64,000 nt of DNA from Saururus chinensis (taxonomy: Eukaryota; Streptophyta; Magnoliopsida; Piperales; Saururaceae), in NCBI GenBank assembly GCA_035235625.1, contig CP141143.1, forward strand, positions 5,066,501-5,130,500, read 5' to 3'. The position numbers were made by a program, and so were the translations under genes. The notes beneath the pieces are model-generated. The model was not told the DNA's origin, made no database searches, and saw nothing but the letters and a program-made list of their open reading frames with translations. Within the stretch, counting starts at the first letter, position 1, and every line of letters starts with the position of its first letter. Of the stretch, positions 1 to 64,000 are shown one piece after another.

Positions 1-544
1 TTATATTTGCATGTTATAGTTACAATACATTGTTTTGAGGATCACAATAATTATTAGTTGTACACACAAGCTCTATATTAACCTACAGACACTTGTAGTA
101 TGCAAAAGTGAATCCAAATGTCATAGGCTAAATATTATGTCATAGGACATTAAAATACGCAAATCCGAATATGTATAACATATGCAAAAAATGTAAAAAA
201 TTATTATTAAGAAGCGCACTATATACTTGGGGCCTACAAAAAAGTTTGATAAAATATAGTCTTGTGGGATCTTATTTGATAGAACTCATCAAGATTTTTC
301 TAATGATAGGAAGGACATGTGAATCTGTGTTCGAAAATGGAAGATGTAATATTATAAAATTAAAATCAACACACCCTAAAAATAAGCATTATAATTCTAA
401 TATTTTTTGCCTTTTGGAGATTAAGTAGATCAAATAGGGATTAATAGTATAAAATATGGGTTAAATGGTCATAATTCAAAAGTTCTACAATACACTTATT
501 TGGTTCATATAATAAAATAATAATAATAATATGATAATAAAACT
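1..544. other. AT-rich flank, no gene seen
   Basis: No recognisable gene, LTR boundary or target duplication was found here. The gag and protease part of the adjacent gypsy element would be expected in this stretch, but I cannot recognise it. Confidence 0.5.
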
Positions 545-2248
545 CTAATGGTACACATCATGCTTGCCGAAATGCCTAAAGAGCTGCCTCCCATGCAAAG
601 TGTCCAGCATCATATTGACTTCATCCCTAGTTCTAGTTTGCCCAATTTGCCTCATTACAAAATGATTCCGAAAGAGCATAAGATCCTCTAAGAATAAGTT
701 GAAGACTTGCATAAAAGGGGACCTATTAAGGAAAGAATGAGTCCATGTGCAATTGCTGCTGTACCAGACCCAAAAATAGATGGAACATGGAGAATGTGTG
801 CAGATAGTAGGGCTACAAATAAGATGACCATCAAATACATATTTCCCATATGCCTATTAGATGATATATTGGATATGCTAGCGGGTTCTACAATATTTTC
901 TAAGATTAATATGAAAAGTGGGTATCACCAAATAAGAAGATACACCCAGAAGATGAGTGGAAAACAACTTTTATACTAAGGTTGGACTATATGAATGGTT
1001 AGTTATTCCTTTCGGCTTGTCCAATGCTCAAGTACTTTTATAAGGCTCATGAACTTTGTTCTCAAATCATTTATTGGAAGATTTGTAGTCGTCTACTTCG
1101 ATGACATCTTCATTTATAATAGAAGTGAAGAAGATCATCTTCAACACTTAAAAGATGCCCTCACAATCTTGCAGCAAAACACCTTGTATATCAATCTTAA
1201 GAAGTGTGAATTTTTTTACTAACAAGCTAATCTTCCTAGGGTATGTGGTTAGCTTTGCAGGAATTTCAGTAGATGAAGAAAAAGTGAAGGTAATTAGAGA
1301 AAGGCCAACACCCAAATTAGTCTATGAGGTAAGTAGCTTTCATGGTTTAACAACATTTTATAGACGGTTTATAAGAAACTTTAGCTCCCTGGCAGCTCCC
1401 ATTACCGAATGCCTTAAAAAAGGAAATTTCCATTGGACTCCTGAAGTTGCCAAAAGTTTTGATTTGCTGAAAGATTAACTTACAACTGCACATGTCCTTG
1501 CATTGCCAAGTTTTGAAAAATTGTTCAAAGTGGAGTGTGATGCTTCAAGTGTAGGTGTGCGAGCTATTCTCTCTCAAGAGGGGCAGGCCATAGCTTTTTA
1601 TAGCACTGAAGCACGACATAATTGGTCTACCTACATGTAGGAATTTTATGCTACTGTGAAAGCTTTGTGCCATAACCGTCCTTGGCGCCATTATCTGATT
1701 CACAGTGAGTTCATCTTACACACTGATCATCATACTCTGTAATTCATAAACAGTCAGGCAAGGCTGGATAGAATCAAGCCAGATGGATCTCTGAACTTCA
1801 GGAATTCAACTTTATGATTAAACATAAGTCTGGGAAGCTCAATAGAGTAGTTGATGCACTTAGTAGAAAAGTTTTGCTTATGGTTACTTGGCAAAATTTT
1901 GTGATTGGTTTTGAATATATAAGAGACTTATATGCTACATATGAAGATTTTAAGGAATACTATTTGGAATGTCAACAAGGACGACAACAACATGCTGATT
2001 ATACATTGTATGAGGTTATCTCTTTAAGGGAAATAAGCTGTGTGTTCCAAAGAGTTCTCTTCGGCAACATTTAATTCAAAAATTACATCAAGGAAGTTTA
2101 GCTAATCATATGGGACTAGATAATACTCTTCTCCTAGTGCAAGAGAGGTTTCATTGGCCTCATATGAGACAAGCTATTTACCGGTTAGTGCAAAAATGTT
2201 TGATCTGTCGTAGAGCAAAGGGGCATGTGCAAAATACAGGTCTATATC
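545..2248 (+). pseudogene. Ty3/gypsy polyprotein, 5' part (RT, RNase H, integrase zinc finger), broken
   Basis: This is a decayed retrotransposon polyprotein. Reverse transcriptase motifs lie at about 700-1480, including the YFDD catalytic box near 1097-1108, followed by a tether/[10 protein letters not shown] segment at about 1360-1385. RNase H follows (a CDAS-like block near 1538, HTDH near 1720), then ADALSR-like sequence at 1850. An integrase HHCC zinc-binding region spans 2090-2220 (CLICRRAKG). Stops and frameshifts (for example a stop near 691, frame changes near 980, 1220 and 1478) split it into several short reading frames, so it cannot encode a working enzyme. Clade assignment to a Reina-like chromovirus is an inference from overall resemblance. 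Gag and protease are not visible. The reading continues after the insertion at 2249-4671. Confidence 0.9.
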
Positions 2249-2733
2249 TATCACACCCTGGTATTTTTTTGGAAGCATATAAAATTTTTTTTTCACAAAA
2301 ATATCTGAGTTTACCCGGTCCCGCGACTGGAGCCACTCACCTTATGCCATAATATAATAATAATTTTCTATGAACCACAGTCCATGTACAAACACACAAG
2401 AAAAAAATAATGAGAGTTATTACTCATTTTGGTGTGGTAAAATCCTTGAAATCATATCAATAAAACTCGGAATAGGACCTTCTACCCGCACACTAAGTTT
2501 CATCGAGTCCTGCAAAGTCTAGGGGGTGGTGAGTATTTTAAAATACTTAGTAGGGGAGTTTATACGATCAAAAATGAATAAACACATGGCAGTTTCACAA
2601 CACATATCATATGTAATGTTTTTCAATGAAAACAGGGTGTACCTCTCACCCGAAACCACCCCTAGAGCTTCTTCCTATGTATCGAAGATGCTACTAGGGT
2701 TTGCAAGCTCTCATGGCTCATTACAAATGTCTC

Positions 2734-2821
<88 letters not shown>

Positions 2822-4671
2822 GAATTTGTTGCGGGTACAAAGTAGCAACCTCTTACTTCTCCATAGATCACCTCAAAATATTTCGTGCTTGTGGATAAAA
2901 GAGCCACCTGTGCTCATGGGGCGCCAAGATCTAGAGAGTAGAGAGTCTTCCCATGATACTCTCTACCCTAGCGCGCGTAGCCTTGATAGTTGCCCTTCGT
3001 TAGGGGCAAATTAGGGGTCTTGCCCTTCGTTAGGGGCTGACCAGGCTAAAATAGGTACCGTGCATCCGATTCTGAACCGGATTAATTGTGCCCTCATCTA
3101 GTCAACAGAGCTCTATTGGGGCGCCCAACAATAGCTACAGACAACCAAAACACTCATGAATCTCAAACTCATAGTCTTGAGTCCCAAACTCAATTGAAAT
3201 ATCCTAGAGTTCCCATACTCCAAAAAGTCAATGTTTTCTTTTAAAACATTCTATCCCAATATTTCTCCTTTTGAAAATCCTAGCTCCGCCTCTACAAGAC
3301 ATGGGAGCGTCACTATCAATGACTACAAAGGCAAGGTTGGTTGCTCATTCCAATGAGACAGTTACCCATTCTTTGTCTCGCCTTAGTGACTCAATCACCA
3401 TGCTTATACGTCTTTTCAAAAATAATCTTGAGTATCCTCCTTTCAACAAGGACAAGTCCTCTAAAACCGTCTTTCAAATATATTGTATTCATTCGCAATG
3501 AAAACAGTGGTGAAGCTAGTTTGTCGCTATCTCACATGTTCCACCATGTATAATTTATATCAAAATCCACGGATAAACATTTGATCAAACTATTCTATAT
3601 GAGGCAATCATAATGCATGTAGTATAAAATATATCCGCTTCCAGCGGCAAATCATTTGACTAATTGAATATACATAATAACATTATAAATATACGATATA
3701 TAAATTATATTCTATCTCAACGACTAACCATTCAACATATCAGATAAAAGCCCCTACCTGGCTTTTCATGCAAGTTCGAAACCCATAAACCAGACACTAC
3801 GAAATTGGATGTCCACTTCTAGAGGTCTCTAACCAAGAAAATAACCCGGTCACATCCGGCATGCTCAATTTAGGTAAGAACGCCTCTTCAACGAAAGAAA
3901 ACAGACTCCAGAAACTCTTTTATGTGCCCATAGGCTATGGACAAAATTTCCCCTTGCCCTGGGGCGTTTCCCCCATATAGGGTTGCTAACTTGAGAAATG
4001 AATGGTTCCATTGTGTAGAACACTCTCGATTTAGCTAAGAATATTTTTTGAACAGAAGAAAATAGACTTAAAACAAGTGAAAAACGAAGAAAAGAAATTT
4101 GAGAATGAATTTCGAAATGGGAGAGAATGGGTTTATATAGTGGAACGAGTTTGACGTGCGTTTGACATGTGTTAGACACGCGTCACGTATGAAACACATG
4201 TCTGATGCGTGACTGATGCACATCAGATGCACGTCAAACTTTTGACACGCATCAGTTTTCTGATGCGTTGCCACGTGGACACCACGCGGCTTGTGCGCTG
4301 CCACATGGCGACAAAACATTTTTTTATTTTTAAATTTTAAAACATCATATCTTCCTATCCCGAAGTCGAAATTACGCGTTGTTAGTACCGATTGACTCGT
4401 AACAACGAGCCCTTCGAAACTAAACCCACCTGGGTAAGTTATCTTATACTTTTAATGTGGGTCCTACCCATGTAGTATGTTTCCCGAGGTCGTAACTTTC
4501 ACTCCCGACCTCTGTTTCGTACATTCTTAGGTTTGTTACGCTTGTATCACCGAGCTTTATCATAACCAAATAAAAACTATCCAAATATCTGCCTCTAAAT
4601 AATTAATTAAAAACTTATAAAATAATTTTATTAGAGGCAAGAAATTATACCAAAAATTTGCGATTGTTACA
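2249..4671 (+). mobile_element. Solo-LTR-like insertion (2423 bp) inside the gypsy integrase
   Basis: The element starts TATCACACCC and ends GATTGTTACA. It is flanked on both sides by ATATC (2244-2248 and 4672-4676), an exact 5-bp target duplication. Removing it rejoins the integrase reading of the surrounding gypsy element. There is no internal coding region and no second LTR, so it is best read as a solo LTR left by recombination. Strand is inferred from the TGTCACACCC-type terminus common to plant gypsy LTRs, here with TG changed to TA. Its right third resembles 16335-16480 in the 13.4-kb element. Short reading frames inside it are not convincing genes. Confidence 0.85.
2736..2815. repeat. 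(TA)n microsatellite, about 80 bp
   Basis: Uninterrupted TA dinucleotide run inside the LTR-like insertion. It generates spurious open frames of alternating Ile-Tyr. Confidence 0.98.
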
Positions 4672-5618
4672 ATATCTTCCATTACTAGTTTTAGTTGCAC
4701 CTTGGCAGGATATATTTATGGACTTAATATTAGGCCTTCAAAGGACCAAATGAGGATTGGACTCCATCTTTGTTGTGGTGGATCGATACTCTAAAATACT
4801 CATTTTATTCCTTGCAAAAAGACTATTGATGCTACAAATATCATTGTCTTGTTCTTTAACTATGTAGTTCGAATCCATGGGGTTCCAAAATCACCTTAGG
4901 TTGTGATAGCAAGTTCCTTAGTCATTTTTGGCGTGCACTATGGTGAAGGTTGGATACAAAGCTTCACTTCAGCAGCTCATGCCATCCCCAAACTGATGGG
5001 TAAACCGAAGTAGTAAACAAATCCTTAGGTAATCTCTTACATTGTCTATATGGAACTCACCCAAAATAGTGAAATGACTGTCTTGCTCAAGCTGAGTTTA
5101 CTTATAATTCAAGTGTTAACGTAACAACGGAAAATTTTCATTTTGCAATTATATATGGTTATACTCCAACTCAACCGCTGGACATGCTGCCAAATCCCAA
5201 ACAAAAAGGAGATAGCATAACTGCCAACAACACCTTGGAAAAGTTTGAGCCAAATCCCAAACAAAAAGGAGAAAGCTTAGCTGCTAACAACACCTTGGAA
5301 AAGTTTGAGCAACTCCATACAGAGATTGTGCAGAAACTACAAGAATCTAATGTTGCTTATAATAAAAACCCTGATTTGAAACATAGACAGAAGGTGTATA
5401 ATGTCAGCGACCAAGTAATGGTTCACTTGCGAAAGGAAAGATTTCCTGCAAGAACCTATCACAAGTTACGTGACAAGAAGTTGGGTCCTTACTCAATTCT
5501 CAAGCGGTTAAATGACAATGCTTACATCATCAATCTTCCTCCTCATCTTGCTATTTTTAAACCTTTATTTAATGTTGCAGATCTATCATATCATTATGCT
5601 CCTGTTGATGAGTTTTGA
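4672..5618 (+). pseudogene. Ty3/gypsy integrase core and C-terminal part, broken
   Basis: This is the continuation of the element interrupted at 2249. It opens with the sequence that precedes the integrase catalytic core (APWQDI-like at about 4690-4715), and the core remains recognisable to about 5100 with internal stops. The final open frame, 5184-5618 (144 codons), holds the integrase C-terminal region with a GPY/F-type motif (LGPYSILKRL, near 5485-5515). It ends at a stop just before the polypurine tract. No chromodomain is evident after the GPY/F motif. The frame contains a 20-codon in-frame duplication (5191-5310). Confidence 0.85.
5191..5310 (+). repeat. 60-bp tandem duplication, two copies, in frame
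   Basis: Positions 5191-5250 and 5251-5310 are near-identical. They encode two consecutive copies of a PNPKQKG...NNTLEKFE segment in the integrase C-terminal frame. Confidence 0.95.
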
Positions 5619-5655
5619 GGTATTCTAGCTCGTGGACAAACTTCTTTAAAGGGGG

Positions 5656-6161
5656 TGATGGAGGAGAATATTTTGGTTAAATGTGTATAATTAATTAAAT
5701 ACCCTTAGATATCACTGAAAGCCAAAAAAGTCTAAGAGTCGACAATGATGTTTTGGCCATTACATATCACTGGGATTCTTCTGATTAATGGAAACAAAAG
5801 CTTGTGCTCCCGCCAAAACTCTTCCATTGGAGATACATCGTGGATGTCAACTATAAATACCAAAGCTCAAGAGGGAAAATGGGGTCTGGCATTTTGAATT
5901 TGAAGGAACTCCGTCAATTTTGGATTTGGGAAGAATGAGTTCTGCTCTTGTGGATTCAAGAGACTAAAACTTGTGGTTTCAAGTTGTAAGTTTGTTTGTT
6001 TGAATGGACAGTTTGCTCAATCGATTTGTTTTTGTATTTGGTTGAATTCTGTACTGGCAGCCCGCTAAGGGTTTGAAAAAATTCCTGCTATTCTTCTATT
6101 GGTTTAGCTAGTTAATTGTTTTGAAGAAATTCTTGTGTAATTGTGCTTCCGAGTTGCATCA
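5656..6161 (+). mobile_element. 3' LTR of the decayed gypsy element
   Basis: A polypurine tract (AAAGGGGG, 5648-5655) directly precedes TGATGGAGGA, and the segment ends TTGCATCA, giving TG...CA termini and 506 bp. A TATA-box candidate TATAAATA sits at 5852-5859. The matching 5' LTR is not in the window, so the right boundary rests on the terminal dinucleotide only. Confidence 0.7.
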
Positions 6162-6380
6162 AAAGGTGACATTTGTTTTTTAACACCAGAAAGTAGTTTA
6201 AACCATGATGATAAGAATTGCTTATTTGAGAAGGACAATGATATTTTTACACACTATTTTTTTACATCCTGACACATTAGATAATTGTAGGTAAGACCTG
6301 TGATTTTCCGTTCAAGAAGGCACCTAAAAGAGGCAAACCGTAAAGCAGACAAACGTGTGCCAACCACCCATTCTCGCCAG

Positions 6381-8743
6381 TCATGCATATGGCTCACGAG
6401 ACGACCTTCTCTTTCTTGTTTCTGATGAGGTGGGCACTACCTCCTCATGGGTGCTCCCCTCCTGCCGTACTATACCATCAGTGTAATCTGTTCCTACTGT
6501 TACATCTTCTTTGCCCTCGTCATCCAGCAGGATGGACTGTTGGTAGAATTTAACGACCACAATCAAGATGAAGACTGCAGCGGAAGCAGGATCAAGATAA
6601 AAAGTTGCAGTACAGAGCTGTAAAGAATTGTGATATCCGACCGAGAGAAGAAAATTTAATTTACCGGCCCATATTCGAGCAATAACAGAAGACAAGTTCC
6701 AGATGACAGTAAAAACTGCAGCAGCTACAGCCTTTTTGTGAGTGCAAGAATCCCAGGCGTCGCGAAAGCGTCTGATCCAAAACTTCCCTGCAAATGTCAA
6801 TGGCCAGTTTCTTATGATCACAGTCGTTAAGCAAGACGACCCCACTAGCTTAATTTGTGGTCATTCTGTTTACCGTAAGCAGACAGTTGAGTAGAATACG
6901 CTCGGTATATTTTCGGAATGGTGAAGGCGCCGAAAAATGCTGCAGACGACCAGGCAAAGTACGCATTTCAGTTTTACCTTGACTTATCAAGTGATAATTC
7001 AAAACTGTTCATCGGTTCTAAAGGAAAAACGAAAGGCAACACTGATTTTTGTTCCTTCCTCTGGACTAAATTTGGTTACAATTAGCTTACCCAATTTGGT
7101 CATAGCCCAGATGGTGATGGAGCTTCCACAGCGAGCCAAAATATACAAGACTATCGCCAACTGCGACGCCCAAAGTAAGCTTACAATCTTAAGAAAGTAG
7201 AAAATTAGAGTTTCACAGATCAACAGAAGTACAACAGTCGTAAATTACCTTGACGGTTGTTGCTGGGTCGCCCGAGAAAAGGGTTTTGAGTGTGAGCAGA
7301 ATCTCATTCAAGTAAGGGAGGATCATTCTCACCAGCCATATTGCTTCTCTTTCGCCTATCATGTTCTTATGTAATTCCTCAAAGTCTGCAGTTCCCCTGT
7401 TAATTTATATGAGCAAAAGAAATAAAAGGTCAGGATGGTTACACAAGCAACATTCAGATTTTTTTACGCTAGCTGTAGTTTACCTCAACAGAATCGATCT
7501 ACGGATAAAAGCTACGGAGAGATATATCAGGCCCATGTAGGAAATTACTGAAACAAAGCTGCACCCAGTAAGACGTTCTCAAAAGAATTAGACGTTTGTT
7601 TTCTGCTGTCACCTGGGTCAAACTCTCTTCTCTGTCTGATCATAAAATTTCTAACCTGAAGTTGAGATCCTCGGCAAAGGAGGAAGAAATTATGATGAAT
7701 GACCCGAACCCGAACATCAATGCTGACTTTGAAATGTCTTTCCACATTACTAGATCGACTGAATTTGAAAATAATAAAAAAAAAAAGATTTAATTACAAG
7801 ACGAAGATCACGTCAGACCAAGCTGAATTACACTTGTAACTCATCTGACTCACCCAAGGTTTGCATCTTGCTCTGTATCTCTGATTTGCTCACAAATGAA
7901 TCTTCCTCGGCAAAAACTAGAAGCAGAAGGGAGAAATTGAATTATCAACTGTAGAATAGGACATGTCAAGCTGAATTGCGTTTAAAATTCTAGAAACTTA
8001 CCCCAATTTTCCGCCTCAGTTTCTACCGTGAGTTTGTTCTCGCATGCTTCTTCCGCGACAGGAGCTGAAAACAGGATAAGAAGATTAAGAATTGATGAAG
8101 AGTCTCAGATTCAACTATTCATTTCAGTTAGGAGAAGAAAAAATTCGGTGTTCTTACTCGGAGTTGGTGGTGGTTTTACAAGATCTCGATCAACAGATGG
8201 ATGTTCCACCGTCGTTAATGGCTCCTTGCTTGCAGTTGGCGGGATCTCGAAAGGAACATGATCCTGCTCCACTTCCATCACCGAATTCATTTCCTTCACA
8301 TCATATTTGTCTGCCTCTTTCTCTTCTTCCAAGGCTTCCCCTTCCTCCTCCTCCTCCTCCTCTTCTTTTTCGTTGCCTTCATCTTTCACCGAAGTGCTTG
8401 GTCTCGTTTGAGCCGCATTGCTCAGTGTGTTTGGAATTTTGTTATCCCTGCAGACAATTAATGCTTTACAATGCTCCTCAGAAGCAGAAACTCTTTGTGA
8501 ATCCGATCTCGTCTTCCTCAGCTGATTTGGGAATTCATTCCCTTCAGGTCTCTGTGTCCTCCTTCCAACAACTACATCGCTCTGGTTTCGCTTCATCCGG
8601 CGATGGGAATTATCTTCTTCCTGAATGTCGGCGCCATTCAATACCTTGATCCTTCCCTTCCCTTGGTCAAGCTTCGTGCGACTATTCCACCCTGGAGCGG
8701 TTCCATCCCTAGGCCTCGTCCGCTCCTTTCTTCCCACCGGCAT
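6381..8743 (-). CDS. RTNLB21-like: Reticulon-like protein, B21 type, 10 exons, 496 aa
   Basis: Endoplasmic-reticulum membrane protein whose reticulon homology domain is expected to bend or tubulate ER membrane. Exons, 5' to 3': 8743-8158, 8064-8002, 7916-7854, 7758-7656, 7558-7484, 7396-7249, 7160-7091, 6939-6874, 6787-6665, 6574-6381. All introns are GT-AG and phases agree throughout. The long N-terminus (about 237 aa) is basic near its start (NSRTKLDQGKGRIKVLNG) and has a Glu-rich tract (8335-8375). The reticulon domain runs from about residue 238 (VDLVMWKDISKSAL) to 447 (VVVKFYQQS) with two long hydrophobic regions. The motifs LARCGSSITIW and RFRDAWDSCTHKKAV are those of the long plant RTNLB17-22 subgroup. 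The last 50 residues end in an Arg-rich tail. Exon 5 uses the TGCAG acceptor at 7559-7563; the nearer TTTCAG would break the frame. Subfamily number is from memory; family is certain. Confidence 0.93.
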
Positions 8744-8772
8744 CTCCCCCTCGCCCCTGTGCTCCTGTCCAA

Positions 8773-8790
8773 TTATAAGCCCACGATCAT
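8773..8790 (-). promoter_or_regulatory. Candidate 5-codon upstream ORF before the reticulon-like gene
   Basis: An ATG at 8790 opens a frame reading MIVGL then stop, ending 29 nt before the main ATG at 8743. If it lies in the 5' leader it could reduce initiation at the main start. The transcription start is unknown. Confidence 0.35.
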
Positions 8791-8803
8791 GGCAGAGATA
8801 AAG

Positions 8804-11800
8804 TATCTCGGCTCTGCACTGCAGAAAGAGAAGCCCCTTCTGCCTAATCTATATCTCAGACCTCTACACTTGTAGTACTGCTTAGCAACTTTAATGATGC
8901 TATCTGCAGCTTTAATCCACGAGGAAGAGTGCTAATGCGTGGTAAAGAAAAAGCATGAAACTGCGTCTTAGGAGAGTATAAAGGAAAGAAAATGTTGAAG
9001 AGGAGAGCTTGGCTTTTATTCCGACTGTACGATGAGAGAGAATTTATTTGTTAAATGTGGGATCCTACTCCTCGGCTTCTGGATAGAGAGGGGATACATC
9101 TACTGCAAAGGAGGCATGTCTTCCGAGGCATGGGAAGGTGATGAATCTCATCACATGCAAAAACGAACCGGTTGGTGAGATGAATAAAATGTCTATTTGT
9201 TTAATGGACTTTTGTCTGCTAGTAGTAGACTGGTAGACCTAATGTACAAGGTAAACGGTTAGAAATCAGGAAAAGCCATGGGACATTTTGTCAAGACTTC
9301 AACCCAGCCTGCCAAGTGACTAGGGACCAGTAACTAAGTGACAAGAACCATCCTAAAACTGCTCAAAATGTAAAATACCAACGGGCTCGATTCCAGAATG
9401 AAATGGTGTAGACATTCTCAAATGGGTCGATCTTAGAACAATTAGGAATGCCATGTATGAAGACGACTCACTTTGGCCTTGTGGGTTAAGCACAATAATT
9501 GATTCGGCCAATTTCAAGTTTCAACCAATAAGCATACGAATTAAGTCGCTGAACATTGGCTAGGTACAGGGATTAGTGCATAATGAAACATATGGATTTG
9601 GTAGGGCGTCACGTCGAGATTTACTTTGTTGGGGCGAATCATGCTATAATGGCATCATATGAAGGATTCGTTTTTGCGGCGGGACCTGCAAGGAAAGTAT
9701 CCGAGATCAGGGCTTGGACGCTAGTAAAACTAGAAAGTGCCTTCATCTTTCAACTTGTAGCTGCAGCAAACTGCAGACTGATTTCAGTAGACGACAAGGA
9801 TGGTCGAGAAGCAATTCGAGTCTGAACCCAGCCTGTGTCCCACAAGTCCGAGTAATTACCTTGCAAAACATGTAACTGATTGTTGGTGCCGGCCGCTTTC
9901 TTCTACGGCACGTGACCTAGTAAACAAAGAGATAAAGAGTTAGCGGTGTGGGCCGTGCGGCCCCGTGGGAATTTGCATTGCCAACCTCTCAAGCAACAAT
10001 GATCTGTGGAGGTGTAAATCCCTTGCACTGCAGCAAAACAAATGCGAGTATCAACATGAGGTAAACAGGAAATCATTGATTGTGGCGTGGAAGAAGACTT
10101 TACCTGTTTTGTTTATTTATTTGTAATTATTGTTTATGCTACAAACTTACTGCACTACTATTTCCTAGTGATCATCGTGTTGGATAACAACATAAGAAAT
10201 TTTAGCTGAGATGAGATCACGGCTCGGCCGTTTGTTGGAGAGTTGTTCGCCTAATTTGGTTGCGTTTTGCAACACTCAATTGGAAGTCAAAGCCAGGGGG
10301 GACCACACTTTAGTGGGGGCGAGGGGCTGGGGAGCACAAGGTATCTTGTTTTGTAAGACAATTCAGCACATACAATTCCCTGTTTTACATTGGGATATTG
10401 TATAGAAAATACACAAAGAATGAGGCTATATGTACCTCAATAATCCCTTCTTTGCCCCAATAACCTCATAAATCCTTTTATGAATTTACAAGTAAAATGG
10501 GGTACTAAAGGGATTATTAGGATATATATAGCCTCATTCATACACATATTTGATATAGATAATAACATTTCTACACCCCTTTCTCTATAGGCATTATTCT
10601 ACTTATAATTTAGATAAAGAAAGTAATTGTCAAGTTGGATTCACTTTTCCTATTTAATTAAAAGTGGTGTAAATCCTATAAGGTAAAAAAAAATAAGTAT
10701 ATAAATATTATTTTTTATATGATATTTCATTAGAACTAAATGGAGAGGGATGGGAAATTTGCCAAATAAGTTACCTACATAGCATAAATATGGGAGAAAA
10801 CTAAGTTCTAGTAACTAGTTAAGGTTTAAGATGGTAATTATCTCATTTCATAGGAAGCGATTTACCAAAGTGGCCATGAAATATATATTTTTACACAAAA
10901 TAGTAAGTAATATTAAAAATAACCCTACATACATGTGAACCTTCATACTCCTTTTGATTTTACTAACCCACTGATTGCATTTGTCAATAGTTTTGGCTCC
11001 AACTCCGTTACCTTGCCGCCATATATATTCCTTAAACTATTGACTTTGTCGCCTCAGTCACCGACTCTACCATCAACTCCACTTTTTCAGCCTCCTTCTC
11101 CTCCTCTGTCATCTCTTCCACCTCCCCTACTTGACCACCACCTCCTCCTCTTCCTCTACTCTTTCTCTTTCCCCTCCTCGATCACCTCTTCATCCTCCTT
11201 TTCATAACCTAACAAGACCTACCTCAAACTAACCAAATGAGCTATTAAATATTTATTTTCTTTTCTCTATAAGTTTAATTTTTAAAAATAAACTCATATA
11301 CATGTTAAACTACTCAAAATTAATAGTAATTTTTATTTTAACTTTATTCTAAGCTTTTTTCAATGTCATACAAAATAAGCAATCAACAATGGATACTCGA
11401 TATCTAACAAACAAATTTATTGTAGTAAAGGTGACATGACCCAAGTTTTTACTCCAAAACTTAAATAAAAACAAAACAAAATTTGCACGCATTGCAAAGA
11501 AGGAATTGTCCATAACCATTACATCAAATTTTCATTTCCAAGGAATTACATTATTTGTGTATAATTACATAAAGATAAAAAAAGTAATACTTTATAAGTC
11601 ATCCATTAGATAAATTAACTAAAGTCCTACGAGTCCGGTATTAGATCTTCAAATGCTTCTCAAACTCTCCCAAACAATTCTGTACTAACTTCACTCCTAG
11701 GCATACCCCTCTCATTTCATATCAAAGATGGCATAATCCTTACACTTAAAGTAGAGATATTGATGGGTTTATTAATACCTCCTAAAGCCCATTAACTTAA

Positions 11801-13376
11801 TTAAAGACAAAAACCACCGACTCACTAATGATATAAATGGCAATTGACACCCTTTTACATATCAAAGCTAACCAAAGCTAAATAAAAGCTAGGTGGGACC
11901 CATAATGGGGCACAATCCCTAGATCGGGACATGACATAAGCTTAAGCATGCGTTCTTAAAAGAAGGTGCAAAATACAAAAACACATCTAATCCACATCAT
12001 TCAACTCGCACAAGAAAGGTATACCTCGTGATTAAAGGAAAATAACAAAGACAATGATAGTTAGGACCAGTTGAATAAAAAGTAGTACTTCAAATAGTTT
12101 GAGAAGCCTGGAGAATCACAATTGAGCCTTAGTTGAGTTCAAAAACATGCTTTGTTAGGTAAGGGAGTTTGATATATTTTTGGATTTTAGACTATTTTGC
12201 CCAATGCCTTTTATGTTATCCCCAATATTACCTATGCCTTTTTTTGTCAATACCATGCCATTTTCATAATTTTTCTGATGGAGCCTATATGTATTTCAAA
12301 ATATCACAAAAATAAGTGTTATACCCTCAATATCTCGTAAAGTGGGTCCGCTTGCCTATTTTATTCGCTACAACTTCCCAATGTTATATTTTGCATTTTG
12401 AATTTAGAATTGTGCAATTTTGGTGGCATTCGATTTGTCTCATTGAGCTTAATCAAATAAGCACTCATATGAGGTCATTATTTTGTATTTTTTAGTGGAT
12501 ATAAGACACATTGCTTAGGGTTGTAAGTTGTACTGTTAATGTTGTTTCTTGTGATCCTAGACTTATTAGAATCGGTTACTAGAGCACTATGAGATGAAGG
12601 ATACCTTTTGAAGTAGTTGTCATCAACAAAGATTCTAAACAATAGTTACAAATTTATTACTTTGTTATCATGAGTACTAGATGTAATTAGTTTAATGGGT
12701 CCACCTCCATAATAATCTTTTACTGAATTCTCTCTATGACCTTAAATATGGATTCTGATTTTTAAGTACAAATTTATAATTAACTACTTTAAATATAAAT
12801 GTAGACATAATTAAGTTAATGGAATCCATTAGCATAATTATCTCTGAATTTTCTCTTTAAATATTGAAGAAAGCAACCATAATTTTAAGCACTTGAATCA
12901 TTCTAGGCTGACATTGAACTCCATATAGGATGAGCTAATACGTATGCAAGAAAAAATAGTTCATTTTGGAAAACAAAATGAAACACTTAATATGAGACAA
13001 AGGGAGTATTCAACAACTAAGTTCAAGATAGTTCGAACTATTATCCAAGATCAAGTATCCCGTCCTAACTACTAATAGGGCTTTAATTTAGATGTTGGAA
13101 TACTTCAATCAGAAGACCGATATGCCAAACTTAACAAAAAAAAGGTCAAAATATCATGAGGAAAAATGATTATAACCAAAATTAGATTTGTAAAGAGGAA
13201 ACTAGACATTTCATCTAAGAACCGAATGAAAGTAAGCTAGGAAAAAAAAGATAACATATGAATGGTGAAAGCATAAAATAGAAACCATGATGATCCACAA
13301 TTTGAGGGGAGCATGTTTGGCCTTTAGAATGTCTAGGATATCAAAAGTGTCCCTCGAAATTTGATCCAACTAAATC
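8804..13376. other. Intergenic, AT-rich, no gene recognised
   Basis: Several short open frames (for example 9583-9825 and 10211-10405) show no recognisable domain and no supporting splice structure. A CCTCCT-rich low-complexity patch lies at 11090-11205. An inverted repeat is listed separately at 10419-10538. Confidence 0.6.
10419..10538. repeat. Short inverted repeat (MITE-like hairpin)
   Basis: Arms 10419-10449 and 10508-10538 are inverted and match at about 27 of 31 positions, starting AATGAGGCTATA. They are separated by about 58 bp. No clear target duplication was identified. Confidence 0.65.
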
Positions 13377-13381
13377 CTAAG

Positions 13382-16300
13382 TGTAACATCTCGGGTCTTG
13401 GGCACCTTAAACTCAACGGCCAAACTTAACCCAGGGGTTCAAAAATATTGAAGTAAATTTTTTCCTTCTTATGCTTTCTTATACTTTGTGTGCGAGAACT
13501 GTAACATTCTTTCGATACTGTAGTATTTTAGTGCTTCACCATGCACTAACTAAAATAAAACTACAATTTATTATTTACGGAATCGGACCAACATTGTCAT
13601 AATGTTAGTTGCCTACATACTTATTAGATAACATCTCCGATGTTATTCTTATAAGATCAGATCCCAACTTAGTTATGCCTAGTGGCTACTACTTCTTTAT
13701 CAAAATTAGATATTGTATTTACTTATAATCCTATAATCATTCTTTCATTGAGTCAAATAAACCATTCAATCATAGCATTGGATAAATCATTTGACATAGA
13801 GTTCGATAAATTGGTTATTCAGAGAATCTGATAAATCATTTGGATAGAATGATTTATAGATATAAATCATTTTTTCATGGAATCATATAAACCATTCGAA
13901 ATCAGACATATCATTCTTTTACATAGTCTCATAAATTGGTTAATCATAGAATCTGATAAATCATTGAGAATCATATATATCATTCTTTCACAAAATATAG
14001 CACATTAGAGCATAACATAACATATAATAGCATAACATACTAGGACAAATCAGAACAAAGCACATATATCATTCCTTTACATAACAAAGTTGTGATACCT
14101 AACTGCTTACTCCTGCGCTCACAGGGTCACAAAAGCTAGAAGGATAGGAATTACCCATGATATTCTAAATCATGTGCACGTTAGAGCCAAAATGGCAGGT
14201 ACCTTTATTTGAAGCCGTGATAATTAATAACCTACTCCCATACTCATGGAGCCAATAAAGCTAGAAAAATAGGAATTGGTCGTGATATTCCACATCCTGT
14301 GTGCATTAGAGCCAAATATGGTAGGTATCAAAAGAGTTTGAAGACCATCAAAATTGCATAAATCAATCATTCATATTATCAAATAAATCATTCTTTCATT
14401 AAACATAAAGTTTTTTCAAAGTAATATATGATATCTCATAATGTGTCATTAGGAATACACCTATTAACACCACTTTTAAATACATAATTATGTGCTTAGC
14501 CCCATAAGAACTCATTGCAAACAGAACAATATGACCATTAAGTCAGAAATCAAGACTTCTTACCTTCTTCCATTAGAGTCTTAGTCATTGTAATTAAAAC
14601 TTTTCCTTATCCATAGCCTAAGTCAACCAGAGCCTCTCCTTGTCCAGGGTTGAGGCAAGCAAAGCTTCTCCTCATTTTTGGAGCTTTCCCTTCAAAGCTC
14701 TCTCTTTCTTTTGGAGTTATCTCTCTTTCCCCAAGGTTTTTTCCTTTTTGAGATACTCAACTCATAAAACAAACATTCCACTATGTAGAATACGCTCCTC
14801 GTGAATAGATGAAATTGAACTTAAAATGCACCCAAAAAGTCTAAAAAAAGTTTTAGGGGCGTGGGATTAGAAAAGGGGGAAATTTTGTTAAAAAATTTCA
14901 TCCTGCATTTTATAGCCAAGTTGCACTAGCTGACACAATGTGTGTAGTGTCAATGAGCCATGACGTGTGGCTGTGCATCGCATGGAGTGATGTTTATAGC
15001 ACGGTGTTTTGCGCCACTTTAAGCAACCCTGACACATGTCACCTGCATTTATAATATTATATGTTCATTTTAAATTCAATGTCGTTGGTTTGTAGACTAT
15101 GAGTCTCACATAGACAAATCGAGAAAAAATGCATCTAATTCTTAATTAAGTTAAAAGATTTATGTTCCTCATTTAAACAAAATAAACAAATATTGTATTC
15201 CAATTAGCATGTCTAATTCCAATGTGTTCTAACGATGATTTTGTAATCAAATCAACGAATAAATTACACAAGATTTTTTATATGGAAATCCAACTATGCA
15301 ACATGTAAACATGAAATTATAAAATTACCAATTACAAAGACAAAATACTCAATTTTCTTCAAACGACTTTTTCTTTACACCACTTTCAAATTTTGAATCA
15401 ACCACTCATTAGTTATTTACTGGCATAACTTGATCTTCACCTCCTTTGTACTCTTTTAATCAACGTAAATCTTTCATTTCTTCTTTGGAATGAATTTTTT
15501 ATTCGCTTGATCTTCTCATCAACTATCTTATGCAAACACCATGTTTGACGTGTTTTTGTGCTCTAATCTCATGTTTAATCTCTCTTTTTGATTTACAGTT
15601 GAGATATTATTATTCTAAAAGACAACTATCTCAAAACTTTATTAGAGCAACTCTGCACAAGTTCTCTACGTTTTTTAGGTCTTCTCTTTGCTTCAATCAC
15701 GTTTTAATCCATTTTTATAAACTCTCAAGCCCTAAAAGAAATAAGACTCCAATTTGGAATCCAAACTAAACTGAAAAATCTTAAATTATGCAACTTGCTT
15801 CTCTAACAATCAATTGTTTCTATAAGGCGATCAATCATTCCCTTTATTTTTCCTCACAACTTTTAAGCTGATCGATCATTCTACCTAGTTGATTAATGAC
15901 TAACTCTCAACTTCATTTTATAGAGATTGTTTTTGGGTGTTGATCGATAGTTTCACTAAAGCGATTAATCGCTCGTCCAATTTTTGAAAATTCAGCCAGA
16001 GTTCCCTGTCAATTGATCGTTCTAATCATATTTTTTGATTTATTCAATATTCAAATCTTTAATTATCATCATTTTTTTTTACTAAATATCTATTTTATCC
16101 TAAAGTGTGTGAATGTGATATATGTGCATATTTTTTCATGACAAAAACATTGATTTGAGTCTTCTTTTCATTTCACCTTCAGAAATAATTCTTAAGACTA
16201 TAAACTAACTCAAAATATATATTAATAACATTTTTTTGATCATGACAATAAGCCAATATATGACATAAGAACACTTATGTTATTATAAAACTAAATTTTA

Positions 16301-16628
16301 AATTTTAAAACCCAATAATTTTCTATCATCGTATCGACGAGCCTTACAAAATAAACCCAATATAGGTAGGTTATTTCGTATTTTTTATGTAGGACCCGCC
16401 CATAATGCATGATTCATGAGGTCGACCTTTTACTCTTGGCCTCTGTTTTTTGTATTCTTCGACTCATTATGCTCGTTTCTTTTAGCTCTATCTACACAGG
16501 GAGTTTCACCCCTCTATTCCAACTAATATTCCTTCAAAAATTAATAATTATTATTAACTCCTCATAAAGGCCCTTATGGCCATGACCCATAAATGGACCT
16601 TATGAGCCTCTAAAATATCGGCGTTACA
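13382..16628 (+). mobile_element. Solo-LTR-like element, 3247 bp
   Basis: Starts TGTAACATCTCGGG and ends GGCGTTACA (TG...CA). It is flanked by exact 5-bp target duplications CTAAG at 13377-13381 and 16629-16633. There are no protein domains and no second LTR. It contains degenerate repeats built on ATAAATCATTC (about 13740-13990) and a two-copy tandem duplication (about 14091-14340). Its right end shares a diverged module with the insertion at 2249-4671. The single LTR plus intact duplication points to a solo LTR; a non-coding element without LTRs is the alternative. Confidence 0.85.
14091..14340 (+). repeat. About 123-bp tandem duplication, two diverged copies
   Basis: Both copies share AAAGCTAGAA, ATAGGAATT, GTGATATTC-like and TTAGAGCCAAA blocks in the same order. 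It lies inside the solo-LTR-like element. Confidence 0.75.
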
Positions 16629-18718
16629 CTAAGTTCCTCCTTAGAGTTTTAAGTTAAGATCCATACACACATGTCATAGCTACTAGGGCTGTCAATAGAA
16701 CGATATGGTGACAATATAACTTATTCCATTACCGTAACCGTTTCCTAAATCTTTGTCCATAACCATTATGTTAAGGAAACAATATAGATATATGGTTCAT
16801 CCACTAATAATTTATTGGTTAATCATTGTCCATTACTGTAAGGTCCCTGATTTTTCTACGATTTTTTGGAATTTTTCTACTATTTTTTTGGTTATTTTTG
16901 ACAAGAAAATGTGACGTTTTAGTGCATGTGTATTTATGTTTTTTTTTGTATTTATACCCGTAGAGTTGGGTGTGGGGCTTAGTCGCGGGCCGCAGGCCTC
17001 GCTGCGTGCTTACGGCACTAATTTTGGTGGTACGACGTGTAACCGGTGGGTGAATGCGTATTAGGGACATAGATGTAAAAATTAAAAAGAATGAATAGTA
17101 AAAATCGACTTAAAAGTCGATACAGTAAGTTCCTTTCCAGAACTGACATCCAGTAAACAAATTCACGTCCAGAGGGAAAGGAGAGAAACCCGAGCCTATT
17201 TCTGGTCGCTCCGTTCTCCCTCCTCCGTCGTCGGATTCCTTTGATTCTTGTTAGGATCCGCTTTGCCTCACCGCCACGAGTTTGTAGTTACCATCTATGA
17301 CCGCCGCCACGGCCTCTTCGCTCCTCCACAAGGTACAGAACCTTTTTTCAGGTTTTTCTCTCCTTCAGTCCCGTTTTTGCACTATGGGTGTACGATTTTG
17401 ACATCATTTGCAATCGCTCTCAACTAGACTTATGTTTAGTTGGCCGTTAGGAACCCATAGGCACTGGCTAAAGCCACCGCCATGCTTTCTTCGCTCAGTG
17501 GTGAGCTACCGGTACTTTGGTCGGGTTTTTGTTACTATTTGCATCTCACTATCCGTGGGATTTTTTGGATGCCGGTGGGTTTCCGGTTGTCGTCCGGCCA
17601 CCGGTAGGACTCCGTCCAGCCTACCTCGACCCGATGTCGGTAGGGGTTTGTCGTTTCCGACCCCGCCTCGCCCCTATTGCATTGCTCCGCCCGATTAGAT
17701 GCTTTGGGTGCGTCTCGGGTCGTTGCCATCGGCGAGTTATGGGCCATTTAGCCATTGTGGGCTCTGCCCCGGCTCGGAGATAGTGAGGGTTAGCCCCACT
17801 TGGCCCAATTATACACTCCGCCCGGAATGGGCCGCTTGTCATTGCCCTATACCGTACGAGATGCACAGCCGCCCGCACCATGGGTATTGGTTGTGGGTGG
17901 CGATCGGCGATGTCGCCGCTTAGATTGGCCACAGCTAAGGGCCTTAGCCCTGTTGGCTTTTGTGGGCCTTGGGTCGCCCCCTTTTAGCCCTCCCCCCCGC
18001 CCCTTTGGGCCATGTGTGCATGTGGCCACACGTGTACTTCTGGGTTTAGGCGTTGCATTCGCGCCGCCTGATCATCGGTTGGCCTTGCCACCGAGTGGAG
18101 TTGACCACTAGAGCGTCCACCACCTCTCCTCTATCCTCGAGCGTTGCCCCACGCTCTCCGCCCGTATGTGGGCCTTTGTTGACCGAAATTGTCGCCGTTG
18201 GGTGCTGTCCACGGCCGATTTCGATGTCTTTGTGGCCGGCTGAGTACGTATTAGCTACCGGCTGATCTTCAGTGTACACCCTCGACATCTAGTCGTACCA
18301 CCATTCTTGTTGGCTTAACTTTTCTCCCGGCCGCCCTAGTGTGCCGCCGTGGATTGCGGATTTTACCGCATTGATTTCTGACACCCTGTTTGGCTGTGAC
18401 TAGTTCCGACGCATTCTAAAATCCTCGGGACAGCAGCTCTCTCAACAAAGCAACGGTTTTGGCCGCCAACTCCGCTACTTAAGCCGCCACCGTCGTGTGC
18501 TCGCCATCAAACGTCATGATTACGAGGTAGGGGAGCTTTGAACTCGTAATTTCATGATAGCATGCTTTGAATGAGTAGTAGCATGCTACGATTGTATGAT
18601 TCCATGCTTTGGATGTTAAGTAATGATTTGATTGCATGATATGCATGTAAGCACGATTATATGGCATGTTGAAATGTATATGACATGCTTGTTGGTTGTA
18701 AGTATGTTGAATGTAAGT

Positions 18719-19165
18719 ATATGCTAGTGATGGCTAGCGTGCATGTTTAGAGTATGTATGGATTATACATGTGCTAGTGATGGCTAGCGTGTATGTTTGA
18801 CGTATGTATGCATGTGCTAGTGATGGCTAGCGTGTGTGTTTGACGTATGTATGCATGTGTTAGTGATGGCTAGCATTCATGTTGGAAGTATGCATGGATT
18901 ATGCATGTGCTAGTGATGGCTAGCGTGCATGTTTGAAGTATGTATGAATGTGTATGCATGTGCTAGCGATGGCTAGCGTGTATATTTGACGTATGTATGC
19001 ATGTGCTAATGATGGCTAGCGTGCATGTTGAAGTACGTTTGGATTATGTATGTGCTAGTGATGGCTAGCGTGTATGTCTGACGTATGTATGCATGTGCTA
19101 GTGATGACTAGCGTGTATGTTTGATGTATGTATGCACTAGTGATGGCTAGTGAGCATGCTTGTAA
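18719..19165 (+). repeat. Tandem array of about ten 43-50-bp units, each with a GCTAG-N6-CTAGC dyad
   Basis: Each unit carries GCTAGTGATGGCTAGC or a one-to-two-base variant, followed by a spacer of the type GTGTATGTTTGACGTATGTATGCAT. The GCTAG and CTAGC blocks are inverted repeats around six bases. Unit length alternates because some spacers carry an extra GATTAT segment. Confidence 0.92.
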
Positions 19166-19327
19166 GCTTCGTATGCATGACCGTATGTGTATGTTATACA
19201 TATGTGTGATAAACATATGTATGTATGATGACTATGTGCCTATGCTATGGACATGTATATGTGGATGTGGGCAGAGGTATGGCAATGGATGGTATGAAGT
19301 GACAGCGTTTGGTATGGATTATGTACA

Positions 19328-19357
19328 TTATGCTTGTACATAATTGTACAAGCATAA
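19328..19357. repeat. Perfect 13-bp inverted repeat with 4-nt loop
   Basis: TTATGCTTGTACA, then TAAT, then TGTACAAGCATAA. It lies 28 bp outside the target duplication of the middle nested element. Confidence 0.95.
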
Positions 19358-20489
19358 CTTACATATTATGAAGTGAAAAGTAAGCATAATTATAAGGACC
19401 CTCATCTCTAAACCGGTTTTGGTTTTATTTAATTATTGATTATCGTGAGATTTACGCGTTTTCTGATCTAGTCGATGATTTCATGAATAAATAGTGTTTA
19501 AGATGGTTTTAACCAAAATCAACTTTAAGATTAGTGGTTTTAAGTGATTTTAAATCAAATGTGATTTTCTGGAATTTTTTTGAATTTTCACTATTTTTCC
19601 AAAAATTAGGGTTTTTGGCGGGACCCCTGTGGGCCCCACCGTCAAAATTTTGATTTTTGGGTCAAATGAACCTAGACATCTACTTAAGGTCATACAAAAA
19701 TTTCCGGAATTTTCTTAGGCTTAATTAGTGCTTAAATTTGTAAAATACTCATTTTTAGCCTACTTTTTCTATTTACACCCCAAAACTTACCCATGCATAC
19801 CCCAACCCTTACTATAAAAGGGAAAACCAGAGCCATTTCCGTTTTTGGGAATAGGCTAAGGAGGGAGGCAGGCCTAATCCCCAATTAGGCCTGAATTAGA
19901 AGCGTTTTGAGGTAAGCTTACGTTAATTAAGCACTAATACATGACTTTCTTCTCAATCTCTTCTAAATCTACCCTTTCCCCCTTGTTTTAATTCGTTTTT
20001 GGACATTGAAAACTAATGATTTGTGTTTTACTACAAACCCTAACATTCAAAATTCGATTTTTACTACCAACAAGCCCTAGATCTAAGATTTAATTAGGGA
20101 TTTCTTGGGTAAATCGATTTCTATTAGGGTTTAATTCAAACTCATTGTGTTTTCAAGGATTTCAAGAAAGGTGACTCTTCAATCCGAGCTTAATCAAGTG
20201 CTGAGGTAATGGGTCTTCAAAATCTCTGTTTATCTATGGTTAAACTCTTCATTTTTGGCTTATTTCGAAATGGGTTGCTTGATTTGGTGTGTTAATGGTA
20301 AGATTATAAAATGGAATTATTTAATCCCGATTTCTTAGGGTTTTGCATTGTTATGATATGGTTTGATATTCTGGAAGTCAAGAAGGACTTTCGATGATGA
20401 TTAAGGTGTTAGATGTGGATTTGAAGTATTATCAATGGTGTTTCGGTTTGAATTTGCGAAAGGAAGAAGATGACCAGTTCTGCCTTGTT

Positions 20490-20650
20490 GGCGTTCGAAC
20501 AACCCTTCTGGGCGTTCGAACAGAAACACTATCAGATCGGTAATTTTCCAGTTCAGCCGATCGAACGGCCTGCTAGGCGTTCGAACAGCCAAACTATGAA
20601 TTTCAAAATTTTGTGTTTAACCGATTGAACGGCCTGAAGGGCGTTCGAAT
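20490..20650. repeat. Cluster of GTTCGAAC-type palindromes in the middle LTR
   Basis: Repeated GGCGTTCGAAC and CGATCGAACGG motifs occur at roughly 30-60-bp spacing. The same cluster exists at 61385-61545 in copy 2. On the minus strand it overlaps a 63-codon open frame (20401-20592) that has a 63-codon counterpart at 61445-61636. Confidence 0.75.
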
Positions 20651-21677
20651 GGATACACAGCAGATTGGTGTTTTAATGCATGATGTTTATTTTGATGATT
20701 CCACTTTAGCTTGCCAATTTCATATGAATGTTGTGTGTTTTAAGTTATGTTATGCTACTGGAAAGACATGCTATTGAGGTTATGGAATTGAGACATATGC
20801 TTAGAAATTTGTGGAATGACTTATGTTTTGTGGCATGATGTTGGAATCATTATCTTAAAATTATGAATAGTTGATTCCCTTTAGTTAAGCATATTTTTAG
20901 TAGGACTACAACCTATTATTGGACTGATTTGTCATGATAGATTGTGGTTAGTTATGTGTGGAGGTTGGTGAATGCCATGACTCAAGGATGAAATGAACGA
21001 ACTTATATGTGTTTAGCCTTTATGGTTGAGTTTTGAATTGAGATATGATTTCAACGACTTTTCTTCTATGATTTTCGCTGGAATTCATGTTTAGATGGAA
21101 ATTCACATGTGTAGTATAGTAGTGCGTTTAATTTCAAGCATGTCGACATGCATTATATGCAATGCTTCTACTAGTTACACACACATGTGGGGGTTAAATG
21201 ATTATGTTGAAGCTTGATATTGTGATTATGAATGATGCATTAGGGGCTGGTGAGAGCACTTATCATGGATTAGGATTCATGTATGTTTTGCCTACCTATG
21301 TACCATGCTGCATGCATCATGAAAATGAATTTCCAATTGAGGCTTCATCGTGGTTAATCGAATTTGACCGATTGGATGCAACGTGATGAAATTGTGTGCC
21401 GGATTGATCGGTCGTGGATTAATCGCAAGTTGATTGGTCCGAAAGGACATATTTTGATTTGAGTTCCTGTGTGGAATGAGTGCACTCCCTGGGTTGAGTC
21501 TAATTAAATGGAATTATGTGGGGACGAGTTGTGTACTTGTTTTGCGGATTGTGAGAATGTTATTATGAGTGTCATTTGGACCCTGAGAATCCAGTGTGGT
21601 ATGCCGTGTGCACCCCGCTACCACGTGTTCTAGGGTTCTCTGTGTGAGAACTCGGGCTCTTCCCTCTGCAGGAGATG

Positions 21678-23963
21678 TGTCACGACCTAAGCCTTGAGAA
21701 GGGTCCACAGACCGCCAACACCATCGGAGTGCACCTAAGTTCAAGCTGTGACAATACAATAACATATGCTACAAGGGATAAAGAATTTAAATCTGAAACA
21801 TGAATAACTTTTATTGAATCAAATCAAAGGAGTTTCACCCAAGGGTGTTCATCTGCAACTACAAAGTAAATACTTGACCGACTCATAAGCATTAAAATCA
21901 AACTACTCCTAAGTTCTATGCTCAACCCCGTGAACGGAAACTCTACTCTTCCTTGACGTTCCTACGCATCCAAATCTATAAACAAACCTGCGCGCAAAAA
22001 TATGCCCGGTGGAACGAACATTCCACCCGTGAGCCAAAGCTCTGTGATAATACCTCAAACATAACATGTCTTGTAATTTAGCAATCACCATTCATACAAT
22101 GCCAAATATCTATATTCAAATTCAGCATAGTATACCTATACCTAACCATCATATATGCAATATCATTTTAATTCAGCAACCACATAATTATTCATTGTAA
22201 CATAAGATTTGCATAATCACCATATGTCTAGTAAAACATAAAACATACACAACCTATTCCCCATACCACCTAGATAATTTAGTTGTGATTCGTGGGTTGC
22301 GTCGGTGCGAAAACGCTGTGAGTGGTCATACGCATGCACTCATAATGACCCATGAAAACCGGGAGAAAACTGCCAAAGGCTGGGGTCCACCCTCATCCCT
22401 ACGTGGCACCTGGGTAAACTTATTATCTTGTTTCTGAAATTAAGGCCCTACACCCTGACCTTAACTCCCTTTGTTCAACCTCTCTCTTAAGTTGGTTCTT
22501 AATTCCTGCTCTACCATTTATGCATTGTAGCACTCTCACATGCCCATAAGAAGAGAAAGTAGATTCTATACAATTCAAACAAGACAACTTTCATGATTCA
22601 TCCATAGTATCTATTTAATTCATCAACCTGTCATAACATATGTATGCACTATTTACCCATAGTTGGTATTTGGCCCAATTCATCACAACCTGCAGATAAT
22701 AGCAATTATATATATGCATATCTATCTCAAACGTCAACACTCTTGCCTTTCTCTTGAGTATAACCTGTAACATCTTATAATTAAATCACAACCTACACAT
22801 ATGACTGTTGTTGCACAACAAACATCTTTACTTCATATCATAATTCCAATATAGCACAATTCATGTAGATGAATCAAAACATCTAACCAACAATAGAACC
22901 ATGCATACATTCACAACCTTTTCATATCTCAAACATTAGATGATGTATTCCATACGTTAATATATTCCATACGTTAATGTATTCTATACGTTAGACAATA
23001 ACTCATAATCCACTCAGCTTGCATCTCAAACATAATCATGCTTGTATTTGCTACATAACATATCATAAATAAAGCAAACATACATCACCCATATAATAAA
23101 TATTTCACAACAAACCTAGCATGAAGAATTCATTTTATACATGCATATATAATCATAACTAATTAATAATTCATGCTAGAAAACAAGCAATGTTATAGGT
23201 GAGGGTTCTCACCTAAACCTACTCCAAAGCCCACTCCAAAGCTTACTCCAAAGCTTACTCTTCTCCTCTAAAACCTAACCTACTCCAAAGCCCACTCCAA
23301 AGCTTACTCCAAAGCTTACTCTTCTCCTCTAAAACCTAACATAAAAACCCAATTCATATGCTTTAATTAAAGGCTGATAATAATAAATTGTAATTGCATA
23401 AAATTGAGGAAGGAAAGACATGATTTTGGGCACTTTTACCCCTTCAAAAACTGCTGTGAATAGTAATTCCAAAATTGGAGTAGAGATGGGTTAACCCAAA
23501 ACAGGAAAGAAGATACAAATTCCACCCAAAGGCTTACCTTTCTTGCTTACCCCTTGCAACCCAACCCTCTCGTTGTCCAAAACCACCCTCACAACCGTCG
23601 CTGGCCGCCGGAATCCTCCTTGAGTGGTGCTGCCCACCAGAGGAGAGGAAGAGGGAAGTGGGTTGGCTAGGGCACAAATGGAGAGGGGAGATGGGCTGTG
23701 AGAAGAAGGGCGCTGAGAGAGAGGTGCAGGGAGAGAGAAAAACGTGCAGAGAGGTGAGGGAGAGAACGTTGGGAGAGACTAGAGGGAGAGGAATCACGCA
23801 GGGAGAAGATTTAATTTTTTCTTCCAATCTCCTGATGAACATAGGACTGGGGGGAAGAAACCTCTCCCCCGACGCTCCCAAAAGAAATCCCGTCGGGTCT
23901 GAGTTCAACTCAGACCCGGACCTGGTTCTGGCCAGAAGAAATAAAAAAAAACAACGGTTTACA
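21678..23963 (+). mobile_element. Inner LTR-like element, 2286 bp, inserted into the middle LTR
   Basis: Starts TGTCACGACC and ends GGTTTACA (TG...CA), flanked by exact 5-bp duplications AGATG (21673-21677 and 23964-23968). The uninterrupted sequence GCAGGAGATGTCCC is present in copy 2 (reverse strand near 60380-60395), which is a direct empty site. There is no internal coding domain and no second LTR, so solo LTR is the simplest reading. It is the youngest of the three nested insertions by position. Confidence 0.92.
23220..23341 (+). repeat. 61-bp tandem duplication, two essentially identical copies
   Basis: Units 23220-23280 and 23281-23341 consist of CTCCAAAGC-type repeats and CTTCTCCTCTAAAACCTAA. 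Near identity suggests a recent duplication within the inner LTR. Confidence 0.95.
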
Positions 23964-24194
23964 AGATGTCCCTGGGCGAGCACCCCTGCTCTAGATTCTC
24001 TGTGTGAGAATGGGACATCCTTGGCCAGGATCGTCCAGGGCGAGCAACATTAGGGATTGACAACCCCAATCTTTCTTTAATTCTTGTGTAGAAGTTTGGA
24101 CCATGACATGCCTTCGTGGCCTTGTCTATGTCCCGTCTGTGTGACACCAACGTGTGATTACTCCTTGATGGAGGTTGTTATGATATGATGCATG

Positions 24195-24516
24195 ATGGAA
24201 TATATATGTTAGAGATACATTCATGCAGGTTGACTGTGATGTGAATGCATGTGGGAATATGTATGTTAGAGATACATTCATGCAGGTTGACTTTGATGTG
24301 AATGCATGTGGGAATATGTATGTTAGAGATACATCTATGCAGGTTGACTTTAATGTGAATGCATGTGGGAATATGTATGTTAGAGATACATCCATGCAGG
24401 TTGATTATGAGATGTTGCATGTGGGGATATGTATGTTAGAGATACATGCATGTAGGTTGATTTTGATATGATGCTTGATGGAATATGTACGTTAGAGATA
24501 CATTTCATGCAAGATG
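24195..24516 (+). repeat. 57-bp tandem array, about six copies, with ATGTAT...ATACAT dyad
   Basis: Each unit contains ATGTATGTTAGAGATACAT, an inverted repeat around a 7-nt loop, followed by CATGCAGGTTGA. Because the unit is a multiple of three, it gives repetitive open frames on both strands that are not genes. Copy 2 of this LTR (60050-60150) has only two to three units. Confidence 0.93.
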
Positions 24517-25589
24517 TTATGATGGGAATGAAATTATGTGGATTATGCATTATGATGTTGTTTTAGGTGATGTGTATGTGTGATCAGAAAATGATGCACC
24601 ATGTAAATATTTGATTTGAATGATTTTATCACTATGCTATCGTATTTTTGATGTTGTTAGTGATATTAAAAACCATTGCTGAGTTTGTTAAACTCACCCC
24701 TCTTTCTTGTGTTTTGATTTGGGGCTGCGTGGTGTGACACACAGACGGACAGGATCTCCTCTTTGAGGAAAGGTCGGAGATGGCTTGGATGTGATCATGG
24801 AGATCTTTGTGTGGTTTATTTTTCTTAGTTATGCTGTTATTTTGAACCTTTGTGTAGGGTTCTTGTTTTGGATTTATGTCACATTTTACAGTTGTGATGC
24901 TTATGACTTATTTTGAGCCAATGTGGGCTTTACTTAAACTAAGCTTGTGGGTTTGAGATTGTTGTTTACTTTGTGATAAGCAACATCTTTTCTTTCCCTC
25001 TTTATTTACTCTTACTCAAAGGATTGTGCGTACTCCGTAATTTCTGTTAATCGCCCGTGGTTAGGGTTAAGTCTTCCGCTAGATCGTTTCTCAAATTCCC
25101 CTTCGTCGCCCCCATGCGCTTGACCGGCCCTTGGACCGGGTTCGGCTCGGCTCGGGCATCACCGGGGTGTGACAATAATAAGTGAGATATAAGTAAGAGG
25201 GCGACAACTGGGTTGACTCTGATGAGCTTCATTTGAGGATGTCAGTGTAAGATGATTTGACCATAAGATGGATGACGAAGTATGTAAGACTGTAAGGGTT
25301 TGATGTATGATGAGTTTTGTCCATGATGTGGACGGGTAAGTGAAGTCTGCTGCCTTGATGAACTAGGGTTTCGATCAGGCTCAGCTTCAGTTTGATCAGT
25401 CAAGGACTGTGAGTTTGTGTGGCATAATTGTATTGCATAATGTACTTAATTTAAACTTGAATTATAAACAAAACTAATGATAACATTGTGAGTTTGAGAC
25501 TTGAGGGTTCGACGGATTAAGTTCCCTGTTTGAGTTGGCCGCTAATGAGTCGGCCGAGCTTTTATCATGTCTTGCCATGGTGTTTATCC

Positions 25590-25790
25590 TGCGGGATGTT
25601 GTCTATGTGTTGTATAGAGCACCGGACGTCTGATGCTCTGCTGAGAGCGACATATGTTTTGATTTGGTCTACGTGCTGTATAAGCCCAGACGTTTGATGC
25701 TCTGTTGAGAGCGGTGTATGTTTTCAATTTGGTCTGTGTGCTGTGTAAGCCCATATGTTAATGCTCTGTTGAGAGCATTGTATGTTTCCA
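25590..25790 (+). repeat. Diverged three-copy tandem repeat (about 65-80 bp)
   Basis: Three copies share TTTGGTCT(A/G)(C/T)GTG, TGTATAAGCCCA-like and GATGCTCTG(C/T)TGAGAGC blocks. The repeat lies in the right part of the outer LTR. Confidence 0.7.
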
Positions 25791-25855
25791 CCCAAGAGTG
25801 GCACTATATGTTTCTGCCCAAGTGGCACCATATGTTTTCTGCCCAAGAGTGGCAA

Positions 25856-25960
25856 TGGCACTATAAGACCCATTATGGTGGGCAATTCTCTGGCACTATA
25901 AGACCCATTATGGTGGGCGATTCTATGGCACTATAAGACCCATTATGGTGGGCAACTGTA
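25856..25960 (+). repeat. 35-bp tandem repeat, three copies
   Basis: Units start at 25856, 25891 and 25926. Each begins TGGCACTATAAGACCCATTA, with only a few differences between copies. Confidence 0.95.
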
Positions 25961-27177
25961 TGACCCCTTATGTGTGGGTGTTTATGTTTGCGCGCTCAGG
26001 TAAGTAGTATCATGGATCTACCCTTACCTATTTGATCCAGTGCCCCATGAGCATTGGTGTGTCTTACCTTCGAAAAAGTCCATGGCGTCTAGTCACTCCC
26101 CGGACGTTAAGGTGTTGCCCCAGTGGCATTTTCGACGCTGGAGCTTATTAGTTGTAATGAGCTTTAGTGGTCGATGTTATGTGTACGATTATGTGTATGA
26201 GTACGATTGTATGAGTGTGAGTACGACTGTATGTGTATGAGCATGACTGTAAGAGTGTGTATGAGCACGACTGTAAGAGTATGAGTACGATTGTGAGAAT
26301 ATGTTTCTGAGTAAGACAATAAGTGTGATTTCATGTAAGCTGTATGAGTGAGCATATGATTGTACGAGTAAGGTCGTACAAGTATGTGTATGTTGTATGA
26401 GTAAGCGTACGATGGTACGAGTAAGTTTGTAAGACCTTGGATAAGGGTGTTTGTGTAAGTTGATTGGACAGTATGATTTTGGCACGATGGTGCCTTTGGT
26501 ATGATCGTATGTGTATGCGTATGTGCATGATATGATTATATTATGTTGACTGCTTCATGTTTGAGTTGCATGACGCATGTATTTATGAACTTATTGAGTT
26601 CACCGTTTGGGATTTCCCCTACTGGGTATTTTCCTACTGAGTATGAAAATACTCACCCTACTTTTTAGCCCCGTGGTACGGGAGGTTTTGCAAGTTTGTG
26701 CAGAGAGCTCCTGGAGATGGATGCACATTTCAGCGGTGGATTGATTCCCGTTGACTCAGGTATATGCTTCACTCACTGTGAGTTTATTTGTGCCACGATC
26801 TCCTGTATTGGGTGAGATGAGAAGTTAGATGTTTATTCTGGACTTTCATTTAGATGAGTCTATGGTCTTGTGGACTGTTATGGGACTTGCACTCAGGGAT
26901 GCCTGGGAGGGATTTGTATTTAAAGTCTATGATCATAGCAATTTATTCGTACGTGTGTTTTCAAGTAGCGCCTGATGATATTTACTTTGGCCGTACAATG
27001 TTTGACCGTACGATGAAAATATTTAGATGGAAAATGGATGTTTAGTGTTTTAAATGATAAACTATTTTATCAGGTTTTGATTTCGTCATTTTTCCTCCGA
27101 TATATAGACATTGTATTGCAAAAATTTTTTGTGAATTTTACGGAAAATGTGTGAAAAATCTCGGGCGTTACAATTAC

Positions 27178-29200
27178 CCTTTCATATGAATTCACAATTT
27201 AATGTATTAAGCACAACTACTCCTAAAAATTAATAGTATGTTTGGCAAAATAAAGACTCCTCAAACTTTCTTAAACTAATGAAACAATCCACATCATATG
27301 CATGGTGAATGCTGAGTAGATAGACATGTCTAGCTCAATTTTTTTTATCCCACATGCAACTTAAATATTAAAAAGAATTTGCAAAAATTAGATACATACT
27401 ATTTAAAACTTAAGAGTTTTGGATTACAATATTCACAAGTTTAACCAACATATTCTTATATGTGGCAAATCAATTGAAGTAGTTCACTTTCTTACAATAC
27501 ATCAGCCTCAAACCTATTTTAGGGCGTAAATATTTTAAAAACATCACAAAATAAGCTAAAGTAGCTCGGAAAGGCTAGAATAAACACCATTCACAAATTT
27601 ATTCATTGAATCGGATATTGCTAAGGTAAAAACCTAATAGCATCATTACTGATGTTTATAGTTATTGTAAATATACTATGAGGATCACAACATGAAATAA
27701 AAATTAGTTTGGTCCTTTTTTATATTTTAAATTTAGACCTATATTGTCAACATGAAATAAAAATAATATAAAGTACTATTCTTTTATTTGGTAATTGTTA
27801 AAAATAAAAAGGGAATCAAGTGATTAAAGTATAATGTGATAATAGTAAGGTCTACCTCCCCCTCCCCCTCTTGCCCCCTAAACACATATACATATATCAT
27901 GGATGAGGAAGAAAAGTAAAGGACGTTGAGGCGAGGTGAAGGGGAGGGGTAGGTGGCTCCAAATTCAATTATAGATGGAGATCCTAATATCCCCCTCCCG
28001 AATTGAATATGGATAGGGCAAAATATATATTATATATAGAATGTATAAAAAACTTGTGTAATATATAAACTTAATATGTATAATATTTTTAAAAGTATAA
28101 CAAACATGTAATAGATAAATAGGTGTGGAAAAGTTTTGTCCGTAATTGTTCTATTTAGAAAATGGTTGGATAAAATTATCCTCTTATTTACTCGTTAAAT
28201 AAATTTAATCATATAATTTAACTACTTAACATCATAATACGGATGGTAGAATGGGTAACATTGGCTGCCCTAATGGATAATAATACATTTGGACAGAGTC
28301 AGTCCTCTTCATCGAGGAGATCAACGGAGAACTTGAAGGAAGGACTCTAGGGCTATACTCCAAGAGTTCTACATCCCCTAACAAATGGATTGATGGGCTA
28401 TTACATAAATTCAAACAATGTATTTCTTTTGACTTTGATTAATAAATTGTGCTAATTTGAGGCATTGGTGCGAAGGACTAAGGCGGCGTCGGGGCGGCAT
28501 CCCTGGGCAATCCACCCCTAAGATTGATACATCGTCATTTCATGTTTTAATTTATTATTCTTCATGTTCTATATGATTTATTGTTGCTTATGAATTTGTG
28601 ATTTTATAGGTGCATTTTCCCAAATTTGCGTCAGCGCCAGCCACTCTACTAACCCACCTAGCATTGATCTCACACTAAACAAAACCGGAAAAAAAAATAG
28701 CACTCTTATAAGTAATAAGATGACGGAAGATTTGCAGTCAAACTGTGAAAGCCTTTTATTCTTGCAGGATGGCAATGCCTACCATGCATGAAAGGAGTCA
28801 AACTGGAACTCTTAAATGCAAAATTGGATCATCTCCAAGAGAAGCAACTGTTTTTGGGCGATGAAAATTTAGGATTTTACTTCAAAACTAGAACGCTAAT
28901 GACAAGGAGAAAACTTGAGTTTGAACCTGGAGAGGAATTTCACTTGAGATGCGGACGGCGAGGAGGGCGAAGATGCTGTCGAGTGAGGTGGAATGCAGGC
29001 AGGCGGGGTGAAGGCACAGCCACACAGCGGTTTGCTTTCTAGTAGACAAAGAAATGACGGACTTCAGGAATCAGGCCGGACCGTCCTAAACCGATTTGGA
29101 CCCGGTCCAGAGCTGGCCCCGTCGACAACCGTAATCAGTGTGTGGATTAATTAGGGACAAGCGAAGGGTATAGGGTTTAGATAGGGAGACTAGGAGAGAG
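27178..29200. other. Intergenic, AT-rich, no gene recognised
   Basis: Low-complexity AT-rich sequence (for example 28020-28110) with short open frames lacking recognisable domains. The last part is the upstream region of the UBP23-like gene. Confidence 0.55.
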
Positions 29201-29207
29201 AGCGTTA

Positions 29208-29230
29208 CGGCCCACGGGGGCGTTATAAAT
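29208..29230 (+). promoter_or_regulatory. Candidate core promoter of the UBP23-like gene
   Basis: GGCCCA (complement of the TGGGCC site II motif) near 29209-29214 is followed by a TATA-like TTATAAAT at 29223-29230, about 155 bp before the start codon. Assigned by motif and position only. Confidence 0.4.
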
Positions 29231-29384
29231 CCAAGCACTTTCCCTAGTTTGCCTCCTCTTTTGGCGAGGGAGCAGCTGAGCGGCGTCCCCCTGGGAACCC
29301 AAGGCCACAGCCTCCACGCAAGCCACCACCCCTCCCGGAGCTCCTCTCCTCCGAACAGAGTCATTAAAACCCTTCTCAGCTTTA

Positions 29385-32300
29385 ATGGCGAGTACCACGA
29401 TTTTACCCGAAACTATGATGTCGGAATCCGGATTATCACTTTCCACTCCCAAAGACTTTCCCTTTCAGCGCCGGATAGAGTTCCTTCCCGCGAGGAAACC
29501 ATTCGATCCCTATTCGTCGACTTCCAATGGCGATTTCCGGCTGGAAACGCTGAATCCCGGCGCCGGTTGTCAAACGCCTGTTTCTGTCGGTGCCGCCTGC
29601 CCACCCGCGAAGAAATCCGATGGGGCAGGGGAGCTCGTGGAGCTCGGATTGGACCCGGAGCTTGACTTTGGAATTACGTTTCGGAGGATCGTAAGTGAAC
29701 TTTTGCTTCATTCCTTTTCGTGCCTTGTTGATTCAATATCTTTTCTATGGTTAATATATTATTTCTATAAGTTTTTTTCTTTTTATGTTTATAAGTCGTT
29801 GTCAGATTGCATTAATCGCCCTATTTTCGTTTTGGTCATGGCATATTGCTAAAATATTGAATTTTTTTTCATGAAAGTGTATTATTGTGGAATGTTTGAC
29901 AGGGTGCGGGATTGGCTAATCTGGGTAACACTTGCTTTCTCAATTCGGTTCTGCAATGTCTGACTTACACGGAGCCTTTTGCAGCTTATTTGCAGAGCGG
30001 GAAACATAAAACTTCTTGTGAGTGTTTTCGTTAGTCTCTTCGTGCTTACTGTCTACCCTAAAAGAATTGTAATTTAGATGGTGTTTATGAAGATTTAGAC
30101 ACAAATGCATATGTATTGTATAGGTACACCACTACATCTGCATGCGCTGTATGCTGTAATGTTAAGGGCAGAGGATTTGAGCCTTCACGCTGTGCAAATT
30201 TTTTTCACATTGAAAATAATTGGTTACTAGTGCACAAACGCAGAATTTTTTTTGTTTCAGAATTGACAGACTTATCGACTGGGCATGTGGATTGAGCCTA
30301 GAAGTTTGAGTGAGTCCACAACGTATTACCCACTTGCCACAGGTGTATTACTGTTGTATGGTCGATTACTGGCAGTTGGGCCCCCAATCTAAAACGGTCT
30401 TAGTATTTCCCCATTACCTGTCGTACAAAATTGGTTAGTTAAGCCCCAGCATATGGGCCATTTTTATATAGGCAGTTGGAGATATTTTCTATTTGTTTGC
30501 ATGAGGCAACTCTATCTAGTTTGAATTATATGGGTACAGTTTGTCCATGTGATATGATAGTTGTGTTTAGCACGCCCTTTCATTTTTGCCTAATATTTTA
30601 TAGACTTGCTGGCTTCTAAGGCTTGGATATTTGTGACTTTTTTTTTTGGTTTTTGAAGGTCGTACTGCAGGGTTTTGTGCGTTGTGTGCCATTCAGAATC
30701 ATGTAAAAAATGCACTACAATCTACTGGGAAAATATTGTCTCCATCACATCTAGTAAAAAACTTACGATGTATCCTTTGGAATTAACTATCACCAGCTCC
30801 TTTCCAACAGATTGGATTATTTCTGTAGATAATATCATCTTTGAAAATATTAAGTGATACTTGACGAAATAAATAGGCATTTCTCGTAATTTCCGCAATT
30901 GCAGACAGGAGGATGCCCATGAACTAATGGTTAACTTGCTTGAGTCCATGCATAAGTGCTGCTTGCCCTATGGTGTGTCGAGTGAATCTCCTACTGCATA
31001 CGAGAAAAGTCTGGTCCATAAAATATTTGGCGGCAGTCTGAGGAGTCAGGTGAGCATTCTAGAATTATAAGCAGTTTGTTATTGAAGTTTATGGTAAACT
31101 TCATCATTGACAAAATCTTAGAAGCATCTTTCTTGATCTTTAAGGCCGTCCATGCCTGGGTTGCAGGTGAAATGTATGCAATGCTCCTACTGTTCTAACA
31201 AGTTCGATCCTTTTCTGGATTTAAGCTTGGAAATTTTGAGAGCAGATTCATTGCGCAAGGCACTCGCACATTTCACTGCTGAAGAGCAATTAGATGGTGG
31301 TGAAAAGCAATATCAATGCCAGCGATGCAAACAAAAAGTTCGGGCCCTGAAGCAACTTACAGTCTACAAGGCCCCATATGTCCTCACCATCCATCTAAAG
31401 AGATTTGGCTCTCATAATCCTGGACAGAAAATTGATAAGAAAATTGAGTTTGCTCCTTCCTTGGACTTGAAGCCATTTGTTAGTGGTCCTCATGTGGGTA
31501 TAGGTTCCTCCTTTGTTATCAAATATGCAACTGGATTTTTTTGGGTGCTCTATTGAGTCATATTCATTTGTAGGACGGAGATTTGAGGTACACTCTCTAT
31601 GGTGTCTTAGTTCATGCCGGATGGAGTACCCATTCTGGCCACTATTATTGTTTTGTCCGTACTTCCAGTGGGATGTGGTACACTCTTGATGACAACCGTG
31701 TATGTTGAAATATCTTTCTCTGTCCATACTTTATTTGCAACATATTCTGTTCATTAAACTAAAAAATTCAATTGGGTTTAACTTTCAGGTTTTCCAAGTA
31801 AGTGAGAAGACTGTATTGCAACAGAAGGCATATATGCTGTTTTATGTTCGAGATCGAAGGATCTCGGCTGCTAAGGTAACAGTTGATAAGGTAAGGAATG
31901 AAAACATGTCCAGAATAGTTGATGAACAAGTGCGTCCTGCTACTACTATGGATTCAAAGCAAACAAGTCAACATGGTCCGACAAATAATACAATCAGGAC
32001 AGAGCCCATGACATCAAGCAACCATCAAGCCCCTCGTGGCTGTTCAGCATTACCAGCAAACACTTCAGTTAAGGACATATTGTTAAAAGATACCACTTCT
32101 TTAGAATCTGTTAGCCAGGTTGTGAAGGAGTCAGAAAATTCCAAAGGCCTCTCCGTCAAGCATTTGCTACCAAAGAAGGAGCTTTCGTCAAAGCAATTTC
32201 ATCCAGAAGAGCATATTTTAAAGGATGCTGTATTGAAGGATGCAATTTCTTCAAAAAAGGGGCGTGGAAAGGAGCAAGTGGCTCAAGAGACTGCTGATAA

Positions 32301-34903
32301 TGACTCTCGTCTGCCTTTGGTTGAGGTACCTCTTTATGAATGGCTGTTGTATACTTCTGTCTGTCCTAGACTGGCCGATTCTGACTTGCCACTTTTTGCC
32401 TTTTAAAGCATTCTTGTAGTCTGCATGAGAAAGAGCTCAGTGCCATGCCAATCAGTGATGCTGATTCTTCTGGACGTGATAAGAGTGTACAGGAAGCATC
32501 ATATAAGAAGTCAAATGCTTCTAAGGAGTTTGAGGTAATTGACAGTTTCTTATCTGAGATGAAATCACTTCGAAATACTGTTAGTCTTTGGATGCAAAGA
32601 ATGCTATGAAAACGTCCCTTGTTTTGGGGTTGGTAGGCGGGCATCTTACTTGCTAAAATCATTTCCTGTTCTTTTTTTTAAGAGTAACATTATAAGATGC
32701 TTGCACTGATCTGGTGAGAAAATTGTAGATCTTGTGTTGTGTGTCTAGATTTTTCTCTCTTTTTTATTTATCCACATTGGAGTCCCGCTATAAATTCTGA
32801 ATTGTTTCCTGCTTTGCAATTATAGAATGGTGAGAATTGTAAGAAAAAATTCAGCTCAAATCACAAAGCACAAATGAAGGACGTTATTACAGATCAGAAT
32901 TCCAAGTGCATTGCACCTGAGGAGGTAGCTGAACGATCTGGTGATGCAGGTGCCTTTGTTGTTGAGACTGTTTCTGTAACAAGTGACTCTTGCAAGGAGC
33001 CCAAGCTGAAGAAAAATGTGAGTTACCCTGTAACAGCTGCACTTTGTATTGGTTCGAAGCAACTGTTCTTTTCATCATTGGGTATACGAAGGAAGAAAAG
33101 GATACGGAGAATGAAGTGTCTCACCTCAGATATGAAAAAGCTCAAGAAGAAAAGTTCAATGGAGGAACCCTCTCCTTATGATCAGGGGACTTCTACATCA
33201 GAAAATTCTGAGGTCAATGAACAGAGCCATACCTGTCTGAAGAAAAGAAAAGGTTTTAGAGAAGTGAAGGAAGTAAAGCAGTGTAATGAGGTTCATCTTG
33301 ATGTTAAACAGAGATGCTTCGTGGTGGAAAATGGTTCTCAAATTTCTTTCTCTGCAAGTGAGAGACACACAAAAAAAAGAAAATCCCCCATTATGGAACA
33401 GCTTCATTCAGCTGAACTGCATGTTTGCAAGAGTGGAGAATCAGTTCAAAATGGTGTAATGAGCATGATGCTGAAGGGTTTGGAAGAGACCACTGGTAAG
33501 ATTTTATCTCTGAATCATTCTTTATATTTACTCAAATGTTTGCTTGTTGTCTACTTGTTTCTTGTTCATTTGTTGTTTGCTTATTGTTAAAAAGCCACTT
33601 TCTTGGAGTAAGGAATGATTAAATACTGAATCATTCCGTTTTAGTTTTGTCAAGTAGATAAATTTTGGGGCATTATGGGTTATTAATGTGCAGTTGCTCG
33701 ATGGAATGATGTTGATCTGCCATCAACAGAGGTTCTCAATTCAGATGTACCACAAACGAGCAGCATTGGTTATGTCGCTGATTCTTGGTAAGAGATCTTC
33801 ACTTCCCTTTGCTATGCAACAACTGTATGTATTCTTCGGGAAAAATGAAAACATAGTGATGTATGTACTTCTGAAACATTAACATTTATTGATCACTAAC
33901 CGATGTTGCTTTTGGTAGTAAAGGAGTGCTAAATTTCTAATTAGTTAATTGAGTTGTCTTGAAATTTCAAAGTAAAAGCAATCGTGCCTTTAGAAGGAAT
34001 AACATCTGTACCAACATATGATCGTTTAATGATATGGAGTTGATTATTGAATGTAACGCTGTTAACATTTTGGTTGAATTTCTTGTACAAAGCTTAGTTT
34101 GTCATTTAACTTGTGTAATATGGATTGTAGATGTTAATAAGGCCAAGAGTGCACATTATGTAGGATCATGTGTTTGTTATCAAATTGTTTGTGCTATTCT
34201 GGGGCAGTGGGTTGCACAATACTATGAAGTTGAGAAAATATGCTTGGCAATGAGCCTGTGTCGTTCAACTTTCCTCTGGTGATGTAGAGCATTTGTGATG
34301 TTGAGACATTTGACTGAAATGGGATTTGTAATAAATTGGCATCTCACCTCCCTTTTTCTATGTTTATTCGGGAGAAGGCAATATGAACGAAGAATCAGGA
34401 ATGAGGTATTGAGACATTTGACTGAAATGGGGATTCGTAATGAATTGGCATCTCACCTCCCTTTTTCTATGTTTATTCGGGAAGTGAAGGCAATATGTAC
34501 GAACAATCAGGAATGATTTCACTTGGTTTTAGCTCAAAGAGTTTGTTTCTATAATTTGAATCTAATATATGTCAGATGACTTGTATCTACATATCTATTA
34601 AAAGGAAAATGATTAGTACCTTCATTGTGTTATATGATTAGCTGTGCGTTTTATCTTGTCATGGTCCTTATATAACCTGATCCTTAGTTTTTCTTATAAT
34701 TATTTTTCATTATTGGCAGGGATGAAGAGTATGACCGAGGTAAGAGTAAAAAGGTGAGAAAATCTGGGACTTATTTTGATGGTCCGAATCCTTTCCAAGA
34801 AATTGCAATGCAAAAAGCAGAATCAAAAAGTATGAAAGTGGAGCGGCCTAGCCAACACTGGAAAGCAACTAGTCATAGTAGAAAGTTCCGTTTGAGACAT
34901 TAA
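29385..34903 (+). CDS. UBP23-like: Ubiquitin carboxyl-terminal hydrolase, UBP23 type, 11 exons, 922 aa
   Basis: Cysteine protease of the USP/UBP class that removes ubiquitin from proteins. Exons: 29385-29690, 29903-30017, 30659-30769, 30877-31049, 31167-31493, 31574-31699, 31789-32325, 32409-32534, 32826-33495, 33694-33787, 34720-34903. All introns are GT-AG with matching phases. The USP domain spans about residues 103-410. It has the Cys box [13 protein letters not shown] (Cys113), the QEDAHELM block, paired CxxC zinc ligands, and the His box with H367 ([11 protein letters not shown]) followed by WYTLDD. The remaining 500 residues are hydrophilic and Lys/Arg-rich with several basic clusters ([17 protein letters not shown]) that suggest nuclear or nucleolar location. 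A conserved C-terminal segment [10 protein letters not shown]...[16 protein letters not shown] is typical of UBP23-like proteins. Exon 4 uses the AAATAG acceptor at 30871-30876. No broken residue was found; subfamily name is from memory. Confidence 0.94.
34301..34516 (+). repeat. 108-bp tandem duplication in the last intron of the UBP23-like gene
   Basis: Two copies, 34301-34408 and 34409-34516, both beginning TTGAGACATTTGACTGAAAT. They differ by a few substitutions and small indels. The repeat is intronic (intron 33788-34719) and yields spurious short frames. Confidence 0.93.
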
Positions 34904-36100
34904 GATGTACTTGTTACGATTACAGCTGTAGAGGCCTCAGCTCTGTCCATGTCCTACCAGAAATCTTTTGCGCGAGAATTTTTGTGCAAGGATACCCTTA
35001 TGGAGGGAGGGTGTGTAATCATTATGTTTATTCTTGCAAGGTGTGAACCGATGGAAACGTTTTGGTGAATCACTTCATTTAGCCCAGTTATTCCTGATTT
35101 TTATTTGTATAGGCGTCCTTCGTTTTGAACTTTTGGAAGGTAGTCCAATGAAATGATCTTTGATTGGCCTGAGATTTGGTGGGCCGTGCATTAAGTTGCA
35201 GGCAGGTAGAGCCGTAGAAGACATTGTATCCGTCAATATTGTTTTGTATTAAATTTTTTGAAAAAAATTATGCTGTATTTCTTGGTTTTACTAATCCTTG
35301 CGCGATGGTTTTATCGAACAAGAAAGTGTTTCATGTGTTATCATTGTTTGGGCTATTCAGGAAAATAGTAATGGCTAATCGTATACTTCCATATATTATT
35401 TTAATTTGTGGATATAGCAAAAAAATGTACCTATATAGCAAAAAAATGTACCTAATTTTTAATCTAAAGAAGTGACGTCTCCCTTTTGCACCTTGTCGTT
35501 GCATCTTTAACCGTTTGAAAAGTGTCTTCTTGTCTCTCTACCCTTACTACAATGCACGACCACCCTATATATGAAAGGGGGGGATCTTAGGAACGTGTTG
35601 GATCACACCAATCCAAGTAGAGGATCCTGTTCCCAAAGGTTTTTTGCACACCTTAAACCTTGGGATCTTGTTCTCAAATTTCTCTCACTAATTAATGAAG
35701 TGACAACCTCCTATTGTTGGTTATGATGACTTGGTAAGAAAATTTGGTCAGGTTATATAAGTCCTACCCATTTTATGGTCGGGTCGGGTTGAATTACTTA
35801 AAACTCGAACCCGATTCAGGTCAAATAGATCAGGTATATTTGGGTTGGGTTAGGTTTAGGTTATAGTTTATTTAAGTGATATTGGGTTCGAGTTTAAAAA
35901 TTTTAACCTAAACCCAGCCCGACGGCAACATACCTCAGACTCTCCATGAGAGAATTCAGAGTAGCATAGAAAACTTTGGAGCATTCGACATGACTAGAAT
36001 ACCAATATTAGGTAAATGCAACTCTTAAGTAATGAAATAGATTAATGTACTTTTCATGTGGCGGCTTAGTTGATTTTTTTTTTTATCTCATTGGTGGCCT
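34904..36100. other. 3' flank of the UBP23-like gene and intergenic sequence
   Basis: Likely 3' UTR to about 35200. A GGGTCGGGTT/AACCCGA-rich segment at 35750-35925 resembles 41620-41935 and may be a decayed transposon end. An 18-bp duplication of ATAGCAAAAAAATGTACC lies near 35415-35450. No gene was recognised. Confidence 0.5.
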
Positions 36101-36490
36101 CTCATATGTCGGGCTGCAAACGGGTCGGGCCTTGACTGGCCAAGGGTAGCCCAGGCCCAGCCTGAAAAATTAAGCCAAAAAATCAGGCCCGGCCTGTAGT
36201 CGGGCCGGGCCGGGCCACGGGCTTACGGGCCAGATGCCCCGGTCCTCCTCCCATCCCTCCGCCGCTCCTCCCATCCCTCTGCCGGTACTTTTCCCAAATT
36301 CTTGGCATCCTCCTTCGATCGCTTCCTCGCCCAGGCCAACTCCTCTTCTGTCTGTCAGATCGATCCATTCCAGGAAACAGGAAACAGGAAACCGGCTACC
36401 ACCTTCCGCCCCAAATTTTGCGGGAGTACGACCTGTGGAAAATTTGATCATCCTCGCCCCAACTGTAGGCTTGCACTCCGGGGATTGACG

Positions 36491-36634
36491 TTCAGAGCAC
36501 CCGTGCTAGAGGTGTATGCCATGACAGAGGCTTCTCGCCAGATGGCCTTGAATCCACTGTCGAAGGACGAGTTGCACAAGGCTGGAGTGGTAGGGAGGCC
36601 AGTCGGGCCGGAAATGGCGGTTCTGAGGCAAGGG
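36491..36634 (+). pseudogene. Captured fragment of an oxalate-CoA-ligase-like (AAE3) acyl-CoA synthetase
   Basis: One open frame reads APVLEVYAMTEASRQMALNP followed by an HKAGVVGRPVGPEMA block. This corresponds to the adenylate-forming enzyme motif around Y-x-M-T-E-A and the following G-x-V-G-x-P-V-G segment, as in plant AAE3 / 4CL-like 9 proteins. About 48 codons are present. There is no start, no remainder of the enzyme and no ATP-binding P-loop, so it cannot be catalytic. It sits inside the hAT element, which implies transduplication from a gene elsewhere. Family assignment is from recognition of the motif only. Confidence 0.75.
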
Positions 36635-36713
36635 AGTTGTCGGAGAGGGAGAGGACACAGATGCTCCATGAAAGGCCCCCATAGTCGCCCAGTTTGGCTC
36701 TGCAATCGGATCC

Positions 36714-37075
36714 ATGGGGGCTTGCATGTCTTCCCACTCTGCTGCCTACCGCCTGGGGGCGCAGTGCCGGCCGGGCTCTGCCGCCAGGCCCGGGTCCTTG
36801 CTGCCGTTCGACTCACTGCGGGCACTTTCCAGGCACTGGAGCACTAGGAGGAGGAAGAAGCTCGAAGCCGGGAGCCAGAGGGGAGCGGGTTGGGGTCTCG
36901 TGGATTTGAGGTCTCTTTTGAAACCGGCAGCTTTGGGGACGACGAGCTCCACAGGGTCCCCGGACGGATGTTCGCTAATGGGTCCAGTTCTGTGGCCTGC
37001 TTGTACACCCAGCAGGGGAAGAAAGGGACCAACCAGGATGCCATGCTCGTTTGGGAGGTTGGACCTTTTGGACCT
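36714..37075 (+). pseudogene. Captured first-exon fragment of a plant PP2C protein phosphatase
   Basis: Begins with ATG and MGACMSSHS, the usual myristoylation-like start of many plant PP2Cs. After a frame change near 36890 it continues to LHRVPGRMFANGSS and YTQQGKKGTNQDAMLVWE, the conserved N-terminal substrate of the PP2C fold including the first metal-binding region. The sequence stops before the DGHG motif, so no active phosphatase can be made. The frameshift and missing body show that it is a fragment. It lies directly downstream of the acyl-CoA synthetase piece in the same transposon. Confidence 0.82.
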
Positions 37076-37434
37076 GGCTTTGATTCTTGGTCGAGTTGGA
37101 GAGCCGGACACCGGGAAGCCGGGAAGCCAACGAGTTGCACTTGGGGCGGCGGAGGACTCTGGAGATTGGAGTTAGGGTTATGGTTGGTTGAAGTAACGAA
37201 GTGAAGAGCGGCGAGGACAGTGATAAACAGCTGGCTTATTTTACGGGCCGGGCCGGGCTTTTTTTTTTTTTGCCCAGGCCCGAGCCTGGCCCGATTTGTA
37301 ACAGGTTTTTAAATATAAGGCCCAGCCCGATCTGTTGCAAATAATTTTCGGCCCAAACCCGAATATTTACGGGCCGGGCTAACGGGCCGGCCCGTAGTTA
37401 GCCCGGCCCGTAAATTTGCAGCCCTACTCATATG

Positions 37435-38128
37435 TGTCTATTTCCCTGAAGAGTTCATATTTCTGTCCTTACCCTTATGAAAAACAATAATAACTCAACA
37501 CATCAGAGACTTCTTCTGTTTGAAAGCGCAAGCCCCGAATTGACCCGCCATTGCTGGTCTTAAGTGAGTGGCCAAAGGGCTGTGCAAGACTTAATCTATA
37601 GGAGGTGGGGCTGCCTGCATTCATTGTGGCAATGCTATTTCTCGTGATCATCCAGTCTTGCACTTACAGCTTCTGCACCAGGCACTTAGCCCGGCCGACA
37701 GAGGGTCAGAGGAGATCGACGAGCCATTTTCTCCTGTAATATACTCCTTAGTATGCCTTCTTGTGCATAAATTTCTGCTTGTTCTGAAATTTAAAATTCT
37801 CGTAATTTACTACCCTTGGATTGAGTCCCACAACAGCTTTCTCAGTTTCTCTTTGCATAATCAATACAAACAACTTGCAAGTTTTTTGGTAATCGAGCTT
37901 GAGAATGGGGATACTTTGAATTTGCTGTCAGGTACGTTCAGAAGGAAGTTGATCCTATTTTTAGTTTAAATATTGAGCATTTACCGTCATTCCAAGCTCA
38001 GATGCTCTCGCACACTAGCAGGGGCCAGAGGAGAACAGGGACGTGAGAGCTGAGTGGTTGTAGCCTACCAACTTATTGGAAACAGGAATCCTATGCTTTA
38101 GTTTCATTTGTTTATTTGTGAGTAGGCT
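37435..38128. other. Upstream region of the POLAR-like gene, no coding gene seen
   Basis: It contains short frames (for example 37658-37969) without recognisable domains. It probably includes the promoter and 5' leader of the gene starting at 38129, but I see no clear TATA box. Confidence 0.45.
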
Positions 38129-41100
38129 ATGAGGATCGTTGACGTTCTTAACGAAGACGGCAGCATGCCGTCGGAGACTCTCGGAAGAAGAAGTGAGGAA
38201 AAATCTTCTCTTTTGTCTTCCTCGCCAAGGTTTCTTCTTTCCCGACTGCTGGCGTCGATCAAGCCGAGTAAGAAGGCGGGTGTAGGCACTGATCTGATCG
38301 TACAGGTTGAGTCGGCTGATCGTATTCACGCCATTGTTGGGTGTTCTCATCGTGGTTGTCCGGGAAATGATGAGATGGGCAGTGGGTCCGGGGGGATTGT
38401 CCATGGGCTGAAGAGGTTTTGGAAGAACAAATGTTTCCGGTTACCGAAGCTGAATTTCCTGAAGAGTGGCCAACTTTATGGGCTTATGAGTGATAAGCAT
38501 GATGACCAAGCCTTGCCTTCAAAAGTTATTTGTGAAAGGACTGAACCCACCTTCCAGAATAGCTTCCAGAGTTGGGAGAATGATTCATCCGATTACCCCA
38601 TGGCTCCCTGTTCAAAATCTACTCAGACATCTAGCCCATCAGGTATATCTTATGTTCTATTGCCAAAAAAAAGCAAACTCTCTTATGTGCTTATGAACTT
38701 CTTGTTGCGTTGGGTTCTCTTATCTCTTGTTTACTTCTTTAGTTTTTAAGTTTACTCCCACCGTACTTTACTGAAAGGTATAGCTTCCGTGAGTATGTGG
38801 ATATGTCTTCAGTTTCCTTACAATCATATTTTAGTCTTTGTTTTTTATACAAAACTGATATTCTTAGTCAAAACTATATATTTCACCATATAGCCCGTTA
38901 TTGGAGTCTGAATGAGATTCTCAAAGCTTTTGCCCCTCCCGAGCTCTGCAAGCTCTCCAAAAATTATAATAAGACTTCTTCCAATGCATTTTTATTCATA
39001 ATTAAATGCTCTAAGCACGTAATTCAAATTTTAAAAAATTCGTGATTTCTATTTCCTACATTCCGTAGTACAGCGTTCCTAGTTAACACTGGATCTGTTT
39101 TTCTCCAGGAGCTTTTCTAGAAGGTTCATCTTTCCACTTTGGCATTGGAGTTGGTTTAGCTTTCATTCTTGCTAATAACATGATGGAGTGCAACAAGATG
39201 GCGGAGTTGCGAAAGCAAATGGAAGTGTTGCTTAAAGACATAAAGTATGAAATATTGAAAAAGGAAGAAACTTATGAACTTACAAAAACATACATGAACC
39301 CATCTTATGCTGGTTCTTCTTCCAACATGTTAGTTGCTGAACTTCCGGCGTTTCATCCAAAATCTGGAAGTGAAAACAACATTGATAAATTGGAAGCCGA
39401 ACTTGAAGCCGAACTAGAACTGCTACAGCTGAACATTGAAGGTGAAAATTGGGAGCGTCCTGTGCAAGAGTTCACGGAGGTATGATTTTATTTAGTGTTC
39501 ATTTTATGAGGTGACGATGAAATTAAATGGCTTTCTAGTACAACTTTGTACTGATAGTCCATCATTATTTGTGGACTTAATATGATCGTGCTTATACCCA
39601 CATTTTGCTGTTATTGGGATTTTTCAAAAAACTTGGATGTGCGGTCAGATTTTAATTTAAATTATTTCAGTTGTCAATTCAAGAAGAAAAGTTTAGAAGT
39701 GTTACATTTGTTCTTTTTATCCTCAACTAGATAATATTATATCTTATTTAGGATGTGGCTTGACTCTTGAGTATCTTTATGTTCCTAAGCATGTATATTC
39801 TTCATATTTTTATTTGCACATCATTCTTCACAAATTCATAACCCTCTGTTCTTGTACATCTTTTGGATCACAAAAAGATCGTTTGAGCTTTTCTAGTTCT
39901 CTGTAATCTAAGTGGAGTTTTCAAGATGCTGTGCAGAATTTGTGAGTTATCTCCCAACCAAAGTTTCTATAATAAGATAGATGATAATTGTGATGATGAT
40001 GAGGAAGAGGAAGAGGAGTCGTTACATCCATGGATGTCCCTCTGAGCATGAAGATTGGAAAGGAATTTGTTTGTCAGTGTTTGTATGAGAGAGAGAAAGA
40101 TGCCAGTGGAAGCTGGTAGTGCTTTAAGGGTCAGCTAGGTAACCCCTCCCCCCCTTTCTCCGCCCCTTGTTTAATCATCGGATGGGTGCCCACAAGGCGA
40201 ATCGAAAGAGGACCATCAAACATAAGGGCCCACAAATTTTAGACCCATTTGTCGATTAGTAGCACGCCTCCCCCCCCCCCCAATCATAAAATCGGGGCTG
40301 AGATGAGGACACTTAATCTAGCTCAATCAAAGGGCAACTCACTCTAGCATCTCTCTCTCTCATGTATCCTTCTGTTGTCAAATGCTGCAAATTATGCTGT
40401 TGAGAGACCACGGCAAGTAATTGCGTAAGCAATAATGAAGCTCAATTGAAATGTTTGCATCATTCTGAATATGAAGTATATGGTCCTAAATAAGGCATTT
40501 CAGCACGCTCACTAAATTCAGCACCCACAAAGTTGTTGCCTGTTATGTGATCTTTTTAGTATAAAAGTGAAGCTGGGTTAGTAGGCACGGCATATAATGT
40601 CGTTCTCGTATTTGGTATTGACTTTCTTACCAAATCCGTGATAGGTTTGGTGAGGACAATTGAATTTGTAGTCAATGAGGTGATTTTTTTGGCGTGGCTA
40701 AATAGTGATGTTCATAAAGTAGTTGCTAAATATCTGCCATACTGTGCGTTTATTCGTATATTTTACTCTTTAAAGCTTTGAATTCAGTATACACTATCAT
40801 TTTAAATAGTGTATCTTGCATTGCCTCGTTTGTTTTATCAAAATTTAGAGACATTTCTCTTTTCCTTTTAGAAATTGCAGGTTAATATCGGGAGTATGGC
40901 TCCTCGTATAACTCAAGGTGGGAACTTCAGGGAGGTGGAAAGCTCTCGGGAGGAAGTTTGTACTGGGGATATTTATGGCGTTTCTCCATATGAACTGGAG
41001 AGAAAGTTGCATCAGCTTATAGAGACTAGACAGCAAGATCAAATCGTTGAGCTGGAATCTGCTCTGGAACGTGCTGAAAAATTGCTTCATGAGAAAGAAA

Positions 41101-41162
41101 TGGAGATACGTTGGTGGCAAGAACAAGGCATTATTACGCTTTCGCCTACCAAGCTGGAATAA
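38129..41162 (+). CDS. POLAR-like: POLAR-like stomatal-lineage polarity protein, 3 exons, 391 aa
   Basis: Plant-specific protein related to POLAR (polar localization during asymmetric division and redistribution), which in Arabidopsis marks and scaffolds the polar cortex of dividing stomatal-lineage cells. Exons: 38129-38642, 39109-39479, 40872-41162, GT-AG introns, phases consistent. The start MRIVDVLNEDGS resembles family members. Exon 1 encodes a Ser- and basic-rich region. Exon 2 opens with a Gly-rich hydrophobic stretch (FHFGIGVGLAFILANN) followed by coiled-coil with KLEAELEAELELLQLN. Exon 3 carries the C-terminal box YGVSPYELERKLHQLIETRQ and a Glu-rich helix ending EKEMEIRWW, the clearest family signature. 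The exon 3 acceptor could instead be nine bases downstream (TTGCAG at 40875-40880), removing Lys-Leu-Gln. A possible alternative last exon lies at 39926-40045. Ortholog versus POLAR-LIKE paralog is not resolved. Confidence 0.85.
39926..40045 (+). other. Possible alternative terminal exon of the POLAR-like gene
   Basis: Preceded by TTTTCAAG, a possible acceptor, and in phase 0 with exon 2, this 39-codon frame begins MLCRICELSPNQ, runs through DDNCDDDEEEEEE and stops at 40043-40045. It would replace the C-terminal POLAR box by an acidic tail. No transcript evidence is available; chance is possible. Confidence 0.3.
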
Positions 41163-44100
41163 AGCGTTGGCTGACCTACAGGAGTAGGAAGAGAGTTTAA
41201 AATACAAGGGAAATATGGTTAGATTTTCTGTTGGAAGGGAGTTTTTGTCGGTGTAAATATCGTAATGAATCAGGGATGGATGAATCATTATTAAATTGTT
41301 ATGGGGGCGGCAGACATGTAATTAGCACGTAGTTGTAATGAATCCAGCAACGAGTTATGACCAACAAGACAAGCAATCCTCTCAGGGACAAGGTTTTTTT
41401 TAAGCTACAATTTATTTCATCTCGTACCTAAAACTTATATGACTGATGTCATAGTGCTTCTACCGTTTAGACAAATTGGCTGGCGACACCTTGCAAGTGT
41501 GGAAGATTATTTGCTGCCGGTGAGCGGTCACCGCTTAGGCACATGTGGAAGGCGATCACCGTCATGTACGTCGCATGTTGTAATTTTCTAAATGTTTCTT
41601 ATGAAAGGCTATATTATAATCAGTGATGTTAACCCGAACCCGATATCATATAAGAAAATTGTGACCCAAACTTGACCTATTTGACTTGAATAGAATAAAA
41701 AATATTTTTAAAAATATTTTTTAAAATATTTTTTAAAATAATATTAAAAAATATAAAAAAAATTTAAATTTTATATTTATAATTATATTCGGGTCAAGTC
41801 AGGTTGAATTACCTAAAACCCAAATATAAAATTAAACCCGACCCAAATAATTATTCGGATCAATTTTTAAAAATCAAACCTGACCCATTAAGGTCAGGTC
41901 AAGTCGTGTTTTACCATTTACCGGGCAGTCGACCATGTGAGCTTTGACAGAAAACCGAAATTGAACGGTATGATTATTTTAGGCACTGTACACACCGATA
42001 TTATGCATGGTACAATTATTTTGGGCACTGTATACATCTTACATTGAAAACATAAATAAGCTCTTGGACTTCTGAACAATTACTTTTGAGTTTCTACTTC
42101 TAATTTAACAATATTAACGATATTGATTACTTACCCATAAATTAACAATATTAACATAATATTGGGAAATAGTCAAAACCAATGGATCATATACTAATTT
42201 ACCCAATACATATAATGTATGGGGGTATATGCTTGAGGGGATTAGTAGTATCACTGTCATCAAAGACCAGGTGGATTGCCTTACCCTAACTAACCGTTCC
42301 TAAGGACTTTCGATGCTCCTTCGTTATAAAATACTCCAGCCATTCTGTTTAAGCAAACAAGCGGACTTGCCCCTAAACTTGATATGAAAACCACATTTGA
42401 TAAAAGTAACTTCTTTCTTAATGGTGCCCAAAAAATGGTGCAAATAAAAACTTCTTTCTTAGCCTCACGAAGGGCTAGAAGTTGGAAAGTCGATACTTAC
42501 CTGGGCTGGGTTAATCTGTGATAAGAAAGGCCAATGGCCTAGGCCAATTGCCTCCATTGCACATGCTGGAGGAGAAGCTTTTTTTGGGTGTGTTTATATG
42601 TAAAAGACCCGTTGGGATGAGCTGGGGATCATGTGCATTTGTATGAGCCCTTGTATCGTAGGCCATCAAATATGAATCTAATAGCAAACATAGCTCCCAG
42701 GGTAAGGCAGGTTTGAATTACCCCCCTTGCACCTTCAGGATTTCTATGCACAGGCTCTAACAATTTGAATTGTTAGACAGTGGACTACAGTCGGATTTTC
42801 TGACAATCAGACTCGGATGAACAGTCAGACTGACAAAAACTTGGACAAGCAGACAATCAAGTATTGAGTATGTCATATTATCTGACGAGTATCAAAATGC
42901 GTGGACAACCTGACAAACACTTGTTCTACTGGCCGACTTCCGGTCCTCCAATATTTCAAAATGACCTGAAATGGTTGCCGAAGTCAGTGAAAATCCTCCA
43001 CCGCGGCCTTGAATCCCTCCAATTCCATCAATGCACACACCGCCCCGATGAGTAAGCGCAAAGTGCCAAGATGCGGGTGGGGGAATGTCACGAGACTCGG
43101 GGCGTGCGTGGGAAGCCATGTGACCTGAACCTCTGAAACTCGGTTTTTTGCTGTATGTCAGCGGTGGCCCATTCCACGTATTTCATAAAGAACACGCTTG
43201 GACTTTGTGGAGCGGTGGGCACTCAAGGTTAAAGGGTGGTGATAGAATAATCGGTCAAATAATGTAGCTAGGCATGTCTACTAAGTTTCCCAATTTGTAT
43301 GCCATTTTCACAGTGATCAGCTACTGGATTAGGGCGTCTCATAGTCACTAGTGGGAGTTGCACTGCCCAAATGATGATACGTTATTATAGTCTATTCTCT
43401 TAGCTCGTGGGAGAAATTATCAGTAGGCGTGGAATGGCCATGATCATAAATCATGATTTCACTTCCATTCTTTTGGAAGATTTTAAGGGGTGGGTGCAAA
43501 GAGTTTCTTCCTCCACCTCCCAGCATCATTCAAGGCATTCACAGTCCTCCCTTTTCTTTTCTTTTATCTGGTCACGGCTGCCATGCGGCCATGACGCCAC
43601 CAGCCCCTTTCATTGGTTTCACACACACTATACGATTATGTCTTCCGCACAACATGGCAGTAGCTGCTTCTAGTCAACATAACAAGATTGTCAGAGATGT
43701 CCTTTCCTTCTCTGGATCAGACCTACCCATATGAAATCATCTTCAGAAATACAAATTGCTATATATGTTTTTCATTACCCCGAATTTCTGTGTGACAATG
43801 ATCTTTCTGATATTAACAACTTACCCAATGAGTGACGAGTTTTTAAGTAAGAAGAAGGCTTGCATTTCGAAAGCAACTTGGACCATATGAAGAGGGGAAG
43901 TTTGGTCATACGCAATGGAGCAAGTTATGGCATGGTTTTCGTCATCCTTGTAGAAAATCAGTCACCCTCAATTTGCAGTAAAATCACCAAACAGACTCAT
44001 TAAGTCCGCCAACAGCTGTGATATCATCAGCCAACCGTTGATTTCATTCATTTCTATTTATGAAAGAAGCCACCTTCTGCTTCGCTTTGTTTTTATTATT

Positions 44101-44634
44101 GGTCTCTGTGTCCCTCTCTGAGTCTCTGCAAGACTGCAACTCTGAGTGTTTTTTTGTGGAGCAATTTAGCAACCATATGAAAGTTGGAGATACCCCCTCT
44201 ATCTAAGAGACAAAGGAGATACCTTTCAGTTGGTCTTTGTTTTGTCCTCGCCCATTCGCTAAAACCAGCACTCGTGAGCTCACGACCACTGCAAAATTTA
44301 CCCAAAAGGTAATCTCTGTTCTCACTTCTCAGGCTTGGCTAAATCACCTTCGCTTGCGTGGTGATTTTCAATTTCTGGGTCGGGCATATGGGTGTTCTTC
44401 TTCTGGGTTCCATGAAAGCCAATAAAAGTTTCTTCATTCAGTAGCCCAAAGCTCCCACCTTGTGTTTTTTTTCCTGCGAATGGCTGCTGTAGGATGGAGC
44501 ATTTTCGAGGAGTAAGTGTCGTTAGAGATACAAAACCTTTGTATCACGCCCCGGTGTCTTCTTGGTTGAGGAAAGTTCGGGAGAAGAGACATTTGGGTGT
44601 TCTTCCTTTTTCAATCGCCATCCATTTTTCTGAG
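41163..44634. other. Intergenic sequence and 5' leader of the receptor kinase gene
   Basis: No gene recognised. A GACCCGAACCCGA/GGTCAGGTCAAG-rich AT-interrupted segment at 41620-41935 resembles 35750-35925 and may be a decayed transposon. The last 300-500 bp probably hold the promoter and leader of the LRR kinase, possibly with a leader intron. Confidence 0.5.
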
Positions 44635-47202
44635 ATGGGGATTCGTTTGCTTGGTCGGTTTTTAGCTTTGGCTCTCTTGTTTGAGCTTTCGGTGTCTCAG
44701 CAACCTAACACCGATGACTTCTTCGTCTCAAACTTCCTGCAGAAACTGAGTCCTTTATCGTCGGAATACGATTTCTCATCACCTGTCTGTTCATGGGAAG
44801 GAGTTTTTTGTGATTCCCAGGGACATGTCACACAGTTGGGATTCTCTGCTTTGGGCCTCTCTGGTCTGATTCCTGAAAACAGCATTGGTAAGCTGACCAA
44901 GCTTCAATCTTTAGACCTCAGCAATAACAAAATAGCTGGTGTTTCGTCTGATTTTTGGAGCCTTGGTCCCACTCTCAGGAGCCTCAACCTCTCTTGCAAC
45001 AGGATTAATGGCACTCTCGCAAACAATCTGGGCAACTTTGGGCTGTTGGAGCACCTCGACTTGTCCTGCAACAACTATTCTGGTAGCATACCCGAGGCTA
45101 TTAGCTCCACTTCAGCTCTGCAGCTCCTCAATCTCAGTGGAAACAGTTTCGAAGGGGAAATTCCAGCTGTGATTATAAACTGCAAATCTCTGGTTTCCGT
45201 GGATCTCTCGTCCAATCGGCTTACTGGAACCATTCCGGAAGGGTTTGGAGCTGCTTTTACAGAGTTGAGAGAGCTGAATCTTGCTGGGAACGGGCTATAT
45301 GGTAGCATTTCTGAAATTTCGGGCCTGAGGTCCTTAAGAAATTTAAATCTCTCTGCAAATGCGTTCATGGGTTCTGTGAAGAGTGCTTTTCAGCAGTCAA
45401 TGCAGATTTTAGATTTGCGCAAGAACCAGTTTCAAGGTCACATATCTCAGGTACATTTCAACTCAAGCTTTAACTGGTCTACAATGGTGTTCCTTGACTT
45501 ATCTGAAAACCAACTCAGTGGAGAAATATTCCTTGTCTTGGAGCAAGCTCAATCTCTTGTACATCTAAACCTTGCTCATAATAGATTTTCTCACCAAAAT
45601 TTCCCACAGCTAGAAAAACTTTCGAGTCTCAAGTATCTTAATCTATCAGGGACCAATCTTCAAGGCCCAATTCCTTTTGAAGTTTCAAAACTCGCTAACC
45701 TAACAACTCTAGACCTTTCTCAAAACCATCTTAGTGGTCATGTTCCTGATCTGAACGGCCATAACTTTCTTGTCCTTGACCTTTCCGTTAACAATCTTAC
45801 TGGCGAATTTCCATTACAGCTGATTCAGAAGCTTCCTGAAATGGAGAAGTACAACTTCTCCTACAATAACTTCACTCTCTGCGCTTCACGAATTTCCCCT
45901 GACACGTTCCGGTCGATCTTTTTCGGGTCCCAAGACAACTGCCCCATTGCTGCAAATCCTGGACACATCAGGAATAAAGGATCAAAACACAGGGGCCTCA
46001 AGCTTGCTCTGGCTCTAACCTTTTCCATATTTTGTTTAGCTGTGGGTTTCTTGTGTTTAGTATTTGCATGCCGAAGAAAGAGCAATTCCTGGACAGTTAA
46101 GCAAGTGCCCTACAACGAAGAGCCAAGCACATCTGGTCCCTACTCATTTCAGACTGATTCTACGACATGGGTGGCAGATGTTAAGAGTGCTACATCAGTC
46201 CCTGTGGTTATATTTGACAAGCCTTTGCTGAGTTTCACATTTGCAGATCTCTTATCAGTGACTTCCCATTTCGACCGAGGGACTCTATTGGCTGAAGGTA
46301 GGTTTGGGCCTGTTTACAGGGGCTTTCTACCTGGAGGGACCCATATTGCCGTCAAAGTCTTGGTACGAGGGTCCACCATGACTGACCAAGAGGCTGCCAA
46401 GGAGCTTGAATATCTGGGTCGGATCAAGCACCAAAATCTCGTTCCTTTGATCGGCTATTGCTTGGCTGGGGAACAGAGAATCGCAATCTATGAATACATG
46501 GAGAATGGGAACTTGCAAAATCTGCTTCATGATCTACCTTTAGGGGTCCCCCGTACTGAAGATTGGAGTACTGATACTTGGGAAGAGGATGGAAATGCTG
46601 GTCAGAGTCCGGCTATAACGTCATCAGAAGGACTAACAACTTGGGTGTTCAGACACAAAATAGCTCTTGGAACAGCTCGATCCTTGGCTTTTCTGCACCA
46701 TGGATGCTTCCCACAGATAATTCACCGAGATGTCAAGGCTAGTAGTGTTTATCTGGGTCCTGAATTGGAACCTAGATTATCAGACTTTGGGCTGTCAAAG
46801 ATCTTTGGAAGCAATCTTGCTGATGAACTGACGAGAGCATCATCTGGTTATACACCTCCTGAGCTGTCTAATGCCGATGAAATGGGGATTGCAACGTCCA
46901 AGTCAGATGTCTATGGATTCGGGGTTGTTTTGTTCGAGTTGATTACAGGGAAGAAACCGTTAGGAGATGAATACCCAGACGAAAAAGATGCCACATTAGT
47001 GAGTTGGATGAGGGCTTTGGTTAGGAAAAACCAAGGATCAAGAGCTATTGATCCAAAAATTCGTGCGACAGGATCAGAACAACAAATAGTGGAAGCTTTG
47101 AGAATTGGGTATCTGTGCACCGCTGATTTGCCTGCCAAGAGGCCAGACATGCATCAAATTGTCGGGTTATTGAAGGATATCGAGCCAGGGCATAGCCAGT
47201 GA
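44635..47202 (+). CDS. LRR receptor-like kinase, At2g24230 type, single exon, 855 aa
   Basis: Plasma-membrane leucine-rich-repeat receptor-like protein. The start at 44635 was chosen because it gives a clean signal peptide ([21 protein letters not shown]); the frame is open from 44494 but the extra 47 residues look like leader. The LRR N-terminal cap [14 protein letters not shown] is followed by about 13-14 repeats of the LxLSxNxxxGxIP type to about residue 430. A transmembrane segment lies near residues 454-481 ([20 protein letters not shown]), then the kinase domain from about 545. It has the glycine loop [16 protein letters not shown] lysine near 573, [11 protein letters not shown] near 697 and SDFGLSK near 717. 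The catalytic-loop Asn after HRDVK is Ser, and the APE motif reads PPE, so kinase activity may be reduced. Length and overall sequence match the At2g24230 subgroup (about 853 aa from memory). Confidence 0.93.
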
Positions 47203-50200
47203 AGAGATGATGTAGAAGTTCGATTTATCCTTCTTTCCTTTTTTTTGTTCACGTTTACATTTATGATTGGTTCATGTTGCCATTGAATCCAAATTGTACA
47301 GTAGTTGTGATATTAATTTGAAGGTGATTCATTTTTTTTTACTTTGATAGACAGTTGTTGATGATCCCAAGTTGTTTCACTAGGACTCCCATAGCAGCAA
47401 GGCAATTATAGACTCGGCATCAGTAATTTGGCTGTAGTGCTAGTTTTCTTTTTCTTGTGCTGTCAAATAACCAAGTCATTTTTTTTAGACTGCCTTCCAA
47501 CTCGTGTGCTATTTGGCCTCACATGTGAAGAGTTATGTCATCACCTTCACAGGTAAGCAAATTTACCTGATATCTGCAGCCTGAGGTCATCCATTCGTAC
47601 ATGGGATCATCTGTCCAAGTTCCTTTTTTTTCTGTTGGCAATATCTGTCCAAGTTCCTGTCATGTAAAATTTATCCCTTCCCTTCGAATTTTTTCGTCTC
47701 TTTCTAAGCAAAAAATTAAAGAAAGAAAGAAAAAGGCCTTCGTACATGCTAAGGCCATCAGTTTGTTAAGTGTCAATCATTTTACTTAAATCTGTAGGTA
47801 AGTGCTGTTGCTAGGGTTATTTTTGTTTCTCAGCAAAGTGAAGTTTGTAGTTAATATCACAGAAGGCATTCTTTTGTAGCCCCCAAATAACCAGGACTTT
47901 CATGATGTGTAACTTTTATTGATTGTGAATGTGAAGTGGCTTGTGGCAACCATAAAACTTCTGGGTCCCGTCTGTCGCCAACTTACTACGAAATCAAACG
48001 ACGATGATGTCTGGCTTTCATGTTCGTTGACACGCTCTCATATCATGGAGACCGAAATAACCCGAGTCATGCTGTGATGGCATGGCCTCCATGTAGGGTG
48101 AGGTTTGCGTTGAGGAATTTCCTATTTAATGCAATGAAACTTGCTTATAAACTGTTGGATAAATGTTTATTTCAAAGTGTTTGCATTTGAAACAAAGAGG
48201 AAATCGCATTGGTTGGTGGTTCCTTTTCTTTTCTAGAATTGGGATGGAAGAAGCGTTGGGCGATGCCACAGCACCGGGCATCCCTTGGATTGCTGCTGTT
48301 TTACGCATGATTTCGGTTGAAAGAGTCTGATATCAGCACTCTTCTCCGTAATAGTTCTACCGATTTCATTACTAAAGAAAGAAATAACCGATTAATGCAA
48401 GTCCTACCCTCGAATTTCCTTTTTCTTTTCTTTGCTGAATTCCTTGTTGTGGACAACTATATGTTGAATTTTGTGGTGTCTAGTGGGTCCCACAAATATA
48501 TAAGCGATTTATGTATGACTGTCAAAGTTTAGTTAAAGTCGATTGGTTTGGTTCAAATTAATTCAAAGGTTTTGAGGTGGTTTGGTTTATATATATATAT
48601 ATAAAGAGTGTGCTTCATTCATATCCATCAGTTAGGGAGCATGATGACCCTCTTACCAGTTGTGAAATCTATAAACACTTATGAAGCCCCTTAGAGAGAG
48701 AATACTAATCCTTCTCCTACACTATGTTTTTCTCTTCCCATAAAGAGACTTTAGACAGCAGAAATTCTCAATTATTTTGAGTTCAAGTGTGGCTTATTGA
48801 AGTGTACTCTAAGTCTGACAAAGAGGTTCGTTGTATCTGATAAGTAGATTGCATATTTGCTTCAAAGTTAAACCGTTTACCCTGTGTTTCAGCAGGCTCT
48901 TGCTATGATTTTCAATACAAAACTAACACTTGCCTTCTTTAGATTTCTAAAATATTTTCAACACTACATAGTAGGATCAGGGCAGAATTAATAGGAAGGT
49001 GAATACAAAGTTCTACCAGAACCTAAACAAGATGTTAAAATGTTGTTAACATGCTAGGTACATGTTGCTAATATTCTTATTCGTGCACTAGCCACAACTG
49101 ATTAGTGCTGGAAGAGAAGCTTGATTGACGTCACATATTCTTTTTACGAGTATTCCTAATAAAATTTGTCCAATTGACTAAACGAAATGTTGAAAATCGT
49201 ACTTGTGTTGTGTAGAACCTGAGACCAGAGATAGCATATTTACAGCTCATGATAATGAGTAGTCTAATCGGGCGTCTTCAATGTTTTCTTTATTGTTTGG
49301 TATATGAACATGCATATACTTAAATTTGATATGACACTTCATACGGAGTCTCCCAACGTACACAATCCTAAAAGTTTTCCACGAGACCAATCAAGGTCAT
49401 ATCAATGTGTTGTCCTGTTTACATGGGTTTGAATCAATTAGTCTCTCCCTTCCACTTAATACTCCCAATTATAAAACTTAAATGAACTACTAAAGTGGGA
49501 CGGAGGGAATATTACTTATTTACGTAAGATTAATAAGGCGGTAATATCATGTAATATTTTTTATTGAAAAAACCTATGATTAAGCTTTATATAAATGTGA
49601 GAAGATTTTTGAACAGTGGGCCTATGGCCATAGCCGGTGGCAAGATGCCTCCATTGCCTGCTCAGTGTTTAAGATTATGTTGTAATAGTCCCGGTAATGC
49701 TGCTAGGTAATGACTTGCAAGTTGCAAGTTGCAAGTCAGGAGACTACATTAATTTTCTCCAATCAGTTTTAAGTTGGAGACGTACAAGTATAACCGTAGT
49801 ACATGTTGGATATTCTCGGTATTACTCTTATTTTATAGGCATTTGTCCTCCACATTAACAATACAAGGCAAACCCAACATACAAACATAGGTAGATCTAG
49901 ACAAAGAACGCAAGCATACATAGAGGTCATTCTTTTAGATTGCAATGTCAATTTTTGAAGCCAATATGCTGGAAACCACATATATGCTCATGAAAGCTTG
50001 ACTTTATCTATGTAAAAAAACTAAAATAAAATGACGGTAACAACATCAAAAAGAGTAGTGGTAATTATATTAAATATAACAACAACAATGATCTTTAGAA
50101 GCAAAATGAGTATTATCATCCATATATGCCAATTAGGCCATTAACAACCTAATAACGATTCAACTTATCAATATTCAATGTACAAATGCAAAATTGAAAA

Positions 50201-51510
50201 AACTCTTATGTTCATTACTTTTTTATTAATGAAAGTTGGTACGTTTGCTTGCCCTTTCACATCCATTCATCTCTTACTAAACTGACAGTATCTAACAAAA
50301 TAGTATGCCAATTTCAATAATGATTTTGTTGGGAAAACTACACAAGTCTCCCTTCTTTATGCTATCCAATAAAAGGACAATTTTACACACACATAATAAT
50401 CTAAATGTTTCATCTGCCTATACCTCCCAATTGTAGGTTATGCAAGTTAACACATCCACAAAGCAATTTTTTTAATGAAGTAATTCAACAAATAGATGGA
50501 AGACTTAAACAAAGAAGATACAAGAAAAGAGTTACAAATTACTTTGATTTATCTTCTTTAAAAAAAGACTAGGCTTATTATAAAAAAATCTTTCATTTAT
50601 TCTATTCACTTGAATCTACAGTGTGAGTTAAGTGATAAGCCACCACATGAGGAGGAAAACTCATCAATAAGCTCCACATAAGGATAAGCTCAACATATTT
50701 AAACAACCATAATTAGCGGTTCTAAAGGTTGAAGCTTCTATCATCTAAGCTACACCCTCGCATTGACCATTCAAAGCCTCAAGCATATTCTTATCGGGGG
50801 ATGCCTAAGGTCATCCTTGGCGTAAAGGTCATCGTTGGCGTTGCCATTTTCCTGCTTACAAAACAATATCAATTTGGGCCAATTGGACAAATTGGGCCTC
50901 TGAGCTAAAAAAAAGCATACTGGATGAGTGTTGGATGAGTCAGGCCCAACAAGTGGGCTATGGCATGTTCAGTTGGAAATGACATTTTTTGTTGGACACC
51001 CTCAACTAATAAAAGCCCATTTTAGACACAATGAAAATTTTAATTTTTAAAGAGTTATATTGATATGCACAGGACGCATAAGGTGCATATACACCCGACG
51101 CATGAGGGCCACATGATTTAGATCACATAACGCATGTTACGAAGGGACCGTAGGTGGCTTTTTATCACCCACCTGTTTTAAGAACCATCTGACGGTCCGA
51201 CGGCTCGCAATACGTACCATCGGCTCCCAATACGTCAAACACGTACTCAAGTGCATAACTTTTTGCTTTCTTAAACGCCTTTTGTGGGTCAATCAACCCT
51301 ACTTCCTTCCTTTTAAATAGAAAATTTTGAGCATGACATGAGGAGCCTTACAAAATGATAATATTTAGATAAACCACCAACTCCGAGAAGATAACTGTCT
51401 TTGAAACAAAAAATAAGCACCAATAATCAATAGAGAGAATTTATATTACAATTGTGAAAGGAAGATACAATATCCTCAAGATTTTTAGTATTGAAGATGT
51501 CAATATCAAC
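47203..51510. other. Intergenic, AT-rich, no gene recognised
   Basis: 3' UTR of the receptor kinase probably extends to about 47300-47400. Beyond that only short frames without domains are seen. A GGGACGGAGGGAATATTA segment at 49496-49513 looks like one end of a Stowaway-like MITE, but a partner end is not clear. Confidence 0.5.
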
Positions 51511-51554
51511 AAAGTCACATTTTACGCAACCATGATTTTAAGTTTGGATATTCA

Positions 51555-52010
51555 AACTTAAAAGAAGAATTAACCAAAGTAGATTCTTAATTTAGTCAAA
51601 TAACTAAAATGTGAGAAAATTTTTACTTTTTACTAAAGGAGACTTACTCACGTGAGAACTTGTAAGTATATGAAAGAATTTTATTTAACTATCATCTTCT
51701 TCATTATATGATAAGCCGACCGAAAAAATATGTCAGATTTGTTACTTAGCCCAGGAAAAAGATGTCTTTTTCTTCTTGTTCTTCTCCTGTACAACGATTT
51801 TTTCTCCTCCTGGGTAGGTTCTTCTTCTTCTTATTTTCATTTTTCTAGTTTAATTCATCTTCTCTGCTTCTTTTCTCTGGTTCTTCACATCTTCAAGCTA
51901 CTTCATCTCCTCTGCTTCTTTTCTTTGGATCTTCAATTTTTTAGGATTTACGTTTTTTAATTTTTTAGTTTTTCAGTTTGACAGTATGTCAGTTTTCCTG
52001 TTTTCCCTTT

Positions 52011-52046
<36 letters not shown>

Positions 52047-53455
52047 TCCTCCCATTTTTCTTCCTATGTTGTGAAGCTAATTTAGGCTTTTTTATGGTTT
52101 TTGTTCATATATTGTTTCCAAAATTATCTAGTTTTCAATTATCCGGTTTTTCAGTTTTATAATTTTCTAGTTTTTTAGTTCTCCAATTTTTTAGAAATGT
52201 TACATCTATATAGGATATGAAACAAGAGTCATATGCTATCACAAAAAATAACTAATCTAATCACCAACCCTAATTCACAAAAACATCCACGAGCCCAATG
52301 TGAGTACCCCACTACCGACAAGAGAATATAAGATTTAATTCTCACATGAATAAGTTTAGTTAGGTAAATCTTTGAAACTTCCCTACATTTTAGTTATACG
52401 ACCAAACTAGGAGTCTCGCAACATGAAACAACAAAATTTATTTTAGGTTTTAAAATTTGTAACTTGCAAATTACTAGTTATCCAATTTTATAGTTAACTA
52501 GTAAATTTACTTGTTAGATTAAGAACCATACATTTCACTCAATTTATTTCCTAATAAGTCTTTTTTTTCATACAAAAACTATGAACTGTCAACTGAATAA
52601 CTATTAATAGGATAACTATGAAGTGGATAAGTGTCAATTGAATCTTGTGAAGCTTAGGTACATAGTAATGTGCTTGCAGATACTACTTGTGCATGACTGC
52701 AAGGATGCATTGGATAAATGGATTATATTTAAACATGAACATGGCAAACCGTTCATGTTTAATTGAAAAACTATAAAATTGAATAACTACAGAACTGAAA
52801 AATCGGATAATTAAAAACTAGATAATTTTGGAAACAATATATGAACAAAAACCCTAAAAAGGCCTAAATTAGCTTCACAACATAGGAAGAAAAATTGGAG
52901 GAACCCTATATATATATGCCTGCATCGACTAGAATAATCTATTTGTTAAAGGGAAAACAGGAAAACAGACATACTGTCAAATTGGAAAACTAAAAAACGT
53001 AAATCCTGAAAAATTGAAGACCTAGAGAAAAGAAGCAGAGGAGATAAAGTAGCTCAAAGATGTGAAGACCCAGAGAAAAGAAGCAGAGAAGATGAAGCAA
53101 CTTGAAGATGTGAAGACCTGGAGAAAAAAAGTTTAGAAGATAAAGCAAACTGGAAAAATGAAAATATGAGGAAGAAGAACCTACCCAGGAAGAGAAAAGA
53201 TCATTGTGAGATGAAGTCTTACAAGAGAAGAAGAAGAAGAAGACATCTTTTTCCTGGGTTGAGATCTAACATATTTTTCTGGTCGGTTTGTCATATCATG
53301 AAGAAGAGAGTAGTTAAGTAAAATTCCTTCACATGCTTACAAGTTCCCACGTGAACAAGTCTACTTTGATAAAAAGTAGGAACTTACTCACATTTTAATT
53401 ATTTTACCAAAGTAAAAATCTACTTTGGTCAATTCTTCAACTTGAAAAACTTGCT
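51555..53455. mobile_element. Foldback-type element: two inverted arms of about 640 bp
   Basis: The left arm (about 51555-52197) and right arm (about 52764-53455) are inverted copies with small differences. Landmarks are GGAAAAAGATGTCTT, CTCTGCTTCTTTTCTCTGG, TCCTATGTTGTGAAGCTAAT and ATTGTTTCCAAAATTATCTA on the left, with complements in reverse order on the right. Each arm holds a TA run and Leu/Phe-coding pyrimidine-rich repeats that create a spurious frame (51730-51960). The centre (about 560 bp) has no recognised domain. About 26 bp of related sequence (CATTTTA-YG-YAACCATGATTTTAA) lies in direct orientation outside each arm. A MULE-like or foldback DNA transposon is the likeliest class. Confidence 0.75.
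52014..52043. repeat. (TA)n microsatellite in the left foldback arm
   Basis: About 30 bp of TA repeats; the right arm has a shorter TA run near 52905-52917. Confidence 0.95.
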
Positions 53456-53779
53456 CCTAACTTTAACTTCTCATTTTATGTAACCATGATTTTAAATTTT
53501 TTTGTTTTTTTGTTTTTGCACAGGCATATAAGTTCTATGATAGTAATAGTATCCAAATTGTACACTTGTAATGGAATACTTACTAAGGCCAATCGTACTA
53601 TACCACGTGTTTCATTTGGACGTGACAAGTGCGAAACGCACGCTGAAAATGTGATTGGTCCAGGTAATAAATGTGTGATGACGTGAGAGAACCATATTAT
53701 GGGACCTACCTTGGAACAATTTCTCCAGTCCAAACAAGGAAGTGAACAGTCCCGAAAGAAGGAGCCTGAATGCATTTTT

Positions 53780-54570
53780 AAAAAAACTATATATTAGCGT
53801 TTAAGAAAGAGCCTAAGTATAAAAAATATATGTAAAAATATATATACGTGATATATATTTTTTAGATTGATGGCACATATATTAATAGATATAAATATTA
53901 TTTATATTAATATGTACTAGCATATACACGGTTGATTTAAAAAATAAATACTTTATAAGCATTTTTTATGCTTAGCTCATTGCCATAATAAGATTTAAAA
54001 ATTATTTATTTTTTAATAGTCATAAAATACATAAGAATAGTTAATATTTAAGATTAATATATAAATTAATATATATATTTAGTATCTATTAATACTAAAT
54101 ATTAATGATATTAATATTAATACATATTTAATGTGTACCTATCATCTTATAGACAAGGGCTTTATGTATCTTTTACTCCTATGTATTTATACATATTTAA
54201 TATGTAGCTATCGTTTAGACGAAGGGCTTCATGTATCTTTTACTCCCATGTATTATTTAAGTTAGGTAGATTATATCATAGAAAATGCTATCGACATGGG
54301 AGCATTTTTTCTATTTTGCTTTGACAGTAAGTCAAACATAAAAAACGTAGTAGAAGTGTCAATTTTCAAAATAAACGGTGCATATACTAGCACATATTAA
54401 TAAGAATATCTATTTTTAAAATAAATAATACATACACTAACATATATTAACATATAATATATATTAACATTATACGTTGGTGCGTGCACCGTCCCTCTTA
54501 AAAATAAAGACTCTTATTACATTTTTTACGCTCGACTCGCTATAAGGGAACATAAAAAAAAGCTTCGCAT
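53780..54570. other. AT-rich intergenic sequence with local duplications
   Basis: Very AT-rich, built from variants of ACATATTAATA. It contains a 69-bp tandem duplication starting at 54121 and 54190 (TACATATTTAAT...AGGGCTT(T/C)ATGTATCTTTTACTCC). No gene was recognised. Confidence 0.65.
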
Positions 54571-54807
54571 TCACCCGTAAAAAGGCACATTCTTCATCTT
54601 TTCACATCCTGCACCCTATCCAATCAAATCATATTCGTAATGGATCCGGGTCAAAGATATCCGAGCATCTAATTCCCAATCCATATTTCCTAACCTGAGC
54701 TGCCTCCTCTTTATATTCCCAAATCCTACCCGTCCAAGTACCCAATCGCCATCCGACGGGCGAGGATGGATCTACTTTCTCGTAACCGTAGTCAGGGCAA
54801 CGGGAGG

Positions 54808-54816
54808 AAACCCTAG
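54808..54816 (+). promoter_or_regulatory. Telo-box (AAACCCTAG) upstream of eIF5A
   Basis: AAACCCTA-type telo-boxes are known in promoters of plant translation-machinery genes. This one is 160 bp before the start codon and about 70 bp before a TATA-like TTTATAAG at 54877-54884. Confidence 0.55.
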
Positions 54817-54975
54817 TGAGCCAGGGTCTCCTAACTGGGAAGGGAATAAAACCATCGTCACCACCGTAGCCATCGCTTTATAAGGAAACCTTGGGTTCGC
54901 AGCCGGCAGCTCTCTCTCTTCCACAACCAGAAGGACTCGAAAGTTGGACGGAGGCTGAAAGAAGGGCGAGTCATA

Positions 54976-57061
54976 ATGTCGGACGAGGAACACCACTTCG
55001 AGTCCAAGGCCGACGCCGGCGCCTCCAAGACCTATCCCCAGCAGGCCGGCACCATTAGGAAGAACGGCTATATTGTTATCAAGGCTAGGCCCTGCAAGGT
55101 AATCGTCCGATCAGTTTCAATTTCCTTGCCCCTGTTTCCTCTGATTTGTTACCTTCGATAAATTTGTTATTCGATTCACTCTACTTGTGGATGCAGCTAT
55201 AACTTCTATGATTTTTTTTTTTTGCGGGGGGGGGGGAGGGGTGGTATTTTTTGTAGTTTTTTACTTTTTATGTTCAATTATGTCTTTTTATTTAAGGAAC
55301 CAGTCTTCGCAATCTCTCCTTTTGCCTTTTTCTCTCATGTTTTATTCTGTTTTTGCTGTAATTCAGTGCGTTCTTTCGAATTTCATTTTTTTTTGCTTCC
55401 GACCTGGGCTTTGGGCTTGTCGCAAATGAAGCTACCATAACTTTTATAAACACAATATTCATCTGTATTTTTTGAACACCATGCCATAAATTGGGTTCTG
55501 TGCTTTAATCTGTTTCATCATGTAATTTGGGTCTAATTGTTTTTCGTTTCTCGTGGTTTGAGTTATGAAGGCAATTGGGGAGATTGCAAATTTACTCTTT
55601 CTTAGTATTCTCTTAAGAGTATTTTTGTTTCTTGTTGTCTTCTAGGGAGACGATTTTTTTCTCAATATTATTTGAAAGTGGTCTTTATTTAAATGGGATT
55701 TATTCGATTGGGATGTTGAAGCAGTGTGCAATTATTATTTTACAAATCATTGAGTCACCTTACGTTATTGGATTATGAATGATTTTGTACTTATCCACTT
55801 CCCATCCAGGTGTGCTTAAGAACTGCCCTAAGATTATTTACAACTGTAGTGATTAACATGTTTTGATAATTGGATCATTTATTCTGCTTATTTCTCTTTG
55901 ATTTAATGGGCTGGAAGAACAGATAGAGTTAAGTGGACTTAACTTTTCTTTTATGCTTTTTGTCTTTTTGCATTTCTTATGAATTTTTTGTTTGCGGGAA
56001 AAACTGTAGACGTTCATCCATATGTTGTAGAAGTTTCAAATCTGTATGGGTACTTCTATCTATACTAATCTTGTTAGAACTTGCATCTTATCTGAAAGCT
56101 TGCTAGTGTGTTCTCCAATTGAATTTGTATCACACTTAAGGATTGCAATTTTTAAATGTTGATATGGAATCCATGTCGCCAACCCCAGATGGTTGGGATA
56201 TGGAATTGTTGATGCTGATGTGATGATATTATGCCTACTGTGTATTCTTTTTCTTTTATAAGTACCATCTGCATATATCTGACTGCAGGTTGTTGAGGTT
56301 TCCACATCCAAAACTGGCAAGCACGGTCATGCCAAGTGCCACTTCGTTGGGATTGATATTTTTAATGGCAAGAAGCTTGAAGATATTGTCCCTTCCTCCC
56401 ACAACTGTGATGTAAGAGGCCCTTTGGGATGCTCTTCTTATATTTGAATTACTTCCTTATTGGTTCTAAATCATTAACTTCTCTTTTCCAAGGGAAAAAA
56501 TCCACTGAATCGATATATTTTTTTTGTAGGTTCCTCATGTCAACCGTACTGATTACCAGCTTATTGATATCTCTGAAGACGGATTTGTATGTTTAGATTT
56601 TCGTAGTTAAGTTTTCGTTTTAGCTTATTTGTTACATACAGGTGGCTAAACGTTTCTAATTATATTGCAGGTGAGTCTCTTGACTGAAAATGGAAACACG
56701 AAGGATGATCTGAGGCTCCCTACTGACGATAGTCTGCTTAGCCAGGTTAGTCCTTAATGCATTTTTAATAAACAACATCCTAGTTTTATTTGTCATTCAG
56801 GATAATATAGACTGTGTTTTAATGAGACTGATTTTGAAGAATTTGCAGTATTACCTATCTGCTATTTGTAGATATTATGTGATACGTGTTCATGCCTTAT
56901 AATTTCTTATCTGAGTTGACGTTTTAAATCCTTTTAAATGGTGTTTTGTGGTGTAGATCAAGTCAGGCTTTGAGGAAGGAAAAGATCTGGTTGTGACTGT
57001 GATGTCTGCTATGGGAGAAGAGCAGATCTGCGCTCTGAAGGACATTGGCCCGAAGAACTAA
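54976..57061 (+). CDS. eIF5A: Eukaryotic translation initiation factor 5A, 5 exons, 160 aa
   Basis: eIF5A binds the ribosome and promotes peptide-bond formation at stalling sequences and termination; it is activated by hypusine modification. Exons: 54976-55098, 56289-56411, 56530-56586, 56671-56745, 56957-57061, all GT-AG and all introns in phase 0. The hypusine loop [12 protein letters not shown] is intact, with the target lysine at residue 52. The N-terminal SH3-like domain ([14 protein letters not shown] onward) and the C-terminal OB-fold domain ending ALKDIGPKN are complete, and the length matches other plant eIF5A proteins (159-160 aa). The first intron is long (1190 bp), as is common for highly expressed plant genes. 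A telo-box and a TATA-like motif lie upstream. Confidence 0.98.
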
Positions 57062-57484
57062 AGAGTACAACTCGAAGCTGCGTGGGTTTATTCTAGATAC
57101 AATATTGTCTTTACTGCACTATAGCCTACTCCCAGGGTTTTGCTCTTCCCCCGCCTTGTTGGCCCCTTGATAAGATTGTTGCTATACAAATCGCTTTTTA
57201 AGAAATGTTTGGTATCGCTTCCTGATTCGACCTTGTTAAACTTTAACATACATGGGTGAGGAGAAAGAGCTGTGTTTTTCTTTTTACATGCAGATTTTAT
57301 TGCAATGTTTGCCGTTGAACGTACTATAATGATGGATGGTTGCTATTGCGCATAGGAAGAAGAATATGCCGCGTCTGTTTGGTGTAATGGGTGGTTTCTG
57401 AGTGGCGCGAACTATGAATATGTTCGTAGTTGGTAAATTTGTTGGATGGACAAATATGACGTATTTGGCCCATTGACGATCAAG

Positions 57485-57648
57485 AGGAGGGTTCGTCTAT
57501 AAGACCAATTTACCGACCACGAATTTAGTACGCTTATAGCCGAACCCTCCTTTATAATCGAGTTCGCATGTATAAATGCGAAGTGCCCTCGTAAATACCT
57601 GCCATCTTCTGATGAGGCGGAAGGGTTTTAACGGCGAACTCGATTATA
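57485..57648. repeat. Two adjacent inverted repeats downstream of eIF5A
   Basis: Pair one: 57485-57503 and 57533-57551, 18 of 19 positions complementary, left arm AGGAGGGTTCGTCTATAAG. Pair two: 57553-57567 and 57634-57648, 15 of 15 complementary, left arm TATAATCGAGTTCGC. One base separates the pairs. This could be a small MITE or a structured decayed element; no target duplication was identified. Confidence 0.8.
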
Positions 57649-59575
57649 CTTAATTTAGCCCGTCGGATAGATCCTTATTTAATCCTTCACCTAGACTTAA
57701 TCCACGTAGGAAATTTGGTGCAGGTTGTTGGAAATTGCTCTGGTTCGATAAATTATGCATGCAGCCTGTTAAAACTACTTCTTTCCTACGTTAGCCTGCA
57801 GAGCTGTGCGGGCCAGGGTCTTGGCACGCCTAACCCGGCGTTCATGACGAAAATGGAGGCCTAGACAACTCAAATGCAGTTGTTAACTCCCATCTTACCC
57901 CGGCTTTTTGTGGCATTCAGTGCACGCCGATCCTCTTCCTCTCTATTTTCCCTCTCCCATCCTTTCCCTTGGCGTGCTAAAAGCTATAAATAGTAAGATG
58001 GCAGGGAGTCAGGGACCCGGCCCAAAACTATGCCTTGCGCACCTGGGCCCTCCACATTTCCTCCCAAGTCCCATCGGGTGCCTGGCCTCGCGCTCAAAAC
58101 CCTGTTGCGCATCTGGTCGGAGGTGGGCCGTCAACTGTATCCCCCCACTTGCTCCTGGGGAAAGAGACGGGGACAACGGAAAATGGCTTAAATGCTGCTT
58201 GCCACTGTCACAAATCCCAAGCTAGTTGCAGTCGCTATCACGGAACCTATGATGTGTGTCCTGTGTCCATCTATTTCTATTTTGACATGGTTTCAGCTAT
58301 TCCTCCAAGAACTGGACCCATATTCATGACGGTGTCGTCCGGTCCAACTGAAAAGGCCCAAACAGAAATAGGAATACTCTTTCGAGTTTTTATACTACCA
58401 GAAGGGGTTCATATTTTTCATGAATATTCTACATTCACAATAGTGTTGAATAGCTCGTTTGAGTGGGGAAGTTGTTAGGAAGATATTCAGGAAACAGCGT
58501 CAATTTTTTGTTTGACCGTTGGTGTTTTTAAGGTTCAACAGATTGCAGTCATGTACCGCGTTGGGCTACAAGACGATGGTAATTTATCTCCTCTTTCCTT
58601 CATTTAATAGTCATGTACAGATTCAATTTGTAGGCTGTATATGAGGCTTTAAACAACACAGCTTAATCTTACTATGCAGCTATTTGAAAGACAAGGAAAA
58701 ATAAATTTTTTTTTCTAGGAATGGCAATAGCATGGACCCATGCAAACAGCTATAAAATTTCATTTGTCCTCTCTACGCCACTCAGTTTCTACCTTGTTTT
58801 TGTTTGCGTGGTGAATATTTTATTTGTCAAAGAACAATGTTAAACAGACGTGCCCAAAACGTGCAGGGGTGGGAGCCATTAGATCATATGGGGCCAGATG
58901 ATCTAACATGCATACATTATCGGCATGTTTCTTAGAATATGTTTAATTTTTTTTTTTTTGTTAAAACATTGTGAGCGTGAAGTACTCTCTCCATCATAAA
59001 TTAATAGTTCTATTTGACAAAAAAAATTATTTCATAATAATAGCTCTATTTAATTTTATTTAAATCATTAGTTACTTAAAAATAGTATTATAAGCTTTTT
59101 TTCTTTCTCTTAGACGTGAGTTTCACTATTCAATAAAAATTACTATTTTTTGAAATATAGATATTAATATAAACATATAGAGCATAACATTAGCCAATTA
59201 TTCTAAAAAAAAACACATGAAAATTATTATTACAAATGTATTCCCAAATCATATGGAAAATAATTAGGATATGTATTTTCGTAACCCATGAATATCTCAC
59301 TTCACTTCATCATTGTAAACTAACAAGGTTTATATTTACTTGTCAACCCCTAGTAAAAACACTAGGGAATAAATAATACTTTTTTCATTTCATATTAATA
59401 AATTTATTTAATTTTTTAAAATAAAATAATTTAAAAACTAATTGCAACTATTAATGTGAGGCACATATTATGATGGTTTCCGTAGTCGTTAGCTTTATAT
59501 TCACATGTTGTAATACAAATGCCAATTAACAGGGGAAAGTGGCAATGCCACACAATTTTCTATTATTTTGAAATT
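57649..59575. other. Intergenic, no gene recognised
   Basis: Two overlapping open frames (57908-58225 and 58035-58478) show no domain I recognise and lack splice or promoter support. The segment from about 58981 begins TACTCTCTCCATCATAAATTA, reminiscent of Stowaway/mariner-type MITE ends, but a clear partner end is not visible. Confidence 0.5.
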
Positions 59576-59580
59576 GAGTG

Positions 59581-62500
59581 TATCACGCCCCGGTGATGCC
59601 CAACCCGAGCCGAACCCGGTCCAAGGGCCGGTCAAGCGCGCGGGGGCGACGAAGGGAAATTAAGAAACAAATTAGCGAAAGACTTAACCCTAACACGGGC
59701 GACTTAACAGAATTACGGAGTACGCATATTCTACTTTGAGCAAGAATAAATAAGAAGAACAGAAAGAGAGTTGCTTATCACAAAGTAAACAACTAATCTC
59801 AAACCCACATGCTTAGTCAACTATAACCCACACCGGGTCAAAATAAGTCTTAAGCAACACAACTGTAAAATGTGGCATAATCCAACAGAGAACCCTACAC
59901 AAAGGTTCTAAATAAAAAGCATAAAACCAAGGAAAAATAAGTCACACAAAGATCTCCACGATCACATCCAAGTGCATCATTTTCTGATCACACATACACA
60001 TTACCTAAACCTCCATCATAGTGCATGATCCACATAGTGTCAATCATATCATAATAACCTGCATGAATGTATCTCTAACATACATATTCCCCCATGCATC
60101 ATATCATAACAATCTGCATAAATGTATCTCTAACATACATATTTTATCATGCATCACATTATAACGTCCTCCATCAAGGAGAAATCGCAATTTAGTGTCA
60201 CACAGACGGGAACATAGACAAGGCCACGAAGGCATGTCATAGTCCAAAATTCTACACAAGAATTTAAAGAAAGTTCAGGGTTATCAACCCCTAAAGCTGC
60301 TCGCCCTGGACGATCCTGGCCAAGGATGTCTCATTCTCACAAAGAGAATCTAGAGCAGCAAGGGTGTTCGCCCAGGGACATCTCCTGCAGAGGGGAGAGC
60401 CCGAGTTCTTACACAGGAAACCCTAGAACACATGGTAGCGGGTGCACATGACATACTACACTAGATTCTCAAGGTCCAGATGACACTCATAATAACAATC
60501 TCACAATCCGCAAGACAAGTACATAACTCGTCCCCATATAATTCCATTTCTCTTGACTCAACCCGGGGAGTGCACTCGTTCTACACAGGAACACAAATCA
60601 AAACATGTCCTTTCGGACTAATCAACTTTCGATTAATCCACGACCGATCAATCCGGCACACAATTTCACCACATTGCATCTAATCAGTCAAATTCGATTA
60701 ACCTCGATAAAGCCTCAATTAGAAATCTATTTTCATGATGCATGCAGTATGATACATACGTGGGCAAGACATACATGAATCATAATCCATGATAAGTGCC
60801 TCTCATAAGCCCCTAATGCATCATTCATAATCATAATATCAAGTTTCAACATATCATTAAACCCTACATGTGTGTGTACCTAGTAGAAGCACTTCACACA
60901 ATGCATGTCAACATGCTTGAAATTAAACTCACTACCACACTACACATGTGAATTACCATCTAAACATGAATTCCAGCGGAAATTATAGGAGAATAATCAT
61001 TGAAATCATAACTCAATTCAAAGCTCAACCACAAAGGTTAAACACATATAAGATCATTCACTTCATCCATAAGTCATGACGTTCACTAACATTCATACCT
61101 CAACTAACCACATTCTATCATGACAAATCAGTCCATTAATAGGTTGTGGTCCTACTGAAAATATGCTTAACCATATAGAATCAACAATTCATAATTTCAA
61201 GATGACAATTCCAACATCATGCCACAAATCTCTAATCATATATCTCAACTTCATAACCTTAATAGTGTGCCTATCTAGTAGCATAATATAACTCAAAACA
61301 CTCCACATTCATATAAAATTGGCAAGTTAAAGTGAAATCATCGAAATAAATATTATGCAATTAGAACACAATTCTGCTGTGTAGCCGTTCGAACGCCCAG
61401 AAGGCCATTCGATCGGCTAAACGGGAAAATTTTAAATTCACAGTTTGGCCATTCGAACACTCAGCAGGCCGTTCGATCGGCTAAACTGGAAAAATGCCAA
61501 AACTGTAGTGTTGCCGTTCGAACACCCTGCAGGGCCGTTTGAACGCCAACAAGGCAGATTCAACCTTCTTCTTCCTTTCGCAATTTCAAACCGAAACTCC
61601 ATTGATAACACTTTAAATCATCATCTAACAACCTAAATACCATCAAAAGTCCACCATGACTTCCAGAATGCTAAACCACATCATAACAAGATAAAACCCT
61701 ATGAAATCGGGATTAAAAATTACCATTTTCTAATCATGCCATTAGCACACTAAAACAAGTAATTCCATTCAAAATAAACCACAAATTCAAGAGTTTTACC
61801 ATAGACAAACTAAAAATTTGAAAGCCCATTACCTTATCCCTTGATTAGGCTTGGATTTGATAGTCACTCTTCTTGAAAACCTTACAAAGACATAGAGTTT
61901 GAATTAAACTCCATTGAAATCGATTTTAACAAAGAAAACCCTAATTAAAAACTTAGATCTAGGGCTTGTTGAACATAAAAATCGAATTTTGAGAGCTAGG
62001 GTTTGTAGTAAAAATGCAAATTAGTAGTTTTGGTGTTTTAAAACAAATTAAAACAAAGGAGAAATGGTAGATTTAGAGGAGATTTAAGAAGAAAGCTAAG
62101 ATTTAGTGCTTAATTAAAATAGGCTTACCTTAAACACCTTCTAATCCGGGCCTAATTGGGGATTAGGTCTGACCTCTCCTCCTCAGCCTATTCCCAAAAT
62201 GGGAATGACTCAGGTTTGACCTTTTATAGTAGGCTTTGGGGTGTGTATGGGTAAGTTATGGGGTGTAAATAGAAAAAGTAGGCTAAAAATGAGTATTTTA
62301 CAAATTTGAGCACTAATTAAGTCTAAGAAAATTCTAAATTTTTTTGCATGGGGTTAAGTTGATGTCTAGGTTCATTTGGTCTAAAAACCCAAATTTTGAC
62401 GGTGCGGCCCACAGGGGTCCCGCCAAAACCCTAATTTTTGGAAAAATAGTAAAAATTTAAAAAAATCCCCAAAATTCACATTTGATTCAAAATCACTTAA

Positions 62501-62650
62501 AACCACTAATCGTAAAGTTAATTTTGATTAAAACCATCATAAATACTATTTATTTATAAAACCACCGAATAAATCAGAAAACGTGTTAACCTCATGATAA
62601 CCGATAATTAAAGAAAACCAAAAATCGATTTAGAGATGAAGGTCCTTATA
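59581..62650 (+). mobile_element. Second copy of the middle LTR family (solo-LTR-like, 3070 bp)
   Basis: Starts TATCACGCCCCGG and ends GGTCCTTATA. It is flanked by GAGTG (59576-59580) and GAGGG (62651-62655), a 5-bp duplication with one mismatch. It is the reverse-oriented homolog of 19391-25174 across its whole length and lacks the inner insertion. It has fewer 57-bp array units (60050-60150) and shares the TTCGAA cluster (61385-61545), the TATAAAAG box (complement of 62221-62229) and the 63-codon frame at 61445-61636. No protein domain is present. Confidence 0.88.
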
Positions 62651-62655
62651 GAGGG

Positions 62656-64000
62656 GCCTTGGTTCATGTGCTAGTGCCACATGAACTTAGAGTGAACGAT
62701 AAAATCTCATTGTTAGATAATTAATCTAATAGTGTGGTGCCTTACCACCGGTGAAAAAATAAGCAAATTAAAAATTGAATTTGGTTAAATAGAGCACTTA
62801 ATGGTAGGGTTAGTCATTGGCTAAATAATCAACAAATAAAGCTTATATGTGTTTGTGTCTGCTAACAATTTGTTACCTGGGTCTTTGTTTATGAATGAAG
62901 CTTCTTATCCGGTAGACACGATCATTATCCGCAGACATAGCCTCTTAGGTAAGTGGATAAGAGTTGAGGCGGTCGAAGAGAATGAGATAAACATTAATGA
63001 CTATAGCTAAGTAGAGCAGCCAAGGTGGGTATATTTGGATTAAATAACTTAATGTATAATAATAATAATTTAGATTTATACATGCTATATTTTTTTATTT
63101 ATAGTAGTATTACTAAAGAACTTTCCTTACATATACTTTCACACATTCATTTTGAACATCCAAGTGGAGCTATTGATGTAGGAGAGAAGAGTATTTAGTA
63201 ATTAACTTAATAATTCAAATATATCATTAACACAATTGTATTCAAATTATTAAGAACTTAAGTATAAAAAAATGATGCTTAAGAGTAATTATAGAGAAAC
63301 AAAAAATATCATTTTATGTAAAAATATAAAATACATTTAAAATTAACCTCACCTTGGATAAACAAACGAACTAGGTCTTTGTTTGTTGCTATGTTTGAAA
63401 ATTGACGGACAAAATAATTCAGCCAAACGCAACCACATACACCTAGGACATGGCCCAAAAGTTGGACAATGGAAGTTGGTGACCGACCCTAATTAATGAG
63501 TTAGAGCGAACAAGTATAATGATAAAAAGAAATGTGGTTTTAAAGTGCACATGTGGCTTATTAGGTTAAGGTGAAACAATCTTTAGGTTACAAAAACATC
63601 ATTAGTGTTATTTTGAATGAAAAAAATCTAACCCGCGCTACAACCCTCTTAGCCATAAGATCATGTTACCCATAAGATCACGACAAGAGTGGATAAGCCC
63701 TTAACCATGATCTGATTGCTAGGGGTGCAACTGCAATGGAGACTAGGTGTCCTCTTTTAGATAGCGTGACATAATTTGTTAAATGCTTGGGAGCTGAGAG
63801 GGAGAAAGATACTTTCTAATGGATGAAATGCTAATTTGGATTTATAATGATTGAAAAAATAAGAGGCATCAACGTCCTATTACCCATATTGTTAGTATGA
63901 ACTATGAAGTATGTTTAATAGTTGGAAAATTTTATATAAGGATGGGCTTACCACGTCAGATCAAGATCCAGTGGTGCAAATGGATCATAAACTAATATGC
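62656..64000. other. Intergenic, AT-rich, no gene recognised
   Basis: No domain, LTR boundary or splice-supported frame was seen. A 9-bp hairpin GTTCATGTG...CACATGAAC lies at 62662-62686 just outside the LTR duplication. Confidence 0.5.

Follow-up and report, generated by a model that had tools for sequence, protein, structure and literature searches.

How cut-and-paste transposons take up pieces of genes is debated, with repair of a break by template switching set against the fusion of copies. In maize, two Ds2 and nine Ds-l4 elements with gene fragments appear in the available portion of the published account (PMC3260210). Pack-hAT elements have been reported from maize and rice, and the accessible text of that report favours the fusion of neighbouring insertions; in its section 9 a Pack-PIF cluster serves as an example of two genes gained stepwise, and similar hAT acquisitions are said to exist, with reference to its S5 Fig (PMC8903248). 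For the hAT Pack-TIRs of animals, gap-filling and template-switching models have been put forward, and in the part of the paper at hand these elements often show short microhomology and a bias to nearby donors (PMC8277862). An earlier note on the DNA treated here held that gene capture is much less described for hAT elements than for Pack-MULEs and Helitrons; as far as the available excerpts of four papers go, capture by hAT elements is documented better than that implied (PMC3260210, PMC2528002, PMC8903248, PMC8277862). Here we describe an element with pieces of two host genes in a window of 64,000 nucleotides from Saururus chinensis (contig CP141143.1, positions 5,066,501 to 5,130,500), together with the family to which it belongs.

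Results

The element and its neighbourhood

The non-autonomous hAT element is 1,318 bp long (36109-37426 of the window) and is bracketed by a perfect 8-bp duplication, CTCATATG, with 8/8 positions alike at 36101-36108 and 37427-37434. Its inverted repeats, TCGGGCTGCAAA and TAGGGCTGCAAA, agree at 11/12 positions; the end sequences read TCGGGCTGCAAACG on the left and, as reverse complement, TAGGGCTGCAAATT on the right, 11/12 alike over 12 bp. GC content is 58.9% inside the element against 36.8% and 42.4% in the 500-bp flanks. The exact duplication, the hAT-like ends and the GC-rich interior between AT-rich flanks that the earlier note had read from this DNA are all borne out. A blind scan of the window for perfect 8-bp repeats with inverted ends alike at ≥10/12 positions, 150-3000 bp apart, returned three pairs, among which 36109-37426 is the sole pair at 11/12 and the sole one with the family end. 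The window sequence by itself is only suggestive of an element; its status is settled because ends and target-site duplications (TSDs) recur in a genome-wide family. The parts of the element are listed here in window coordinates.

36101-36108, no strand: target-site duplication, left copy, CTCATATG (TSD comparison)
37427-37434, no strand: target-site duplication, right copy, CTCATATG (TSD comparison)
36109-37426, plus strand: non-autonomous gene-capturing hAT element (paired ends with TSD; 315 left-end sites; 3 further copies of the chimera)
36109-36120, plus strand: left terminal inverted repeat, TCGGGCTGCAAA; commonest family form TAGGGCTGCAAA (end comparison)
37415-37426, minus strand: right terminal inverted repeat, TAGGGCTGCAAA on the minus strand (end comparison)
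36109-36293, plus strand: backbone, left subterminal region with GGGCC-rich repeats, its start common to relatives with other cargo (alignment of relatives)
36294-36488, plus strand: further cargo in the same block as the AAE3 piece, no parent gene identified (likeness over 50-56 bp to repeat-like loci on C6, C5 and C4)
36489-36626, plus strand: captured piece 1, some 46 codons from within an exon of an AAE3-like acyl-CoA synthetase, without intron (82% over 138 bp to the C11 gene L026)
36627-36671, plus strand: backbone between the two captured pieces, ending CTCCATGA (alignment of relatives)
36672-36681, plus strand: filler AAGGCCCCCA at the left PP2C junction (alignment of carriers)
36682-37088, plus strand: captured piece 2, PP2C 5'UTR, exon 1 and start of intron 1 (93% over 408 aligned positions to C10:23286621-23287028)
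37089-37426, plus strand: backbone, right side and right subterminal region (alignment of relatives)

On one side the element has a ubiquitin-protease gene, with a UCH domain in 31152-31553 and a last exon placed by eye near 34.8-35.0 kb, and on the other an LRR receptor kinase gene (44494-47202), with an open frame at 38129-38749, assigned to no family, between that gene and the element. The element overlaps no identified exon, exons having been read from the sequence rather than from annotation.

The family across the genome

The left-end pattern, at ≤3 mismatches, occurs at 155 forward and 160 reverse sites of the 516-Mb genome, 315 in all, where the reversed pattern used as a control gives 0 sites at the same threshold. 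Among 40 loci scanned for ends and TSDs, 28 were element candidates; the other 12 are gene or repeat loci where no element was expected. Paired ends with TSDs were found in 24 of the 28 candidates, or 25 of 29 with the window; the flanking 8-mers of these 25 elements agree at 8/8 positions in 12 cases, at 7/8 in nine and at 6/8 in four. Among the 29 candidates, L022, L024, L037 and L038 show no paired ends with a TSD. The superfamily is thus seen in the 8-bp TSD (8/8 in the window) and in short terminal inverted repeats of hAT type, TAGGGCTGCAAA-like with variants in the window and 24 other loci, as compared with the hAT terminal-repeat consensus. These ends are similar to, and not the same as, the 11-bp Ac/Ds repeat, which we take to be C/TAGGGATGAAA.

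The flanks of L017 and L046 are 96-97% alike over 400 bp on both sides, and the two are one insertion copied within a local segmental duplication; of the 26 elements compared they are the only pair with junction flanks in common, and the 25 elements therefore represent 24 insertions. L046 lies at C4:28,263,959-28,265,407 and L017 at C4:28,289,583-28,291,025, about 26 kb apart, and L023, 50 kb beyond them on C4, has a different interior. On C7, L033 (C7:12,124,914) and a copy at C7:12,173,175 are separated by 48 kb, point the same way and have interiors 94% alike, either by local hopping or by another local duplication. L022 (C3:11.195-11.197 Mb) has two opposed left ends without a normal right end or a matching TSD, a structure as from an aberrant event.

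Members of the family have left and right ends in common and differ in their interiors. The two-gene chimera of the window has three further genomic copies, on C8 (91%), C3 (90%) and C6 (85%), the C6 copy being without part of the left cargo. All four loci have unrelated flanks, and their TSDs match at 8/8 in the window, C8 and C6 and at 6/8 in C3. Because the four differ in TSDs and flanks, the chimera has been mobile together with its cargo.

The AAE3-like piece

The two fragments that the earlier note had named, an AAE3-like acyl-CoA synthetase and a PP2C first exon in the same orientation, both lie on the plus strand, and both proved homologous to genes elsewhere in this genome. The first piece (36489-36626) encodes the run ..APVLEVYAMTEASRQMALNPLSKDELHKAGVVGRPVGPEMAVL and over 138 bp shares 82% identity with the central part of a large exon of L026, a gene on C11. 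The translated L026 exon matches the AMP-binding family (PF00501) at E=1.2e-68, and the window peptide matches the same profile at E=0.005, below the curated cut-off; we take the gene to be AAE3-like (oxalyl-CoA synthetase), the tests placing the piece in the AMP-binding family only. L043-L045 are more tandem copies of L026, and identity of the piece to these tandem genes is 81-82%, which singles out no donor copy among them; the capture is therefore older, or the donor has been lost. A second relative, L027 on C6, contains a stop. The right junction of the piece shows 3 bp of microhomology (TGA), read by eye.

Two loci, L030 (C5:36.12 Mb) and L031 (C4:24.80 Mb), have about 50 bp in common with window 36294-36488; they are longer repeats with direct repeats of about 340 bp on both sides, and seem, by eye, to carry 14-3-3-like and MA3-like stretches. 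A stretch at C11:32650176-32650389, about 54 kb from the AAE3-like tandem cluster, matches part of the L016 interior at 76% and was possibly part of the first capture.

The coding state of the piece was examined by a neutral test aware of sequence context, on 8 of 9 rows, L009 being dropped as nearly identical to the window. There were 35 synonymous, 55 non-synonymous and 0 stop changes, and the N/S ratio of 1.57 against an expected 2.02 (P=0.10) does not show selection. No stop occurs in the 8 rows against 2.8 in simulation (P=0.06), the simulation having also made more changes overall; this absence is a hint toward selection.

The PP2C piece and its donor

The second piece matches C10:23286621-23287028 at 381 of 408 aligned positions (93%). 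It consists of 32 bp of 5'UTR (36682-36713), exon 1 from the ATG at 36714 to 37057, and the first 31 bp of intron 1 (37058-37088), with its GT; because of this intron sequence, DNA and not mRNA was copied. The C10 donor is a gene with introns, whose exon 1 ends in ..LVWE with GT directly after, whose exon 2 follows the CAG at 5993 of L012rc and begins NFATRSDTIFCGVFDGHG, and whose joined exon translation matches PF00481 (PP2C) at E=4.4e-28. The open reading frames of the window give no PP2C match against Pfam, since the piece is exon 1, upstream of the best-matched stretch. A 1-bp deletion in a GAAA-CCGG stretch just after 36919 breaks the PP2C frame of the window.

At the left junction stands the filler AAGGCCCCCA, the final 1-2 bp of which may belong to the donor; in L011 the filler position ends in CG, as in the C10 donor. 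The right junction has 1 bp of microhomology (T), read by eye. Over the 8 kb covered, no family end at ≤1 mismatch lies near the C10 donor, from which the carrier pieces differ at 5.6-8.1% of positions. L018 (C1:49303154-49303504, 74%) was considered as a second intact donor and rejected, being decayed and matching the PP2C 5'UTR-exon 1 region only, with nothing else in the 8 kb covered that matches the donor locus.

Other interiors

Copies of the family with different cargo, which the earlier note had led us to look for, do occur. The subfamily of L017, L020, L032, L033, L034, L035 and L046 has an interior different from that of the AAE3 branch, and a piece of an HMA gene is found in eight loci (L017, L032-L035, L046, C7:12173396 and C5:8209986); L020 is without most of this piece, though it belongs to the L017-type subfamily. 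The donor gene at C1:3.602 Mb (L054) has a heavy-metal-associated domain (PF00403, 8.9e-13), and its match to PF00717 is below the cut-off of that profile. An apparent exon-exon join raised capture from RNA in this subfamily, which was rejected on alignments read for L033, L035 and L017: intron sequence is kept before the exon, and a deletion passes the next intron into the following exon. The intron sequence in the HMA piece therefore implies capture at the level of DNA here too.

Translation of nine open stretches in relatives whose interiors differ gave nothing over the Pfam cut-off, and below it an AMP-binding match in L016 and a DUF4679 match in L021. Source genes were not identified for the L021-, L016- and L023/L028-type interiors (L028 itself not being covered) or for window 36294-36488. 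The family has at least three gene donors: AAE3-like, PP2C and HMA.

The order of the captures

The site of PP2C uptake was aligned in 10 rows without PP2C and in the four carriers (window, L009, L010 and L011). All 10 non-PP2C relatives keep the site as it was before capture, with CTCCATGA, then 7 bp, then GGTCGA or a variant of it; GGTCGA is exact in L015, L019, L021, L022, L023 and L028, and has 1-3 changes in L013, L014, L016 and L025. In the four carriers CTCCATGA is followed by AAGGCCCCCA or a near form, the PP2C piece and then GGTCGAG (GGTTGAG in L011). The insertion thus cost the element 7 bp and brought about 10 bp of filler. The carriers form a clade with support of 100/100, and their PP2C pieces have seven changes against the donor in common, and the piece was therefore captured once. 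Five relatives (L013, L014, L015, L016 and L019) hold the AAE3 block without PP2C. As the AAE3-only relatives keep the site that PP2C replaced, these alignments place the uptake of AAE3 first and that of PP2C second. L013 has an extra 1.8-kb insertion (element positions ~720-2554) near the PP2C uptake site.

The AAE3-only element L016 lies at C10:23,359,665-23,361,359, which is 72.6 kb from the PP2C donor exon, and the chance that one of the five AAE3-only elements would lie that near the donor is about 0.14%, by an arithmetic made post hoc. By tree path L016 is also, narrowly, the non-carrier closest to the carriers (0.24, followed by L019 at 0.26), and has no support as their sister in the same tree. 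In the other subfamily, a hAT transposase remnant (PF14372), with an end ..TTGCAGCCCTA seen at one side, lies about 1 kb from the HMA donor gene; as a second case of proximity, this pair points the same way.

Transposase and candidate mobilisers

That the element contains no transposase, as the earlier note had stated, holds across the 26 elements tested, in none of which a tblastn search with a transposase of the family gave a match at E≤0.01. A search of the genome with the Dimer_Tnp_hAT profile scored 150 matches of 1,080 candidates, and at least seven of them, among the sites listed, have a left end no more than about 4 kb away, always on the opposite strand. Of these pairs, three were examined. 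The C2 element is 7,953 bp long, with TSD TGTATGGT (8/8) and ends matched at 11/12 positions, and its protein has zf-BED, hAT-like_RNase-H and Dimer_Tnp_hAT domains, all over the cut-off. The C9 element is 7,633 bp long, with TSD AGTGACGA (8/8); in the register of the family its right end falls one base short, and the element has a 707-aa open frame with the dimerisation domain, the sole domain scored there. For the third, L051 (C2:40.28 Mb), the far end was not found in the stretch examined. The likeness of the long C2 and C9 elements to the short family is confined to about 50-60 bp near the ends, with one further 60-bp stretch in L051; for this reason mobilisation by elements of the C2 and C9 type is something that we infer. 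In the long hAT element L049, reverse complement 5900-7301 (C2:54.627-54.629 Mb), there seems by eye to be an array of AT-rich repeats of about 100-120 bp upstream of the transposase.

Discussion

Taken together, we hold with high confidence that the element is of Pack-hAT type, presumably mobilised in trans, and that it acquired host DNA in steps as passengers. In the mechanism that we propose, a transposase recognising TAGGGCTGCAAA ends would move this non-autonomous element, and its source would be autonomous relatives, the C2 and C9 elements among the candidates. One branch of the family has the block holding the AAE3 exon fragment, and within that branch one lineage gained the PP2C piece a single time, in exchange for 7 bp and with about 10 bp of filler. 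The PP2C step was probably error-prone repair of a break inside the element, in which a nearby gene was copied, whether by template switching or by end joining with filler. The captured pieces would then be passengers without a coding role. The ordered series and the proximity of the donor favour repair inside the element for the PP2C step. Microhomology at the junctions is weak and counts on the other side. That the family as a whole captures genes near its copies (73 kb for PP2C, about 1 kb for HMA) by repair of internal breaks, and not by fusion of neighbours, is a tentative extension to which we give somewhat less than an even chance.

Among the alternatives, the one that fares best, though we think it improbable, is that the chimera might be transcribed and might silence or modulate its PP2C and AAE3 parents through putative small RNAs. 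Gene pieces carried by elements are plausible sources of small RNAs, the PP2C piece holds a 5'UTR and start codon at 93% to the gene, and across copies changes at C and G are commoner in CG and CHG contexts than in CHH, the pattern that methylated elements would give; the 82% identity to the AAE3-like gene, however, is low for small-RNA targeting. Less probable still is that the cargo came by fusion, in which two family copies flank host DNA, the outer ends move as a unit and the inner ends are lost. Such a model has been put forward for the Pack-TYPE elements of every DNA superfamily, with hAT among them, in the accessible text of its source (PMC8903248), and the C7 pair, 48 kb apart and alike in orientation and interior, provides two neighbouring copies of the family. 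For the PP2C step fusion of neighbouring elements is rejected, since both junctions lie inside one continuous backbone in which comparison with relatives shows the replacement of no more than 7 bp, and the piece has no inner end beside it; fusion could still account for other steps, the HMA piece with its donor 1 kb from a hAT remnant being one example. Least probable of all, and close to negligible, is a functional chimeric protein under selection, for although the AAE3 piece is free of stops in 8/8 rows and the L016 interior is crossed by a 342-residue open frame, the AAE3 ratio is near its context-corrected neutral expectation, the PP2C frame is lost to the deletion in the window, to a stop in L009 and, in L011, to a frameshift together with stops, so that L010 alone has it open, and no peptide or open reading frame tested from the window has a Pfam match over cut-off in the element. 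Repair inside a trans-mobilised element, with its cargo as passengers, thus stays our preferred reading.

If the extension to the family as a whole is true, the family would offer a natural series (empty site, filler, one-gene and two-gene forms) for testing how cut-and-paste transposons take up genes. It provides ordered forms, an identified donor and a kept pre-capture site, and these are what telling the models apart needs.

Comparison with known systems

The element fits the Pack-TYPE definition as given in the available text of PMC8903248, being a non-autonomous element with terminal inverted repeats, captured coding DNA, and the TSD and repeats of its superfamily. The host coding DNA has identifiable donors, PP2C on C10 at 93% and AAE3-like on C11 at 82%. 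Where that paper, in the portion available, favours fusion, the PP2C junctions here fit repair of an internal break better (PMC8903248). Ds2 and Ds-l4 of maize, in the available account, are likewise non-autonomous hAT elements with 8-bp TSDs, common ends and variable filler, and in Ds2-22 and Ds-l4-354 some of the filler comes from host genes, introns included, as it does here; they differ in their ends, family and host, and that text names one donor gene each for Ds2-22 and Ds-l4-354, whereas here two genes were taken up in an order that can be read, with the pre-capture site kept (PMC3260210). Hatvine-6 of grapevine is also a hAT family with common ends and a variable inside, often of genic and non-genic host DNA; its members, as the accessible text describes them, have transposase coding sequence in common, whereas the 26 elements tested here carry none (PMC2528002). 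The animal Pack-TIRs, Pack-hAT-N8_XT included, resemble the present element in having host DNA at an internal breakpoint of a hAT element, and include a multicopy case with distinct TSDs, as here; the part of the paper at hand gives only four multicopy cases among them, whereas the plant family here is multicopy and has drawn on at least three donor genes (PMC8277862). We found no published description of the present family in a literature that is not searchable by its sequence or name. The element is otherwise ordinary, with passenger gene pieces on which selection is not shown, and gene capture by hAT elements is already known; what the present case adds is that the order of the steps can be read and that one donor gene is in hand.
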